Source: Candidatus Methylospira mobilis (GTDB lineage Bacteria > Pseudomonadota > Gammaproteobacteria > Methylococcales > Methylococcaceae). From it: DNA of 64,000 nt. The position numbers and the translations under genes were made by a program. Where the stretch lies: positions 2,667,389-2,731,388 of the forward strand of contig NZ_CP044205.1 in NCBI RefSeq assembly GCF_009498235.1, written 5' to 3'. The first letter of the stretch is position 1; each line of letters starts with the position of its first letter. The notes below the pieces were generated by a model that did no database searches, had not been told where the DNA came from, and saw only the letters and a program-made list of their open reading frames with translations. Below, one piece after another: positions 1 to 64,000 of this stretch.

Positions 1-1
1 A

Positions 2-3000
2 ACGCGGATCTATGGATTCAGGCAGCGCCAGGCGTTGCAACGGCTCTCCGCCCCTGGACTGAAATACGGCCGACTCCGGCACAGGGATTGAGAGAATGCG
101 TACTTCGCCATGTAACGGCACGCCGCCACTCCGCCATCCCGACACCATCGTTGTTTGCGGCGCGCCCTGTACTCTCCAATCAATATTCCGATAGCGGGGC
201 GGATAATAGCTGCAACCACCTATGGTCCGCTGTGTCCACCTATCCAGGATATCGAAATGCAGCGCAGTTTCTACCGGCAAGGTCGGATGCAGGGTGGAAA
301 CCGGTTGCGCGGCCTTGTAACGCACGCCGGCCAGATAATGTCCGGAAACAGCCGTTTCCTGCAACGGCACCCAGGCATTGTTGCAAATCAACTGGTAGCG
401 TGTCGTATTAAAGCTGCCGCTGCAGCTTACCTGCAAACGCGCATTGGCGGTATCGACGAAACGCGCGATGCCCTGAACCGCCGGCTCCTCGGCCAGAATC
501 GGCCACGGCTCGTGGGCATGGCGCAGTTCCAGCGCAATATCGCCGAATTGTACTTGCCCCAATACCGGAAAAGCCAGCGCCAGAAAAGGCTCAAACCATG
601 CCGGCTCGAATGCCAGACCCACCGTTGCGAGATCCTGAATTATTTCCTGCAGATCGCGCCATAAAAAACCGGGAAGCATGTATTTATCGTGTATATCGAT
701 CCGTTTTCCGTCCATACCCCTATCCGTCAAGGGATGACGATCCAGATAAGCCAGCATGCCGCGCAGCAGCAGGGATTGCAGGCCGGCCAGTTCAGCATTC
801 GGCGGCGACGTAAACGTTCGCAGCGAGATTCTGCCCTGCCTGTCCTGATCGCGATCCGGCGGGTACAGGCAATCCATATCGATTTCCGTGCGGTGAATAT
901 CGTAGGCAACATCGCTCAACACATGCCGCAACAGGCGATCGATCAGCCATGGCATGGCTGCTTCCCCTGCAGGAATTCGCGCCAAAGCGATATCCAGCTC
1001 ATATAACGCGTCGTCGCCGCCTTCGTCCGGACGCGGCGCCAAACCGCCCGGCCCGATGGCTCGGTCGGCAAAAAAATAGGATAGACAGGGATGGCGGCGC
1101 CAATAGTCAATCAAGGAACGCAGCAAGTGCGGCGTGGTTAAAAACGGGCTGCGCGCCGGCGTCGCGCCGCACAGAAAAATGTCCGAACGCATATCCGTCA
1201 GGCTGGGGCTACCATCCGCCGCACTGCATGACCCCGCAAACCCAAAACCTTCCGCTTCCGCGTACGCCAATTGCAAATGCGCATAATGGTCGGCCCAGGA
1301 TGCACTTTCCGGCAGCGTCAGCTTGATCGCGCCGGCTTCCGGTTCTATCAGCCAACGGCGTAAACGCGCATCGACGGGAGGCTCGTAGCCTTCGGGGATG
1401 ATCGTAAAGCCGGTTTCACCGGCAATGCGCTCCAATGAGTCAATCACGCTGAAATAGTGATCCACAGACAGCATGGGCGGCAGAAAAACGTGGACTGCCC
1501 CCTGTCTTATTTCAATGCATAAGGCAGTGCGCGGAAAGTTTGGCTCTGATACTTTTACTGAGGGGGCGTTTACTGTAACCGCTAACGCTGTTGATACATC
1601 ATCCGTTTTTTCCCTCACCCTTCCCAGTGTTTCCGGGCGGTCCTGCCCGGAACCCTGCGGGCAGGCTTCGCTAGACCAAATTTGTTCCATACAAACTTGT
1701 CCCGAAGGAAGAAGGTTACTTGACTCATCCCACGGCGATTGAGCGACATCCGCTAAAACATCCTCCTGCAACGACAGCGCCTGCAACGGCAGCCGCAAGC
1801 CCAGGGGGGAAGAACCCGGCGTAAGATAAAGGCGCTCGCGACGGAACGGCCAATATCCGCTGCACCAGCGGGACGCATTCACATCCCATTGCAAAGGCAA
1901 CACAAAACCCGTCGGATCACTGCCGGCTTGCGACAACAGCACGGCAATCCGCCGCCGGCTTTCGGCGTCCGATAAAGCAGCAGGCCGGGGCGGATATCCG
2001 CATACGGAGCGTTGCTGCCAGAGTTGTTGCAGGCCATCCTCGTATGCCGGAATGATAAATTCGGCAGATACTCCCAGCATTTGCGCCAGTTCTTCGGCTA
2101 TTGATTTTGCATCGGCGAGTTCAGGCCGGCGTATGGATGGTTTCCGTAGCGGCGCGGGAGATATCGATAGCCCGTCTGCGCGAAAATAATAGCTCAAACG
2201 CCAGCGCGGCAAAGTCTCTCCGGCATACCACTCGCCTTGTCCGAGATGGAAGCTCCCTCCCCCGCCCAAACGCGCGCCAATATGGCACAGCAGCGCTTGC
2301 GCCTGTGCGTAGCTATCGCCGCCATCCGCACCGTGAAAGGAAATTGAGCGCCCCATGCGAAGCCCTGGCGTCTGTTGCGTCAGGGTCTCATCAATCCGGG
2401 CGCCTAACGCCTGGATTGCACGCCAGTCCGCTGCTGAATACGAAGCGGACTGGGGCTGCGACGTCAGCCGTTCGACCGTGGTAACTTCACGGCAGGTCAG
2501 TTCGCATGCTTCGTAAAAACCCGCCACAGCCTGTACCCGCAACCGATCGGGAGCCGAGGCAAGGGGTATATGGGCTTCGGCTGTGAAAATACCCAGCGAC
2601 GGATCAAGCCCGACCCAGCCCGCACCGGGCAAAAACACTTCCGCCCAGATATGCAGAATGGCGCTATCCGAAGCCGTAACGCCGTCTGACAGCAATACCC
2701 GGAACCCAGAAGTAAATCTTGCTGCAAAGCCCAATGCGCGCAACACTTCGACCAGAAACCAGGCCGGGCCGGTATCCGGGCCGGGTATTTGCCCTATTAA
2801 GCGCGACCGATCGGCCGCCTTTACGCCTTCATTGATGAGTCCCCGGGCAAAATCCTCGGAAATGTGCTGGTTGATACGACTCAAACAGGCGATGGTCGTC
2901 AACGGTTCCCTGTCAAGCCGCTCGCACCAGGATTTTACCGTCGCCGGCGTTTCTCCGCTGCTCAAATAGGCGCGAAGTTCACGCTGCGACTGCTTATCGT

Positions 3001-3316
3001 ACTCGAAAGGATATAGCGTTGCCGCAGACTCCAACAGAAATGCGAACGGATTGCAGGGAGTCAGCGCGGCTATCAGCTCTACGGTTATCGCCAGCTCGGT
3101 CAGCGGCTCCGGAAGATCCAGGCGCAGCAGATAATTGCCGTAGGAATCGCGTACCGTATTGATAAAATGCGAGCCACCTTCAACCTTCAGGCTATAAGAC
3201 GAAACCTCCTCCCGGCAATGCGGCGCTGGCCTCAAACGCAACCAATGAGTAGACAAACGCGTCGGCCGCGCGAAACGGTAATCAATGCGATGGGTCAAGG
3301 CTATGCGCGTACTCAT
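2..3316 (-). CDS. Transglutaminase-like/DUF2126 paralogue, probable pseudoenzyme (C-terminus beyond window)
   Basis: An open frame with no stop runs on the minus strand from the ATG at 3316 to the left edge, giving 1105 visible residues. It aligns along its whole length with the gene upstream: the N-terminal transglutaminase region is near residues 1-245, followed by the long DUF2126 (amidoligase/ATP-grasp-like) region. Its ATG overlaps the upstream stop as ATGA, so translation is probably coupled. Signature residues are missing. The catalytic Cys of the upstream copy (GSCRDTSW) becomes Asp (GPDTGPAW, about D181), although His222 (LHIWAEV) and Asp238 (GLDP) remain. The GGEPTF motif becomes GRSISF. 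The glycine motif HTGTGGGNH is replaced near residue 697 by unrelated sequence (SCSAADGS). The frame is intact over 3.3 kb, so it is maintained and not a decaying pseudogene. A role as a non-catalytic partner of the upstream protein is inference. Confidence 0.85.
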   Translation of the reverse strand, partial: MSTRIALTHRIDYRFARPTRLSTHWLRLRPAPHCREEVSSYSLKVEGGSHFINTVRDSYGNYLLRLDLPEPLTELAITVELIAALTPCNPFAFLLESAATLYPFEYDKQSQRELRAYLSSGETPATVKSWCERLDREPLTTIACLSRINQHISEDFARGLINEGVKAADRSRLIGQIPGPDTGPAWFLVEVLRALGFAARFTSGFRVLLSDGVTASDSAILHIWAEVFLPGAGWVGLDPSLGIFTAEAHIPLASAPDRLRVQAVAGFYEACELTCREVTTVERLTSQPQSASYSAADWRAIQALGARIDETLTQQTPGLRMGRSISFHGADGGDSYAQAQALLCHIGARLGGGGSFHLGQGEWYAGETLPRWRLSYYFRADGLSISPAPLRKPSIRRPELADAKSIAEELAQMLGVSAEFIIPAYEDGLQQLWQQRSVCGYPPRPAALSDAESRRRIAVLLSQAGSDPTGFVLPLQWDVNASRWCSGYWPFRRERLYLTPGSSPLGLRLPLQALSLQEDVLADVAQSPWDESSNLLPSGQVCMEQIWSSEACPQGSGQDRPETLGRVREKTDDVSTALAVTVNAPSVKVSEPNFPRTALCIEIRQGAVHVFLPPMLSVDHYFSVIDSLERIAGETGFTIIPEGYEPPVDARLRRWLIEPEAGAIKLTLPESASWADHYAHLQLAYAEAEGFGFAGSCSAADGSPSLTDMRSDIFLCGATPARSPFLTTPHLLRSLIDYWRRHPCLSYFFADRAIGPGGLAPRPDEGGDDALYELDIALARIPAGEAAMPWLIDRLLRHVLSDVAYDIHRTEIDMDCLYPPDRDQDRQGRISLRTFTSPPNAELAGLQSLLLRGMLAYLDRHPLTDRGMDGKRIDIHDKYMLPGFLWRDLQEIIQDLATVGLAFEPAWFEPFLALAFPVLGQVQFGDIALELRHAHEPWPILAEEPAVQGIARFVDTANARLQVSCSGSFNTTRYQLICNNAWVPLQETAVSGHYLAGVRYKAAQPVSTLHPTLPVETALHFDILDRWTQRTIGGCSYYPPRYRNIDWRVQGAPQTTMVSGWRSGGVPLHGEVRILSIPVPESAVFQSRGGEPLQRLALPESIDPR

Positions 3317-6300
3317 ATCGGCGACCTCAAATCAAGCGTACAAGGAAACGCGGCGTTCGGCGCTTCATCGGACGGCTCCCTGCCACTGAACAAATGCGCC
3401 GTATCGGATATCGTATGTCCCCAATCGGCAAAACGCGATGCCCGGCGCGTTTCGGCCTCATAGGCGTTGACCGGAAAAGCGTCATAGGCAAGCCCCCCCG
3501 GATGCGCGACATGATAAACGCAGCCATGCACTACGCGCCCCAGTTTTTTGTCGAACACATCGAATGTCAGCGGCGCATCGACCGGAAGCGTGGGATGCAA
3601 ACCCGCGATCGACGGCCAGGCCTTGTAGCGCACCCCGGCGACATACTCTCCCGTCACACCGGTAGCCTGCAATGGCAAGCGACGGCCATTGCAGGCTACC
3701 AGAAAACGCTCCTTATCGAGACCGCTGCATTTGATTTGCAGCCGTTCCAGTGAAGAATCGACTCCGCGCGCCTGCCGGGCCGAATCGTCGCTGCCCAAGA
3801 CCGGCCAGGGTTCCAGCGCCATGCGCAGTTCCAGCTCCATTGAACCCGCCTGCAAACGTCCGAAAACCGGAAAGCGGAATTCGAAGAACGGCGCATACCA
3901 CTGCAGTTCGAACGGAAAACCGGCCTCGTTTAACTCACTGATCACACCGCTGAAATCGGACCAGACAAAGTGCGGCAGCATGAAACGGTCATGCAGCGCC
4001 GTTCCCCAGCGCACCAGTTTATGGCGATAAGGCTGTTCCCAGAAACGCGCCACCAATGCGCGTATCAGCGACATCTGCGCCAGACTCATTTGCGGATGCG
4101 GCGGCATTTCGAAACCGCGAAACTCCAGTATACCGAGCTTGCCGGTGGCCGAGTCAGGCGAAAACAGCTTGTCTATCGAAAATTCGGCGCGATGGGTGTT
4201 GCCGGCCAGATCCACCAGCAAATTTCTCAACACGCGATCCGTGATCCAGGGAGCCGCGTGTTTTTCCATTTCTTCCAGCGCCAGCTCCAGATCGTCCAGG
4301 ACGCGGCTGCCCTGCTCATCGACGCGCGGGGCCTGCGAGGTAGGCCCGATGAAGCTGCCTGAAAACAGATAGGACAGCGCCGGATGATGCTGCCAGTAGG
4401 TCAGTAGCGAACGCAGCAAATCGGGCCGCCTCAGCAAGGGACTGTCCGCGACGGTTGCCCCGCCCAGAGTGACATGGTTGCCGCCGCCGGTACCGGTATG
4501 TTTGCCGTCGAGCATGAACTTTTCCGCAGCCAGACGCGACAGGCGTGCCTCTTCGTAAAGTATCGTTGTTGTACGCTCCAGTTCGGCCCACGATCGGGAA
4601 GGATGGATATTCACTTCGATGACGCCGGGATCGGGCGTCACCTTGAACGAGCGCAAAGCGGGATCGAACGGCGGTTCATAGCCTTCGATTATCACCGGAA
4701 TATCGAGTTGCGCGGCAGTATGCTCCACCGCATTTAACAGCATGCGGTAGCGCGCCAGCGTCGCTGCCGGCGGCATGAAAATATAAAGCCTGCCCTGGCG
4801 CGCTTCCATGCATAAGGCGGCATGAACAAATTCAGGCGTAATGCGCCACTCCTCCAGCCTCGGTCGAACGCCGTCCGGATAATTGAACTGTGAAGGCGAG
4901 CGTCCGGACTGAGCCAAAACCTCTTGACGCATGACCAAGCGCTCTGTTTCGAATGAGCTCACCGGCAATAACTGTTCCCAGGGGAGACGCAAGCCCATCG
5001 GCGAACTGCCCGGCGTCAAATATAATCGATCGCTCGAAAACGCCCACTGCCCGGACTGCCAGCCGGATGACATATCATCCCAGCGCAACGGCAATGCAAA
5101 ACCGGTCGCTTCATCCAGTCCGCGCGCCAATGCCAGACTCAAATCGTCTCGGTACTGCGGTGCTCCGTCTATACTGATCGGGTTGTAATTCCCAGGCTCA
5201 TTGCTTTCACGCCACAAATAATACAGCCAGTCCTCATAAGCGGACACGATAAAACCCCGCGGCACATGGAGCTGCTGCGCCAGGGCATCCGCAAAACGGC
5301 GGGCATGTTCCGTGGTAAGACGGTAATCCCGCGTTGCATCGGCCAACAAGGCCGGTTCTTGCCATAGCGGCTGCGCGTCCGTACTCCAAAAGCAACCCAG
5401 CGCCCAACGCGGCAACGGTTCGCCCGGATACCATTTCCCTTGTCCATGATGCAGCAAAGCCCTTTGCGCAGCGTACGCCGGCGACAGACGGCGCAGTAAC
5501 TCGCAGGCGCGCTCGAACTTGTGTCCGCCCAACGCTTCCGTGGTCCATTCGGCACTTTCCATATCGTCGATGGAAACGAAGGTCGGCTCGCCGCCCATGG
5601 TCAAGCGTACGTCCCGGCTGAGCAGCACCTCATCGACCTGTTCGCCGACGCGCCTGATTTCCGTCCACTGTGCATCGCTATAGGGACGAGTCACGCGCGG
5701 ATCTTCATGGGAGCGAATCACCCGGTTGTCGTACTCGAAATCGACCTCGCACGGATCGGAAAAACCGACGATAGGCGCGGCGCTGACCGGATCGGGCGTG
5801 CAGGAAAGCGGTATGTGCCCTTCCCCGGCGAACAGTCCCGAAGTCGGATCCAACCCGACCCAGCCCGCTCCGGGTATATAAACCTCCACCCAGGCATGCA
5901 GGTCGGTAAAGTCCCTGTCGGTTCCGGAAGGGCCGTCCAGGGCCGACTGATCCGCCGTCAATTGCACCAGATAGCCCGAAACGAAGCGCGCCGCCAAACC
6001 GATATGACGCAATATCTGCACCAGCAGCCAACTGGTGTCGCGGCACGAGCCCAGCGCTTTCTCCAGCGTGGTTTCGCAACTTTGTATGCCGGGATCGAGG
6101 CGGATCGTGTAATTGATTGCTTGCTGAAGACGGCTGTTGAGCTCCACCAGGAAAGTCACAATAGCGCAAGGCTCCCGTGCGATGGAAGCCACCCAGCGCG
6201 TCAACAGCGGGCCGTCTTCAGTGACCTCGAAATAAGGCGCCAACTCCTGAACAAGCAGAGCATCATATTGAAAGGGGTAGCTTTCGGCATATTTTTCGAC

Positions 6301-6582
6301 AAAAAAATCGAACGGATTGATCACCGTCAGCTCCGCCGTCAACACCACCGCAACCGTCAACTCGGTAAGCTTGCCGGAAAAAACCGCGCGCGCAATAAAA
6401 TTCCCGAACGGGTCCTGCTGCCAGTAGGTCTGGTGATCGCCGCCCGAAATATCCAGCCGGTAATGATGAATCGGCGTTCGGGTATGAGGAGCGGGCCTGA
6501 GCCTTATCAGGTGCGGCGACAGCGATACCGGCCTGTCGTAGCGATAGCGGGTGGTGTGTTCGATGTTGACATGAATAGCCAC
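3313..6582 (-). CDS. Transglutaminase-like DUF2126 protein (putative amidoligase)
   Basis: A 1089-residue protein. Residues 1-250 form a bacterial transglutaminase N-domain plus transglutaminase-like core with the triad visible as Cys180 (GSCRDTSW), His229 (LHAWVEV) and Asp245 (GLDPTSG). From about residue 300 comes the DUF2126 domain with GGEPTF (330-335), an acidic NIHPS segment (658-662) and the glycine motif HTGTGGGNH (695-703) expected for nucleotide binding in this ATP-grasp-like family. The family is usually linked to peptide or isopeptide bond chemistry and is often found near alpha-E domain proteins; its substrate is not known. The start is the ATG at 6582 with an AGAGG-like site upstream. 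The next gene starts inside its stop codon. It is divergent from ribA, across about 110 bp. Confidence 0.9.
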   Translation of the reverse strand: MAIHVNIEHTTRYRYDRPVSLSPHLIRLRPAPHTRTPIHHYRLDISGGDHQTYWQQDPFGNFIARAVFSGKLTELTVAVVLTAELTVINPFDFFVEKYAESYPFQYDALLVQELAPYFEVTEDGPLLTRWVASIAREPCAIVTFLVELNSRLQQAINYTIRLDPGIQSCETTLEKALGSCRDTSWLLVQILRHIGLAARFVSGYLVQLTADQSALDGPSGTDRDFTDLHAWVEVYIPGAGWVGLDPTSGLFAGEGHIPLSCTPDPVSAAPIVGFSDPCEVDFEYDNRVIRSHEDPRVTRPYSDAQWTEIRRVGEQVDEVLLSRDVRLTMGGEPTFVSIDDMESAEWTTEALGGHKFERACELLRRLSPAYAAQRALLHHGQGKWYPGEPLPRWALGCFWSTDAQPLWQEPALLADATRDYRLTTEHARRFADALAQQLHVPRGFIVSAYEDWLYYLWRESNEPGNYNPISIDGAPQYRDDLSLALARGLDEATGFALPLRWDDMSSGWQSGQWAFSSDRLYLTPGSSPMGLRLPWEQLLPVSSFETERLVMRQEVLAQSGRSPSQFNYPDGVRPRLEEWRITPEFVHAALCMEARQGRLYIFMPPAATLARYRMLLNAVEHTAAQLDIPVIIEGYEPPFDPALRSFKVTPDPGVIEVNIHPSRSWAELERTTTILYEEARLSRLAAEKFMLDGKHTGTGGGNHVTLGGATVADSPLLRRPDLLRSLLTYWQHHPALSYLFSGSFIGPTSQAPRVDEQGSRVLDDLELALEEMEKHAAPWITDRVLRNLLVDLAGNTHRAEFSIDKLFSPDSATGKLGILEFRGFEMPPHPQMSLAQMSLIRALVARFWEQPYRHKLVRWGTALHDRFMLPHFVWSDFSGVISELNEAGFPFELQWYAPFFEFRFPVFGRLQAGSMELELRMALEPWPVLGSDDSARQARGVDSSLERLQIKCSGLDKERFLVACNGRRLPLQATGVTGEYVAGVRYKAWPSIAGLHPTLPVDAPLTFDVFDKKLGRVVHGCVYHVAHPGGLAYDAFPVNAYEAETRRASRFADWGHTISDTAHLFSGREPSDEAPNAAFPCTLDLRSPI

Positions 6583-6692
6583 GGGTAGCAGGCCTCTTTA
6601 AAAAACTTCGTAAACAAACGATGAGCCGGAAAGCGACTATGCCCGGAATATTGATAGAATAGTATGCAATCTAAATACCAAACACTGTCATT

Positions 6693-7352
6693 ATGCACGC
6701 AAACAAGATTCCGGAAGCGTCCGCCGTGGTTACCGACGTAGTCAGCGCCCGTCTTCCTACCCGCTACGGCGAGTTCGCGCTCCACTATTATGCAAATTCA
6801 TCGGATAAAAAAGAACATCTGGCTCTGGTCATGGGCGACGTAAGCAAAGGAGAAAACATATTGGTGCGCGCGCACTCCGAATGCCTGACCGGCGATATTT
6901 TCGGCTCCATGCGTTGCGATTGCGGCGACCAGCTCGACAAGGCCCTGGCCATGATCGGGCAGGAAGGCAAAGGCGCATTAATCTACCTGCGTCAGGAAGG
7001 GCGCGGCATCGGCCTGCTCAAAAAATTACAGGCCTATAACCTGCAGGATAGCGGTCTCGACACCGTGGAGGCCAACCTGCACCTCGGCCATCGCGAAGAC
7101 GAGCGCGATTACGCCATTGCCGCCGCCATATTAAAGGCGCTGAACATTGCATCGGTACGGCTGATCACCAATAACCCGCTCAAACTCGAAGCGCTACGTG
7201 CGCTGGGCATACAAATCAACGGACGGGTGGCGCTGGAAATCGCCGCGAACACTGAAAACGCGGACTACTTGCGCACCAAGGCTGAAAAAATGCGGCACTG
7301 GCTTTCAGTTCCTGCCGCCGTACCCGCGCAAAAGCAGCCGGACAGGAGCTGA
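6693..7352 (+). CDS. ribA: GTP cyclohydrolase II
   Basis: A 219-residue cytosolic enzyme converting GTP to 2,5-diamino-6-ribosylamino-4(3H)-pyrimidinone 5'-phosphate, the first step of riboflavin synthesis. The zinc site is visible as CLTGDIFGSMRCDCG (three Cys), followed by the GTP-binding and catalytic segments YLRQEGRGIGL and DTVEANLHLG and the C-terminal TNNPLK motif. The length matches free-standing RibA (about 200 residues); there is no fused RibB domain. No other riboflavin gene is adjacent, so it probably has its own promoter in the AT-rich gap shared with the divergent DUF2126 gene. The C-terminal 20 residues are variable. Confidence 0.95.
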   Translation: MHANKIPEASAVVTDVVSARLPTRYGEFALHYYANSSDKKEHLALVMGDVSKGENILVRAHSECLTGDIFGSMRCDCGDQLDKALAMIGQEGKGALIYLRQEGRGIGLLKKLQAYNLQDSGLDTVEANLHLGHREDERDYAIAAAILKALNIASVRLITNNPLKLEALRALGIQINGRVALEIAANTENADYLRTKAEKMRHWLSVPAAVPAQKQPDRS

Positions 7353-7364
7353 AGCCGCGAATGC

Positions 7365-7766
7365 TTAGTGATGCACCGTCTGAGGACGGCTTGCGCCAGC
7401 ATCGCCGCCGATACGATCCTTTTCTACGACTGTCGCGCCATCGACTTTAAGCAGGATAACCCCCTGATCAAGAACGTATCGGCACTCAATCTTTTTACCT
7501 GTCCCGCCGGCGTTGTTCCATTTCAGGTTGACATAAGTCATGCGGTCGCTATCGGACTCGTCAGGTTTGTAGGGGTGGGTTCCAATTTGCGCGCGCGCAG
7601 CTTCCGCACACTTATCGGTTCCGAGCGAATTCAGCATGCTCGAGGTCTGCAAAAGAACGCCCTGCTGCTTTTCCTGCGGCGTTTCCTTATTCAGCGCGAC
7701 TATGCCAAAACCCACGGCCATGACGCCAATGAAGGCCGCCAACAATTTAATCGGTTGAAACTCCAT
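7365..7766 (-). CDS. Small membrane-anchored or exported protein, unknown function
   Basis: 133 residues when started at the ATG at 7766, which has a clean GAGAGGG ribosome site 5 bases upstream; a longer reading to 7865 lacks one. Residues 6-25 (LLAAFIGVMAVGFGIVAL) form a signal peptide or single membrane anchor. The remainder is a small soluble domain with two cysteines (DKCAEAA, IECRYVL) that could pair in the periplasm. No family is recognised. It is convergent with ribA (12 bp between stops), so it is not part of that transcript. Confidence 0.7.
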   Translation of the reverse strand: MEFQPIKLLAAFIGVMAVGFGIVALNKETPQEKQQGVLLQTSSMLNSLGTDKCAEAARAQIGTHPYKPDESDSDRMTYVNLKWNNAGGTGKKIECRYVLDQGVILLKVDGATVVEKDRIGGDAGASRPQTVHH

Positions 7767-8080
7767 AGTAACCCTCTCGTTCGTTACCTTGCTAATCGCT
7801 AAGCGAATGCCTGGCAGCCTCTCCCGCCGGGAAAGGCTGGGCGATGGAAAACCGGCATAGCGCACAAGCTTTTGCGAGAAAGGAAACGGCGCTTGCGCTA
7901 CGACCAGTCAGGGATAAAGCATAAAGCGAAGGAACTATAACAAAAATAAGCTGCTTGTCATACAGAATGATTCTCCTGCCGCCGTAAAACAACCGTTCCG
8001 GGTTGAAAGCGGACAAGCTCTGTGTCAGGATGACTCCCGCGGGGAAACCCACGTGATTTTCAACTTTACGGAAGGTTAAC

Positions 8081-8755
8081 ATGCTGCAACAAGAACGCGA
8101 TCAATTGACCCATTTTTTGTCGGCGCTGGAAAGCGCCACCATCGGCAACAAAGAGGCCGACGCCGAGAAACTCATCAAGGAAAGTCTGGCGCGCCAGCCC
8201 GATGCCGGCTACTTATTGGTGCAACGTTGCCTGTTAATGGATCAGGCGCTGCAGAACGCGCAAAATCAAATTGCCGCGCTGCAACAGCAAGTGAAGAGTA
8301 ACGAAGCCGGCAGGCAAAGCAGCTTTCTCGGTTCCAACCCCTGGGGCAGAGCGCCGACAGGCGAAGTTTCGTCCGTCCCGGTACCCGGCGCAGGAAACTA
8401 CCAGATGCCCGGCAACGCCAGAAACACGGCCGGTCCCGCCGCGCCATGGCAGGGTCAGCCCGCTCAAGGGGGAGGCGGCTCAAGCTTCCTCGGCAACATC
8501 GCCACCACTGCCGCGGGCGTAGTAGCAGGCTCTTTTCTGTTTCAGGGCATCGAAGGCCTGATGCACCATCAGGGCGGCGGCTATTTCTCCGGCAACGAAG
8601 GGCATGAAGCCGCTGCGGAACAAACCACCATCAACAACTATTACGGCTCTGACGATACCGGAAACGAAAACGGTTATAACTCGTCCGACAATGGCTTTTT
8701 GGCATCAGACGACCAGGACTATTCCTCGGATGACGACAGTTCCGATTGGGTTTAA
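8081..8755 (+). CDS. DUF2076 family protein
   Basis: 224 residues. The N-terminal 75 residues are a charged helical segment opening MLQQERDQLTHFLSALE, typical of DUF2076 proteins (annotated loosely as periplasmic ligand-binding sensors, function unproven). A Gly/Ala/Pro-rich middle containing GSSFLGNIATTAAGVVAGSF follows, and then an acidic low-complexity tail rich in Asp and Ser (DDSSDWV). There is no signal peptide. A ribosome site GGAAGG is seen 9 bases before the ATG (tacggaaggttaacatg). It sits just ahead of the lipoprotein-like gene and kup and may be co-transcribed with them. Confidence 0.8.
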   Translation: MLQQERDQLTHFLSALESATIGNKEADAEKLIKESLARQPDAGYLLVQRCLLMDQALQNAQNQIAALQQQVKSNEAGRQSSFLGSNPWGRAPTGEVSSVPVPGAGNYQMPGNARNTAGPAAPWQGQPAQGGGGSSFLGNIATTAAGVVAGSFLFQGIEGLMHHQGGGYFSGNEGHEAAAEQTTINNYYGSDDTGNENGYNSSDNGFLASDDQDYSSDDDSSDWV

Positions 8756-9626
8756 AAACAGGCTGGCGGCACTGATACGCGGACGCTTCCCGGGTACGGG
8801 CGGCGGACGCGGCATCAGCGCCGCCAACCCTTTGCCAACGGCAGCCGGACAACCCGCAGCATCGGCGCGGCGCGGCCTGAATTGGCGCATGCTGCCGCTT
8901 TTCACGCTGGCGCTGACGCTGGCCGGTTGTGTGTGGCTGCACGTACTCGAACTCAAAAATCAGATTACCGAATTCGATACCAATTTCTCCGTTAAGGTAA
9001 CGGATCACTTCACCGTATACTTTCTCAATCCCGTACTGCACGCGGACGATTACTTTACGCTGGCCAAGGTCGAACCGACCAAAAAAGCCACCACTCCGGA
9101 AGGCAGCCGCTGGACGCAGGTATTCACCAAACTGGATGCCGCAGGCAAGGCCGAAACGAAGAAAACGGTGGTTTTCACTTTTGACTTCAACAAGGAAGAT
9201 CTGCTTGCCAAATGGGATTTTTCCCCTGCTTTCCTGGTCTTCATGCCCCCCAAGTTTCTCGAAGCCGCCATACGCTCTTTAGGCAAAAGCAAGGTCAATA
9301 CCGACGAAAGGCATGTACAGGTCGCGCCCGAAGACCTGCCCAAAGTGCGCGCGGAACAACCGACCCGTGAAAAAATATACGCTACTTTGGGGCAGCCCAG
9401 CGAAATCACCCAGGAAGACGGTATGACCATGGAAGTCTATCGTTTTCGCACCGAAACCACCTATGTTAAAGAAGAGTACCAGACCCGCCATCAAGCGTAC
9501 GCCAATATGTATTACGAACCCGGCGGCGACATAGTGGAAAAAGTCAACGCCCGCTTTCTGGGACTCAAATTTGCGGTCGATTTCCGCAATTTCATCGAAT
9601 TACGCGCAGCCGGAAAAAGCAATTAA
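8730..9626 (+). CDS. Lipoprotein-like protein of unknown function, upstream of kup
   Basis: Up to 298 residues from the ATG at 8730, or 245 from the ATG at 8889. The latter start gives a short hydrophobic leader ending LTLAGC, a good lipobox; the longer form adds a basic, Gly-rich 53-residue lead. Neither start has a strong ribosome site, so the start is uncertain. The mature part is soluble, and a C-terminal stretch (TREKIYATLGQPSEI onward) resembles the hinge of small BamE-like outer-membrane lipoproteins, though this match is weak. It overlaps the end of the DUF2076 gene by 26 bp if the long start is used. Its TAA shares a base with the kup ATG (TAATG), which argues for coupling with kup. 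Confidence 0.65.
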   Translation: MTTVPIGFKNRLAALIRGRFPGTGGGRGISAANPLPTAAGQPAASARRGLNWRMLPLFTLALTLAGCVWLHVLELKNQITEFDTNFSVKVTDHFTVYFLNPVLHADDYFTLAKVEPTKKATTPEGSRWTQVFTKLDAAGKAETKKTVVFTFDFNKEDLLAKWDFSPAFLVFMPPKFLEAAIRSLGKSKVNTDERHVQVAPEDLPKVRAEQPTREKIYATLGQPSEITQEDGMTMEVYRFRTETTYVKEEYQTRHQAYANMYYEPGGDIVEKVNARFLGLKFAVDFRNFIELRAAGKSN

Positions 9627-11509
9627 TGCCGTCTCACACGACTCATAGCAATAAAAACCATTTTTTTCTTCTCAGTCTTGGCGCACTCGGCATCGTTTAT
9701 GGCGACATAGGCACCAGCCCGCTGTATTCGATGAAGGAAATTTTCAGCCCCGCCTATGGACTGGCACTCACCTCCGACAACGTTCTCGGCATCCTGTCGC
9801 TGATCTTCTGGGCGCTGACGATCATTATTTCCCTGAAATATGTCATTTTTGTCATGCGCGCCGACAACAAGGGAGAAGGCGGCATCATGGCGCTCATGGC
9901 GCTGGCGCTGCATCCGCGGCGGCGGCGTTTCGGCAAGAACGTAATCATCGCCATCGGCCTGTTCGGCACCGCCCTGTTTTACGGAGACGGCATAATTACA
10001 CCGGCCATTTCGGTGCTGAGCGCAGTGGAGGGACTGGAAATCGCCGCGCCCAGCCTGCACCCGTACATCGTACCCATCACGCTGATCGTACTGATAGCGC
10101 TGTTTTCCTTTCAACGCTACGGAACCGCAAGGGTCGGCAACCTGTTCGGTCCGATCATGCTGGTCTGGTTTCTAGTGCTGGCGTGGCTGGGAAGCTGCAG
10201 CATCTATGCCCATCCCATGGTATTACAGGCAGTCAATCCCACGCATGCCGTTAAATTCTTCCTGCAGCACGGCAGTCTGGGTTTTTTTGCCCTAGGCGCG
10301 GTCGTCCTGGCTTTCACCGGTGCGGAAGCCCTTTACGCCGACATGGGACACTTCGGTAAAAAACCGATACAGCTCTCCTGGTTTTTCCTGGTCTTCCCTG
10401 CCCTGATTCTGAACTATTTCGGCCAGGGCGCGCTATTGCTGCGCGATCCTCTCGCCGTGGAAAATCCGTTCTATCTGCTGACACCGCAACAATATCTTTA
10501 CCCGATGATCGGACTGTCTACCGTGGCTACGGTCATTGCATCCCAAGCGGTGATCTCCGGAGCGTATTCGATCACGCAACAGGCAATCCGCCTGGGATAT
10601 TTACCAAGAATGCACATGCAGCATACCTCCAGCACCACGCAGGGACAAATTTACGTTCCGGCCATCAACAACGGTCTGCTGATTTTGATTGTGCTGGTCG
10701 TGCTGGCGTTCAAGGAATCCAGCAATCTGGCGGCCGCATACGGCATTGCCGTAACCGGCACCATGGTCATCACCACCATGCTGGTCACTTTCGTCGCCAT
10801 AGATACCTGGAAATGGCCCCGGCCGGTTGCAGGCGCGGTATTCGGATGCCTGCTCTTTGTCGACGCCGGCTTTTTCTGCGCCAACGCCGTCAAGATTCCT
10901 CATGGCGGCTGGTTTCCGGTACTCGCCGGGTTGATATTATTTTCGATAATGTCGGTCTGGAAGAAAGGACGGCGCGTCCTGACTTCATCTTTACAGCGCA
11001 CCTCAACCTCATTAAGTCATTTCATCGAAGAGATCAAAACCACACCTCCGCTTCGAGTGCCCGGCACCTCGATTTTCCTTTACAGCCACAACCTCAGCAT
11101 GCCGTATGCGCTATATCAGAACCTGCGACACAACAAAATACTGCACGAAAAGGTTGTACTGCTAACGGCAAAAACCTTTGACGTTCCCTATGTAGCCGAG
11201 CGCGAGCGTTTTCATATAGAGGATCTCGGTTTTAACTTCTACCGGATTACCCTGCATTTCGGCTTCATGGAAGTACAGAATATTCCGCGAGCGCTGACCG
11301 CGCACGAACCCGTAGAACCTCAACTCGATATCGCCCATGCCTTGTATTTTTTAGGCCGGGAAACGCTGATTCCCTCGGATAATCCAGGGTTGAGCCCCTG
11401 GCAGGAACGGCTGTTCGTCCTGCTGTTCCGAAACGCCTCCAGCCCGATTATTTACTTTGGCCTCCCCACCGATAGAGCAATCGAACTCGGAGCCCTGGTT
11501 AGAATATAA
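9626..11509 (+). CDS. kup: Low-affinity potassium transporter Kup
   Basis: A 627-residue inner-membrane K+/H+ symporter. The family signature GIVYGDIGTSPLY lies at residues 17-29, close behind the N-terminus. About 12 hydrophobic segments follow to residue 430, including the GDGIITPAISVLSAVEGLE region and FTGAEALYADMGHFG. The cytosolic C-terminal domain of about 170 residues ends near ELGALVRI. The length is normal for Kup (about 620). The ATG overlaps the preceding TAA by one base. A sizeable intergenic gap and a tRNA gene follow; no clear terminator was seen. Confidence 0.95.
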   Translation: MPSHTTHSNKNHFFLLSLGALGIVYGDIGTSPLYSMKEIFSPAYGLALTSDNVLGILSLIFWALTIIISLKYVIFVMRADNKGEGGIMALMALALHPRRRRFGKNVIIAIGLFGTALFYGDGIITPAISVLSAVEGLEIAAPSLHPYIVPITLIVLIALFSFQRYGTARVGNLFGPIMLVWFLVLAWLGSCSIYAHPMVLQAVNPTHAVKFFLQHGSLGFFALGAVVLAFTGAEALYADMGHFGKKPIQLSWFFLVFPALILNYFGQGALLLRDPLAVENPFYLLTPQQYLYPMIGLSTVATVIASQAVISGAYSITQQAIRLGYLPRMHMQHTSSTTQGQIYVPAINNGLLILIVLVVLAFKESSNLAAAYGIAVTGTMVITTMLVTFVAIDTWKWPRPVAGAVFGCLLFVDAGFFCANAVKIPHGGWFPVLAGLILFSIMSVWKKGRRVLTSSLQRTSTSLSHFIEEIKTTPPLRVPGTSIFLYSHNLSMPYALYQNLRHNKILHEKVVLLTAKTFDVPYVAERERFHIEDLGFNFYRITLHFGFMEVQNIPRALTAHEPVEPQLDIAHALYFLGRETLIPSDNPGLSPWQERLFVLLFRNASSPIIYFGLPTDRAIELGALVRI

Positions 11510-11620
11510 CGGCGGACGAAACTCCCGGATACTTATTGCGCGGCAAAACAACGAGCATTACAAAATAGTGTCGGTGGTATATTGAACTCCTAACGAACCC
11601 CATATATAATGGGCGGAGTT

Positions 11621-11696
11621 GGGTCGTTAGCTCAGTCGGTAGAGCACCGCACTTTTAATGCGATGGTCCCGCGTTCGAGTCGCGGACGACCCACCA
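11621..11696 (+). tRNA. tRNA-Lys (anticodon UUU)
   Basis: A 76-nt cloverleaf. The acceptor stem GGGTCGT pairs with ACGACCC, the D arm is GCTC/GAGC, the anticodon loop is CTTTTAA with anticodon TTT, the T arm is CCGCG-TTCGAGT-CGCGG, and the CCA end is encoded. The first pair of the anticodon stem is C-A and so does not pair; the other four pairs are sound. It lies alone between kup and an integrase relic. Confidence 0.95.
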
Positions 11697-11789
11697 TTAT
11701 TTAAACTTAAAATCAAGTAGTTACTATAAATCTAACTGTTTTTTTATGCTGTCGTCATTTCGATTTCCGGTTTTTTGACGATCATGCAG

Positions 11790-12081
11790 ATCTAATCAGC
11801 GTTAATCCTGGCTGATACTTCCCATCACAAAGCAGCTCAAACACACGCTATAAGTCTGGTGACTTCCACCTTACTGTAGTGAGTAGTAATATGTGTCATA
11901 ACAAGTCCTGACGATCTTCAAAACTCACACTAAGTGCGCGTAAACGCAGGCCAAAAGTGTGCCTTAAATCATGAACCCGCACATTGATCCTGCCACCTGA
12001 TTTTATCCACTCTTGGGACAAATGACCCAGTTTCGAATGAAGCCGTTTGCTATCAGATGGAACAGAGTAACTGGATCGCAC
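11790..12081 (-). pseudogene. Decayed tyrosine recombinase (phage-type integrase), C-terminal remnant
   Basis: The minus strand encodes the end of a tyrosine recombinase in broken frames. The HxxR box reads VHDLRHTFGLRLRA and is followed by SFEDRQDLL. A stop and a small deletion then remove the usual GHK segment. In another frame comes ITTHYS, carrying the nucleophile Tyr, and KVEVTRLIACV. A further frame carries the tail near 11790-11830. The N-terminal two thirds are absent. It lies 94 bp beyond tRNA-Lys, a usual integration target, so this is the residue of a past island or prophage; the element itself is gone and no duplicated tRNA end was found. Confidence 0.8.
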
Positions 12082-12322
12082 AGGCCCTGGCAGAACCGTA
12101 TCGGTCGGCGAATAAAAAATATAGCGCGTATGACCTATCCTCGGCAGCAGAAAACTGGCGGTTTCCGTATATTTATGTCAAGATATATAAGCATACCCTT
12201 GAGAAGATTGGGCTGTTTGCGCGGCAACCGCACGGACACCCAAATCAAAGCAGACTTCATTTCTTCAAACCTGTGATCTTGTGATCGTATTAAAATCCAG
12301 AACCGCAGTTAAAGCATATTCC

Positions 12323-13339
12323 ATGAGCAATCGAACAAAAATCCGGATGAGCCGCGTCTGTCTGAGGGCAGTTTTGACCATTATGATCCTGGCGCCGCTC
12401 GCGCAGGCCGAAACCCTTAGCATGCCGGCTCCCGGCAACGAATTGATCGGAGAAATCCGCTATGTACGGGCAAAGTACGAAGACACGCTGATCGACATCG
12501 CACGCGAAAACAGCATAGGACAGGACGAAATGGTCATGGCGAACCCCAAGGTGGATCGCTGGCTGCCCGGACGCGACACCCTGGTGCTGTTGCCGCGGCA
12601 GTACATCCTTCCGGCAGCGCCGCATAGCGGGATCGTAGTCAATATTCCGGAAATGCGGCTTTATTTCTACCCTAACGCCGGCCCCAATCAACCGGCGTCG
12701 GAAGTGGTTACTTACCCGATCAGCGTAGGACGCATGGATTGGCACACCCCGCTGGGTACCACCAAAGTCGTGTCGAAAATCAAGGACCCGGCTTGGCGCC
12801 CGCCGAAATCGATTAAAGCCGAGCATGCCAGAGACGGTGAAATTCTCCCTGATGTTGTGCCTCCGGGTCCAAATAACCCGCTTGGTCAATATGCAATGAA
12901 ACTCGGCGTGCCGGGCTACCTGATACACGGCGTCGATGTCGATAAATCCTACGGTATCGGCATGCGCGTGACTCATGGCTGCATACGCATGTACCCGGAA
13001 GATGTTTCCAAGCTATTCCCGGAAGTCAGTGTCGGTACGCCGGTTCATCTGGTCAACCAGCCGGTCAAAGTGGGCTGGCTGAACAACGAGCTGTACATGG
13101 AAGTCAGCCAGTCTCTGGACGAGGACGCAATCAGCTACGATACGCTCTATCGCACAGCGATGGCGCTTATCGCCCAAAAAACCGCTGACCGGAAAGTCGT
13201 ACTGAACATGCAGGTCATACAACAAGCGTTGCACAAGCCAAGCGGAATTCCCGTACAAATTTCAGGAAACGCCGCAAACGCCAACGCGCCGGCATTACCA
13301 CCCAAGCTTCCGACCAATCAATCTCCGGAAGTTTTTTAG
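12323..13339 (+). CDS. L,D-transpeptidase (ErfK/YbiS family)
   Basis: 338 residues from the ATG at 12323. A signal peptide ends ...LAPLAQA (residues 11-29). A LysM-like region (about 45-90, ending LVLLPRQYILP) is followed by the YkuD catalytic domain (about 100-255). The active site is visible as H202 (IHGVD) and the H-G-C-x-R motif THGCIRM with Cys220 and Arg222. These enzymes act in the periplasm, making 3-3 peptidoglycan cross-links or attaching Braun-type lipoprotein; the tail of about 80 residues is typical of ErfK/YbiS/YcfS types. The start is uncertain: a GTG at 12281 and an ATG at 12347, which gives the neatest signal peptide, are alternatives, and none has a strong ribosome site. Confidence 0.9.
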   Translation: MSNRTKIRMSRVCLRAVLTIMILAPLAQAETLSMPAPGNELIGEIRYVRAKYEDTLIDIARENSIGQDEMVMANPKVDRWLPGRDTLVLLPRQYILPAAPHSGIVVNIPEMRLYFYPNAGPNQPASEVVTYPISVGRMDWHTPLGTTKVVSKIKDPAWRPPKSIKAEHARDGEILPDVVPPGPNNPLGQYAMKLGVPGYLIHGVDVDKSYGIGMRVTHGCIRMYPEDVSKLFPEVSVGTPVHLVNQPVKVGWLNNELYMEVSQSLDEDAISYDTLYRTAMALIAQKTADRKVVLNMQVIQQALHKPSGIPVQISGNAANANAPALPPKLPTNQSPEVF

Positions 13340-13628
13340 CAGCAATTCAGCTACAGGCCTTGGGTCTTGATCCGGAGTAAGGGAAGTCTCCAAGACACGC
13401 GGATGCGTGTCGATCTGCCAATTGCGCAGTGAATCAATCCGTGTAGGCTCGATTTTTACGGCGACTGACCGGTTGTTGTGCCGTCAACCTCATGCCGTCA
13501 TCTCTCGGCGCGTCGCACCGGTTGTACTGAGTAATTAAAAAGCGACTACTCAGTGAGTGACTTCCACAATAAAGCTCATGACACAAATCACACAGGACGC
13601 TTCCTGCGCTCGCCGGTATATTACCGGC
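13340..13628. other. Intergenic region with small inverted repeats
   Basis: No gene is seen. It holds an 8-bp inverted repeat ACTGAGTA/TACTCAGT (13526-13533 and 13547-13554) and a direct repeat ACCGGTTGT. A perfect hairpin GCCGGTA-TAT-TACCGGC (13612-13628) sits immediately after the yjdM stop on the minus strand. None has a T-run, so no classic terminator is called. Confidence 0.5.
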
Positions 13629-13970
13629 TCAAGCCTTCTTCAAAAAACAGGCTTTAAGCATGAAACTACCGGCATCCGTTTTGCAGTCCACTTCGTGGTC
13701 GCCCCCTACCAGACGGATGCTTTTGATTTTAGTACCCACTTTCAGCGTGATGGAAGTGCCTTTAACTTTCAGATCCTTAATCAACACGACCGAATCGCCG
13801 TCGCTCAGCACATTGCCATGGGCGTCTTTTATCACCGCATCGGCAGATTCGCCGGCGTCGGCGATTTCATTCATCGGCCATTCATAGCCGCAGTCGGCGC
13901 AAATATTGTTATCTCCGTCCGGATAGATATTTTCAAGAGAACATTGGGGGCAGGTAGGGATAGCGTACAT
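13629..13970 (-). CDS. yjdM: Zinc-ribbon protein YjdM (PhnA-like)
   Basis: 113 residues from the ATG at 13970, chosen because AGAGGAATT precedes it and because family members start M-x-x-x-P-x-C-P-x-C. An N-terminal zinc ribbon is visible as CPQC...CADC, followed by the PhnA domain with the conserved DANGNxLxDGDSV-like block (DAHGNVLSDGDSVVLIKDLKVKG). Although historically named for alkylphosphonate use, YjdM is not a phosphonatase and its function is unsettled. It is monocistronic here. Confidence 0.92.
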   Translation of the reverse strand: MYAIPTCPQCSLENIYPDGDNNICADCGYEWPMNEIADAGESADAVIKDAHGNVLSDGDSVVLIKDLKVKGTSITLKVGTKIKSIRLVGGDHEVDCKTDAGSFMLKACFLKKA

Positions 13971-14115
13971 AATTCCTCTCAAGTTATAATCAATTAAAGA
14001 TTATACGGGATAGTGAATATTCCAGAAATGGAAAACTGCCGACACATCAGCACCAATCGCGCCGTTCTCCAGACACTCCCGCTCCAGTTATCAATTTACG
14101 CCCAGTCCTTCACCA

Positions 14116-14145
14116 TAAAAAAACCCCGCATAGCGGGGCTAAAAA
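14116..14145 (-). terminator. Rho-independent terminator of pstS
   Basis: On the minus strand, about 45 bp past the pstS stop, the hairpin AGCCCCGC-TAT-GCGGGGTT is followed by an unbroken run of seven T. An A-run lies on the other side, so it may also work weakly on the plus strand. Confidence 0.85.
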
Positions 14146-14190
14146 CGCACAATACCGAGAGAGTCGGTTTGTACCATGTATAATAGTATT

Positions 14191-15264
14191 TTATTTCAAA
14201 GCCATTACCTTAAGCGCCTTGGCGTCGGCAGCGACCTTCTTGCGCTCGGCAGCGGGCAGCGGAATCAGACCTTTATCGGCAAGGTAGCCTTCTTCGCCGG
14301 AAGCTTTTTCACTGGTAAATTCGGCGATATAGGCTTCAATGCCCGGTATCAACGGAACATGCGCTTTCTTCACATAGAAGAATAGCGGACGCGAAATAGC
14401 GTACTTGCCGCTTGCAATATTATCGAACTTGGGCGCCTGGCCATCAATGAGCGCCCCCTGAATCTTGTCGGCATTCTGTTCAAGATAGCTAAAGCCAAAG
14501 ATACCAAGCGCGTCTGCATTCTTTTCCAGCTTCTGGATAATCAGATTATCGTTTTCGCCAGCTTCAATATAGGCGCCATCCTGGCGCACGGTCATACAGG
14601 TACTCTTGAAAAAGGCTTCATCTGTTTCATGCTTGGCCTTCAACCAGGGAATAGCCTTGCAGCCGCCTTCCAGCGCCAGCTCGGCAAAAGCGTCACGGGT
14701 TCCGGAGGTCGGCGGTGGACCCAATACCTCGATTTTGGTGGCCGGCAAACGCGGATTGATTTCGCTCCACGTTTTGTACGGATTATCGACCAGAGTTCCA
14801 TCTTCAGGATGCGCAGGATCGGGTACGCGTTTGGCCAGAGCCAGAAAAATTTCTTTCAAACTTAAATCAAGCTTCTGCTTGTTCTTTTTGGAATAAGCCA
14901 GCACGATGCCGTCGAAGCCAATCTTGACTTCGACTATTTCGGTTACGCCGGCCTTGGCGCAAGCTTCCAGTTCGCTCTTCTTGATTGCGCGTGATGCGTT
15001 GGCGATATCGATAAACTGCGGTCCTACTCCGCCGCAAAACAGTTTGATGCCGCCGCCGGTCCCTGTCGACTCCACTTTAGGCGTTTTGAATTTGCCAGCT
15101 TTACCCAGATTTTCCGCCACGACAGTGGAAAACGGATAAACGGTGGAAGAACCCGCAATGCTGATGCTGTCACGGGCGCCTTCGGCGCTCACGCCCCCGG
15201 AAACCGACAGCAGCAGCGATGCTGCAAGCGCCATATTGGCTTTGGACTTCATTGTATACTTCAT
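14191..15264 (-). CDS. pstS: Phosphate ABC transporter substrate-binding protein PstS
   Basis: A 357-residue periplasmic phosphate-binding protein. The signal peptide ends near VSGGVSA (about residue 27). The phosphate-loop signature AGSSTVYPFS is at 36-45, with STGTGGGIKLFC further on and the GTRDAFAELALEGGC region in the second lobe. An AGAGG site lies 5 bases before the ATG. No pstC, pstA, pstB or phoU is adjacent, so this is a solitary binding protein that must serve a transporter encoded elsewhere. A strong terminator follows. No convincing Pho box was found upstream. Confidence 0.93.
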   Translation of the reverse strand: MKYTMKSKANMALAASLLLSVSGGVSAEGARDSISIAGSSTVYPFSTVVAENLGKAGKFKTPKVESTGTGGGIKLFCGGVGPQFIDIANASRAIKKSELEACAKAGVTEIVEVKIGFDGIVLAYSKKNKQKLDLSLKEIFLALAKRVPDPAHPEDGTLVDNPYKTWSEINPRLPATKIEVLGPPPTSGTRDAFAELALEGGCKAIPWLKAKHETDEAFFKSTCMTVRQDGAYIEAGENDNLIIQKLEKNADALGIFGFSYLEQNADKIQGALIDGQAPKFDNIASGKYAISRPLFFYVKKAHVPLIPGIEAYIAEFTSEKASGEEGYLADKGLIPLPAAERKKVAADAKALKVMALK

Positions 15265-15447
15265 TGGAACCTCTTCGTTTCAAATGACGCTATTTCAAGG
15301 ATTACAGCTAAAATCTCCCCGACTGTACAAGCCGGGAAGCCACACTATTTCAACATCAAGGTAATAAAGATGACTAACTCAATACTTCCCAGGTTGATAC
15401 ATTAAATAACCCGTATAAAAGTAATTTCATACCGCAACCACTACACA

Positions 15448-15957
15448 TTACTTCACGTACTTTATAACCAACACGTGTGAAACCCGGTATTCCAGCACAG
15501 CATCCGTCGCTTCACGATTCTGACTGTAGACGGTTTCAGAACCGCCCGGCGCACTGGGGTCGCCGGAAGCGCCGCCGGCACAATTTTCACCGCCCTGGTT
15601 ACCGGGCGATGAGCCGCACCCCTGAGCGACCGTATCGACGATCTTGCTTTCAGAAAGCAGCACGATCGCGGCATCGCCGCCTGCCTTTTGCGTAAGCTTT
15701 GCAATGCTCTGATTATAGCTGTCCTGGCTATATCCGACATTTCTCCGCTTGTCGTTGATAACGCCCAGAACGATATATTTTTTGTTGGGTACGCCCTTGT
15801 CCCAAATATCGATTCCGGCTACCGTGACCGGTTTTACGGCGACTGTCTCGCTCGATAGATCCTTGTATTCCTTTTGAGTCATGGAGCGGTCGAACGAATC
15901 CTTTGCGCAGCCCGAGACCATAATGAGGGATAAGATACCCAGAATTATTCTGATCAT
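15448..15957 (-). CDS. Putative lipoprotein, unknown function
   Basis: 169 residues with a short signal peptide ending in the lipobox MVSGC (Cys17). The mature protein has a small conserved-looking region (IDIWDKGVPNKKYIVLGVI) and a Gly/Asn/Pro-rich loop with two Cys (QGCGSSPGNQGGENC) before a C-terminal beta segment (YRVSHVLVIKYVK). The arrangement suggests a small periplasmic beta-rich domain attached to the outer membrane. AGGGTG lies 9 bases before the ATG. It is downstream of the OprD-like porin on the same strand, 61 bp apart, so the two may be co-transcribed. Confidence 0.75.
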   Translation of the reverse strand: MIRIILGILSLIMVSGCAKDSFDRSMTQKEYKDLSSETVAVKPVTVAGIDIWDKGVPNKKYIVLGVINDKRRNVGYSQDSYNQSIAKLTQKAGGDAAIVLLSESKIVDTVAQGCGSSPGNQGGENCAGGASGDPSAPGGSETVYSQNREATDAVLEYRVSHVLVIKYVK

Positions 15958-16018
15958 GATTACAACACCCTGATTTTATTTAATTATTAAATTACTCGCC
16001 ATTGCATGGCGCAGACCG

Positions 16019-17587
16019 TTAGAACTGGTATTGTATCTGGAAGCGCTCATACCAGTCGTGTCCCCTTGACTGGTTGCCCTGCGCCACGCCTATCCGGTTC
16101 CTGATCGAAAGGCCGTCCAAAGCGGAATCCTTGGGAAAGAAGTAGGTCACGTCCGCGTCGGTTTCATTGGATGATCCGTTAACATAACTGGTGGACGCCC
16201 AGCCGTTGCCTGCAGCACCATTGGCGTTTCCAGCCAGATAAAACGAAGCATAGGAAAGTATGACTTTGATCTGCTTGTCCATGAAGAAAGAGGTACCGGC
16301 AATTTTCCATGCCTGTCCGGACGTATTTTTTTCGATGATGCCGTTAATCATCTGCGTCGTGTAAAGCGGATCGGTTGAGTAACCCCAACTGTAGGGCGAT
16401 ACCAGGTTACCGTTCTGGAAAGTGCCCTTTTTTGCAACGATATCGTTCCACGCCGCGGTAAAACGTATCCATTGCGTATCGACGCCCGCTATCACACCGT
16501 AGGCCTGGGTGGCCGCAGCCGCGCCGCCGGAGGACTTAGCCAAAGCCAGCATATTGGACCCGTCGGGCTCCTGGTTGGCGAACTGGGCGCCGATGAGCGG
16601 ATCGAATCCCGTTCCGGTCTTCCACAGATAACTGCCGTCCAGCCACAGCAACTGCGAGAAATTATAGAACTGATGCCACCATACCTGTGCGGAAAGCGCG
16701 TCCTTCGATGTCCCGTATTTGGCGCCAAATGCGAGCGCGCCCGGCGTGCTCTGATTGTTAAGCGCAGCTAAACCCGCCTGGCCCTGCATATGCCCCGGCA
16801 TGTAGAGGTTGTTCGCTAGGTATGTCGTATCCGAGCGTCCCTGGAAGTCAAAGATTCTTAACCCGACCAGCGACAGTTTTTTCAGCTCCGCATTGTCATG
16901 GTCTTTGAAAGGATAGAGTTCACCGTACACCGCGCGCCAGGAGCTCGGCGTCATGCGCGAGTCGGAAGGCATGATCCAGGGCGTGTCCAGCACCTGATCC
17001 GGCCCGCGAACCATGAAATACCTATTGGTATATTTCATGTAGGCTTCTTTCGCTACCCAGAATGACCCTGACGGCAAGCTCATGTCGCCATGGTAATTCG
17101 AGTAATTGGCCAACTGCTGCGGCATGGCGGGTTTCGGGTTGACGCCGATGCTGTTTGCCGCGCCGAGCGTAAAAGCGGCCTGCAATCCATAAACGGGAGC
17201 GGTCAGAAATCCCGCGAATCCGCCCAGCGAGAAGGAGTTTTCTCCCAGCGGACTTTTGCTGCCGGTATCTTCTCGGGCGAAGAAGTACGCCCTGAGGTTT
17301 CCATGGAATTTGGTCTGCTTGATCCAGTCCAGAATGTCGGTATACGACCCCTCATCATACAGGCCGCCGTTTTCCAACTTGGCAGGAGCCGCGCCGACCA
17401 TATTGGCGGCAACGCCGGTCTTGGCTTCGCTTTCCAGACTTTGTCCGGCGCCTGCCGTCGCGCTACCCGGGGCCGGCTCCTGCGCGAACGCCACCGCCGT
17501 GCCTGCAAGCAGGCATGCAACACCTGCTCTTGCCAGCAAATTCAAAAAAACCGGCCCTAAACTCTTTTTATGGGATAAACTGGACAT
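16019..17587 (-). CDS. OprD-like outer-membrane porin
   Basis: 522 residues from the ATG at 17587, which has AGGAG at ideal spacing; a TTG one codon earlier is less likely. A signal peptide ends near TAVAFA. A Pro/Ala/Gly-rich stretch follows, and then a long run of alternating hydrophobic strands from LRAYFFAREDTG to the terminal FQIQYQF, whose final Phe is the usual outer-membrane barrel signal. The early block NSFSLGGFAGFLTAPVYGLQ is characteristic of OprD/OccD-type porins, which pass small anionic or amino-acid-like solutes. The substrate cannot be predicted. It may be transcribed together with the small lipoprotein downstream. Confidence 0.8.
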   Translation of the reverse strand: MSSLSHKKSLGPVFLNLLARAGVACLLAGTAVAFAQEPAPGSATAGAGQSLESEAKTGVAANMVGAAPAKLENGGLYDEGSYTDILDWIKQTKFHGNLRAYFFAREDTGSKSPLGENSFSLGGFAGFLTAPVYGLQAAFTLGAANSIGVNPKPAMPQQLANYSNYHGDMSLPSGSFWVAKEAYMKYTNRYFMVRGPDQVLDTPWIMPSDSRMTPSSWRAVYGELYPFKDHDNAELKKLSLVGLRIFDFQGRSDTTYLANNLYMPGHMQGQAGLAALNNQSTPGALAFGAKYGTSKDALSAQVWWHQFYNFSQLLWLDGSYLWKTGTGFDPLIGAQFANQEPDGSNMLALAKSSGGAAAATQAYGVIAGVDTQWIRFTAAWNDIVAKKGTFQNGNLVSPYSWGYSTDPLYTTQMINGIIEKNTSGQAWKIAGTSFFMDKQIKVILSYASFYLAGNANGAAGNGWASTSYVNGSSNETDADVTYFFPKDSALDGLSIRNRIGVAQGNQSRGHDWYERFQIQYQF

Positions 17588-17659
17588 CAAATCTCCTACT
17601 TTGACATTGACTTTCGACTTCAGCTGCTTCCTTCATTAACAGTTGCCAACTGACATAAC

Positions 17660-18190
17660 GCTCGATTGCCTTTCTCGGGTAAATCCCCCTTAAACAAAAT
17701 TCGTCAGTTTCCGCGTTTGATTCACCACTCAAAAAAATCAATGACACTTAACAGCTTCATGCTTATAAAACCGAAACATATGCACGACGTTTCGCCTACG
17801 GCGAGCTTCGCTCCCTTTAAGGCTCTACCTGCCATGTTAAAGGCTCGGCCAGCACATACTCGCCATAAGGCATGCTTCACAAGGCTCATTTATACAAATA
17901 TATTGTTACATGGTAATGACAATGCCGGACCACATATCAGGAGAGCTACTGGTCAGACACAAACATCGGTCTCATTCCCACCCGGCTACAGCAGAAAAAA
18001 ATCAGGAAGCTTGCCGTGTTTCTATACTTTTGCCGACGTCAAATAATGCGGGCCAGAACCAACCCGGACTCGAAGTTACCGGTTTAAGAAGGTAATCAAT
18101 GAGCCGATATTTCCGGCGGAATTGGCGCATGAGACCTTGTCCAATACCTGTCTGAATGGTTTCCTGACATGCCGAACCGGATACATAAAG
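17660..18190. other. Gene-poor stretch
   Basis: About 530 bp between the porin and dodecin. Frames of 60-120 codons exist on both strands but have no ribosome site and no recognisable product. Nothing further is supported. Confidence 0.5.
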
Positions 18191-18257
18191 AATGGCACGC
18201 ACTATGCTTGATTTAATAACCAAAACCGCTATATGTTACATAGATCAGGAGAGACTC

Positions 18258-18467
18258 ATGACCAACCACGTTTACAAAAAACTCGAATTTGTCGGCAGCT
18301 CCCAAACCAGCAGTGACGACGCCATAAAAAATGCAATTGCCAAGGCAGCGGCAGGCAGCAAACATCTCGACTGGTTCGAAGTCGTCGAGACTCGCGGACA
18401 TCTTGTCAATGGCGAAATTTCCCACTTCCAGGTAACGATTAAAGTAGGAAGCAGAATCGAAGACTGA
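18258..18467 (+). CDS. Dodecin (flavin-binding)
   Basis: A 69-residue protein matching the dodecin family in length and sequence: HVYKKLEFVGSS at the start, the helix DDAIKNAIAKAA, then LDWFEVVETRGHL with the Trp and Arg that stack on flavin, and the final strand FQVTIKVG. Dodecins form 12-subunit hollow shells that store riboflavin or FMN. The ATG at 18258 follows AGGAGAG at good spacing; longer upstream reading is excluded by this. Confidence 0.93.
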   Translation: MTNHVYKKLEFVGSSQTSSDDAIKNAIAKAAAGSKHLDWFEVVETRGHLVNGEISHFQVTIKVGSRIED

Positions 18468-18473
18468 GTTGGG

Positions 18474-18618
18474 ACCGATACGGAACGGCTGATTTAATCA
18501 AAAAACGCCGACTCCAGTATCGGTTGCTATTCGTTTTTGTGATAAAAAGCGATTAAATCAGAGTTCCCATAGAACTAAAAACGGCGCCAATTCAGGATCA
18601 GACGCCGTTTTCTATGGG
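18474..18618. repeat. Interleaved inverted repeats downstream of dodecin
   Basis: Three inverted repeats are packed in 145 bp. ACCGATAC (18474-18481) pairs with GTATCGGT (18517-18524). CTGATTTAATC (18489-18499) pairs with GATTAAATCAG (18551-18561). CCCATAGAA...AACGGCG (18566-18586) pairs with CGCCGTTTTCTATGGG (18603-18618). The first two are interleaved, so both could pair only as a pseudoknot or as alternatives. It could be a terminator complex, a structured RNA or a small mobile repeat. Confidence 0.6.
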
Positions 18619-18943
18619 CTTTGCAGGAATCAAGCTGAGCGTTTCAGCTAGACAATCAGCTTTTCTTCGATAGCCGAGCACCTGAAAAACGCCGGATTCG
18701 CTTCGCTATAAATCCGTACGGATTACTGAATACGAAAACATATAAACCCTCTTCAGCCAATATGCACCCTTTCCATTATTGTCATGGAATCGTAAAGTCA
18801 GAGATCTGGATAGAAATCGGTATCCGCTGCAACGGCGCTTTCGGCCCGCTCAAGGGTTGGATACCGACAGCGCTACAAGTGCTAAAAGGCGATTAATGAT
18901 CAATTATATTATTATTCTGTTACGAATTCTGTGATGATCTTTA

Positions 18944-19530
18944 ATGGCAACGCTGGAAAGGCGTTTTATAAACCATTTGAATAATTCCAGAAACCTGAGC
19001 CCCTTAAACATCTTGGCAGGTCGACTTGAAAAAGCTTATAATGTGGTGATAATTTTTCTATTGACGCTGACGGGAATTATCATCAGTTTTCTCTTCATTG
19101 CCATTTCCCTGGCACGGTCGGCAGCTGCTTGCCATTCATCGGTGGGTTCTTCATCACTAATTATGATCAGCCAAGGCAAACAGTAAGCAATACCTGTTTT
19201 TATACTCAAGCTTACGAGCCTCCTAACGATCCAAAGCCTTATTAACCGCCCAACCCAATGACAGGTCGCCGTCAGCTATAAGCGGTTCAGTTGGCCCAAG
19301 TTGATGAGCTTGCGGAATCGGTAAAGTCTCTGTCACATACCCTCCGGTTATAATGACGCCTACCTCGACAGAACAAGCTATAAACACCATCACGCCTTCT
19401 TTCGCCTACAAACTGCGACAACCCACCCGGCACTTAATTCACCCATAGGGTTTCCGGACATCGAACTTGATGTATCAAGAACCAACATACAAGCGCAACG
19501 CGGCGCTGGGCTTTCAACAATATCGCTCAT
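18944..19530 (-). pseudogene. Decayed von Willebrand factor A domain protein (YegL/TerY-like)
   Basis: The minus strand from the ATG at 19530 begins MSDIVESPAPRCACMLVLD followed by TSSSMSG, the MIDAS D-x-S-x-S motif of a VWA domain, but soon hits a stop. The protein continues in other frames: SVEVGVIITGGYVTETLP with ADGDLSLGWAVNKALD (around 19220-19370), then LIIISDEEPTDEWQAAADRA (about 19100-19180), an in-frame TAA, and PAKMFKGLRFLELFKWF (about 18950-19030). Pieces are in the right order over about 590 bp, against about 210-220 codons for a full gene. At least three lesions are present, so the product is lost. VWA proteins of this type usually accompany Ser/Thr kinase-phosphatase or tellurite-resistance gene sets; none remains here. 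Confidence 0.8.
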
Positions 19531-19915
19531 GACAAGTCCTCACTAAAAAGTCGATTTATTGTAAATCCAGCCGGCTTTATTGAACTAATGTCAGTAGCCG
19601 TATGGTCTCCTCCGCCAAAGGTCGCGTTGTAAAAAAGGCTGCAACCAAGGTAGACGAGACCGGCGGAGGAATTGACTGTCACGCCACAAACTTTTGCACA
19701 TTGCGCCCGGCTGGTACCCAAGCCGGACATTGCTCGTAAATCAACAGCAAAAAAACACTAACTGATGCCAAACCAGCAGCGCGCGCTTTCCATGCCCGTA
19801 ATTGCAAGGAAAAGTCAAAAAGCGCCGTTTCCTTTTTCCGGTACGTTTTTTGTGTGTTCATTCATAAAGAATGACTTATCCGGATATTAACGATCATAAA
19901 ATTACAGGAACCAGC

Positions 19916-21014
19916 ATGAGCACTCGCAAACTCAGACGCGGCGCCTTCATACCCGGCGCTGGTCAGGACGTAGCCGCCTGGCGTCACACCGCGCACAGGC
20001 ATATGGCGCGCTCAATCTCGAACACTATAAACGCATCGTACAAACCGCCGAGCGCGGCAAGTTCGACGCGATGTTTCTCGCGGATAACCTGGCCGCCAAT
20101 TTCGACGTCAACCTGTCTATTGGACGCGGAGAAAAGAGCGCGGGCTTTGAACCGGTCACCCTGTTTTTGTCGCTGTCGATGATTACCTCACGAATAAGAT
20201 TTATTGCTAATGCATCAACGACCTACGAAGATCCCTATCAATTGGCCCGTAAATTCGCCTCACTCGACTACCTGAGCAACGGACGCGCCGGATGGAACGT
20301 GGTGACATTCGTCGACATCGTCAAGGCGCTCTGGGACAACTGGGAAGACGATGCACTGATCCGGGATAAAGTCGGCAGGCATATTTATCGACCCGAACAA
20401 GGTCCATGCGCCCAATCACAAAGGCAAATACTTCCAGGTTCAGGACCGTTGAATATTGCGCGTCCGCCGCAAGGCTACCCGGTAATCGTCCACGCGGGCC
20501 AATCCGAGCCGGGCAAGGAGCTGGCGGCGAGAATAGCGGAAGTCATATTTACCGCGCAGCAGTCGCTCGCCGATGCGCAGGCATTCTATGCAGGCATTCT
20601 ATAAAGATGTGAAAAACCGCCTCGCCCAATCCGGAAGAACGTTCGATCAGCTTAAAATCATGCCGGGGTACCCCCTTTCGCGGGAAAACCGAGGCTGAAG
20701 CGAAAGCCAAATATGAATAGTTACAGGAGTTAATTCATCCGGAAGCCGGACGGGCGCGGACACTGGAGCATAGTCGGCTCGGTCGTACAAATCGTCGATC
20801 GGTTGCAGGAATGGTTCGAAAACGATGCGGCTGACGGCTTCAATGTACTGCCTGCCTGCCCGGCAGTCTGGACGACTTCGTCGACCTGGTCATCCCGGAG
20901 TTGCAACGGCGAGGGCTTTTCTGCACAGAGTACGAAGGCGGCACGATACGCGAAAATCTGGGATTGGCGCGCCCGCAAAACCAGTTCGCGCCCGGTAGGC
21001 AAAACGGGGCATAA
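19916..21014 (+). pseudogene. Decayed flavin-dependent monooxygenase (NtaA/SnaA/DszA-like)
   Basis: The ATG at 19916 with AGGAA upstream opens a luciferase-like FMN-dependent monooxygenase that changes frame repeatedly. The start reads MSTRKLRRGAFIPGAGQD. Another frame carries FDAMFLADNLAANFDVN and then ASTTYEDPYQLARKFASLDY with LSNGRAGWNVVT. A third contributes GPLNIARPPQGYPVIVHAGQS. The end ([29 protein letters not shown]) stops at 21014. Segments between these are missing: 1.1 kb remains of an expected 1.35 kb. Such enzymes oxidise nitrilotriacetate, sulfones or similar small compounds with a separate flavin reductase; the gene here is not functional. Confidence 0.85.
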
Positions 21015-21236
21015 CAACCATCAAAAACGGGAGAGAGCGGCAAATCCCACAGAGATAACGCCTCCCCTCATTGGAGATTATCTTACATTAATCGACAAAT
21101 CAGGCGCTCTCGCTGTAAACCCGCCCCTGATACCCCGCCAAAAACCACAGAAATAGAATGGCATTATTATTGCAGACTAGCGAGAATCCGGTGCTGAATA
21201 CTTAGCCGGTAACCAACTTTTGGATTTAAGAGCATC

Positions 21237-21371
21237 ATGTCGGATAAACGAAAAACTCGATACTTCATACGTGTGGCGGCTACGCTGTTAATTGCGCTGC
21301 TTTCGGTTTCCAGCCTGTCCGCTTGCTCCAGCTCCCAGGCAGGCAACGATTACGATCCAACCAAGATATAA
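21237..21371 (+). CDS. Small lipoprotein (44 residues)
   Basis: A short frame with an N-terminal basic stretch (MSDKRKTRYFIR), a hydrophobic core (VAATLLIALLSVSSL) and a lipobox LSAC followed by a 15-residue polar tail. AAGAG lies a few bases before the ATG. It resembles the tiny entericidin-like lipoproteins of gammaproteobacteria in architecture only. No partner gene is adjacent. Confidence 0.5.
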   Translation: MSDKRKTRYFIRVAATLLIALLSVSSLSACSSSQAGNDYDPTKI

Positions 21372-21500
21372 TCCGGTTATCGCCGCTTGGGGTTTTGTAG
21401 AAATCAGTTTCCCGAGAAGAGATGAAGCGGCTGAACTTTTTTGGCGGATGCGCCGGCGCTCATTCACCCTAGCCGTCGTCGCTCGTCTGTCAAAGCGACA

Positions 21501-21526
21501 GGGTGGGTAAGCGTAACGCACCCACC
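21501..21526. repeat. Palindromic intergenic repeat
   Basis: GGGTGGGT and ACCCACC flank a GCGTAACGC core, forming a compact palindrome of a type scattered in many bacterial genomes. A degenerate relative (CTGGGCAAGCG...CGCCCA) lies just after the Nudix gene at about 22104-22127. Confidence 0.5.
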
Positions 21527-21634
21527 GGCTCAACATCTCGATGTCAGAACAGGCTTCGGCTTCCATGCTTCGTAGCAGGTAAAGGACTGCTCTTTCTGTC
21601 GAAATCCTCACATAGAACATCTCAAACGTAAAAA

Positions 21635-22099
21635 ATGAACGCTGAAAGCTATTTAATGGGCGTCCGCCGTAAATTCGGGCAAGGTTTGTTATTAAACCCC
21701 AGTGTAGCTGCAGTCGTTCTGGACGAAAGTAAACGGCTTTTGCTCCAGGAAAAATTCAACGAAGCCTGGAGTCTTCCGGCCGGCGCGATTGAATCGGGCG
21801 AATCTCCTCGGGAAGCCGTCATCCGGGAAGTTTGGGAAGACACCGGATACAACGTAACGGTAAAAAGCATTATCGATGTTTTCGGCGGAAGAGAATTTCG
21901 ATATACCTATCCGAATGGCGATCGGATTGAGTATGCCGTAACCCTTTTCCATTGCGAAATTACCAGCGGAGATAGCCCTTTTATCGATACGGAGACGAAA
22001 TCCATCCGTTATTTCTCTGAAAACGAGATGCCGGCGCTTGCGCTGCCCTACCCCATTGCAGCACTATTCCTCAAAGATTCATATTCCACTCCCCCGTAG
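21635..22099 (+). CDS. Nudix hydrolase
   Basis: 154 residues with the Nudix box GAIESGESPREAVIREVWEDTG in two parts, GAIESGE and REAVIREVWEDTG. The usual REUxEExGU core is present with the last Glu replaced by Asp (WEDTG), a conservative metal-ligand change. The domain occupies about residues 20-145, with AVVLDESKRLLLQE as the first strand. It hydrolyses a nucleoside diphosphate linked to another moiety; the substrate cannot be told. No strong ribosome site is seen before the ATG. It stands between decayed genes and the POT transporter. Confidence 0.88.
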   Translation: MNAESYLMGVRRKFGQGLLLNPSVAAVVLDESKRLLLQEKFNEAWSLPAGAIESGESPREAVIREVWEDTGYNVTVKSIIDVFGGREFRYTYPNGDRIEYAVTLFHCEITSGDSPFIDTETKSIRYFSENEMPALALPYPIAALFLKDSYSTPP

Positions 22100-22362
22100 C
22101 ATTCTGGGCAAGCGAAACGCGCCCAAAACAGCGCTCACGGACTAGAATACTTGGTTTCAGTAGCCTCGCAATCGTAAAATAGACATTTACTCAACAACTT
22201 TTTTGTGCTTTCGGGACTCGCATCATAGGTGCATCGCAAGCCTGTCTGTCGGTCGAAACCGATTAATATGATACTCCATGCCATCCAGCGTGATGCGGCG
22301 GAACATGCTGCAAACAAGAACGGCAATCGAACAGTTACTTTTCCAATTGGCAAAATAATCTC

Positions 22363-23694
22363 ATGAGCGCATACCGCATAGCTCCAACGCCCTCGTCGAC
22401 GCTACCGGCAGGCATCCCTTTCATAGTCGGCAATGAGCTGGCTGAACGCTTCAGTTATTACGGCATGCGCGCAATTCTGGTGGTTTTCATGACCCGCTAC
22501 CTGGTCGACGCAAGCGGGACCCCTGCCCCAATGTCCGACAGTGAAGCCAAGGGTTATTTCCACCTGTTCGTGTCCATCACCTATCTCACGCCGTTCCTGG
22601 GCGCACTGCTGGCCGACGGTTTACTCGGTAAATACCGCACCATCATTGCCTTGTCGCTGGTTTATTGCCTCGGACATTTCGCATTATCGCTGGATAGCAC
22701 GCGCATGGGACTGCTGCTCGGTCAATCGTTGATAGCGCTCGGCGCCGGCGGCATCAAGCCCTGCGTTTCCGCTCATGTCGGCGATCAGTTCGGAAGCTCC
22801 AACCAGTATTTACTAAGCAAGGTTTATAGCTGGTTCTATCTGGCCATCAACCTGGGCGCGTTCGTATCCATGCTGCTCATCCCATGGCTGCTCGAACATC
22901 ACGGTCCGGCCGCGGCATTCGCGGCGCCTGGCCTGCTGATGCTGCTGGCGACTATCATTTTCTGGTCGGGACGCTATCGCTTCGTGCATATCCCGCCCGC
23001 AGGCGCGCGCTTCGTCAAGGATGCCTTGAGCGGAGAAGGTCTGCGTTGCCTGGGGCGTTTAACCGGCATTTATCTGTTCATCACCATGTTTTGGGCGCTG
23101 TTCGATCAGACAGGGTCGTCCTGGGTATTACAATCGCAGCAAATGGATCGCGTGCTGTTCGGCTACGAAATCCTGCCGTCCCAGATACAGGCCGCCAATC
23201 CGCTGCTGATTGTTATACTGACGCCGCTGTTTTACCGGGTGCTGTATCCGGCCATGGCGCGCATCGTCGCGCCGACCGCACTGAACAAAATTGCCGCGGG
23301 ACTGTTCATGACGGTTGCGGCTTTTGCGCTGTCGGCCTGGATACAAACGCAAATCGACACCGGAATCAAACCGAACATCATCTGGCAGCTACTGGCTTAT
23401 CTGCTCCTTACTTCCGCCGAAGTCATGGTATCGATCACCTGCCTGGAGTTTTCCTATACCCAGGCGCCGCTGACCATGAAGTCGTTTGTGATGGCGCTCT
23501 ACATGGCGGCGGTCGCGCTGGGCAACCTGTTCACCAGTATGGTGAATTTCTGGATTGAACACGCCACAGTCGGCTGGCTGAACGGCGCGGGATATTTCTG
23601 GTTTTTCACCGGGTTGATGCTGCTGACCGCGCTGGGTTTTTTCGGCTATAGCCGCGTTTATCGCGAGCGCGCGTACATGCAGCAGGAGCAGTGA
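22363..23694 (+). CDS. Proton-dependent oligopeptide transporter (POT/PTR family)
   Basis: A 443-residue inner-membrane protein. The proton-coupling signature is near the N-terminus as NELAERFSYYGMRAILVVF (E-x-x-E-R-F-x-Y-Y-G). The second POT signature region GALLADGLLGKYRTI follows, and then GAGGIKPCVSAHVGDQF. About 12 hydrophobic segments are visible. It is somewhat shorter than Escherichia coli DtpA (500), mainly through a compact middle. It imports di- and tripeptides with protons. There is no clear operon partner. Confidence 0.9.
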   Translation: MSAYRIAPTPSSTLPAGIPFIVGNELAERFSYYGMRAILVVFMTRYLVDASGTPAPMSDSEAKGYFHLFVSITYLTPFLGALLADGLLGKYRTIIALSLVYCLGHFALSLDSTRMGLLLGQSLIALGAGGIKPCVSAHVGDQFGSSNQYLLSKVYSWFYLAINLGAFVSMLLIPWLLEHHGPAAAFAAPGLLMLLATIIFWSGRYRFVHIPPAGARFVKDALSGEGLRCLGRLTGIYLFITMFWALFDQTGSSWVLQSQQMDRVLFGYEILPSQIQAANPLLIVILTPLFYRVLYPAMARIVAPTALNKIAAGLFMTVAAFALSAWIQTQIDTGIKPNIIWQLLAYLLLTSAEVMVSITCLEFSYTQAPLTMKSFVMALYMAAVALGNLFTSMVNFWIEHATVGWLNGAGYFWFFTGLMLLTALGFFGYSRVYRERAYMQQEQ

Positions 23695-23869
23695 TCAGGC
23701 TATCGTATATTCCCGGCAACCCGCTCAAGCTGGCGCGCCAACTGCAACCGGCCAGCAAGCCATGCCGTTCCACAAGCAATGTTTTAACTTGGCAACAGAA
23801 AACCTGTATATAAGCGTGGCGCGGACTCTGCTGCGCATCAGTAAACAATAAAACACTTGGGACTCCACA

Positions 23870-24432
23870 GTGAAATTCAACATGCTCCGGTTCACCATCG
23901 CATTCTGTTTTTTTGCATTAATTTTTGTAATGGCCGCGTCAGCCGCAACGCTGCTGAACGACACAAAATTTCCTGCGGAAATCCGTATCGGCTATCAAAA
24001 ATCCGGCACACTGTTTCTGCTGAAGCATGCGGGAGCATTGGAAAAACGTCTTGCTCCGCTCAGAGTCGTCGTGAAGTGGTCGGAGTTTCAGTTCGGCCCG
24101 CCGATGCTGGAAGCGCTGAATGCCGGAAAACTGGACTACGCGACTACCGGCGAAACGCCGCCGGTTTTTGCTCAAGCCGCCAGACATTCCACGCTGGTTT
24201 ATGTGGGCCAGGAACGGCCGTCACCGCGTAGCGAAGCCATCCTGTTACCCGAGCACTCGGGGATTTCCGCACCAGTCGAGTTAAAAGGCAGGAAAGTTGC
24301 GATAGCGAAAGGCTCGAATGCCCATTATCTGTTGATCAGCGCCCTTGCCAAAGCGGGACTGGGCGTCAAGAATATTCAACCGGTTTATCTGAACCCTTCC
24401 GACGCCCGCGCCGCCTTTGTAATGGTCAACAA
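23870..24432 (+). pseudogene. Sulfonate-type ABC transporter substrate-binding protein, truncated by IS
   Basis: A GTG at 23870 (or the ATG at 23882) opens a signal peptide (LRFTIAFCFFALIFVMAASAA) and then the N-terminal lobe of an SsuA-like binding protein: EIRIGYQKSGTLFLLK, WSEFQFGPPMLEALNAGKLD and GETPPVFAQAA. The match stops after LNPSDARAAF at about 24415, where the end of an IS3-family element begins; the frame then reads about 50 codons of IS sequence to 24583. About 180 of some 310 residues survive, and the second half is not found on the far side of the IS cluster. Taurine or alkanesulfonate uptake is the usual role; this copy is broken. Confidence 0.85.
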
Positions 24433-24433
24433 A

Positions 24434-25054
24434 AACCGGACACCTGTGTTCAGGCAGCGTTTCTATAAAATTCCCGCTCGAATTCGAGCGGGGACTGATA
24501 GCCCAATGTTGAGTGTGGTCGGAGGCCATTATAAAAAGCCAAATAATCGATCACACTCAGTTTTGCCACCGCTTGGGTCTTGAATTTTTCGTAGTTGAGC
24601 TGCTCATGCTTCAAGCTGCGAAAAAAGCGTTCCGTCGGCGCGTTGTCCCAGCAATTCCCTTTGCGGCTCATACTCTGTTCCCTCTTCATCACTTCTAAAT
24701 GCCGGCGATATTTCCGGCTCGCATACTGGCTGCCACGATCTGAGTGATGCAACAGACCGGGTGGCGGCTTACGGCGCCAGAAGGCCATTTGCAAGGCCTT
24801 GACGAGTGAGGTCCGCATATGATCATCAATCGCCCAGCCCACGACCTGACGGGAAAACAGATCGATCACCACCGCGACATAAAGCCAGCCTTGCAGGGTC
24901 CACACGCAGGTAATATCTGTCGTCCATACTCGATTGGGCTTGGCAACCTGGAATTGCCGATCCAACCGGTTGGGTGAGAGCCTCGTTATGGTTACTATCG
25001 GTGGTGACCTTGACTCGCCTGGGATAGCGAACCTTCAACTTTAAATCTCGCATG
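24434..25054 (-). mobile_element. IS3-family element, truncated, inserted in the ssuA-like gene
   Basis: The element end is recognisable at about 24430-24445, where AAAACCGGACACC (the reverse of the GGTGTCCGGTTTT tip) lies between the ssuA-like frame and the transposase stop. The element carries only the later part of orfB; orfA, the first part of orfB and the other tip are missing. Its right side is cut by IS110-type sequence at about 25055. Confidence 0.75.
24450..25054 (-). pseudogene. IS3-family transposase OrfB, truncated and frameshifted
   Basis: The minus strand encodes MRDLKLKVRYPRRVKVTT and DSNHNEALTQP in one frame, then a shift at about 24967, and continues NRLDRQFQVAKPNRVWTTDI in the next frame to the end (SPLEFEREFYRNAA). 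The DDE catalytic residues are all in the second part: D in TTDIT, D in HHSDRGSQYAS, E in APTERFFRSL. The N-terminal third and the helix-turn-helix OrfA are gone, so it cannot move itself. Confidence 0.88.
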
Positions 25055-25741
25055 ATGCTCGGTTTGCACCGGGCACGCCAGGGTTTCGTCAAGGCGCGAA
25101 CGGCACAGGCCAATCAGATTCGAGGACTATTGGCCGAATACGGAATTGTTATACCCAAGGGTATTGGCTATATCGCCAGACGACTGCCGGAAATTCTGGA
25201 AGACGGCGATAATGAATTGCCGGATGCCTTTCGTCAGCTGATAGAGCGCTTGGGAACGCATCTCAAGGAGCTTGACCGGCAAGTTGATGAACTGGATGCC
25301 CAGATACAGGTGTGGCACAGAGGGAATGATGCCAGCAAGAAATTGGAGAAAATCCCCGGCATAGACCCGATCACAGCGAGCGCCTTGGTGGCCTCGATTG
25401 GCGACGCCAAAAACTTCGAGAATGGCCGACAACTGGCGGCGTGGCTGGGTCTTGTTCCTCGTCAAAATTCCAGCGGAGGAAAATAAACCCTGCGTGGCAT
25501 CAGCAAGCGTGGCGACACCTACCTCCGAACGTTGTTGATCCACGGCGCGCGCGCCGTGATAAGGGTCTCGGAGCACAGGCTTGAGCAAGCCAATGGCTGG
25601 CTCACTCGGATAGTGGACAGGCGAAACAAGAATATCGCAACGGTGGCGCTGGCCAACAAGAATGCCCGCATTGTTTGGGCGCTGCTGGCACACGAAAGCG
25701 AATTTCAGCCAGATTACTCCGTGGCGGCAGTCGCTGTGTAA
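25055..25741 (+). pseudogene. IS110-family transposase, 5'-truncated with nonsense codon
   Basis: The frame begins inside the protein at MLGLHRARQGFVKARTAQAN and runs through the C-terminal transposase_20 domain (KLEKIPGIDPITASALVASI; LAAWLGLVPRQNSSGGK). A TAA at 25484-25486 stands where a coding residue is expected. The same frame then continues TLRGISKRGDTYLRTLLIHG to 25741. The N-terminal RuvC-like DEDD domain is absent. Two independent lesions mark it as dead. Confidence 0.88.
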
Positions 25742-26030
25742 TAGAACGGATTGATTTTAGATAAATTAAGCTTAAAGAAGAGGGTTAACTCCACCGATTG
25801 CACAGGCAATCATTGTTATGATGGCAAGACAGGTCAGACCGTGACCGAATAAACCTGAATGAGACAAGGCACGTTTGAGTGCGCCATTTTGTTGAGGATT
25901 CGGTCAGCGCATTCCATCAGGGACAGAGGCGACGGCCTCGATTAAGTCCGAATATATGGCAGCAATCTTTATCTGAAACCACCTTCATCAAATGAACGCT
26001 TGGCAAAACCGGGGCGACCATATATGTCTC
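25055..26030 (+). mobile_element. IS110-family (IS1111-like) element remnant
   Basis: The transposase tail is followed by about 290 bp of non-coding sequence up to about 26030, matching the long 3' non-coding end typical of this family. The 5' end and N-terminal transposase region are missing at the junction with the IS3 remnant. The right boundary is approximate. IS110 elements lack conventional terminal repeats, so the edge cannot be set from sequence alone. Confidence 0.65.
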
Positions 26031-26113
26031 ATGTTGGGGTATGAAATAGGCGTGGCTTGCAGCGCTCTTTGTACATCTGAACATGAGAAAAAATGAACGG
26101 CCGGGTGTATGGT

Positions 26114-26443
26114 TTATTCAAACACCCGGCTACTAACACTAAGTTCTTTTGTAGTGCGTTGTGATTTATACACATGAAGTGCATGCTTCAACGCGTCGAC
26201 TAATGCTTCGTGTTCGTCGTCACCACAAAATATAATCTCAATCGATCCTAATTCGACTGGAGGTGCGCCGTTAACTCTGATCTTTATGTGTGGCGAGCCG
26301 TGATTTGTTAGCCCAAAGATCGTACGGCTATGATCTACGCTATCGCGTTGTCCGCCATCAGGGTAATTGGTACCTGCATGCACGCTTATGTGGCTGTAGT
26401 TACCAAATGTTTCTTCAGAAATTGGGATGCTTATAGTAGCCAT
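26114..26443 (-). CDS. Hypothetical protein
   Basis: 109 residues, soluble, opening MATISIPISEETFGNYSHIS and ending VYKSQRTTKELSVSSRVFE. CGGAGGT precedes the ATG at good spacing, which supports translation. The middle has an IKIRVNGAPPVELGSIEIIF beta pattern. No family is recognised. It sits in the mobile-element zone between an IS110 remnant and a resolvase stump, so it may be cargo of a lost element. Confidence 0.6.
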   Translation of the reverse strand: MATISIPISEETFGNYSHISVHAGTNYPDGGQRDSVDHSRTIFGLTNHGSPHIKIRVNGAPPVELGSIEIIFCGDDEHEALVDALKHALHVYKSQRTTKELSVSSRVFE

Positions 26444-26520
26444 AGTAACCTCCGGTTGGGATAGTAGAAATTATCTTACTTGTGCAATTAGCTTCCTTCT
26501 GTTTATCGTATTCCAAGAGT

Positions 26521-26715
26521 TCATTCTGCGCGCAGGCTATTGTACAGCATAGCGCGGCAGACATTGAGAAGCTTGGCGACTGTTGCCTGGCTTTCTCTTC
26601 GATCGAGCAATTCTCGTGCGTGTTTGCGCTGGTCTTCTGAAAAAGAAGGTTTGCGCCCCAACTTCGCGCCGCGTTGCTTTGCAGCTTTCAATCCGGCCTG
26701 CGTGCGGATGAAAGC
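26521..26715 (-). pseudogene. Serine recombinase (resolvase/invertase) C-terminal stump
   Basis: The minus frame ending at 26521 encodes RTQAGLKAAKQRGAKLGRKP and then EDQRKHARELLDRRESQATV with AKLLNVCRAMLYNSLRAE: the linker helix and DNA-binding helix-turn-helix of a Tn3-type resolvase or invertase. The catalytic N-terminal domain with the active Ser is missing. Upstream of about 26715 the sequence belongs to mazG on the other strand, so the two truncated genes meet head to head. Confidence 0.8.
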
Positions 26716-26729
26716 AGCTATCATCGACC

Positions 26730-27320
26730 AGCTATTGACCGAAGAACGCGCGCTGTTCGATTTCGAGCGCATCGCCGAGGCCGTTGCCGACATGCGGGTG
26801 CGCCGCCACCCGCATGTTTTCGGCGAAGCCGTAGCGAGAACGAAGTTGCGGTAAAACGCAATTGGGAGCGGATCAAACAGGAAGAGCACAGCGAAAAGCA
26901 CGGTGAAACGGAAGCAGCGCCAGCGTGCTCGACGGCGTAACCAAGACGCTACCGGCGCTGATACGCGCGGAAAAGCTGCAAAACCGCGCCGCCCGCCACA
27001 GTTTCGACTGGCCCGACGTCGAGCCGGTTTTTTCGAAAGTGGAAGAAGAGCTGGCCGAAGTACGCGAAACCTGCCGATCTGGAGACCGGGAGCATATACG
27101 GGAGGAAATCGGCGATTTACTGTTCGTAGCAGTCAACCTGGCTCGTCATTTGGACGTAGAACCGGGATCCGCGTTGCGCGCCGCCAACGACAAATTTTCC
27201 CGGCGCTTTCGCTGCATTGAGCAGTGTCTGGCCAGGCAGGAACGTAGTTTGTCGAATGCGACGCTGCTTGAGCTGGATGCATTATGGGATGCGGCTAAAC
27301 GGGTACTCTCTAAAACCTGA
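26730..27320 (+). pseudogene. mazG: Nucleoside triphosphate pyrophosphohydrolase MazG, 5'-truncated and frameshifted
   Basis: Sequence from about 26730 reads as the middle of MazG (ALFDFERIAEAVADMRVRRH, then PHVFGEA), shifts frame to RNWERIKQEEHSEKHGE, and shifts again to VLDGVTKTLPALIRAEKLQN with the second catalytic domain: EEELAEVRE and EEIGDLLFVAVNLARHL (the E-x-x-E...E-x-x-D metal ligands). The first domain of about 110 residues is absent, replaced by the resolvase stump. A GTG at 26925 could still give a 131-residue C-terminal domain, which in other MazG proteins carries the main hydrolase activity, so residual function cannot be excluded. Confidence 0.85.
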
Positions 27321-27389
27321 CCCAACGGCAAAGAATGGTCTGATTATCAAGACTCTTCAGCCAATTCGTATCGCATGGTCGCAGTCGTC

Positions 27390-27445
27390 ATTCCGGCAGG
27401 GATTGCCGTCCATGGCTCCGGATACCCGCTTCCCGGTGGGTATGA
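27390..27445. repeat. Imperfect intergenic repeat (GGATACC-type)
   Basis: A stretch with ATTCCGGCAGGGATTGCCG and GGATACCCGC...GGTGGGTATGAC, similar in content to the intergenic repeats near 49400 and 61440 (GGATACCGGCA...TATGACGG). It lies between mazG and the convergent dinG and is probably a scattered genomic repeat. Confidence 0.4.
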
Positions 27446-27489
27446 CAAGCGTGTTGGTTCGGCTGAAGGATCTTGCTTCCCTGGGACAG

Positions 27490-29421
27490 TCAAGCCTTTC
27501 CCTCCAACGTTTCTTCCGCCGCAAAAAAACGCCGCACCAGCGGCAACGAGCGCGTGCGCCGCATCGGCGGCAGGCTGTTCAGGAAAACCTTGCCGTAGGA
27601 TTTGCTGATCACGCGCGGATCGCACAGCATGAACACGCCTCGGTCGTCGCTGGAGCGTATCAAGCGCCCTACTCCCTGACGCAACGCAATGACCGCCGCC
27701 GGTAACTGATGCGCGCCGAACGGACTCAAGCCTTTCTGCTTCAACGCATCCAGCTTCGCGTTCAGCACCGGATCGCCCGGCGCGGCGAACGGCAGTTTGT
27801 CGATAATCACGCACGACAACGCCGGACCGCGTACATCGACGCCTTCCCAGAAACTTGATGTGCCGAGCAGTATGCCGTTGCCTGCCTGCCTGAACGACTC
27901 CAGCAAACGCGCCTTGGGCTGAGTGCCTTGTACGAACAACGGGTATTCCACCAGCTCTTTCAAACGAGCCGCCGCATTCTGCATCGCGGCGTGGCTGGTG
28001 AACAGAAAGAAAGTGCGCCCGCCGCTGGCTTGCAAGACGGGCACGGCCGCGTTAATTACCGCATCGGCATGATCCGGCGCCGAAGGCTCCGGCAGTTCCA
28101 GCGGCAGATAAAATATACACTGCTCGGGGTAGCTGAACGGACTGTCCCAACTGCGCGCCTCCGCGTCGAACAATCCCAGCGTCTGGGTGAAATGCTCGAA
28201 ACGCCCGGAAACGCTGAGCGTAGCCGAAGTAAAAATCCAGCTCGCCTTGCTGCTGCGCTGAAACTTGGCGAACTCCTCGACAGTATCCAGCGGCGTGCGA
28301 TTGAACACGAAACCGCGCCGGAAGGTTTCGAACCAGCGCACGCTGCCGCCCTTATTTTCAATCTGAAACTCGGCCAGAAGCGCCAAAATGTCATCGCAAC
28401 GCTTCCAACATGATTCCAGCCCCTTGCCGCATATTGCAGCGGCGCGCAGCAGCGCCGACAACTCCGACAAACGCGTTTGCAGTTCCTCGAGGCGCTGCAT
28501 CGCTTCCGCATTGGCGCTGAATTCAGTCCAGGCCGCTTTCATCGGCTCCACACCCATGGAAAGCCGCAGTTCGCTTACCGCCAGTTCCACCCGGTCAATA
28601 GCCTGACCCAGCTCGCGGTCGCCGCACGCATCCTTGAGCTGTTCAGCCAACGCGTCATGACAAAGTTCGGTCAACTGGCGTGAAGACAAGATCAGCCCCA
28701 GAAATTGGGACGCCGTTTCGGCAAACTGGTGCGCTTCATCGATAATCACAACATCCGCTTCCGGCAATAGCTCGCCGAAACCGTCGCTGCGTATCGCCCA
28801 ATCCGCCCACAGCAGATGATGATTAATCACCAGGATTTCGGCCTCCTGCGCGGCCTTGCGCGCCTTCAGTAAAAAACAGTCGGAAAGCTGCGGGCATTCC
28901 TGGCCGAGACAATTGTCGGCGGTCGATGTCACCCACGGCCAGATTACCGACGATTCTGCCACGCTCTCCATCTCTGCAATATCGCCCCTGCGCGTGGTTG
29001 CGCCCCAGCGCTTGATCGCCTCTATCGCCCCAACCTGGGAGCGCAAGTCGTCATGACGGAATACCGACAGGTTATACAAACGATAGGGACACAGATAATT
29101 GGAACGGCCCTTGAGCAAGGCCGCGCTAAACGGCACTCCCAGCACTTGCCGCAGCAGCGGCACGTCCTTGTGGAACAACTGATCCTGTAAATTGCGCGTG
29201 CCGGTCGAGACGATCACTCGCCGTCCGGATAAAATTGCCGGAACTAGGTAAGCCAGGGTTTTGCCGGTGCCGGTGCCGGCCTCGGCAACCAGCGTCTTCC
29301 TGCTTTTTATCGCCTCGGCAACCGCTTCCGCCATTTCCAGTTGCGGTTGGCGCAGGCGGTAGCGTTCGACTTTGGCCGCCAGCAGACCGTCAGGGCTGAA
29401 AACCTGACTGAGGCTGATCAC
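27490..29421 (-). CDS. ATP-dependent helicase, DinG/YoaA family
   Basis: 643 residues, an XPD-like superfamily 2 helicase. Walker A is EAGTGTGKTLAYL (about 47-59) and the DEAH box is VIIDEAHQF. Four iron-sulfur-type cysteines are spaced as in the family (NYLCPY, DNCLGQECPQLSDCFLL). The final motif is VGRLIRSSDDRGVF. The length fits YoaA (636) better than DinG (716). YoaA assists recovery from replication-blocking lesions. It is the last gene of the gpmI-sdh run, one base after ygfX. Its start MISLSQVF lies right behind the ygfX stop. Confidence 0.92.
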   Translation of the reverse strand: MISLSQVFSPDGLLAAKVERYRLRQPQLEMAEAVAEAIKSRKTLVAEAGTGTGKTLAYLVPAILSGRRVIVSTGTRNLQDQLFHKDVPLLRQVLGVPFSAALLKGRSNYLCPYRLYNLSVFRHDDLRSQVGAIEAIKRWGATTRRGDIAEMESVAESSVIWPWVTSTADNCLGQECPQLSDCFLLKARKAAQEAEILVINHHLLWADWAIRSDGFGELLPEADVVIIDEAHQFAETASQFLGLILSSRQLTELCHDALAEQLKDACGDRELGQAIDRVELAVSELRLSMGVEPMKAAWTEFSANAEAMQRLEELQTRLSELSALLRAAAICGKGLESCWKRCDDILALLAEFQIENKGGSVRWFETFRRGFVFNRTPLDTVEEFAKFQRSSKASWIFTSATLSVSGRFEHFTQTLGLFDAEARSWDSPFSYPEQCIFYLPLELPEPSAPDHADAVINAAVPVLQASGGRTFFLFTSHAAMQNAAARLKELVEYPLFVQGTQPKARLLESFRQAGNGILLGTSSFWEGVDVRGPALSCVIIDKLPFAAPGDPVLNAKLDALKQKGLSPFGAHQLPAAVIALRQGVGRLIRSSDDRGVFMLCDPRVISKSYGKVFLNSLPPMRRTRSLPLVRRFFAAEETLEGKA

Positions 29422-29422
29422 T

Positions 29423-29896
29423 TTAAACCACCGGGTTCGCCTTGGACGTGGTCCGTAGCGGCTTGGACGGAAACGGATTAGGCGGTTGCAACAAACCGGA
29501 TGGTTTGATTCTAACCAGCAAACGTAATTTTCGGTATTCGGCGCGAGGCACGCTGTCAGGCATCAGCAACAAGGATTTCCGTCCCCGGGCGGTCTTGAAG
29601 TACAGGAACGCAATCTTGCCGAGTACCAGCGAGCCGGCCGATAAGGTCCCCGCCAAAATTTGCCCGTTTCGCAGATGCAGCAGCCAGCCCTGATCAGTGC
29701 GAAACTCCAGCGCGCTTATTTTAACGCGCCCTATGTTGTGCAACTGCAGCCAGCAGCTTACGCCGATCAGCACGGTCAACCCTACCTTAAGCCACAAGGG
29801 AATACCGGAGACACCCACGGCCAGCAAAGCCCCACTATGCACCAGCCACACAAACCACCACAATGAACGAGACGGTACAGGATCAAGCCTTAACAT
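29423..29896 (-). CDS. ygfX: Membrane protein YgfX (CptA-like)
   Basis: 157 residues from the ATG at 29896, preferred over a GTG at 29902 because AGAGG is then 8 bases away. Two hydrophobic segments at the start (WWFVWLVHSGALLAVGV and LWLKVGLTVLIGVSCWLQL) are followed by a cytosolic part with LEFRTDQGWLLHLRNG, the layout of YgfX. In enterobacteria YgfX is an inner-membrane protein proposed as the toxin of a YgfX/SdhE pair affecting FtsZ and MreB; this role is debated. It overlaps the end of sdhE by 14 bp, as is usual. Confidence 0.82.
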   Translation of the reverse strand: MLRLDPVPSRSLWWFVWLVHSGALLAVGVSGIPLWLKVGLTVLIGVSCWLQLHNIGRVKISALEFRTDQGWLLHLRNGQILAGTLSAGSLVLGKIAFLYFKTARGRKSLLLMPDSVPRAEYRKLRLLVRIKPSGLLQPPNPFPSKPLRTTSKANPVV

Positions 29897-30137
29897 CAAC
29901 ACATCCTCTGATCTTGATGATCAGTTTACACAGTAAAACATCCTGGGCGGGTTCTTCCCGCGCCAACAACCAACCCGCAAGCACCGGGTCGGGAACATCC
30001 AGCAAACGTATGAAAGCCTGCCTTTCCTCTTCAGTCGCCTGCGGAAGATGGCGCAGCCGGTAGCAATCCAGCAATCGGTCCAGCTCCCGCATGCCGCGGC
30101 GGCAAGACCAGGCTATTTGTCCGGGGTCGCGATTCAC
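29883..30137 (-). CDS. sdhE: FAD assembly factor SdhE
   Basis: 84 residues with the family signature RRGMRELD near residue 13, preceded by a conserved Trp (IAWSCRRGM). This face binds SdhA. SdhE promotes covalent attachment of FAD to the succinate dehydrogenase flavoprotein. It lies 4 bp after sdhB and just before ygfX, consistent with the target sitting in the same operon. The protein is complete and of standard size (88 in Escherichia coli). Confidence 0.93.
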   Translation of the reverse strand: MNRDPGQIAWSCRRGMRELDRLLDCYRLRHLPQATEEERQAFIRLLDVPDPVLAGWLLAREEPAQDVLLCKLIIKIRGCVDVKA

Positions 30138-30141
30138 GTCG

Positions 30142-30936
30142 TCACAACTGCCGCTCCATCAACATACGCTTGATCCCCGCGATGGCTTTTGCCGGATTCA
30201 GGCCCTTGGGACAAGTCTGAGTGCAGTTCATGATCGTATGGCAACGATACAAACGGAACGAGTCCTCCACCGCATCCAGCCGCTCGCCACGAGTTTCGTC
30301 GCGGCTGTCCATGATCCAGCGCCAGACTTGCAACAATACCGCCGGCCCCAGATAACGATCGCCGTTCCACCAGTAACTGGGGCAGCTGGTGGAACAGCAG
30401 GCGCAGAGTATGCATTCGCTCAAACCCGCCAATTGTCCGCGCTCATCCGGACTCTGCAATCGCTCGCGATCGGCGGGAGCGGGGGTTTGCGTGGAAAGCC
30501 AAGGCTTGATCGCGGCATATTGCGCGAAAAAATGCGTGGTGTCGACTACCAGATCCTTGATTACCTGAAGATGCGGCAACGGGTAAATACGAATCAGATC
30601 GCCGCATGACGCCAGAGGACGGGTACAGGCCAGCGTATTCTGACCATCAATGTTCATCGCGCAGGAACCGCACACGCCCTCGCGGCAGGAACGCCGGAAA
30701 GTCAGGCCTCCATCGGCTTCGGCCTTGATTTTTATCAGCGCATCCAGCACCATCGGGCCGCATTGGTTCAAATCCAGCTCGAAGTTTTCGATACGCGGCT
30801 TGGCGCTTCGTTCGGGATCGTAGCGATAGATCAGGATACGCCGCATACGCCGGCTTTTGTCGCGGCTGACGCGTTGCGCCATAGCCGGGCGCTTGAACCA
30901 TAGCATCAGACGTTGCAGAAATCCGGGGCTCGTCAT
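30142..30936 (-). CDS. sdhB: Succinate dehydrogenase iron-sulfur subunit
   Basis: 264 residues. The [2Fe-2S] ligands are in [15 protein letters not shown] plus the later Cys in LACTRP. The [4Fe-4S] and [3Fe-4S] ligands are in [13 protein letters not shown] and [17 protein letters not shown]. It passes electrons from the SdhA flavin to ubiquinone at the membrane subunits. Compared with the usual 235 residues it has about 30 extra basic residues at the N-terminus ([18 protein letters not shown]...); an internal ATG before [11 protein letters not shown] gives the normal length, so the start is uncertain. It begins 4 bp after the sdhA stop. Confidence 0.94.
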
Positions 30937-30940
30937 GGCT

Positions 30941-32734
30941 TCAATATACGCGCGGTTGCGGCGGGAATACAGTCACCGCATCGGTAAGCGTATAGAGATG
31001 CACAGGCCGGTAGTCGATATCGACCTTATCCGGACCATGCAGCCAGGCCAGCGTATGTTTCAGCCAGTTTTCATCGTCACGCAACGGAAAGTCTTCGCGC
31101 GCATGCCCGCCCCGGCTTTCCTCCCGCTTTAACGCGGAGAAGACGGTCACCAGGGACTGTTCCAGCAGATTTTGCAGCTCCAGACATTCCGCCAAATCGG
31201 TATTCCAGATCAACGAGCGGTCCTTTAGCTGAATATCGTCGAAGCGTCGTCTTGTTTCCATTAATTGATCCAGTCCTTCCTGCAAGATTCCGGCATTGCG
31301 GAAAACGCCTGCGTGGTTCTGCATGCAGGTCTGCATGGACAAGCGCACTTCCGCAACGCGATGCCTGCCTTGCGCGTGACGCAAACGATCGAAGCGCTCC
31401 AGCGTTGCGGCGCAGGCATCGGCGGGCAGCGAAGCATGTAACGCATCCGCTCTGATCAACTCAGCGCACCGCAATGCCGCAGCGCGTCCGAACACTACCA
31501 GATCGAGCAGCGAGTTCGATCCCAGACGATTGGCGCCATGCACGGAAACGCAAGCGGCTTCACCGACAGCCATCAACCCCGGCACCGGTGTTTCCGGGTT
31601 GCCGTCGATCAGGGTAAGCACTTCGCCGCGATAGTTGGTCGGGATGCCGCCCATGTTGTAGTGTACGGTGGGTAACACCGGAATCGGCGCTTTAGTCACA
31701 TCGATCCCGGAAAATACGCGCGCTGTCTCGGAGATGCCCGGCAAGCGCGCATGGATCACAGCTGGCGTGAGGTGTTCGATATGCAGCAAAACGTGATCTT
31801 TTTTCGGCCCGACTCCGCGGCCGGCCTGGATTTCGAGCGTAATCGCGCGGCTTACGACATCGCGCGAGGCCAAATCCCGCGCATGCGGCGCATAGCGCGT
31901 CATGAAGCGCTCGCCTTCAGAGTTGGTAAGGTAGCCGCCCTCTCCTCTCGCTCCTTCGGTAATCAGGCAACCGGCGCCATAAATTCCGGTCGGGTGAAAT
32001 TGTATGAACTCCATGTCCTGTAGCGGCAAACCGGCGCGTAATACCATGGCGTTGCCGTCCCCGGTGCAGGTGTGCGCGGAAGTGCAGGAAAAAAAACTGC
32101 GCCCGTATCCGCCGGTAGCCAGCAGCGTCGAATGCGCGCGGAACAGGTGCAGGCTGCCGTCGTCCAGCCGCCATGCCAGCACGCCACGGCATTGCCCCTG
32201 ATCCATGATCAGATCGAGCGCGATGTATTCGATGAAAAACTCGGCCTGATGGCGCAAGGATTGTTGATACAGGGTGTGCAGTATCGCATGACCGGTCTGG
32301 TCAGCCGCGGCGCAGGTGCGCTGGGCGTTGCCATTGCCGAAATGGGTGGTCATACCGCCGAAGGCGCGTTGATAAATGGTGCCGGTCGAGGTGCGCGAAA
32401 ACGGAACCCCCATATGCTCGAGTTCGATTACCGCCGGCATAGCCTCCCGGCACATGTATTCGATTGCATCCTGATCCCCGAGCCAATCGGAACCTTTGAC
32501 GGTGTCGTACATATGCCAGCGCCAATCATCTTCGCCCATATTGCCAAGCGCGGCGCTGATGCCCCCCTGCGCAGCCACGGTATGGCTGCGCGTAGGAAAT
32601 ACCTTGGTCAGGCAGGCGGTTTTCAATCCTTTCTCCGCCAGCCCCAGGGTGGCGCGTAAACCCGCGCCACCCGCCCCTACAACGACGGCATCGTAATAAT
32701 GGGTGCTGATCGGATAGGCAGGAGTCAATGTCAC
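30941..32734 (-). CDS. sdhA: Succinate dehydrogenase flavoprotein subunit
   Basis: 597 residues from a GTG at 32734, preferred because AAGGG is correctly placed and the gene then clears the sdhD stop by 4 bp; a TTG at 32755 would overlap sdhD by 17 bp. The Rossmann FAD motif is [20 protein letters not shown]. The FAD-linking His is in [11 protein letters not shown]. Substrate-site residues are in QFHPTGIYG and GARGEGGYL. It oxidises succinate to fumarate in the TCA cycle and respiratory complex II. The length is standard (588 in Escherichia coli). SdhE for flavinylation is encoded two genes downstream. Confidence 0.95.
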
Positions 32735-32738
32735 TGAT

Positions 32739-33128
32739 TCAGCCCTTGAAAACAATAATGCGGATCAGGGTGTAAACCGCCAACGACGCCAACAGCAGCA
32801 AGAGCAGGTGTGCAGTTATCAGTCCGAAAAATTTGAGCGCGCGCAGATGAATATAATCGTCTATCACAACCTGAATTCCGATCGCGGCGTGACAAAACAT
32901 CACTACCAGCAGAAAAACAAGTATTAGCGTATTCCATGGCAAAGTCAGCCAATGCATAATTTCAGCATGAGTCGCATAGGGGAGAGAAGCAGCTGACAGC
33001 GCAAACCATAGCACCAGAGGAATCAATGCCGCAGCGCTTGCGCGCTGAAGCCACCAATGCGACGTGCCGCTTCGGGAGGTTCCCAAACCTAAAGCAAACC
33101 TGAGAGGCGTGCGATAGTGTTTTTCCAT
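32739..33128 (-). CDS. sdhD: Succinate dehydrogenase membrane anchor subunit
   Basis: 129 residues from the ATG at 33128; a long upstream reading is an out-of-frame run through sdhC. It begins [21 protein letters not shown], which holds the Ser/Gly-rich loop near the quinone site. Three membrane helices follow, with [16 protein letters not shown] carrying the heme-ligand His and the Asp-Tyr pair expected in SdhD. It anchors SdhAB and forms the ubiquinone and heme b site with SdhC. It starts 4 bp after the sdhC stop. Confidence 0.9.
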
Positions 33129-33132
33129 CGGC

Positions 33133-33684
33133 TTATATGTCCAACCCTGGTTTGCTGTTAATAAAATCAACCAGCGCGCTGCAACGAATAACAGGCGCGC
33201 CGAAATCGGGAGCCGGAGTTTCAGCCGCGTTGTCGCAGCCATACGCGGAAGGAGCCCAGCGTTTGGCCGGTTCCCCGCGCCAGTCGGCGGCCGGCAACCC
33301 CTGAAGTTCGGTTTGCTTGAGATGCAGACCATAACATCCGCCCGTCAAAATCACGGCGGCGCTAAACTCGAGCATGGCGTACCTGTGTAGTGAGTCGCGC
33401 AGCATGCCCCTGCCGCTATCCCAGAACAAATGCCGTAGCCCATGACAGAGATGCATAAAAAGTGCGAACAGCCACAGATACAAACTACTGATACCGGCCG
33501 AGGATTGTAAAAATGCGTGTATAGGTTCATAGGCTGACGGCCCATCAGCCACCTGCATCAACCAGAACACCCATACCGGCAAGCCCAGCGTTAACAAGAC
33601 GCCGGTAACGCGGTGCAGAATCGACAGCACCGCGGTTGGAGGAAAACGAAAAATGCGCAGATGAGGGGAAAGCGGACGTGTCAT
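33133..33684 (-). CDS. sdhC: Succinate dehydrogenase cytochrome b556 subunit with C-terminal extension
   Basis: 183 residues. It opens RPLSPHLRIFRFPPTAVLSI with LHRVTG, the conserved start of SdhC with the Ser and Arg of the quinone site. Three membrane helices follow. The heme-ligand region is ALFMHLCHGLRHLFWDSG. The core ends near residue 122, where SdhC normally stops. Here another 60 residues follow (LKQTELQGLPAADWRGEPAK onward), soluble, Pro/Ala-rich with two Cys, of no known family. Codon use across the tail looks like the rest of the gene. It is first of the sdh genes, 5 bp after gpmI. Confidence 0.92.
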   Translation of the reverse strand: MTRPLSPHLRIFRFPPTAVLSILHRVTGVLLTLGLPVWVFWLMQVADGPSAYEPIHAFLQSSAGISSLYLWLFALFMHLCHGLRHLFWDSGRGMLRDSLHRYAMLEFSAAVILTGGCYGLHLKQTELQGLPAADWRGEPAKRWAPSAYGCDNAAETPAPDFGAPVIRCSALVDFINSKPGLDI

Positions 33685-33689
33685 AGTGT

Positions 33690-35354
33690 TCAGTTAAACG
33701 CCAACAGGCCGGTATCCCAGCATTCCGGCGCCTCGTAACCAAGCAGGTTTACCGTGGTGGAGGCAATATTGCTTAAACCGGGCGCTGGGATGTCCGCCAG
33801 CGTCACGGCATTGTTCAAAGTGTTGCCGTACAGAATGAACGGCACCGGGTTCAACGTGTGAGAAGTTTTCGGCTTGAACGAACCGTCCGCATTTTTTTGC
33901 GGTTCCCCGGTTTTGCGATTGAGCTCATACATTTCGTCGGCGTTGCCATGATCGGCGGTAATTATGGCGGCGCCTTGCAGTGCATCAATTACCGGCAAAA
34001 TACGGCTCAAGGCCAGATCTACCGTTTCGACCGCCAGCGTAGCCGCCTGCAGATTCCCGGTATGTCCCACCATGTCGCCATTGGCGTAATTCACGCGCAG
34101 AAAACGATGGCGTCCGCTCTGTAGTTGCACGATCAGTTCATCGGTTATTTCGGCGGATTTCATCCACGGGCGTTGCTGGAACGGCACAAGATCGGACGGA
34201 ATTTCAATATAGGTTTCCAGCTTCTCATCGAATTTACCGCTACGGTTGCCGTTCCAGAAATAGGTCACATGACCGAATTTTTGGGTTTCAGAAATTGCCA
34301 GTTGCGCGACGCCCGTATGCGCCAGAAACTCGCTCATGGTGTTGCGTATGGCTGGCGGATCTACCAGGAAATGTTTGGGAATATGCAGATCTCCGTCATA
34401 TTGCAGCATGCCGGCATAGACAATATCAGGTACGTGCACGCGGTCGAACGCAGAAAATTCGCTTTCTTCAAAAGCCCGCGAAATTTCCATGGCGCGGTCG
34501 CCGCGAAAATTAAAGAACACTACGCTGTCGTGATCTTCGATTCTGCCCACAGGCTCGCCGGCATCGGCAATGACAAAAGGCGGTAAATCCTGATCGCCGA
34601 CGCCGGGATGTTGCGCGCGCAGACCGTTGACCGCGGCTACCGCGTTATCGAAGTATGGGGCATTGCCCAATACATGGGTTTGCCAGCCGCGTTCCACCAT
34701 GGCCCAATCGGCTTCGTAGCGATCCATGGTTATCGACATGCGCCCGCCGCCGCTGGCTATGCGGATATCGAAATTCTCGCCGCGCATTTCGTCAAGAAAT
34801 GTTTCGAACGGTTGCAGATAGTCCAGCGCGGAGGTTTCCGGCACATCGCGTCCGTCCAGCAGTACATGCACGCGTACGCGCCCAACGTCTTGCTGACGCG
34901 CCTGTACGATCATGGCCTTGAGATGATCGATATGAGCGTGTACGTTTCCATCCGAAAACAGCCCGAGAAAGTGCAGTGTCGAATCGTGTTCGCGCACATT
35001 GCGGATCACGCGAAGCCAGGCATCGCCGCGAAAAATGCCGCCGCTCTGTATCGCCTCATTGACCAGCGCAGCTCCCTGATGGTAGATACGGCCTGCACCC
35101 ATTGCGTTATGCCCGACTTCGGAGTTGCCCATGTCGTCATCGCTGGGCATACCGACCGCGAGTCCGTGCGCTTTAAGTAGCGTATGAGGGGAATGCGTGA
35201 GCAGAAAATCCAGCGTCGGCGTCCAGGCCTTGCGCACCGCGTTGCCCTCCAGCGCGGAACCGGAACCGATACCGATTCCATCCATCACTATCGTCAACAG
35301 AGGCCCGTTGATCCCGGGGAAAACAGGGTGTTTATTCAACACAAGACTGTTCAA
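33690..35354 (-). CDS. gpmI: 2,3-bisphosphoglycerate-independent phosphoglycerate mutase
   Basis: 554 residues, a cytosolic Mn-dependent enzyme interconverting 3- and 2-phosphoglycerate in glycolysis. The first metal site is VMDGIGIG. The phosphoserine nucleophile is in DDDMGNSEVGHNAMGAGR. GRDVPETSALDYL, FNFRGDRAME and the second metal site ITADHGNADEM follow. The frame starts with TTG at 35354 behind GGAG at six bases, a rare start that nevertheless has the best site; a GTG four codons in is the alternative. It heads the run gpmI-sdhCDAB-sdhE-ygfX-dinG, an unusual link between glycolysis and complex II. Confidence 0.94.
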   Translation of the reverse strand: MNSLVLNKHPVFPGINGPLLTIVMDGIGIGSGSALEGNAVRKAWTPTLDFLLTHSPHTLLKAHGLAVGMPSDDDMGNSEVGHNAMGAGRIYHQGAALVNEAIQSGGIFRGDAWLRVIRNVREHDSTLHFLGLFSDGNVHAHIDHLKAMIVQARQQDVGRVRVHVLLDGRDVPETSALDYLQPFETFLDEMRGENFDIRIASGGGRMSITMDRYEADWAMVERGWQTHVLGNAPYFDNAVAAVNGLRAQHPGVGDQDLPPFVIADAGEPVGRIEDHDSVVFFNFRGDRAMEISRAFEESEFSAFDRVHVPDIVYAGMLQYDGDLHIPKHFLVDPPAIRNTMSEFLAHTGVAQLAISETQKFGHVTYFWNGNRSGKFDEKLETYIEIPSDLVPFQQRPWMKSAEITDELIVQLQSGRHRFLRVNYANGDMVGHTGNLQAATLAVETVDLALSRILPVIDALQGAAIITADHGNADEMYELNRKTGEPQKNADGSFKPKTSHTLNPVPFILYGNTLNNAVTLADIPAPGLSNIASTTVNLLGYEAPECWDTGLLAFN

Positions 35355-35605
35355 GCAAGACTCCGGCTTAAAAACTATGGCGCTATGCTACGCGACACGA
35401 TCACAACGCGCAATGATGTTATCCGATGATTTCAGCATTAAATTTCCGCAATCCTCTTCGGCGCTATGACCTGCAAACCGGCTGATTTATAACAATTAAT
35501 ATTGAAAATAGCATAATTCATAACCAAAAACCATATTGATATAGCCAATCGCTCTTGTCACCAAGCGGAACTGTTCGTGATTATAACCTTGAAAAGCACA
35601 GATTT

Positions 35606-37966
35606 ATGATGCCGCCAGCCTGTTTTTGCTCGCGCCCCGTATGGATCAGGCATCCCTCGCCATGGAGTACCAGGACGTTGAAACAGATTGCACAACGTAT
35701 CAGCCAGCCCAAATCGGTCAATTCTGCTGCGGAACAGGCTATGCACGTCAAAAAGCTGGCCGATAGCCATTCCAGAAAACTGGATAATCTGGCCAAAGGC
35801 ATGCCGATTCTGGATGGGACCGAGGTACTCGATCTCATTATCGAGTATGTGGAGACTAAAGATGAAGACGCGTTTTGCACCGTACATTTGATTAACGAAG
35901 AAGCAACCCACCTGATTTGCAAAGCCTCCAGCGCCGCTTTATCAACGCTGAAGGCGTCGCTGTCCAACCTGGAAATAGAAGATTTTCCGAATTCTCTGGC
36001 TATAGCGGCACAACAAGGCATACGCGCCGTTGTCGAAGATCTCCGTTGTCACGCCGACTGGCAACACCACCATGCACGCACGGCGCTGGCCGGCTTGATT
36101 GCCGTATGGATAGAGCCGATTCGCGCCTCAACCGGGAAAGTTATCGGCACTTTTTCAATCTTTCGCAGTAGTAGCGCGGGCCCTCCCTCCGACAATGACC
36201 TTGATCGACTGCAAAATGCATCGAACCTTGCCAGAATAGCTCTCGAACGCAAAAGCCTGCAGGAAGAATTGTTGCTCGCGGCCTCCGTTTACCAAAACAG
36301 CAGCGAGGCCATCATGATCACCGATCAAAAAGACTATGTCGTTGCAGTAAATCCCGCTTTCACACGCATCACCGGCTATCCCGAATATGAGGTCATCGGT
36401 AAACCGCAACGGCATTTCAAACAAAACCGGGCCGGCGGCGCATCGTATAAGAAAATCATGCAGATACTGAGAGCAGACGGACACTGGCAAGGCGAAATAT
36501 GGAGCAGGCACAAAAATGGCGCGGAACTCGCCGTCTGGCTTACGCTTAACAGCATTCCGGATGAAATCGGGGATGTATACCGGCATATTTGCCTGTTCTC
36601 CGATATCACTGAAAAAAAACGTTCGGAAGAATTGATCTGGAAACAGGCCAACTACGACGCACTGACGCTGCTGCCGAATCGCCGCCTGTTTTTTGATCGT
36701 CTGCAATTGGAAATCAGCAAATCGAAACGCACGGGAAAGACGCTGGTATTGATGATGATCGACCTCGACGGTTTCAAGGCCGTCAACGACCAGCTGGGGC
36801 ATGCCGCCGGCGACCACCTGCTCAAGGAAACAGCGAAGCGCCTCCGCGGGTGTGTACGCGAAGGAGATACGGTAGCACGTTTGGGCGGTGATGAATTCAT
36901 CCTGTGCATCCCGCAAATCGGCGATATCGCCTGCATAGAGCGTATAGCGCGCAGCATCAATCAAATACTGGCCAGATCAATCGGATTGGCGGACAAGTTT
37001 CTACGCGTATCAGGCAGCATCGGCATCGCAGAATACCCAAAAGACGCAGACAACATGGACGACCTGCTAAAACACGCGGATCAAGCCATGTATGCCTCGA
37101 AGAAGCTTGGGCGCAATCGCTACAGTCGTTTTACGTCTTCAATCCACGAGGAGAGCGAGCAGCAGCAGCAGTTGATTAACTGCCTGCGTTACGCGCTTGA
37201 TGCGCGGCAGTTCAAAGTGCATTTCCAGCCGATTGTCGATTTGGCCACTGACCGCATCATCAAGGCGGAAGCGTTATTGCGCTGGACCCACCCGCTGATG
37301 GGCAAGATCAATCCCGCAGTTTTTATTCCGATAGCGGAAGAAATCGGCTTGATCGGTGAAATTGGCGATTGGGTCTTTCAGCAAGCTGTTCAGTACGCCA
37401 AACGCTGGGGCCAATGTTCATCCACCCGGATACAAATCAGCATCAATATTTCGCCAATACAACTGCTGGACGGTGGTTCTCACAACACCTGGACAGAGTT
37501 TCTGCAAAAAGATACTTCGAGCGCGGCCAATCTGGCCATCGAAATAACCGAAGGGCTGTTGCTCAATGAGCATCGAGAGGTCACGGAAAAACTGATGCGT
37601 TTCCGCGAACTGGGCATACAGATCGCTCTGGATGATTTCGGCACGGGCTACTCTTCCCTGTCCTATCTGATGAAATTCAAGGCGGACTATATTAAAATCG
37701 ACCGCTCGTTTATAGAGGGTTTGCCGACCGACCCATCCTGCATCGCGCTATGCGAAGCAATCATCGCCATGTCGCATCGTCTGGGGCTGAAAGTGATTGC
37801 CGAGGGCGTCGAAACCAAAGCGCAACGCGACCAGCTTCGGGATATCGGCTGCGATTATGCACAGGGATATTTGTTTTCCAAACCGGTGCCTGCCGAGGAA
37901 ATGGAACAGTTGCTTCTTGCCCAATCAGTATTGGCTAGCGCAAACCAGACTGCCAAAGGCACATGA
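35606..37966 (+). CDS. GAF-PAS-GGDEF-EAL cyclic-di-GMP protein
   Basis: About 786 residues from the ATG at 35606; TTG 35555 and ATG 35741 are alternatives and no start has a good ribosome site. A GAF-like domain (to about 215) is followed by a PAS domain (SSEAIMITDQKDYVVAVNPA), then a diguanylate cyclase domain with intact GGDEF (ARLGGDEFIL) and an I-site RxxD five residues before it (REGD). The EAL domain has all major motifs: EALLRW, NISPIQL, EITEG, DDFGTGYSSL, KIDRSF, AEGVET. Both enzymatic domains look competent, so it may make or break c-di-GMP depending on sensory input. There is no membrane segment; it is cytosolic. It is divergent from gpmI. Confidence 0.92.
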   Translation: MMPPACFCSRPVWIRHPSPWSTRTLKQIAQRISQPKSVNSAAEQAMHVKKLADSHSRKLDNLAKGMPILDGTEVLDLIIEYVETKDEDAFCTVHLINEEATHLICKASSAALSTLKASLSNLEIEDFPNSLAIAAQQGIRAVVEDLRCHADWQHHHARTALAGLIAVWIEPIRASTGKVIGTFSIFRSSSAGPPSDNDLDRLQNASNLARIALERKSLQEELLLAASVYQNSSEAIMITDQKDYVVAVNPAFTRITGYPEYEVIGKPQRHFKQNRAGGASYKKIMQILRADGHWQGEIWSRHKNGAELAVWLTLNSIPDEIGDVYRHICLFSDITEKKRSEELIWKQANYDALTLLPNRRLFFDRLQLEISKSKRTGKTLVLMMIDLDGFKAVNDQLGHAAGDHLLKETAKRLRGCVREGDTVARLGGDEFILCIPQIGDIACIERIARSINQILARSIGLADKFLRVSGSIGIAEYPKDADNMDDLLKHADQAMYASKKLGRNRYSRFTSSIHEESEQQQQLINCLRYALDARQFKVHFQPIVDLATDRIIKAEALLRWTHPLMGKINPAVFIPIAEEIGLIGEIGDWVFQQAVQYAKRWGQCSSTRIQISINISPIQLLDGGSHNTWTEFLQKDTSSAANLAIEITEGLLLNEHREVTEKLMRFRELGIQIALDDFGTGYSSLSYLMKFKADYIKIDRSFIEGLPTDPSCIALCEAIIAMSHRLGLKVIAEGVETKAQRDQLRDIGCDYAQGYLFSKPVPAEEMEQLLLAQSVLASANQTAKGT

Positions 37967-38107
37967 GCAGCAGAATACGCCCCTCCCAACATCAGGCATA
38001 TAACACTTTCAGCGCTGCTGAAAGCTTATCCGGACATTGCTGAGACCGTAAGACGTCATTTCCGCTTTCAGGCCTTACGCGTTGTAGTAAAAATAGTTAC
38101 CGAATTA

Positions 38108-38924
38108 GGTTCTGTTGACGTATCACCGCAACCAAATGAGAGCTGAGACGAAGTGAAGGAAGGCCATGTAGTTGCGAGCCGTTTTTTCAAAACGCGAAAA
38201 TATTCTCCGGTAATGTTTGATTTTGTTGAAGAAGCATTCAATCAGATGGCGTTCCTTGTAAATAAGCCAATCGCATTCGCGCACCTTGTTTCGATTGCAG
38301 CGCGGAGGAATCACGGCTTTCATATCCCTCGCTACGATGGCCTGGTCCAGCGCATCGCTGTCATGGCCTTTGTCGCCGACAAACGCACGGACACCCGCCG
38401 GCGTCAGCGCCGGCAAGGTTTCAGCCTGCCCTCCGGTCAGTACGAATTCGAGGGGATTCCCCAAGGCATCCGTGATGGCGTGAATCCTGGTGCTGAACCC
38501 GCCCTTCGATTGTCCCCCAAGGCTTCGTCCCCGGCGTTGCCGCCCGCCGCGCCACCGGTGCAGGGATGAGTCCGGTTGATGGTGGAGTCGATAAACACGC
38601 TTTGCACATCAGGATGATGGATGCATCCGGCGAACAGCGACCGCCAGACCCCATGCCTGCTCCAGCGGGAAAAACGCTTGAACACGGCGTTCCAGTTGCC
38701 ATGCGCTTCCGGCAGCAAACGCCATTGAGAACCAGATCGAAGAATTTGCAGAACAGCGCCAGAAAGGCCCGGCACCGTTCCCCGGACGTCGACCGGACAT
38801 GCCGATGCTTCACCAGTATGGGATAGATAACGCTCCAGTCTTCGGCGCTAATGTCGAGTCGGTTAGCCACTTTACGAAGTGGTTCCACCTTCGCTGGTGG
38901 CGCGTGTTCATGTCAAAAGAACCC
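38108..38924 (-). mobile_element. IS5-family insertion sequence, defective
   Basis: About 817 bp bounded by imperfect inverted repeats: GGTTCTGTTGACGT at 38108 and, reversed, GGTTCTTTTGACAT ending at 38923-38924. It contains one transposase gene in three frames. No clear target duplication was found. The right end lies 9 bp before the -35 element of the cobalamin operon. Confidence 0.8.
38123..38888 (-). pseudogene. IS5-family transposase, frameshifted
   Basis: The minus strand starts [20 protein letters not shown] in frame one. The match moves to a second frame ([35 protein letters not shown]) and then to a third ([35 protein letters not shown]), ending HFVSALIWLR. The second change is at a run of five G (about 38511-38520). 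DDE residues are split between frames: D in FIDST, D in GDKGHDSDAL, E in ERHLIECFFNKIK. Some IS5 relatives use one programmed frameshift, but two shifts argue for decay. Confidence 0.85.
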
Positions 38925-38932
38925 AGAACATT

Positions 38933-38961
38933 TTGACGTGAGAATAAAATTCCATTAAAGT
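38933..38961 (+). promoter_or_regulatory. Probable sigma70 promoter of the cobalamin operon
   Basis: TTGACG (38933-38938) and TAAAGT (38956-38961) are 17 bp apart, placing a start near 38968, just before the riboswitch. It sits between the IS5 end and the aptamer. Confidence 0.6.
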
Positions 38962-38974
38962 TTGTAGCTTAATA

Positions 38975-39192
38975 CTCCTTGGTGCCCGGACCGATCAAAA
39001 ACCGGTTCGGGTTAAACGGGAAGCAGGTGCGCCGAAAAGTCCCCGACAGGTAAAGCCTGCGCTGCCCACGCAACGGTAAGCGAGTCTTAACGCATGCTCT
39101 ATAAACGTCACTGTGTGCTTGCATACACATGACGAAGACGAGATGCGCTGATGGTAGCAATCCATCGCTCGCCAGTCCTGATACCGGCCAAA
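38975..39192 (+). promoter_or_regulatory. Cobalamin (AdoCbl) riboswitch
   Basis: The conserved B12-aptamer parts appear in order: GGTGCCCGG at the start, GGGTTAAACGGGAAGCAGGTG, the core GCTGCCCACGCAACGGTAAG, and the closing B12-box-like GCCAGTCCTGATACCGGCC. Downstream, before cbtB, lie two further hairpins, ACCCGC/GCGGGT (about 39208-39226) and CCGGTG-GCG-CACCGG (about 39240-39255), that could form the expression platform. There is no T-run, so control of translation of cbtB is as likely as termination. It should repress the whole operon when B12 is plentiful. Confidence 0.92.
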
Positions 39193-39326
39193 GGAGCTGC
39201 TTAGAACCCGCGATGGGCGGGTGCAAGCTGGACAAACCACCGGTGGCGCACCGGGTTGGCGTTCCTGGTTGTATCTCTCCCGTCTGTTTTTCTATTGTCT
39301 TATCAATAAAACCAAGGGAGATACCC

Positions 39327-39506
39327 ATGACTACTCTATCGCTCTCCACCCTCACCGAAACCCGTAATCTACGCCAGGTTCTGTCTGCTGTTTCCGCCAT
39401 GGTGCTGGGTGGTTTACTGATACTCACCGTGGGCTTTGCGCCGCTGGACACAGTACATAATACCTCGCACGATACCCGGCATTCGGCCAACTTTCCCTGC
39501 CATTAA
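39327..39506 (+). CDS. cbtB: Cobalt transporter subunit CbtB
   Basis: 59 residues from the ATG at 39327, which follows AGGGAG at good spacing; longer reading runs back into the riboswitch. One membrane helix (VSAMVLGGLLILTVGF) is followed by the His-rich tail HNTSHDTRH...FPCH, the defining metal-binding end of CbtB. CbtB with CbtA forms a predicted B12-regulated cobalt transporter of the inner membrane. It is the first gene behind the riboswitch, and cbtA follows in 14 bp. Confidence 0.93.
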   Translation: MTTLSLSTLTETRNLRQVLSAVSAMVLGGLLILTVGFAPLDTVHNTSHDTRHSANFPCH

Positions 39507-39520
39507 CCCCTTCACAATCC

Positions 39521-40198
39521 GTGTTTATCCCTATATTGCGTACTGCAGCCATAGCCGGCTTGCTGGCGGCGTTGCTGTTGACGCTGCTGCAGGCGCTGTG
39601 GGTAACGCCGTTGATTCTGAATGCCGAAACCTATGAAAACAGGGCTAATGTATTTGGGATGAGCGCACAGCTCGCAACCGAAGCGCAGGCAGCAGATAAT
39701 TTCTGGGGACGCACGGCCGGTACAGCCCTGGCCAACGCGGCGATGGGCTTGGGGTACGGCCTGATTTTAAGCGGTCTTTATTTGCTGCGCCGTCCGTCCG
39801 GGTCCGGACTGCTACAGGGTGTGGCATGGGGCTTGGCCGGCTATACGGTGTTTTTTGCCGCGCCAAGCCTGGGGTTGCTGCCCGAGCTGCCCGGCACGGC
39901 TACTGCCGAGTTAAGCGCGCGCCAGCATTGGTGGCTGGGTACTACATTGGCGACAGCGGCAGGTCTGGCCCTGCTGTTTCTGCAAGCGCGGCGTTTGCTA
40001 CAGATGCTGGGACTGCTATTGCTGATGCTGCCCCACTGGCTCGGCGCGCCGCAACCGGCATTAGCCGTCAGTCTGGCGCCGGAAGTCCTGCAAACGCAGT
40101 TCCGCGTGGCGACCTTGATCTGCAATGCCTTATTTTGGCTGCTACTGGGAATATCTTCAGTCTACCTGTTTCAACGCAGTATGGAGGATAATGGGTGA
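39521..40198 (+). CDS. cbtA: Cobalt transporter subunit CbtA
   Basis: 225 residues from a GTG at 39521, with about five to six hydrophobic segments: TAAIAGLLAALLLTLLQALW, an internal GLGYGLILSGLYLL, GLAGYTVFFAAPSLGL, TAAGLALLFL, LGLLLLMLPHWLG and the end segment LICNALFWLLLGISSVYLF. The motif GTALANAAMGLGYG and the conserved LPPELPG-like stretch (LLPELPGTATAEL) match CbtA. It acts with CbtB in cobalt uptake. Its stop overlaps the cobM GTG (GTGA), indicating translational coupling. Confidence 0.92.
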   Translation: MFIPILRTAAIAGLLAALLLTLLQALWVTPLILNAETYENRANVFGMSAQLATEAQAADNFWGRTAGTALANAAMGLGYGLILSGLYLLRRPSGSGLLQGVAWGLAGYTVFFAAPSLGLLPELPGTATAELSARQHWWLGTTLATAAGLALLFLQARRLLQMLGLLLLMLPHWLGAPQPALAVSLAPEVLQTQFRVATLICNALFWLLLGISSVYLFQRSMEDNG

Positions 40199-40986
40199 GT
40201 CCGCCAGGAAAAGTCTGGTTCGTAGGCGCGGGGCCCGGAGATCCCGATCTGATCACGGTCAAGGGACGCAAGCTGATCGAACGGGCCGATGCGATTCTTT
40301 ATGCCGGTTCGCTGGTATCGGAAGCCGCGCTACACTGGGCCAAGCCCGGCTGCGCCGTGGCCGATTCCAAGGACATGACGCTGGAGCAGATAAGCGGCTG
40401 GCTGATCGAGCAGGCAGGCATGCATGCGACCATAGTGCGTCTGCAAACCGGCGATCCCTGTCTTTACGGCGCGTTGATAGAAATGGTGCGTCCCCTTGAT
40501 GCGATGGCTATCGAAGTCGGCGTGGTGCCCGGCGTCTCTTCGGCGATGGCTTCGGCGGCAGCGGCAGCGGAAAGCCTGACGCTGCCGGAAGTTACCCAGA
40601 CCGTAATCCTGACGCGTGTCGAGGGCCGAACGCCGATGCCCGAGCATGAATCGCTACGCGAATTAGCCGCTCATCATTGCACCTTGTGTCTGTTTCTTTC
40701 CATCACATTGCTGAAAGAAATAAAACGCGCGTTGATGGATGCCGGATGGTCAGATGATGCGCCGGTGGTAGTAGTGCAAAAAGCCAGCTGGCCCGATCAG
40801 GAGAAAATCGTACGCGGCACTTTGCGCGATATACGTACGCGCTGCATGGACGAAGGCATTACCAGTCAGGCGATGATTATCGTCAGCCCGGCACTGGGCG
40901 CACGTCATTGGCCTGATATAAAACGCTCCAAGCTTTACGACCCTGGCTTCTCTCATCGTTTTCGCAAAGCGGAACATTCATCATGA
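40195..40986 (+). CDS. cobM: Precorrin-4 / cobalt-precorrin-4 C11-methyltransferase
   Basis: 263 residues, an SAM-dependent tetrapyrrole methyltransferase (CobM/CbiF). The N-terminal P-loop-like motif is WFVGAGPGDPDLITVKG and the second signature is VRLQTGDPCLYGALIEM. VPGVSSAMASAAAAAESLTL and the SAM-binding C-terminal half (LFLSITLLKEI) follow. In the early-cobalt route implied by cbiX and cbiD this is CbiF. It starts with GTG overlapping cbtA and ends in an ATGA overlap with cbiX. Confidence 0.95.
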   Translation: MSPPGKVWFVGAGPGDPDLITVKGRKLIERADAILYAGSLVSEAALHWAKPGCAVADSKDMTLEQISGWLIEQAGMHATIVRLQTGDPCLYGALIEMVRPLDAMAIEVGVVPGVSSAMASAAAAAESLTLPEVTQTVILTRVEGRTPMPEHESLRELAAHHCTLCLFLSITLLKEIKRALMDAGWSDDAPVVVVQKASWPDQEKIVRGTLRDIRTRCMDEGITSQAMIIVSPALGARHWPDIKRSKLYDPGFSHRFRKAEHSS

Positions 40987-41822
40987 ACAAAACAGATACC
41001 CTGTTGCTGGTAGGTCACGGTTCCCGCAATACGGCAGGCAACCTCGAAATTGAACAGTTTGCCGGGCAATGGCGTGCGCGGCATCCGGACTGGCGCATTG
41101 TGGTCTGCTTCATCGAGTTCGCCGAGGTGTTGCTGGCAGCGGGGCTGGATTTGGCAGCGCGCGACAGTCAGCGCGTGATCGTGGTCCCACTGATTCTCAA
41201 TGCCGCGGGCCATGTCAAAATGGAAATACCCGAAGCCATCGAACATGCTCGGTTGCGCCACCCCGATACCGAATTCGTTTGCGCGCGTCATCTCGGCGCG
41301 TGCGAAGAAATCCTCGCGGTTTTGAAGCGTAATCAACGGAGCGCCCTGGCGCAACTGGACTACCCCGATCCACACAACACCGGCGTCATCCTGATTGGGC
41401 GCGGCTCGTCCGACCGGGTAGCAAACGGCGAAGTGGCGAAGATCGCGCGCTGGCTGTACGAGGAAAGCGCTCATTCCCTGGTAGATATCGCCTTCACCGG
41501 CATCACCTATCCGCGCCTGGAGTCCGTTGTGCAACGTCAGGCAACGCTAGGTATGAGACAAATCGTCCTGCTGCCCTACTACCTGTTTACCGGCACGCTG
41601 ATCGAACGCATCAAGCGTCAGAACGAGCGCTTGCGCATGCAATACCCCTCCATTCATTTTGCATCGGGCGATTACTTCGGCTTCGAACCGGAAATACAGG
41701 CCCTGCTGGAGCGTCGCATCGACGAAGCAAACGGTGTGGCCCAGGCCCGCGCGATGATGGAGTGCGACGGCTGCAAATACCGCGAGTTTGCCGCCGACCA
41801 GGGCAAAGGACATCAGCATTAA
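40983..41822 (+). CDS. cbiX: Sirohydrochlorin cobaltochelatase CbiX (long form)
   Basis: 279 residues, two chelatase-like domains. The first begins LLLVGHGSRN, with the metal-binding His, and has a second His in NAAGHVKMEIP. The second domain begins VILIGRGSSD. The C-terminus carries MECDGCK (M-x-C-x-x-C, Cys261 and Cys264) and ends GHQH, echoing the iron-sulfur motif and His-rich end of the Bacillus megaterium CbiX. It inserts Co2+ into sirohydrochlorin and so commits the pathway to early cobalt insertion. It overlaps cobM by ATGA; about 240 bp then precede cobH. Confidence 0.94.
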   Translation: MNKTDTLLLVGHGSRNTAGNLEIEQFAGQWRARHPDWRIVVCFIEFAEVLLAAGLDLAARDSQRVIVVPLILNAAGHVKMEIPEAIEHARLRHPDTEFVCARHLGACEEILAVLKRNQRSALAQLDYPDPHNTGVILIGRGSSDRVANGEVAKIARWLYEESAHSLVDIAFTGITYPRLESVVQRQATLGMRQIVLLPYYLFTGTLIERIKRQNERLRMQYPSIHFASGDYFGFEPEIQALLERRIDEANGVAQARAMMECDGCKYREFAADQGKGHQH

Positions 41823-42064
41823 CTGTGCTGCATGATTGCGCTATGTCTGTCATTCGGTCATGCGAGGGTATACGCACAATACAAGCCTGCTTCCAGGTAA
41901 ATACCGCGATTTAACCAAGCAAAATACTCAGGCATTATTTCGATTCGTGATATTATTGATGAACGATGATATGGAATGCCTTGTTCAGCGTTTCCCGCAA
42001 CGTTTTGCAAACCTGGCGGTCGGGAGAAATAGCCCGCCCGACCATACTACTTACAGAACAAAAT

Positions 42065-42721
42065 ATGAGCAACATTATCACCGAACAACTCACCGAAGCC
42101 GGACGCCGCATCGAACACGACTCTTTTGCGGTTGTCGACGCGGAAACAGGCGCCCATGACTACCCGGAGGAGGAATGGCAAGTCGTCCGACGCATGATCC
42201 ACGCCACCGCGGATTTCGAGTTTAATGGTTTAACCCGTTTTCACCCTTCCGCCATTGAGGCCGGGATTGCAGCCATCCGTAATGGCGCGCCGCTGATCGC
42301 CGATGTGGAAATGATTTGCGTAGGTTTGTCGCAACCGCGCCTGGAGCATTTCGGCGTGAAAGCTCATCATTTCATCGCCGACCCGGACGTCATTAGCGAG
42401 GCCGGAAAGCAAAATAGCACGCGCGCAGTGCAGGCGATGCGCAAGGCGCAGACATTAGGGTTACTGGAAGGTGGAATCATCGCAGTAGGCAACGCCCCCA
42501 CCGCATTACTGGAAATTGTGCGCATGATCGGACAGGAAAATCTTAAGCCGGCGCTGATAGTCGGCATGCCGGTAGGTTTTGTATCTGCTGCGGAATCCAA
42601 GGCCGCTACAGCTGAATTAACGGAAACGCCCTGGATCATCACTTCGGGACGCAAGGGCGGCTCGACTCTCGTGGTAGCCGTAATCCATGCGCTGCTGGCT
42701 CTGGCCGAGGCGCGCCGCTAA
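42065..42721 (+). CDS. cobH: Precorrin-8X / cobalt-precorrin-8 methylmutase
   Basis: 218 residues from the ATG at 42065, chosen because CobH/CbiC proteins start shortly before the SFAVVDAE block; longer reading lacks support. DFEFNGLTRFHPSAIEAG, the DVEMICVGLS segment and NAPTALLEIVRMI are characteristic. The catalytic His is expected in the RMIHATADFEF segment. It moves the methyl group from C11 to C12, giving (cobalt-)cobyrinate. The 240-bp gap before it is the largest inside the operon and may hold a secondary promoter. cbiD follows after 5 bp. Confidence 0.94.
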   Translation: MSNIITEQLTEAGRRIEHDSFAVVDAETGAHDYPEEEWQVVRRMIHATADFEFNGLTRFHPSAIEAGIAAIRNGAPLIADVEMICVGLSQPRLEHFGVKAHHFIADPDVISEAGKQNSTRAVQAMRKAQTLGLLEGGIIAVGNAPTALLEIVRMIGQENLKPALIVGMPVGFVSAAESKAATAELTETPWIITSGRKGGSTLVVAVIHALLALAEARR

Positions 42722-42726
42722 GTCTC

Positions 42727-43839
42727 ATGAAAAAAAGGGTCAAAGGAACGCGCAAAGGTTATACCACCGGCGCCTGCTCCGCCGCTGCGGCGCGCGCGGC
42801 CACTTTGGGGCTGATAACAGGTGGTGTACCGGAAGAAATTGAATGCGAGTTGCCGAACGGTCAGTGCGTGCGCTTTGCGGTAATCGAGGGCGAATGCCGC
42901 AAAGGCGAATACGCCCACGCCGTCGTCATCAAGGATGCCGGCGACGACCCTGATGTAACCGACAAGGCGCCGCTGACCGCCGATGTCCGGCTGTTATCCG
43001 ACTGCATCGGCAGCGTGGTGCTTAAAGGCGGCGCCGGGGTCGGTATCGTTACCCGACAAGGTCTCGGCCTGGAGGTCGGCGGTCCGGCCATCAACCCTGT
43101 GCCGCGCCGCAATATCGAGCACAACGTCCGCGCAGTAGGCGACTTTTTGCTGCAACGATCCGGACTGGAAGTCTCCATTTCCGTACCCGGCGGCGAGGAA
43201 ATGGCTAAAAAAACATTGAACTACCGTCTCGGCATCATCGGCGGTATTTCCATACTGGGTACGACCGGCATCGTCCACCCCTACTCCACCGCAGCCTTTC
43301 GCGCCAGCGTGATTCAAGGCATAGAGGTTGCAGCGCGCCAGGGACAGGAAACAGTCGTGCTCACCACCGGCGGGCGCACCGAAAAGTTCACCATGCGCGA
43401 GTTGCCGGAACTGGCCCCCGCCTGTTTTGTGCAGATGGGCGATTTTCTGAAATATGCGCTGGATAGCGTCGTCGAATGCGGAATTCGCCATGTCGTCATC
43501 GGCGGCATGATCGGCAAACTCACCAAAATTGCGCAAGGAGAAACCATTACCCATGCCAACCGCAGTGAGGTCGATACCGGTTTGCTCGCCGAAATTGCTA
43601 CCGGCATCGGCGCGCCTCCCGAAGTCTGCGAAGAAATCCGCAACTCGGAAATGGCGCGCTACGCCAGCGAGCGCATGGAAGCGCTCGGCATGATCAGCGA
43701 GTTTTACCAGGCTTTGGGACGGCGCGTGATTCGGACTTTACGCACGCGCTATCCTGATCAATTCAGCTTGCGCATACTGATGTGCGATTTCGAGGGCGAT
43801 AAACTGGCCGAAGTTTCCGGAGCTGATAATCATGTCTGA
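42727..43839 (+). CDS. cbiD: Cobalt-precorrin-5B C1-methyltransferase
   Basis: 370 residues. It begins with the family signature RKGYTTGACSAAAARAATLG. VTRQGLGLEVGGPAINPVPR, GTTGIVHPYSTAAFRASV and the MGDFLKYALD region follow. CbiD is structurally unlike the other methyltransferases and is specific to the early-cobalt route, so it is strong evidence for that pathway. It overlaps cobL by 8 bp. Confidence 0.95.
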   Translation: MKKRVKGTRKGYTTGACSAAAARAATLGLITGGVPEEIECELPNGQCVRFAVIEGECRKGEYAHAVVIKDAGDDPDVTDKAPLTADVRLLSDCIGSVVLKGGAGVGIVTRQGLGLEVGGPAINPVPRRNIEHNVRAVGDFLLQRSGLEVSISVPGGEEMAKKTLNYRLGIIGGISILGTTGIVHPYSTAAFRASVIQGIEVAARQGQETVVLTTGGRTEKFTMRELPELAPACFVQMGDFLKYALDSVVECGIRHVVIGGMIGKLTKIAQGETITHANRSEVDTGLLAEIATGIGAPPEVCEEIRNSEMARYASERMEALGMISEFYQALGRRVIRTLRTRYPDQFSLRILMCDFEGDKLAEVSGADNHV

Positions 43840-45118
43840 TCGCTGCCGCATCATCGGCGTACTCGACAATGGCGCTGCCGGGATCACTGCCGGTGCTTTG
43901 CGCCTGATTCACGAAGCGGAGCTGGTGATCGGCGCTACGCGCACCTTGAAGCTGCTCGCTGCAGCTATCGACGTCAATGCCGAACAGCGCGACTTGAGCG
44001 GGCAACTGACCCAGGTTCCGTCCTGGGTCGCGCAAGCCCTGGAACAGGGCCGCAGCGTAGTGGTGCTGGCCAGCGGAGATCCGTTGTGCCATGGCATAGC
44101 CGCTTATCTGGCCGGAAAACTGGATCGCTCCACACTGGAAATCATACCCAATGTTTCCACGCTGCAATGGGCTTTTGCGCGCCTGGGGTTGAGCTGGCAA
44201 CACGCTGCGATTGCATCCGTGCACAGCCGCGATGCCGGAGAGTGGGTGTCCGGCGCAGGACCGGAACATGGACTTTACGCATTACTGCAGCAGCTACGCA
44301 ACGCCACGCTGGTCGCTGCATTTACCAGCCCGGAAAACAGCCCCGACCGTATCGCGCGCATGCTGCTCGCCGAAGGCCTGGCGCCGGAGTTCGAAATACT
44401 GGTTGCGCAACACCTATTGCAAAAAGACGAATGCATATCGGATTGGTTGGCTGTCGAACAAGCCGCGCTGCAGCATTTTGCCGACCCCAATATCGTCATT
44501 CTGCACCGTAAACAACCGCAACCCGACGAAGCCTTATTCGGCTTGCCCGACGAACGCTTTCACCAGCGTACGCCGGAGCGCGGCTTGATTACCAAGCGCG
44601 AAGTCCGGGCGGTGTCGCTGGCGCGCCTGGAGCTGCGCGCGCACAGCATCGTCTGGGACATCGGCGCAGGTTCCGGAGCAGTCGGCCTGGAGGCGTCGCG
44701 TCTGTGTCCGCACGGGCATGTTTACGCCATCGAAAAAAACGAGGCCGACTACGCCATAGCGCTGAGTAACCGCGCAAGCCTGAAAGCGGCCAACTACACG
44801 CTGATCCATGGACGCGCTCCGCCGGACATTTCCGGTTGGCCCGATGCCGACGCCATTTTTATCGGCGGCTCCGGCGGCGAATTGCGCGAATTGATCCTGC
44901 TGTGCTTGCAACGCTTGCGCAGCGGTGGTCGGCTGGTGATTAACTTCGTCACCATAGAAAATCTGGCTAACGCCGTGGAAACGCTAAAAGAGTCGGGCGC
45001 TCCGTGGGACGTAACCCAACTGCAAGCGGCACGCAGTCGGCCTATACTCGATCTGCATCGCATGCAGGCGGAAAACCCGGTGTGGATCATCAGCGCGGGG
45101 AAGCCGGGCAATGAATAA
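43832..45118 (+). CDS. cobL: Precorrin-6Y C5,C15-methyltransferase (decarboxylating), CbiET fusion
   Basis: 428 residues in two domains. The N-terminal half (about 1-210, CbiE) is a tetrapyrrole methylase with IIGVLDNGAAGITAGAL and VVLASGDPLCHGI. The C-terminal half (about 230-420, CbiT) has the Rossmann SAM motif IVWDIGAGSGAVGLEASRL and AIFIGGSGGELREL. It methylates C5 and C15 and decarboxylates the C12 acetate. It overlaps both neighbours by 8 bp. Confidence 0.95.
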   Translation: MSDRCRIIGVLDNGAAGITAGALRLIHEAELVIGATRTLKLLAAAIDVNAEQRDLSGQLTQVPSWVAQALEQGRSVVVLASGDPLCHGIAAYLAGKLDRSTLEIIPNVSTLQWAFARLGLSWQHAAIASVHSRDAGEWVSGAGPEHGLYALLQQLRNATLVAAFTSPENSPDRIARMLLAEGLAPEFEILVAQHLLQKDECISDWLAVEQAALQHFADPNIVILHRKQPQPDEALFGLPDERFHQRTPERGLITKREVRAVSLARLELRAHSIVWDIGAGSGAVGLEASRLCPHGHVYAIEKNEADYAIALSNRASLKAANYTLIHGRAPPDISGWPDADAIFIGGSGGELRELILLCLQRLRSGGRLVINFVTIENLANAVETLKESGAPWDVTQLQAARSRPILDLHRMQAENPVWIISAGKPGNE

Positions 45119-45878
45119 CAGACAAGGCCGTTTGTTCGGCGTTTCGCTCGGTCCCGGCGACCCCGGTTTGATTACCCGGCGCGCCTATGCATTGCTGCAA
45201 CGCAGCGACGCGCACTGGACCTACCCGGTACGGCGAAAAAATGCCGAAAGCCATGCCTTGCAGATCGCATTGCAATCGGGGCTGGCATTGCCAGCGGAAC
45301 ACACGCCGCTGGTTTTTCCGATGACCCACGACAGCGAAATTCTGGCAGGTTACTGGCTGCAAGCCGCCGAAACCGTGCAGGTGCGCCTGAATAGCGGACA
45401 GGATGTGCTGTTTCTAGTGGAAGGCGACGCGTCCACCTACTCGACTTTCAGCCATTTGGCGCGCACGCTGTCCGCCCTGGACGATCAGGCGCGTATCGAA
45501 ACCATTCCCGGCGTACCGTCCTTTAATGCCGCCGCCGCCAGTTTCGGCATGCCGCTGGCGGATACCGACGAAACCGTGGCGATTATCCCCGCCGGTTACG
45601 GCATCGCGATGATCGAACGCCTGCTGGATGATTTCGACACGCTGGTGTTATTGAAGGTCAAACCACTGCTGGACGATATCCTGGAGCTTTTGCAACGCCG
45701 CCAGCTGTTGCCTTATGCCGCATTCATCGAAAAGGCCGGCACCGAGTTCGAACGCATCGAAATCGATGTCACCGCTTTGCGCGGCGAAAAAGTTAATTAT
45801 CTGTCGTTGTTGCTGGTGAAAAATCCGAGCAGGGAGCGAAGCGAAGTACAGCGCGGCTGCCGTAAAAAGTCTGAATGA
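45111..45878 (+). CDS. cobI: Precorrin-2 / cobalt-factor II C20-methyltransferase
   Basis: 255 residues, CobI/CbiL type. LFGVSLGPGDPGLITRRAY starts the SAM/tetrapyrrole domain. VLFLVEGDASTYSTFSHL is the second signature, followed by IPGVPSFNAAAASFG. It performs the first ring methylation after cobalt insertion. It overlaps cobL by 8 bp. A 19-bp gap then leads to a protease-like gene before the pathway resumes with cbiG. Confidence 0.95.
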   Translation: MNNRQGRLFGVSLGPGDPGLITRRAYALLQRSDAHWTYPVRRKNAESHALQIALQSGLALPAEHTPLVFPMTHDSEILAGYWLQAAETVQVRLNSGQDVLFLVEGDASTYSTFSHLARTLSALDDQARIETIPGVPSFNAAAASFGMPLADTDETVAIIPAGYGIAMIERLLDDFDTLVLLKVKPLLDDILELLQRRQLLPYAAFIEKAGTEFERIEIDVTALRGEKVNYLSLLLVKNPSRERSEVQRGCRKKSE

Positions 45879-45897
45879 TGGGCAATGGAGAGACAAC

Positions 45898-46302
45898 ATG
45901 GGACATATTTTCGCCAATATTGAACTGAGTAATCCACGCAAGCCTGAATTGCGTCCATTGGCGGTCACGGCGCTGGCCGATACCGGCGCTTTGATGCTGT
46001 GCCTGCCTGAGGATATTGCACTGCAACTCGATTTGCAAACAGAATCGTTACGTGAAGTTACCGTAGCAGATGGCCGCTCAATGACCGTGCCTTACGTCGG
46101 GCCGGTGAAAGCGTCGTTCGAAAACAGAATGTGTTTTGTCGGGACGCTGCTGATGGGAGATGAAGTGTTGCTCGGCGCTGTACCTATGCAAGACATGGAC
46201 CTGCAGCTGTCGCCTGGTCATCAAAGGGTAACGGTAAACCCAAACAGTCCCAATATCCCTCATGCCCGAGTAAAAAAGAACATTAATCAACACTCGGAGT
46301 AA
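45898..46302 (+). CDS. Clan AA (retropepsin-like) aspartic protease
   Basis: 134 residues. The catalytic D-T-G-A motif is seen in ALADTGALMLCLPEDIA, with the hydrophobic second element LLGAVPMQDMDL, matching single-domain retropepsin-like proteins of about 120-130 residues that would work as homodimers. No signal peptide or membrane segment. GGAGAGA precedes the ATG, a strong own ribosome site. The gene lies between cobI and cbiG on the same strand with gaps of 19 and 6 bp, so it is carried in the B12 transcript. No link between this protease family and cobalamin is known to me; the gene may simply be an insertion. Confidence 0.85.
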   Translation: MGHIFANIELSNPRKPELRPLAVTALADTGALMLCLPEDIALQLDLQTESLREVTVADGRSMTVPYVGPVKASFENRMCFVGTLLMGDEVLLGAVPMQDMDLQLSPGHQRVTVNPNSPNIPHARVKKNINQHSE

Positions 46303-46308
46303 GCATTA

Positions 46309-47061
46309 ATGCATTCAGCCCCAAATGCCCCGGCGCCATTGATTGCGCTGGTAGCAATCACCAAACACGGCGTCGCGCAAGCAGCGAAACTGGCCGAACT
46401 GCACCCCGACGCGGAAATCGCGGTACCGGAAAAATTCGCGACCAGCTTGACGTCATTGACGAATACGATACACGCGCTGCCCGGCGCATTGAGCGGTCAC
46501 ATCGGCGACTTGTTTTCGCGTTACGATCAACTCGTATTTTTCGTATCGCTGGGCGCGGTGGTACGCCTGATCGCCCCGCATCTGAAATCCAAGGAGGAAG
46601 ACCCCGGCGTGCTGGTGGTGGACGACAACGCGCGCTATGTAATTCCGGTACTGTCAGGCCATGTCGGCGGCGCCAACGCCTATGCCGAATATTTGGCGGC
46701 GCTGCTGGAAGCGGAAGCGGTATTGACCACGGCGTCGGATGTAGGCAAAACCATTCCGGTCGATATACTCGGGCGCGAATTGGGCTGGCGGGTGGAAGCG
46801 CCAAAAATCAACATTACGCGGGTATCCGCGCATGTTGTTAACGAAGAAGCCGTCGCCTTCGTCCAGGAGGCCGGAGCTATAAACTGGTGGACGCGCCCTA
46901 CCCCGTTGCCCGCCAATATTCATTTATTCAAAAGTTTCGAGGAAGTCGATCTCGAGCGGCATCGCGCTGTGCTGTGGGTAACCCGGCGTGAAATAGCGCC
47001 TGAACTGTGGGCGCAACTGGAAGAACGCCTGGTGGTCTATCGACCACCCGAGGAACGATAA
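46309..47061 (+). CDS. cbiG: Cobalt-precorrin-5A hydrolase CbiG, N-terminal and central domains
   Basis: 250 residues. The core DQLVFFVSLGAVVRLIAPHL with DPGVLVVDDNARYVIPVLSG and HVGGANAYAEYLA is the CbiG N-terminal domain; the central domain follows from about 140 (VGKTIPVDILGRELGW). CbiG opens the delta-lactone and releases acetaldehyde (C20) in the early-cobalt pathway. The third domain is encoded separately by the next gene, starting 2 bp downstream, so CbiG is split here. Confidence 0.93.
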   Translation: MHSAPNAPAPLIALVAITKHGVAQAAKLAELHPDAEIAVPEKFATSLTSLTNTIHALPGALSGHIGDLFSRYDQLVFFVSLGAVVRLIAPHLKSKEEDPGVLVVDDNARYVIPVLSGHVGGANAYAEYLAALLEAEAVLTTASDVGKTIPVDILGRELGWRVEAPKINITRVSAHVVNEEAVAFVQEAGAINWWTRPTPLPANIHLFKSFEEVDLERHRAVLWVTRREIAPELWAQLEERLVVYRPPEER

Positions 47062-47063
47062 AC

Positions 47064-47456
47064 ATGCGCGTGATGTTAGGGCTAGGCTGCGATCGCAACG
47101 CTTCGCTGGATACCTTGCTGCAGGCAATCGAACAGGCGCTGAGCAGCGCCGGCTTAACGCCGCACGATGTAGCCGGAGTGGCCAGTATCGACAGGAAAAA
47201 CGATGAAACCGCGCTGCTGCAGGCAGCGCGGCAACATGACTGGCCGTTGCATTTTTTTCCGGCGGAAACCTTGGCGCAAGTGCCGGTGCCAAACCCATCG
47301 GAAACAGTGCGCAAATACATGGGTACGCCGGCGGTGGCTGAAGCAGCGGCTTTGCTGGCATCCGGCGGCGAGTTGATATTGGAAAAATACAAATACCAGG
47401 GTACGGACGGAAAAAACGCCACAGTATCGATAGCGAGAATGAATGATGGCAAATAG
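47064..47456 (+). CDS. cobE: CobE / CbiG C-terminal domain protein
   Basis: 130 residues from the ATG at 47064. GLGCDRNASLDTLLQAIEQA is the typical start of the CobE/CbiG_C domain, followed by VAGVASIDRKNDETAL and the end IARMNDGK. In single-chain CbiG this domain closes the protein; as a free unit it is named CobE. With the preceding gene it should make up complete CbiG. It ends 14 bp inside the start of cobJ. Confidence 0.92.
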   Translation: MRVMLGLGCDRNASLDTLLQAIEQALSSAGLTPHDVAGVASIDRKNDETALLQAARQHDWPLHFFPAETLAQVPVPNPSETVRKYMGTPAVAEAAALLASGGELILEKYKYQGTDGKNATVSIARMNDGK

Positions 47457-48828
47457 CGGCAAAATTTTATTAGTGGGCTTCGGTCCCGGTTCAGTCGAAC
47501 ACATGACCCAGCGCGCGCGCGCTGCGATAGCCGAAGCGGACGTGGTAATCGGCTATTCGACCTATATAAAACTGGTTCAGGATCTGCTCGAAGGCAAGGA
47601 AGTAATCCGCAAAGGGATGACCGAGGAAATCGACCGCTGCAGCGAAGCCTACGAACAAGCGCTGCAGGGCAAAACCGTGGCGCTGATTTCCTCCGGCGAT
47701 ATCGGCGTCTATGGCATGGCCGGGCCAACCTATGAAGTATTACTGAAATCAGGCTGGACGCCGGACAGTCATATCAGCGTGGAAGTCATTCCCGGTGCAA
47801 CCGCGCTGAATGCCTGCGCTGCGCTGGTTGGAGCGCCTCTGACCCATGACTTTTGCTCTATTTCGCTGTCAGACCTGCTTACGCCGTGGCCGGTTATAGC
47901 CAAGCGGCTGGAAGCGGCGGCGCGCGGTGATTTCGTGGTCGCACTGTACAACCCGAAAAGCGGCCGCCGCACGCAGCAAATTGTCGAAGCGCAAGCCATA
48001 TTGCTGCGCTATCGGAGCCCGGAAACACCTGTAGCCATCGTCAAATCCGGATACCGGCGCCGACAGGCGATTTACAAAACCACCCTGGACAACATGGCAG
48101 AGTGCGATATCGGCATGCTGTGTACGGTGCTGATCGGCAATAGCAGTACTTTTATACGCGAAGGGCTGATGATCACCCCGCGCGGCTATGCCAACAAATA
48201 CGACCAGCTAAACGGCGCAACCAGAGGCGGCGAACAGGCAGGCCGCTCGCTGAGCATGGGGTTGATCGGTTGGCATGCCTGCGTGCGCAAACATATCAGG
48301 GAACAGCCGCAGCTTTCGCTACGCGACATTGCACAATATTTCGATACTTCCCTGGCTGAAATACTTGCCGCCATTGCTACCAGAACGCCTGAAGAAGAGA
48401 CAGGACCTTATCAGGCGAAAGCCTTGCCTGCGGACAATATCGAAAAAGTTCTGGAATCTGCGAAAACCTGGGGCCATTTGCGCGCAATAGTCCGTAGCCA
48501 GGGCGGCGCAACCGCGGAATTGTTGCTGCAGGCGGTTAATCTGGTCCGGCGCGGAGATTGGCTCAATCTGGTCAATGAGCATTTTCATTTACACGTCGAT
48601 ATAAGCGGTATCCAGCGCGCATGGTTTTTTAGCCGCGCCGATCTACAGCATGGCGTCTATTTTTGCGACAAGCACGGCAACGCAGTATTTTCGTTGTTGC
48701 TGGTCAAGCAGGGACTAACTTACGATGCCGGATCATTGGCAGCTTTTAAAAACACAACCGAGCAATTCGGACTAATCTACCTTCACGTTGCAGAACCTGT
48801 TGAAATCGAGGAAAAATCCGATGAATGA
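47443..48828 (+). CDS. cobJ: Precorrin-3B / cobalt-factor III C17-methyltransferase fused to a HutX/ChuX-like domain
   Basis: 461 residues. Residues 1-255 are the CobJ/CbiH methyltransferase (LLVGFGPGSVEHMTQRA, ALISSGDIGVYGMAGP, VVALYNPKSGRR, ending MITPRGY), which methylates C17 and contracts the ring. Residues about 276-445 are extra and match heme-binding HutX/ChuX in order: a helical head (HIREQPQLSLRDIAQYFDTS), a WGHLRAIVRSQGG strand, HFHLHVDISGI, and the paired end VYFCDKHGNAVFSLLLVKQG. The methyltransferase is complete, so this is a fusion, not a broken gene. A role in holding the corrin intermediate is inference. Two tandem ATG codons start it; it overlaps cobE by 14 bp and the ferredoxin gene by 8 bp. 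Confidence 0.9.
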   Translation: MMANSGKILLVGFGPGSVEHMTQRARAAIAEADVVIGYSTYIKLVQDLLEGKEVIRKGMTEEIDRCSEAYEQALQGKTVALISSGDIGVYGMAGPTYEVLLKSGWTPDSHISVEVIPGATALNACAALVGAPLTHDFCSISLSDLLTPWPVIAKRLEAAARGDFVVALYNPKSGRRTQQIVEAQAILLRYRSPETPVAIVKSGYRRRQAIYKTTLDNMAECDIGMLCTVLIGNSSTFIREGLMITPRGYANKYDQLNGATRGGEQAGRSLSMGLIGWHACVRKHIREQPQLSLRDIAQYFDTSLAEILAAIATRTPEEETGPYQAKALPADNIEKVLESAKTWGHLRAIVRSQGGATAELLLQAVNLVRRGDWLNLVNEHFHLHVDISGIQRAWFFSRADLQHGVYFCDKHGNAVFSLLLVKQGLTYDAGSLAAFKNTTEQFGLIYLHVAEPVEIEEKSDE

Positions 48829-49177
48829 CGATACCCGGACCGCCATACCAGAAAAACCGAAAATGGCCGACTATAAACGGCTCCTGCTGGTTTGCACCGG
48901 CCCGCGCTGTACGCTGAACGGGGAAGGACAGACACTGTTCGATGGTCTCGGTGAAAAATTCAAGGCGGCCGGCATAGATCAAGGCCCGTTGCGTGTTAAG
49001 CGTACCCGGGTTTCCTGTTTCGCCACCTGCAAGGCCGGTCCGATCGTCTGCGTACAACCAGATGGAATATGGTACTACAATGTCAACGAAGCCAATCTGG
49101 ACCGTATCATTCAGCAACACCTCGTTGGAGGAGAACCGGTCGAGGATTTAATCTACCACCGCGGGCCGGAATTGTGA
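48821..49177 (+). CDS. [2Fe-2S] ferredoxin, thioredoxin-like fold
   Basis: 118 residues from the ATG at 48821, which overlaps the cobJ stop by 8 bp. Four cysteines lie as in thioredoxin-like [2Fe-2S] ferredoxins: CTGPRC near residues 25-30 and CFATCKAGP about 40 residues on. The end (YYNVNEANLDRIIQQHL) is also typical. As the last gene of the operon it may supply electrons for a pathway step such as the ring contraction or the CbiJ-type reduction; this is inferred from position only. Confidence 0.9.
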   Translation: MNDDTRTAIPEKPKMADYKRLLLVCTGPRCTLNGEGQTLFDGLGEKFKAAGIDQGPLRVKRTRVSCFATCKAGPIVCVQPDGIWYYNVNEANLDRIIQQHLVGGEPVEDLIYHRGPEL

Positions 49178-49496
49178 AAGCCAAATCGCAACAGTGACCA
49201 AGCGTTTATAAGATACGTCCACCCGCTCGCTTTCAGTAGGGATACTGAAGACAGGGGATTAATCGGGGCTGCGCCGTTTACGCGCCGTAGAACTGTGCTG
49301 CGGCCCCGTACACCATCATGGCCTGTCCCTGACGCATAGCCAGAAGACTAGGCCTTCGGAAAGTAACCTCCCCGGATCAAGTCCGGGGCAGGCGCTGTCG
49401 GCTGGATACCGGCATTCCCTGTCGCCATGACGGTTTTTTCCGTACAGATCTGAACGGACGGAAATGCTTTATACAGTTTCCACGTTGGACTTGCTA
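49178..49496. other. Intergenic region after the cobalamin operon, with a repeat fragment
   Basis: No gene is seen. It contains CCCCGGATCAAGTCCGGGG (about 49371-49389), a good inverted repeat, followed by GGCTGGATACCGGCA and CATGACGG, which recall the repeats near 27400 and 61440. The hairpin could end the operon transcript although it lacks a T-run. Confidence 0.5.
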
Positions 49497-49778
49497 CTAA
49501 TGCGCAGCGACAACTGCCTTGATTTGCTCCAGCGTCAGATAGCCTTTCTTCTCCGTGTCGATATTCTCAAAACCCGCTGCAATGCGCGGCATTCCACCCT
49601 TGGCCTCTTCCAGCGTGAGTTTGCCGTCACCATTCTTGTCCGCCGCCTTAAAGCGGGTTTCAGCCAACTGGATCTGTTCATTGGCAGTTTGGGCATATGA
49701 GGCTCCCGTTGCGGCCAGGCATATTCCGATGCTCAAGACGACGCGAGGTAATTTGTTGGACAGATACTTGAAAAACAT
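49497..49778 (-). CDS. Exported EF-hand protein
   Basis: 93 residues. A signal peptide (VVLSIGICLAATGASYA) is followed by one good calcium-binding loop, DKNGDGKLTLEE, and a second degenerate one, DTEKKGYLTLEQ, in which Lys replaces usual oxygen ligands. It is periplasmic, of unknown partner. AAGGAAG lies before the ATG. It is convergent with the cobalamin operon. Confidence 0.85.
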   Translation of the reverse strand: MFFKYLSNKLPRVVLSIGICLAATGASYAQTANEQIQLAETRFKAADKNGDGKLTLEEAKGGMPRIAAGFENIDTEKKGYLTLEQIKAVVAAH

Positions 49779-49924
49779 TTTTTCTTCCTTTTCAGTAGAG
49801 GAACTTGAAACATTGAAAACGATAACCTGTTAAAGCAACCGGCCGGACTGTCATTTTTCAAGGGAACCCAGAAGTACAATCACGCTGTAATTCCCTCGAT
49901 AATCGATGTTTGAAAAAATAGCTA

Positions 49925-50236
49925 TTAAATCTTGAACTCTTCCTTATCGCGCCCGACAGACTCATAATGTCTGAGCCATTTCGGCTTGGCGCCTACTCCG
50001 CCCCAAGTCGAGCCGCTGTCAGGGTCACGGTATTTTGCAACGATATTCGGCTTGTTACGCCCTGAAGCCTTGCCGCCTTCACCACGAAAACCCAACTGAG
50101 CTGCGGTAATGCCATATTCATGTATCTTCTGCTTGATTTCGGCAATCACATTGGCCAGCTCCTGCTCGCGTATTGCTTCAGCCTGCCTGGATAGTTCTGC
50201 AATTCTTTCCTGTAATTCTTTATATGATGTAGACAT
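49925..50236 (-). CDS. H-NS-family nucleoid protein
   Basis: 103 residues from the ATG at 50236, with GGGAGAG upstream; an ATG 4 codons earlier lies within that site. The N-terminal half is a coiled-coil dimerisation region (YKELQERIAELSRQAEAIRE). The C-terminal DNA-binding domain has YRDPDSGSTWGGVGAKPKWL, matching the H-NS Y-R-x-P...W-x-G-R-G-x-x-P-x-W motif except that the DNA-contacting R of GRG is V. It may silence AT-rich or foreign DNA; the altered motif could change affinity. Confidence 0.88.
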   Translation of the reverse strand: MSTSYKELQERIAELSRQAEAIREQELANVIAEIKQKIHEYGITAAQLGFRGEGGKASGRNKPNIVAKYRDPDSGSTWGGVGAKPKWLRHYESVGRDKEEFKI

Positions 50237-50374
50237 ATTCTCTCCCATTGATAACTACCCGTATAATGTGCCATTGCACAGGCATATTAGTCAAGCGTTT
50301 TATTCGATGGTATAATTAAAATATTGTAAACCTAAACAGGACAGGCAGCCAATTCATCTACTTGCTTCCATCGT

Positions 50375-51598
50375 TCAGAAAGCGGCAACAAACCCCAGCA
50401 TGGATATGATGGAATTAGTGAATTGCGTAGTTCCACCGCTGGTTTGACCATACAGTTGCAAGCGATGGTTAATGGTCCAGACAAACCCAGCGCCCACGGC
50501 GTTCTGTTTGGGTTTATTGTCGTTATCATACGATGATAAAACCTGGGGTCCACGCGGCAAGCCCATAGCATTGTAATATCCATGCACGAATACAGCAAAG
50601 TCCTTGCTGAAAAAGTCGCGCTGAAACGCCCATTGAAAAACGAACTCCCAGGCATTAACTGATGAATTTCCCTGCGTAAGCGTTCTCGTCGCGCCCAAGT
50701 TATACTCGAAGTCGATATCAAACGGCAACGACTGATCGAAGTTGAAGCTAATTGAAGGCTGAGTTCCTTGATAAAAGGCCGGATTACTGCTAAGCCATGG
50801 CGTCTGTATATAGGCTTCCAGGCCCGCTGCCGGAAGAAAATACTTCTGATTTTCTCCCCACAAATGAATCTTGGTATCGAACGCAATCGGAGAAAAACCC
50901 CATGCCTGCGAAGCCCCGCCGCTCCACGATACCCCATTGCCAAACAAGCGCAGCTCGATATTGTCGGTAGCGCCGTAACGCAGCAGAAATTCGGAATTAT
51001 ACTGGGCAGGATTATTCGTTCCGGTCCCGTAGTAAGTAAAGGGAGACAGCTCGAAATAGCCGCGCCCTTGCGGAAGGGTAAATGCGCTGTTGGGGAAGTT
51101 CGCCAAATCGGAACCCGGGTTGCTGACATCGATCTGCGTACGCCATTTGTCTATGTTTTCTGGAAGACGCGCTCGCGAGCGATTGTAACGGCCTTTAAAA
51201 AACTCATCCATGGTATCGTCAGCCACCTGCTCTCCGTAGGCGCTAATAGCGGATGCGCCGGGATCGGCATGCACGGGATGCCCATCCTCCGCAGCTACAG
51301 GCTGGAGATCGGCGTCTTTCATTATATCGGCAACCAACAACCGGCTATATTCCTGCACCTGCCGGTTAAAACTATCCTGAGCCGCAGTTTCTTCAACAGC
51401 AGTGGAAGCGTTTGCGGGAGCGGGCCCCGATGCCGCCGCAGAAGTTGACAATACAGAATTTTTTTCAGAAGGAATTTTCGTATCGGCCGATTTGACCGGC
51501 AAGGCGCATCCTGTCAATCCCGAAACAAAACACAGAAGCAGGGCAATATTATAGTTGGATATCAGCATACATATCTTCGCGCCATTCCCCCATGCCAT
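50375..51598 (-). CDS. Outer-membrane beta-barrel lipoprotein, unknown substrate
   Basis: 407 residues from the ATG at 51598, selected for GGAGA six bases upstream. The leader (LISNYNIALLLCFVSGLTGC) ends in a lipobox. A helical, Ala-rich segment of about 130 residues follows. Then comes a 250-residue beta-rich region with repeated aromatic strands (GRGYFELSPFTYYGTGTNN; NIELRLFGNGVSW), ending FVAAF with a terminal Phe. The barrel resembles the phenol-degradation MetA-like outer-membrane family, but the match is by pattern only. It is divergent from the next gene pair. Confidence 0.7.
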   Translation of the reverse strand: MAWGNGAKICMLISNYNIALLLCFVSGLTGCALPVKSADTKIPSEKNSVLSTSAAASGPAPANASTAVEETAAQDSFNRQVQEYSRLLVADIMKDADLQPVAAEDGHPVHADPGASAISAYGEQVADDTMDEFFKGRYNRSRARLPENIDKWRTQIDVSNPGSDLANFPNSAFTLPQGRGYFELSPFTYYGTGTNNPAQYNSEFLLRYGATDNIELRLFGNGVSWSGGASQAWGFSPIAFDTKIHLWGENQKYFLPAAGLEAYIQTPWLSSNPAFYQGTQPSISFNFDQSLPFDIDFEYNLGATRTLTQGNSSVNAWEFVFQWAFQRDFFSKDFAVFVHGYYNAMGLPRGPQVLSSYDNDNKPKQNAVGAGFVWTINHRLQLYGQTSGGTTQFTNSIISMLGFVAAF

Positions 51599-51729
51599 TA
51601 TTTTCTCCATATTCCGATTGCATGTACCAAGAGTCGCTGAAATAATAACAGAATATTTAAGGATGCTGTCCGGGTTGAAAATGTCCGGACTTATAAACGG
51701 CAGCCCGCAAATGGAACAGGAGGCAGCAC

Positions 51730-52203
51730 ATGCGCCACGCTTTAATTTTAACCGCACTCTGGCTCGCGTTCAGCCCGCTGCGTGTACTTGCAGCCGACGA
51801 TGCGAGTTCGGCGCAAAGCGGAGCTGTTATCGAGAAGGCGGACCTCGCAGCACGAAAAAAACTCATCCACGACAATCTGCCCCTAACCGAAACCGAGGCG
51901 CGGGCTTTCTGGCCGCTTTATGAAGCCTATGAAAAGCAGCTTAAGCAACTGGGCGAACGCAGAAGCGCGAATCTGGGGCGGCTGGGAGAAGACTTCGAAG
52001 CCATGAGTAACGAAAACGCCGCGAAATTCATACGCGACAACCTGAAAATGCAAAGTGATCGCCTGAAAATAACGTCTCAATATTTCAAGGAACTGGAACA
52101 GGTTTTGTCCGGAAAAAACCTGGCCAGATATTACCAGATAGAATATCAAATACGCGCTACGATAGATGCCAGAATTTCAGAAAGCATTCCACTGGTAAAA
52201 TAA
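51730..52203 (+). CDS. Small secreted helical protein, first of tandem pair
   Basis: 157 residues. The signal peptide ends LRVLAA. The mature part is highly helical: AARKKLIHDNLPLTETEARA with FWPLYEAYEKQLKQLGERR, then NLKMQSDRLKITSQYFKELE and LARYYQIEYQIRATIDARI, ending ISESIPLVK. The heptad-like pattern recalls periplasmic Spy/CpxP-type chaperones, without their exact LTxxQ motif. AGGAGG lies near the ATG. A paralogue follows 61 bp downstream. The function is unknown. Confidence 0.75.
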   Translation: MRHALILTALWLAFSPLRVLAADDASSAQSGAVIEKADLAARKKLIHDNLPLTETEARAFWPLYEAYEKQLKQLGERRSANLGRLGEDFEAMSNENAAKFIRDNLKMQSDRLKITSQYFKELEQVLSGKNLARYYQIEYQIRATIDARISESIPLVK

Positions 52204-52264
52204 GTCAACACCGGCAATATGCTTTTCAGATCTCCTTTCCCGCCAGACACTAAAGAATAACAAT

Positions 52265-52750
52265 ATGTTGCGAAAAAACTTTGCCTTGCTGCTCTTGATG
52301 CTTACCGCGGGCGGATATTGCGCAGCGGCCCCGGCTCGGGATTTATCCGCCATCGCTTCCTTACCCAGCGACTCATTCGTACACAAATCCATGGAGGCGC
52401 GAAAGAAACTGATTCATAAGCACTTGCCGCTGAATAGTCGCGAAGCTCACGATTTCTGGCCTATCTATGATGAGTACCAACAGGAACTGATGCTCGTCTA
52501 CATACAGCGCAAAGCCACTATCACAAAACTGGGGCGCCACTTCGACGCCATGACCGATGATTTTGCCAAACAGTTTGTAATGGAATCCATCGCACTGCAG
52601 GAAGAACGCCTGCATGTGCTGCATAATTATTTTAAAAAGTTCGAAATCGTTCTTCCCGGCAAGCAATTGCTTCGTTTCTACCAGATAGAAAATCGCTTCC
52701 GCAGCGCGGTTGATGCGGAACTGGCGGAAAGGATTCCGCTCTTGAAATAA
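52265..52750 (+). CDS. Small secreted helical protein, second of tandem pair
   Basis: 161 residues, clearly homologous to the gene before it: EARKKLIHKHLPLNSREAHD, FWPIYDEYQQELMLVYIQRK, RLHVLHNYFKKFEIVLPGKQ and the end AELAERIPLLK align position by position. A signal peptide (LLLLMLTAGGYCAAA) directs it to the periplasm. The two probably arose by local duplication and have since diverged strongly in the N-terminal 45 residues. The ribosome site is weak (AAAGAATAACA). Confidence 0.75.
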   Translation: MLRKNFALLLLMLTAGGYCAAAPARDLSAIASLPSDSFVHKSMEARKKLIHKHLPLNSREAHDFWPIYDEYQQELMLVYIQRKATITKLGRHFDAMTDDFAKQFVMESIALQEERLHVLHNYFKKFEIVLPGKQLLRFYQIENRFRSAVDAELAERIPLLK

Positions 52751-53401
52751 AAAGCAAGGATGCGGCGAAAAAACTTCCTTAACCGATAAGACACTCCCCG
52801 ATTTTAAGGATTTTCCGTTCGCCTCGCGTGTGTTGAATAACGAATCGAAATCTTCGCAATGACCGTTAATTCGTTCAAGGTTAGACAGGTTCGCCGCGAA
52901 CAGTTTTTTGCGTCATTGGACAAAATGACAGCGGGCCTCTGAACGGTTATCATCCATCGCTGCCGGCTTATCAGGTTTTCTCGCTCCAGCCTTCAATTCC
53001 CTACGATTATCTACACGGCTCGCCATGCAGTCAAACCACAGGAACCCTGCCTTGAATACAATACTATCAATGCATTATATCATATCGTCAATTAATGCAT
53101 TTTCAGCATGGGATTTTTATTGTGATAGGCCTTATAATAGCAGGACACAATGCGCTCGACGGGTACGGATCGTGGCGCACACAGAAATTCATAGAAATTC
53201 AGATTTTCCAGTCAGTCAAGTAACGCAATATGCAATCATACAGTGATCATATTGAAAACAATAGCTTGGATCTATACTGAATATGAAATGCTCGGCAAGG
53301 ATTGTAGCTGCATTCAAGATTAGGCACGCGCCAGCGTGTTTTGTTCGATTCAGGGGCGCCGGCCAGCCTGCTGCGGCAAACACATTGCCGGTAAAAGCGT
53401 T
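52751..53401. other. AT-rich intergenic region before the chemosensory operon
   Basis: About 650 bp with no supported gene. AT content rises around 53040-53300. This is the likely promoter region of the chemosensory operon; a TATAAT at 53133-53138 exists but lacks a good -35 partner. One frame of 73 codons (53025-53246) has no ribosome site or known product. Confidence 0.5.
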
Positions 53402-54634
53402 ATGACAACAGACAAGCAGCAGGCGAACGCTCCAGAAAAAACACCCTCAACGGGAGAGGCTGCTTTTTTACGCGTGGAAGCTGAAAAGGTGGATCGATTG
53501 ATGGATCTGGTCAGCGAACTCAGTCTCAGCGTTTCCGAGGCCGTGCACAGCCCCGACCTGGAAGGCCTCGAACTCTCCGAATTCGAAAAATCCGCACACC
53601 GCCTCAATATGGTCGTGCGTGAAGTGCAGGATGCGGCTTCTGGCCTGCGCATGGTGCAGATCGAAGGCGTCTTCAAGCGCATGCGCCGCATGGTGCGCGA
53701 ACTCGAACGTCAAACCGAAAAAAAAATCGAACTGGTGCTGGTTGGCGAGACCGTGGAAATCGACAAAATCGTCGCTGACCGGCTTTACGATCCGCTGGTG
53801 CATGTGGTGCGCAATTCCGCCGATCATGGCCTGGAAAGCCCGCAAGAACGCATTGTTGCCGGCAAACCGGAAACCGGGCGCATCACGCTCACCGCGGAAC
53901 AGCTCGGCGGCGACATACAAATTACCATTTCCGACGACGGGCGCGGGCTGAACCGCGCAAAAATTCTGGCGCGCGCGCGTTCGCGCGGATTGTTTGGCGC
54001 CGATGAAGAGCCCAGCGACAATGATCTATGGAAAGTCATCTTCCAGCCCGGCTTTTCCACGGCGGAAACAGTGACCAACATTTCAGGGCGCGGCGTCGGC
54101 ATGGATGTGCTCAATACCACCATGAAAGAACTGCGCGGACGTATCGCCGTGCACAGCGAGGCCGGCAAAGGCTCCCGCGTCGTCCTCTCCATACCCTTGT
54201 CGCTGGCCTTTCTGGACAGCCTGATCATGCGCGTCGGCGCGCGCCTGTACGCAGTGCCGGTGGAACAGATAGGCGAAGTTTTTCGCCCGCTGGCCAGCCA
54301 GACGCAGACGGTGTCCGCCGAAGACCATAGAGAACTGGTGCGCGTGCGTGAAAGACTGATACCCGTATGCCGTTTACAGCAGTTTTACCAGGAAGTATCG
54401 AACAGCCCCCTCCCCGCGCTCGATAGCCAGATCATGGTGGTGCTGACCACGGCCGCCGGGCCGGTAGGGCTTACCATCGACGAAATTTACGATCAGCAGC
54501 AGGTGGTGATGAAACCGCTGCCCGGCCCGCTGGCCCATGTGCGCGCCAGCGTCGGCTGCGCGCTGCTTGGCACCGGCGAAGTGGCCATCGTGCTTGATTG
54601 CGAACAGCTTGCGCAAGGGGTCGGCATCGCATGA
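53402..54634 (+). CDS. CheA-type histidine kinase lacking the Hpt (P1) and P2 domains
   Basis: 410 residues. It begins almost directly with the P3 dimerisation helices (AEKVDRLMDLVSELSLSVSE). The P4 ATPase domain follows: N-box HVVRNSADHGLE, G1 DDGRGLN, G2 GRGVGMDVL, and GKGSRVVLSIPLSLAFLDSL. The P5 CheW-like domain is the last 130 residues. There is no phosphorylatable His domain at its start, so it must phosphorylate another protein in trans; the Hpt protein at 62197 is the obvious candidate. The same architecture is seen in Rhodobacter sphaeroides CheA4. The ribosome site is poor. It overlaps cheR by ATGA. Confidence 0.92.
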   Translation: MTTDKQQANAPEKTPSTGEAAFLRVEAEKVDRLMDLVSELSLSVSEAVHSPDLEGLELSEFEKSAHRLNMVVREVQDAASGLRMVQIEGVFKRMRRMVRELERQTEKKIELVLVGETVEIDKIVADRLYDPLVHVVRNSADHGLESPQERIVAGKPETGRITLTAEQLGGDIQITISDDGRGLNRAKILARARSRGLFGADEEPSDNDLWKVIFQPGFSTAETVTNISGRGVGMDVLNTTMKELRGRIAVHSEAGKGSRVVLSIPLSLAFLDSLIMRVGARLYAVPVEQIGEVFRPLASQTQTVSAEDHRELVRVRERLIPVCRLQQFYQEVSNSPLPALDSQIMVVLTTAAGPVGLTIDEIYDQQQVVMKPLPGPLAHVRASVGCALLGTGEVAIVLDCEQLAQGVGIA

Positions 54635-55488
54635 CCGGGGTCAGTTCACCAGAAAACATTACCGATACGGATGAACAGGCGATCCGCCGTATACAGCGAT
54701 GGCTGCGCACGCGCAGCGGCATGAGTTATCAGGACAACAAACTGATACTGTTGGCCAACCGCCTGATGCGCGTTTGTTTCCAGTTCGACATATCCGGTAT
54801 GACGGCTTTGGCCGAACAGCTGGAAAGCAGCAACAGGAACGATGTGCAGATCGCGGTCATGAATGCCGCATCCACCAATCATACCTATTTTTTCCGTGAA
54901 CCCGAAGTTTTGAGTTTTTTCGAGTTAAGCATCCTGCCGACCTTGCCGCAAAACAATGTCAGAATATGGAGCGCGGCTGCCTCGACCGGCGATGAGGCTT
55001 ATACCACTGCCATCCAGATCTGCGAACGGCGCGGGGTCGCCTGGGCCAGCCAGAATCTAGCCATACTCGGCACCGATATCAGCGCCAATGTGGTCAACCA
55101 GGCCGAAGGCGGCATTTATGGGGAAAATCATGTTACCCACATACCCGCAACCTGGCTGGGCAAACCGCTCGACATCGGCAACTACCTTGCGCCGGCGGGC
55201 CTGAGACAATACCGTATCAGCGATAATATACGCCCGTTATGTACTTTTAGACGAATGAATCTGACCGCCCTGCCCTACCCTTTTCAAAAGAAATTTCATG
55301 TCGTGTTCTGTCGCAACGTGCTGTATTACTTCGATCGCGCCACACAACACGATGTTGCCGAAGCGATTTACGACGTAACTGTTCCGGGCGGCTGGTTACT
55401 CACCAGCGTAACGGTGTCGCTACGGGATCTTAAAACGCGCTGGGTGAACATACAACCGGGCGTATACCGCAGGGGGCTAGGCGCATGA
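54631..55488 (+). CDS. cheR: Chemoreceptor glutamate methyltransferase CheR
   Basis: 285 residues from the ATG at 54631, overlapping the cheA stop. An N-terminal helical domain (GMSYQDNKLILLANRLM) contacts receptors. The catalytic domain has NAASTNHTYFFREP, SAM motif IWSAAASTGDEAY (usual form SAGCSTGEEPY, so two cysteine/glycine positions are altered), ILGTDISANVV and VVFCRNVLYYFDR. It methylates receptor glutamates with SAM for adaptation. It overlaps cheB by ATGA. Confidence 0.94.
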   Translation: MTGVSSPENITDTDEQAIRRIQRWLRTRSGMSYQDNKLILLANRLMRVCFQFDISGMTALAEQLESSNRNDVQIAVMNAASTNHTYFFREPEVLSFFELSILPTLPQNNVRIWSAAASTGDEAYTTAIQICERRGVAWASQNLAILGTDISANVVNQAEGGIYGENHVTHIPATWLGKPLDIGNYLAPAGLRQYRISDNIRPLCTFRRMNLTALPYPFQKKFHVVFCRNVLYYFDRATQHDVAEAIYDVTVPGGWLLTSVTVSLRDLKTRWVNIQPGVYRRGLGA

Positions 55489-56546
55489 ACATCACGCATA
55501 AACGCCGCATTCGCGTCCTGATAGTCGACGACTCGGCTCTGGTCCGGCGCATACTTTCCGACGGCATCAAGCGCGACCCCGACCTGGAAGTTATCGGCGA
55601 GGCCTCCAACCCTTACGCCGCGCGCGATATCATGGTGGAAAATCGCCCCGATGTGATCACCCTGGATGTGGAAATGCCGAAAATGGACGGAGTAACCTTT
55701 TTGAAGCATTACATGCCGGTCATGCCGATACCAACGCTCATGATCAGCTCCCTGACGCAACAAGGACAACGCATCACCCTGGACGCGCTGGAATCCGGAG
55801 CTGTAGACTTCATACCCAAACCGCAAGTCGGCGTAGTCGACGAACTGCCGAAACTGCAGGACGAAATCAACCGGCGCATCAAGGCCGCGGCTCAAATCAG
55901 CGTCGCCCACCTCAAACGCGAAAACCGCCGCGAAGTTCGTGCCGTTACCAACCTGGGAAACACCACGGACCGCGTTATCGCCATCGGATCTTCCACCGGC
56001 GGCGTCGAAGCCTTGACGCGCATCCTGCCTGCCTTCCCTGCCGACGCGCCCGGCATCGTCATCGTTCAACATATGCCGGGCGGATTTACCCACAGCTTTG
56101 CCGAACGGCTGAACGAACTATGCAGAATGCAGGTGAAGGAGGCCGAAGAAGGCGACCGTGTGCAACCTGGTCGTATATTGCTGGCTCCCGGCGGCCTAAA
56201 GCATATGACCGTGATACGCTCAGGAGGACAGTACCGCATCACGTTGATAGATGGCGACCCGGTCAATTACAGCCGCCCTTCGGTTGATGTGCTGCTTAAC
56301 AGCGTCGCACGCGCTGCCGGCGTTAATGTCGCAGCCGCGATACTGACCGGCATGGGCAAGGACGGCGCCGAAGGCCTGCTGGCGATACGTCAGGCAGGCG
56401 GGCGCACGCTGGCGCAGGACGAAGAAACTTGCGTAGTGTTCGGCATGCCGAGCGTGGCCTGGGCGATGGGAGGCGCCGAAAGTTTGGCTCCATTGGAAAA
56501 CATACCCGCACTGCTGGTCAACGCCCTGCAACGCAGGGATAATTAA
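55485..56546 (+). CDS. cheB: Chemotaxis methylesterase/deamidase CheB
   Basis: 353 residues. The receiver domain (about 1-130) has VLIVDDSALVRRIL and the phospho-acceptor Asp in ITLDVEMPKMDGV. The C-terminal esterase domain has the catalytic triad Ser in AIGSSTGGVEAL, His in IVQHMPGGFTHSFAERL and Asp in LTGMGKDGAEGL. It removes methyl groups from receptors when phosphorylated. The ATG lies inside the cheR end; cheW follows after 26 bp. Confidence 0.95.
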   Translation: MNITHKRRIRVLIVDDSALVRRILSDGIKRDPDLEVIGEASNPYAARDIMVENRPDVITLDVEMPKMDGVTFLKHYMPVMPIPTLMISSLTQQGQRITLDALESGAVDFIPKPQVGVVDELPKLQDEINRRIKAAAQISVAHLKRENRREVRAVTNLGNTTDRVIAIGSSTGGVEALTRILPAFPADAPGIVIVQHMPGGFTHSFAERLNELCRMQVKEAEEGDRVQPGRILLAPGGLKHMTVIRSGGQYRITLIDGDPVNYSRPSVDVLLNSVARAAGVNVAAAILTGMGKDGAEGLLAIRQAGGRTLAQDEETCVVFGMPSVAWAMGGAESLAPLENIPALLVNALQRRDN

Positions 56547-56572
56547 CCACATATTTAGTCTGGAGAATAACC

Positions 56573-57127
56573 GTGTCGGAAATCGAACAGTCCAAAAAAA
56601 CGCGCGGCGCCGATGAAGAAGAGAACACCATACTGGTTTTTCATGACGAAGACAGTATTGAGGACATGTACCTCACTTTCGGCGTCTCGGGGGAAGAGTA
56701 CGGTATCGGCATCAGTTATGTTACCGAAGTGGTCGGCATCCAGCGCATCATGGAAGTGCCGGATGTGCCTCACTTCATCAAGGGCGTCATCAATCTGCGC
56801 GGCAAGGTTATCCCGGTAATGGATGTACGTCTGCGTTTTAATATGGAAGCCGTCGAGTACAACGAGCGAACCGTTATTATCGTATTGGATATCAATAATG
56901 TACTGGTAGGCCTGGTAGTCGATTACGTCAGCGAAGTATTGGAAATACCGGCTGCCGATGTCGAAAAACCCGCGCAACTCAAGGGGACTCACAATGAGAA
57001 CAGCGTCATCAGGGGTTATGGTAAGCGTGACGAGCAAGTGGTCATGTTGCTGAACATAGAGCGGCTGGTATCAGATCACGATATCGATCTTGGATGCATA
57101 GTCAAAGAAAACCAACAGAACAAATGA
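56573..57127 (+). CDS. cheW: CheW coupling protein
   Basis: 184 residues from a GTG at 56573 preceded by GGAG (tctggagaataaccgtg). The CheW fold spans about 40-175: LTFGVSGEEYGIGISYVTEV, then IMEVPDVPHFIKGVINLRGK (conserved), VIPVMDVRLRF and LVVDYVSEVLEI. An acidic 35-residue lead (ADEEENTILVFHDEDSIEDM) is longer than usual. It links the receptor to the kinase. It is 21 bp before the receptor gene. Confidence 0.95.
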   Translation: MSEIEQSKKTRGADEEENTILVFHDEDSIEDMYLTFGVSGEEYGIGISYVTEVVGIQRIMEVPDVPHFIKGVINLRGKVIPVMDVRLRFNMEAVEYNERTVIIVLDINNVLVGLVVDYVSEVLEIPAADVEKPAQLKGTHNENSVIRGYGKRDEQVVMLLNIERLVSDHDIDLGCIVKENQQNK

Positions 57128-57148
57128 TCCTATAACCTTACGCAAAGG

Positions 57149-60100
57149 GTGAAAATTATGTTTCGTGATACGAAAATGGGTATGCGCTTATCCCTGAGTT
57201 TTGGCTTCATACTTATTTTGATGGCCTCAATCGCTTGGTTCGGTACGGCGCGCTTGGGCGAACTCAATGAATCTATTAAGCTGATAAGCGGTGACCGCTA
57301 TCCGAAAACGGTACTCGCGAACGATATCATCAAACAGGTCAACATTGTTGCGCGCGCAATGCGTAACGCGTTGTTGCTAACAGATAAGGAACTGGCAGCT
57401 AAGGAACTGGATCGCGTAGAGGAAGTACGCAAGGCGATTAATGATGATATGGCCAGACTGGAAAAAACGATCACTACAGATCAAGGCAAGGCGACGCTGG
57501 CTGCTGTGAAGGATGCCCGATCCAAGTATTTGCTTGTGCAGGACAACTTCATACGCATAATGAAGAGCGGTCAGAACAAGGAAGCCTCCGTTTATCTGAT
57601 GGACGAAGTGCGTCCTCTCTTTACACCCTACATGGATGCCATCACCAACCTGATCAACATTCAAAGCGAATTGGTGGAGAAAGCCGGCCAGGAAGCGCAG
57701 GCCAATTATCAATCGGCATGGCAGTTGATGTTGCTGCTGACATGCCTGGCGCTTGTGTTGAGCGGCATCGTTACGTTCTGGGTCACGCGCAGCATTACTC
57801 GCCCGCTGAAAGAAGCAGTTGATGCGGCGGACAAGATCGCCGTAGGCGATCTCTCCTTCAAGCTACAGGTTGATCGGAATGACGAAACCGGCCAAATGCT
57901 CAAGGCAATTGTAACCGCGCAGAATGCGGTAAAGGCCATGATTGCAGACGCTGTCCTGCTGGCTAATGCCGCAGTGGAAGGAAAGCTGGCGACCCGGGCC
58001 GATGAAAGTAAACATCAGGGTGAATATCGCAAGATCGTGCAAGGCGTCAACAACACGCTGGACGCAGTGATCGGGCCGTTGAACGTCGCGGCCGACTATG
58101 TCGATCGTATTTCCAACGGCGATATCCCGCCAAAGATTACCGACAAATATAACGGCGATTTCAACGCCATCAAGAATAATCTGAACAAAGCCATCGACGC
58201 GGTCAATGCCCTGGTGGCAGACGCCAACCTGCTCTCGGTTGCTGCCGTACAGGGTAAACTGGCGACGCGCGCCGACGCCGGCAAGCATCAGGGCGATTTT
58301 GCCAAAATCGTGCAGGGCGTCAACGACACGCTGGACGCGGTCATCGGACCATTGAACGTCGCGGCCCATTATGTGGACCGTATCTCCATCGGCGATACTC
58401 CACCAAAGATTACCGATACCTACAACGGCGATTTCAATACCCTTAAAAACAACCTGAATATCTGTATCGACGCCATAAATCAGCAAGTCGCGGCCGCTCA
58501 GGGCATTGCCGCAGGCGATTTGTCGGTCAAGGTCACGGTACGTTCGGAGAAGGACGAACTGGCCAAGAGCCTGATTCACGTGACCGATGTACTGGGTAAT
58601 TTGCAAAAAGAGATGGGACGCTTGACCGATGCGTCCAATAAAGGGCAACTGTCCGAGCGCGCCAAGCCGGAACGGTTCGAAGGCGCATATGCCGAAGTAT
58701 TGCGCGGCACCAACGAAATGCTGGATGCAATATTGCTGCCGATCGGCGAAGGCAACCGCATCCTGTCGCTGATCCGAGGCGGCAATCTGCGTGAAAAAGT
58801 CGAGATCATCTGTCACGGCGATCACCAGAAAATGAAGGAAGCCGTCAATGGCGTTCATGGCTGGTTAAGCGAGCTTATCAGGTACATTACCGGCATCGCC
58901 AATGGCGATCTGAGCGTGGAAATGGGCAAAGCCTCGAACGACGATCAGATACACGAGTATCTGCTGCTGGTCAAAAACAACATCAATGCGCTGGTGAATG
59001 ACGCCAACCGATTGTCAGTGGCGGCGGTCGAGGGCAAGTTGGCGACGCGCGCCGACGCCGGCAAGCATCAGGGCGATTTCCGCAAGATCGTGCAGGGCGT
59101 CAACGACACGCTGGACGCGGTTATCGGGCCGTTGAATGTCGCAGCAGGCTACGTGGATCGCATCTCCAACGGCGATATCCCGCCTAAGATTACCGACAAC
59201 TACAATGGCGATTTCAACCTGATCAAGAACAACCTGAACAAAGCCATTGACGCGGTGAATACGCTGGTTGCCGACGCCAATACCTTGTCGGCAGCAGCGG
59301 TCGCCGGCAAACTGGAGACGCGCGCCGATGCAAGCAAGCACCAGGGCGACTTCCGCAAGATCGTACAGGGCGTCAACGACACGCTGGACGCGGTTATCGG
59401 GCCGTTGAATGTCGCAGCAGGCTACGTGGATCGCATCTCCAACGGCGATATCCCGCCTAAGATTACCGACAACTACAACGGCGATTTCAACCTGATCAAG
59501 AATAACCTGAACAAGGCCATTGACGCGGTGAATACGCTGGCTGCCGACGCCAACACGCTGGCGGCGGCAGCGGTCGCCGGCAAACTGGCGACGCGCGCCG
59601 ATGCGAGCAAGCATCAGGGCGACTTCCGCAAGATCGTACAGGGCGTCAACGACACGCTGGACGCGGTTATCGGGCCGTTGAATGTCGCAGCAGGCTACGT
59701 GGACCGTATTTCCAACGGCGATATTCCGCCGAAGATCACCGACAGTTACAACGGCGATTTCAACCTGATCAAGAACAACCTGAACAAGGCCATTGACGCG
59801 GTGAATACGCTGGTCGCCGACGCCAATACGCTGGCGGCGGCGGCGGTTGCCGGCAATCTGGCGACGCGCGCCGACGCCGGCAAGCATCAGGGCGACTTCC
59901 GCAAGATCGTGCAGGGCGTCAACGACACGCTGGACGCGGTTATCGGGCCGTTGAATGTCGCCGCAGGCTACGTGGACCGTATTTCCAACGGCGATATTCC
60001 GCAGAAGATCACCGACAGTTACAACGGTGACTTCAACCTGATCAAGAACAACCTGAACAAGGCCATCGACGCCGTCAACGCACTGGTGGCCGATGCGAAC

Positions 60101-61318
60101 GCCTTGTCGGCGGCGGCAGTCGCGGGCAAACTGGCGACACGCGCCGATGCGAGCAAACATCAGGGAGACTTCCGCAAAATCGTGCAGGGTGTCAACGACA
60201 CGCTGGATTCCGTCATCGGCCCGGTCAACAATCTGGCGGCGGCCATTGCGGAACTGGGCAACAACAATCTCAGCGCCGAACTGAAAGGCGAATACCGCGG
60301 CGACTTCCTGGAGGTCAAAAACTCCTACGAAACGGCCATGGTTCGCCTCAACAATACCTTGCACCAGATCGTCGACGCGGTCGAAGGCGTAGGGCAATCT
60401 TCAGAACAGCTCAATGTGGCTTCGCAAAATATGGCGGCAACCTCGGAAGAGCAATCCTCCTCGGTAGAAGAAGTCACATCCAGCCTGGAACAAACCGACA
60501 GCCAGGTCAAAGCCAATACCGACAACGCCAACATGGCCAACCAACTGGTAACCGGCACCGCCCAGGCCGCCAACGAAGGCCAGGCGCGCATGGAAGACAT
60601 GGTGCAGGCGATGACGGCGATCGACGCCTCGTCGCAGAATATCGCCAAGATCATCAAGGTCATCGACGAAATTGCCTTCCAGACCAATCTGCTCGCGCTC
60701 AACGCCGCAGTCGAAGCGGCGCGCGCCGGACAGCACGGACGCGGATTCGCCGTAGTCGCGCAAGAAGTGCGCAATTTGGCGGGACGCAGCGCCAAGGCCG
60801 CGCGCGAAACCGCAGAAATGATAGAAAACTCCGGCAAGCGCGTCACCGAAGGCGTTGCGATCACGCAAAAAACACGCGAAGCGCTGGGCCAAATCGTCGG
60901 CAATGTCGTCAAGGTAAAAGATCTCGTTGCAGAAATCGCTACCGCAAGCGTTGAACAGTCACACGGCGTCACACAAATCAATGTAGCAATGAATCAGGTT
61001 GCAAAAGCCGCCCAGGAAGGCAGCTCGCAAGCCGCCGAGCTGGCTGCTGCGGCCAATCAGCTTAGAGATCAGTCGAACCTGATGCGCAACGAAGTACGAA
61101 GCTTTACCTTGCGCAACACGCAAAAAACCGGCGCTTCGACTGTTCACAATCTGGAAAAGCTATCGCCGGAAATGCTGCATCAAATGGGCCTGGGCGACAA
61201 TAAGCAGGCTGTCTATGCACCTGCTTCGGCAACACAGCACAGCGCCGGACACAAGAAAAGCGCGCCAAAATTGACGCTGCCGCTGGATGCCGATGAGCGT
61301 GGATTTGGCGATTTTTAA
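57149..61318 (+). CDS. Methyl-accepting chemotaxis protein with expanded HAMP-like repeat array
   Basis: 1389 residues, against about 550 for an ordinary receptor. TM1 lies at about 15-35 ([17 protein letters not shown]). A periplasmic four-helix sensor follows to about 190, then TM2 ([20 protein letters not shown]) and the first HAMP. From about 280 to 1030 lie seven repeats of 91 residues (GKLATRAD...[14 protein letters not shown]...NKAIDAVN): two, a 169-residue divergent HAMP-like insert, then five more. The signalling domain includes the conserved tip [20 protein letters not shown]. Output is to the CheA/CheW encoded in the same operon. The cytosolic array resembles poly-HAMP arrays of fungal Nik1-type kinases and Aer2. 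Confidence 0.95.
57989..60230 (+). repeat. 273-bp coding repeats within the receptor gene
   Basis: The codons for ATRAD recur at 57989, 58262, 59042, 59315, 59588, 59861 and 60134. The spacing is exactly 273 bp within each block, and 780 bp across the insert (273 + 507). The five 3' units are near-identical at DNA level for long stretches, including synonymous positions, so they expanded recently or are homogenised by gene conversion. Such repeats can gain or lose units in frame. Confidence 0.95.
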
Positions 61319-61429
61319 CTCTATGGACTGGAAGGCAAGAATGATATTTTTGATTTGTCGCTCTGGTACAGAAAACCGGAACCCAGACGCCATGGATAGC
61401 CTCGGAGCAATATTTTAGGGGCGGGCTTC

Positions 61430-61470
61430 CCCCGTCCGGCTGGATACCGGCAATAAATGCCGGTATGACG
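61430..61470. repeat. Intergenic hairpin repeat (ATACCGGCA/TGCCGGTAT)
   Basis: A perfect 9-bp stem, ATACCGGCA (61444-61452) and TGCCGGTAT (61458-61466), with a 5-base loop, between the receptor and cheY. GGCTGG before and GACGG after are shared with repeats near 49400 and 27400. It may act as a terminator or attenuator inside the operon, although there is no T-run. Confidence 0.55.
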
Positions 61471-61520
61471 GCTTATTAACGCAGGCACATTGCCTGCTAA
61501 ACGAATTTCAAAGTAGTAAC

Positions 61521-61961
61521 ATGGCAACAACAAACAGGTTACAAAAAATGGCTACACACAAAGTAATGGTGGTTGATGACTCAGTCATGATGCGCACCGT
61601 CATCCGCGGATTTATGCGTAACATGCCGGAATTTGATATCGTCGCTTATGCCGAAAACGGCAAGAAGGCGCTCGAAGAGCTGGATAAACATAAGGATCTC
61701 GAACTGATCCTGCTGGATATCGAAATGCCTGAAATGGATGGCTTGACATTTTTGCGTCACGCCAAACTCAAAAGCAGGGCAAAGGTTATTATTTTGTCTT
61801 CCGTCGCCGTAAGCGGTTCGCCTCATGCCGCTAAAGCGCGCGAATTGGGCGCAAACGCAATAGTCACCAAACCGTCGGGGGCTGTTTCCATGGATCTGGT
61901 GGATAAACGCGGCGCCGAATTGACGCAAACCATGCGTAAACTGGTGGGGTTGCCCGTATAA
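61521..61961 (+). CDS. CheY-like response regulator
   Basis: 146 residues, a single receiver domain: KVMVVDDSVMMRTVIRGFM, phospho-acceptor Asp in LILLDIEMPEMDGL, the Thr/Ser switch position in VIILSSVAVSG and Lys in IVTKPSGA. The sequence is closer to the CheB receiver (MPEMDGLTFLRH, TKPSG) than to flagellar CheY. A start nine codons later (ATG 61548) is possible. It is placed between the receptor and the Hpt protein, so it is a likely phosphate acceptor of this pathway. Confidence 0.92.
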   Translation: MATTNRLQKMATHKVMVVDDSVMMRTVIRGFMRNMPEFDIVAYAENGKKALEELDKHKDLELILLDIEMPEMDGLTFLRHAKLKSRAKVIILSSVAVSGSPHAAKARELGANAIVTKPSGAVSMDLVDKRGAELTQTMRKLVGLPV

Positions 61962-62089
61962 CATCTGAAAACAATCATCGTAACTATTCAGCGCCCTTTG
62001 ACTTTTGACCGGTGCCGTTAAGTTAAGTCGTTCGTGGGCGTAGCGCCGCGAATGCGGCTGGAGAGCCTGTCGAACCATGAACGAATTAA

Positions 62090-62165
62090 CTATCAAGACC
62101 GCAGGATTTCGAAGGATTTTCCATTCATCCTTCGACAAGCTCAGGACGAACGGAAAATCGGATAC
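62090..62165. repeat. REP-like intergenic sequence
   Basis: Contains CCTTCGACAAGCTCAGGAC followed by GAACGG, a common extragenic palindromic-type sequence of proteobacteria, preceded by a related half (GAGAGCCTGTCGAACCATGAACG, here split). It lies between cheY and the Hpt gene and may be a scattered repeat or a processing site. Confidence 0.45.
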
Positions 62166-62196
62166 TGAATAGTTACCAATCATCTAGAGGTCAGTG

Positions 62197-64000
62197 ATGT
62201 CGGAAGAACTGGATGAAGTGTGGGGTCTCTTTGCAGCAGAAGGCAACAGCTCGCTTGATGAAGTAGAAGAGCGTCTGTTGCATTTGCGGGACCATATAGG
62301 CGATGCCGACTCTATTGCCGCGCTATTCCGCGCCATGCACACCTTTAAAGGCAATGCGCGCGTAATGGGGCTGGCCAACATCGAAGCGGTTGCGCATGCT
62401 GCGGAGGATCTGATAGGTCTGGTACGCGATGAAGGCGTAGCGCTTGACGAAGAACTTAATGATCTGATTCTCGAAACCGCGGATCATTTGCGTAAATTGC
62501 ACGAACAAAGCGCCACGAGCCGCAGAGATGTCGATGCCGGGCAAAACGCGCATTTGCTGGAACGTCTGCACGCCCGATTCCGGCAGCCGCACACCGGCAG
62601 CAATTCAGCACAGGCTGCCCAGCCGTCCGAACAAGCCATGGAGTTCCCGGCGCCCCCCCCTGAGTTCGAGCCGATGATCTTTGAGCCTATTCCGGAGGAA
62701 ACGAACGGAACCGGGACACAAGCACTGAGCTTTGATTGGCCGGGACTGGAACCCGCTCGGACCAACGAAGAGCCGGAATCCATTATTTTCGACGGCGGAA
62801 ACATGGACGGCAGCCTGTTCAGCGATCCGGTCTACCGTGAGGTTTTTAGCGGATTAGCGCAGGATACGCTGACCAATCTGCAGACGCTGAGCGAGCAAGA
62901 CCCCGATCTGCCGGAAACGATACAAAGCTTCGCCGAAGAAGTGGAAAGCCTGCGGCATGCCGCGCAACAGATCGGCCTGGATTCGTGGCAAAGGATTTTA
63001 CAGAACTATCTCGATCTCCCCTACGCCGGCCCCGATGCACGAGCAGGCTTGCTGGCGAGCCTGAAAGCGCTGTTTCAACGCGACATATCGGAAGAGCCCC
63101 GGCCCCAGGGCGACCGTGAATTGACATCCGCTGTGGATTCCGTCGACAGGATTGAAGAAATGCGGCATGCAGCCGGGGACCCGGCCAGACGTTTCCTTGA
63201 CAGTCTGCGCGCACCGCTGGAAATTCTGGCGCGGCGCGGACAGCACGTTTTAGGCGGTATCGCCACCACTGCGGAAGAATTCAATCACGTCGTCGGCGAA
63301 ATAAGGCAAATGGCCGAAGCTGCGGGATTTGTAGGCGTTGCCGATGCGATGGAACGCCGCATGATGGACGGCAATGAGCCGGATACTTCCGAGAGTGCTG
63401 TCAATGCGCACTTTAATGAAATGGAGTACCGTCTTTATGAGGAACTCGCGGCGATCGCCGAAAGCGAGCTGCATGATCGCGAAGGTTTACAGCTGGATCC
63501 GCAAACCATACTGCGATTATGGTGCGCAGATCATGTGTTCGAATCCTTGCTGGATATCCGCGAACACCTGGAGTATCTGGGCAATCAGGATGATGTCGAA
63601 ACTCATTGCGAAGGCATCAAGTCCTGTTTACGCCGCGTTTATCACGCCTGCCATCATTATCACCTGGACACGGCGGCGCATTTGATCATGTCCATAGTCG
63701 ATCTGGTCGCGCGCGTGGAAACAGGCGAAATGCATGCGGATACGGTGCTGCTTTTCATCATAAAATCGTTCGTGCACGATATGGAGCTGATTCTGAATGC
63801 GGTAGAGCATGGCGAATACGCCGATCTTACGCAACTGGATCGCCTGCAGGAAGTCGCAACTGAGCTGCCGTTTATCAGCAGCGGCGCAGGCTCATCATCG
63901 CTGGTAGAGTCGCGGCTCAGTTTGCCCCGCGCATTTCACAAGGTGCTGACGCCGGAAAGCGTACATGACGCGCTCACCGATTTAAGCGCCGGTTACCGTT
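62197..64000 (+). CDS. Hpt-domain chemosensory protein (CheA3-like), C-terminus beyond window
   Basis: Open from the ATG at 62197 (AGAGG upstream) to the right edge: 601 residues without a stop. Residues 1-110 are an Hpt (P1) domain with the phosphorylation motif MHTFKGNARVMG, His48. A Pro/Glu-rich linker (PAPPPEFEPMIFEPIPEE) lies near 150-170. A long, mostly helical region of at least 370 residues follows with no known family. It complements the kinase at 53402, which lacks Hpt. In Rhodobacter sphaeroides CheA3 (Hpt, long middle with phosphatase activity, P5) is phosphorylated by CheA4; the layout here fits that pattern. A P5 domain beyond the edge would confirm it; a full second CheA is the alternative. 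Confidence 0.9.
   Translation, partial: MSEELDEVWGLFAAEGNSSLDEVEERLLHLRDHIGDADSIAALFRAMHTFKGNARVMGLANIEAVAHAAEDLIGLVRDEGVALDEELNDLILETADHLRKLHEQSATSRRDVDAGQNAHLLERLHARFRQPHTGSNSAQAAQPSEQAMEFPAPPPEFEPMIFEPIPEETNGTGTQALSFDWPGLEPARTNEEPESIIFDGGNMDGSLFSDPVYREVFSGLAQDTLTNLQTLSEQDPDLPETIQSFAEEVESLRHAAQQIGLDSWQRILQNYLDLPYAGPDARAGLLASLKALFQRDISEEPRPQGDRELTSAVDSVDRIEEMRHAAGDPARRFLDSLRAPLEILARRGQHVLGGIATTAEEFNHVVGEIRQMAEAAGFVGVADAMERRMMDGNEPDTSESAVNAHFNEMEYRLYEELAAIAESELHDREGLQLDPQTILRLWCADHVFESLLDIREHLEYLGNQDDVETHCEGIKSCLRRVYHACHHYHLDTAAHLIMSIVDLVARVETGEMHADTVLLFIIKSFVHDMELILNAVEHGEYADLTQLDRLQEVATELPFISSGAGSSSLVESRLSLPRAFHKVLTPESVHDALTDLSAGYR

Follow-up and report, generated by a model that had tools for sequence, protein, structure and literature searches.

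The 64,000-nucleotide stretch of Candidatus Methylospira mobilis DNA analyzed here (the window) carries a cobalamin-biosynthesis (cbi) operon led by a cobalamin riboswitch (RF00174, 38963–39206, 69.7 bits, gathering 31.5). The riboswitch and the named genes that follow lie on the plus strand: CbtA, a probable cobalt transporter subunit (39521–40198, PF09490, 139.7 bits), a tetrapyrrole methylase named CbiF from its sequence and place in the operon (40195–40986, PF00590, 159.6 bits), the cobaltochelatase CbiX (40983–41822, PF01903, 147.9 bits), CbiC (42065–42721, PF02570, 236 bits, with a putative start codon in a frame listed from 41966) and CbiD (42727–43839, PF01888, 297.7 bits). Next is a CbiET fusion (43832–45118), in which the CbiE half matches PF00590 (87.7 bits at 7–200) and the remainder, by length and family knowledge, is what we take to be the CbiT half. 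A second tetrapyrrole methylase, named CbiL on the same grounds as CbiF (45111–45878, PF00590, 148.4 bits), precedes CbiG, which is split into one gene for its N-terminal and middle parts (46309–47061, PF11760, 113.1 bits; PF11761, 52.7 bits) and another for its C-terminal part (47064–47456, PF01890, 132.8 bits). The latter gene, with a probable ATG at 47064 in a frame listed as 47007–47456, overlaps cbiH (47443–48828) by 14 bases. Also within the operon is a small aspartyl-protease-like frame (45898–46302; PF13650, 23.3 bits, cut-off 24.3), for which phmmer found no labelled match among 67 named loci. Unrelated to the operon, the window encodes at 57149–61318 a 1389-aa protein, chemoreceptor-like by our reading, with seven near-identical repeats of ~90 residues each.

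Immediately after cbiH lies a gene for a thioredoxin-like [2Fe-2S] ferredoxin (48821–49177, PDB 1f37, E=7.3e-14). Its listed frame is 48788–49177; the start at 48821 was set by overlap, with 8 bases shared with the CbiH stop. The match to PF01257 (23.6 bits) fell below the gathering threshold of 24.8, and the cluster cysteines C19, C24, C60 and C64 were invariant in 30/30 aligned sequences at a mean column identity of 72%. The sequence-only reading of this DNA had placed a [2Fe-2S] ferredoxin gene after cbiH, and these results bear it out.

CbiH itself is encoded, by translation of the window, in a single open frame of 461 aa. Residues 8–250 match TIGR01466 cobJ_cbiH at 320.6 bits (cut-off 246.35) over model positions 1–239 of 239, residues 7–218 match PF00590, and the best PDB match of this module is 2zvb (E=9.6e-85). 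By the TIGR01466 match, the module (residues 1–264, 47443–48234) probably carries out C17 methylation with ring contraction. It is followed by the conserved tether RSLSMGLIGW (residues 268–277, 48244–48273), the helical head of a HutX fold (residues 274–312, 48262–48378), which in the domain model holds Cys280, and a ChuX/HutX beta domain with its last helix (residues 322–442, 48406–48768). In the full-length model (pLDDT 83.7, pTM 0.62) residues 263–273 have pLDDT below 50, and we read them as a probably flexible tether.

The added domain matches PF06228 ChuX_HutX over residues 321–420 (39.6 bits, gathering 25) and PF05171 HemS over residues 322–440 (32.3 bits, gathering 24). Searched as a single sequence against those of the PDB, the domain had only weak matches, the best at E 0.11 (HemS family), so that the case for the domain rests on profiles and fold. 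In the reverse test, a profile built from 63 CbiH-fused domains alone picked out HemS (E=1.5e-8) and 2hqv (E=6.9e-7) among the PDB entries. AlphaFold2 run on the alignment of the 63 fused domains yielded a predicted model with pLDDT 89.4 and pTM 0.85, for which the best Foldseek matches in the PDB were ChuX, 2ph0, 2hqv, HutX, HemS, PhuS and ChuS, with E down to 6.4e-12; the 23 best rows were these five named families and their structural-genomics relatives. VIA-align, in which rows with Z below 9 were treated as unrelated, superimposed the model on ChuX 2ovi_A with Z 18.4 (rmsd 2.2, 152 aligned), on HutX 5exv_B with Z 18.0 and on ChuS/HemS/PhuS with Z 15–16. The order of elements proposed earlier, with head helices followed by a WGHLRAIVRSQGG strand, the HFHLHVD strand and a VYFCDKHGNAVFSLLLV hairpin, was recovered, and the earlier description of a complete C17-methyltransferase followed by a ChuX/HutX-like part agrees with both profile scores and with the fold. 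The match to the HutX equivalog TIGR04108 was weak (23.3 bits against a cut-off of 110); judged by its sequence, the domain is a relative of HutX and not a HutX. PF06228 had no second match in the one-contig window genome, which leaves no paralogue of that family with a role in heme utilisation to explain the domain.

The fusion recurs in other genomes. It was present in 8/61 related genomes (the window's own included), and a tether-pattern scan of genome contigs (84,980 species by the database description) matched 73 stretches, of which 6 were unconfirmed and 67 loci were retained. The scan listed only Pseudomonadota, some of the records being labelled just Proteobacteria, and the domain-profile searches covered the window's own phylum. 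The loci come from Methylococcales, Gallionella, Sideroxydans, Mariprofundales, Chromatiales, Thiosymbion, Spongiibacter and others. CbiH sequence and domain share one frame in 66/67 loci; among the 66, CbiH is broken upstream in L054 (split by a frame break, on the same contig as L155) and partial in L038 and L075, and the tails of L049 and L062 are short. L076 ends in the tether. Conservation of the tether among the 67 loci is partly circular, the linker pattern having collected them, and the profile searches of order and phylum are less biased. In the order sample CbiH was above cut-off in 67/201 genomes, 47 of which had the domain and 20 did not. The domain matches there numbered 48, all in genomes with completeness of 90% or more and contamination of 5% or less; G513 (E 5.3e-4, positions 77–153 of a 364-aa frame that reads as HemS-like) was left out of the fused count. 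In the phylum sample CbiH was above cut-off in 154/398 genomes, with the domain in 21 and without it in 133; G320, with a partial CbiH below cut-off, stands outside the 21, and 29 weak matches (E 4.8e-7 to 1e-3) were not taken as fusions. Alignment A2 leaves out L075, L049, L062 and L038, with their cut or short tails, and A3 and the tree leave out near-copies. A gene-join or frame error was rejected: the reading frame runs uninterrupted in this one-contig genome and in dozens of further genomes, and the domain occurs in 47/67 CbiH-bearing genomes of the order. The architecture is visible to any Pfam scan, and the open-licence full texts, as far as their available portions extend, yielded no paper describing a CbiH-ChuX/HutX fusion.

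Several loci have further rearrangements. At L037:3265–5364 the CbiH-HutX protein is additionally fused to a nitroreductase-family domain (699 aa; PF00881, 102.8 bits); this part reads as BluB from its sequence, which would place three B12-linked parts in one chain. At L045:6645–8543 and L153:2443–4392 the CbiG C-terminal part precedes CbiH-HutX in one frame (632 and 649 aa, starts as listed). The genome of Methylobacter luteus (L010, L024) has the cbi gene row, CbiH-HutX and ferredoxin included, in two copies, and G582 likewise has two domain matches.

Identity to the window's domain was 27–53% among the fused domains, and in the 63 aligned domains a small set of residues was near-invariant: W343 (63/63), R347 (62/63), R351 (61/63), E359 (61/63), H382 (59/63) and H384 (61/63), with the codons for Arg347 to Arg351 at 48481–48495 and those for His382 to His384 at 48586–48594, both on the plus strand. 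In the alignments, His384 falls on ChuX H98 and HemS R102, Arg351 occupies the ChuX H65 position (61/63) and Trp373 the HutX Tyr90 position (53/63). We take the ChuX H65 and H98, HutX Y90 and HemS R102 positions to be heme-ligand sites. The ChuX/HutX set is not kept as a whole in these domains: there is His at the H98 position, and Arg351 and Trp373 at the other two, so the family's heme site has not been retained in that form. The site keeps one family ligand position and has its own second His and two Arg, and by analogy with the family these Arg and His side chains probably face into the pocket. The tetrapyrrole-binding role suggested by the sequence-only reading is thus possible, with His at one ligand position and two His and two Arg near-invariant, and its heme-type ligand set is kept in part. 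Cys280 of the helical head (codon 48280–48282) recurs in 50/63 fused domains, and the other Cys columns of the domain reach at most 7, then 6, 6 and 6 of 63.

These residues and the ferredoxin bear on a reading that we consider unlikely, namely that heme bound to the domain acts as a redox cofactor through which ferredoxin electrons reach the CbiH active site. The domain would then stand in place of the C-terminal extension of CbiH60 of Priestia (Bacillus) megaterium, which reportedly bears a [4Fe-4S] cluster. The domain, with Cys280 as its one conserved Cys column, has no Fe-S-type Cys set of that kind. Arg and Trp at what we take to be the ligand positions of ChuX H65 and HutX Y90 speak against a heme relay. 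Heme binding by the HutX family speaks for it: ChuX, ChuS and HutX each bind heme in a 1:1 ratio, and HutX transfers it to enzymes (PMC10404700, PMC12670364). So do the overlap of the ferredoxin gene with the cbiH stop codon, the four invariant cysteines and the frequency of the pairing. Where the contig allows, gene order near cbiH is nearly constant among the 67 loci, and a ferredoxin scored above 100 bits in at least 53 of them, several of the remaining 14 being cut by contig ends. In L053, L061 and L064 the frames downstream of CbiH read as cbiB or cobD-like, and the plus-strand frames inspected there, of at least 100 aa, include no ferredoxin.

Among 39 chosen genome/locus entries, the specific ferredoxin (at least 179 bits) was present in 10, with G112 and G627 being one genome. 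It occurred without the beta domain (G285, G354) and with a degenerate one (G630). Conversely, the same search did not find it in five domain-bearing genomes (G606, G619, G623, G624, in which one His of the domain is changed, and G625) or in G629, G066 and G074; those of these genomes that have names are mostly draft or metagenome assemblies, at least some of them MAGs, so some of the absences may be gaps, and ORF-based absences are soft since the ORF-based search missed the copy of G285 that was later found. Each of these eight genomes has a distant ferredoxin (~40–65 bits), as does G144 (91 bits). Ferredoxin and beta domain are usually together but separable, and a strict electron-delivery pair is therefore not required, which weighs against the heme relay. 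In seven Mariprofundales-type loci (L057, L060, L081, L083, L086, L089, L093) a second, diverged ferredoxin follows the first, scoring 73–92 bits in the last five.

The beta domain has been lost or has decayed in some lineages in which CbiH is kept. G285 and G354 retain the tether and head, with the beta domain gone; most of the motif has disappeared from L072 and L073; and the domain of G066/G074 is strongly diverged (71–74 bits). L167:6937–8085 and L169:7387–8391 are natural truncations, encoding CbiH with tether and head and without the beta domain, and adjoined by the specific ferredoxin. The domain is dispensable in some lineages. A CbiH tree of 99 rows (midpoint root) included close relatives of the window's CbiH but not that CbiH itself, and two of its rows, L135 and L162, come from a single genome. 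It united fused, degenerate and head-only forms in one group (94/90, not a starred branch). L072 and L073, both degenerate, and the head-only pair (100/100) branched among fused rows, and the diverged G066/G074 pair sat at an unresolved fork at the base of the group. Parsimony gave 3 changes for the degenerate label and 1 for head-only, with 2 and 1 forced by starred branches. Most likely, the fusion arose once and decayed more than once.

Persistence of the tether and head after decay of the beta domain would fit a module that only aids CbiH dimerisation or senses heme or corrinoid, the pocket being a relic in some lineages. We regard this as quite improbable, as the His, Arg, Trp and Glu set is kept in 59–63 of 63 domains at low identity, suggesting that the site is functional in most of these proteins.

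The fusion is also associated with the absence of CbiJ/CobK (PF02571), which has no match in the whole window genome and hence none in the operon. In the order sample CbiJ was found in 0/47 fused genomes and in 20/20 CbiH genomes without the domain (Fisher 1.7e-17, species not being independent). The corresponding counts in the phylum sample were 0/21 and 105/133, and among named fused genomes CbiJ was present in 1/33 (Spongiibacter thalassae). In Methylocaldum marinum S8, cbiJ-cobK is reported as the B12 pathway's only gap (PMC10974252). In 19/20 of the CbiJ-bearing order genomes, the CbiJ and CbiH matches were in frames of equal length (518–821 aa), and the six such proteins inspected (L147–L151, L154) are CobJ-CobK fusions by reading. 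Loci L157–L174 (G062, G078, G101, G173, G201 and others), from several lineages of the phylum, hold cbi operons with neither a CbiJ match nor a HutX domain.

These counts and the gap in strain S8 could suggest that the domain, either by itself or together with the ferredoxin, takes over the step of CbiJ/CobK on cobalt-precorrin-6A by a HemS-like hydride transfer from NAD(P)H. HemS binds heme through H196, and in HemS relatives NAD(P)H can serve as hydride donor to heme (PMC11773379). We nevertheless find such a replacement very unlikely. In the phylum sample 28 CbiH genomes lack both CbiJ and the domain (one, G164, is cut at a contig end, and two are head-only). CbiJ-lacking rows without the domain adjoin the fused group in the tree (fork 89/88, midpoint root), so that CbiJ appears to have been lost before the fusion arose. 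CbiJ is still missing from genomes in which the beta domain is degenerate or lost, and G066, G074 and G629 among them also lack a match to the specific ferredoxin. The one CbiJ-bearing fused genome (L071) keeps the motif. Moreover, of the double Phe gate of HemS (F104, F199) the test covered the F104 position, which was never Phe in the 63 domains (D33, N15, H8, P3, K2, E2). The domain alone as the CbiJ replacement is lowered by the 28 genomes, the tree and the degenerate relatives; the ferredoxin as sole replacement was rejected as a general explanation because its specific form was not found in G606, G619, G623–G625, G629, G066 and G074, all without CbiJ. The domain may still be a reductase; the presence and absence counts do not show that. 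The broader proposal, that the HutX-fold module and ferredoxin form a redox catalyst for a cobalt-tetrapyrrole, a so far overlooked reductase in anaerobic B12 synthesis acting in ring contraction or in CbiJ's place, is in our view improbable; if true, a heme-carrier fold would be used in making, not handling, a tetrapyrrole.

We give about an even chance to the reading that the domain is a tethered holder for cobalt-tetrapyrrole intermediates. The family profiles and fold, the riboswitch-led cbi operon, the spread of the fusion, the near-invariant pocket-type residues and heme binding in the family all point to it; loss or decay of the beta domain in some lineages and the many CbiH proteins without the domain argue against it. 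The first module would methylate C17 and contract the ring of cobalt-factor III, and the ChuX/HutX-fold module, on its flexible conserved tether, would bind the cobalt-tetrapyrrole itself, holding substrate or product beside the CbiH active site. His384, with His382, may touch the cobalt or the ring face, and Arg347 and Arg351 may hold ring carboxylates. Cobalt-factor III has eight carboxylates and heme two, and the larger number would fit the two Arg. The hosts include methane and iron oxidizers that would be exposed to oxygen, and the module might shield an oxygen-sensitive intermediate before passing it on. Where present, the coupled [2Fe-2S] ferredoxin may keep the cobalt or ring reduced.

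Through the fusion a heme-carrier fold is linked with ring contraction, which is difficult and poorly understood among the steps that make vitamin B12 anaerobically, and nearly all fused hosts tested are without the known reductase CbiJ. The genetically tractable methanotroph Methylotuvimicrobium buryatense 5G carries the fusion (L017), so both the role of the domain and the missing reductase are directly testable.

Compared with CbiH/CobJ proteins (TIGR01466; PDB 2zvb), the window protein likewise has a complete catalytic module, and an anaerobic-type operon with CbiX, CbiD and CbiG is common to both; the window protein adds ~195 residues of tether and ChuX/HutX fold. With the cytosolic heme carriers ChuX and HutX (PF06228; 2ovi, 5exv) it shares the fold over the whole domain, head helices included (Z 18), and His384 at the ChuX H98 position. 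The window's domain is, however, joined to a B12 enzyme, is well under the HutX equivalog cut-off, and has Arg for H65, Trp for Y90, two conserved Arg and a second His. Each half of HemS/ChuS/PhuS (PF05171) aligns with the window's domain, which is single and not tandem and has H384 at the position of HemS R102. CbiH60 is likewise a CbiH with a C-terminal extension, reportedly for the ring-contraction step and with [4Fe-4S], whereas the window's extension has one conserved Cys. The CobJ-CobK fusions of other Methylococcales (L147–L151, L154) also unite the ring-contraction enzyme with a tetrapyrrole-acting domain; theirs joins it to the reductase CobK/CbiJ, whereas the window's joins it to a heme-carrier fold.
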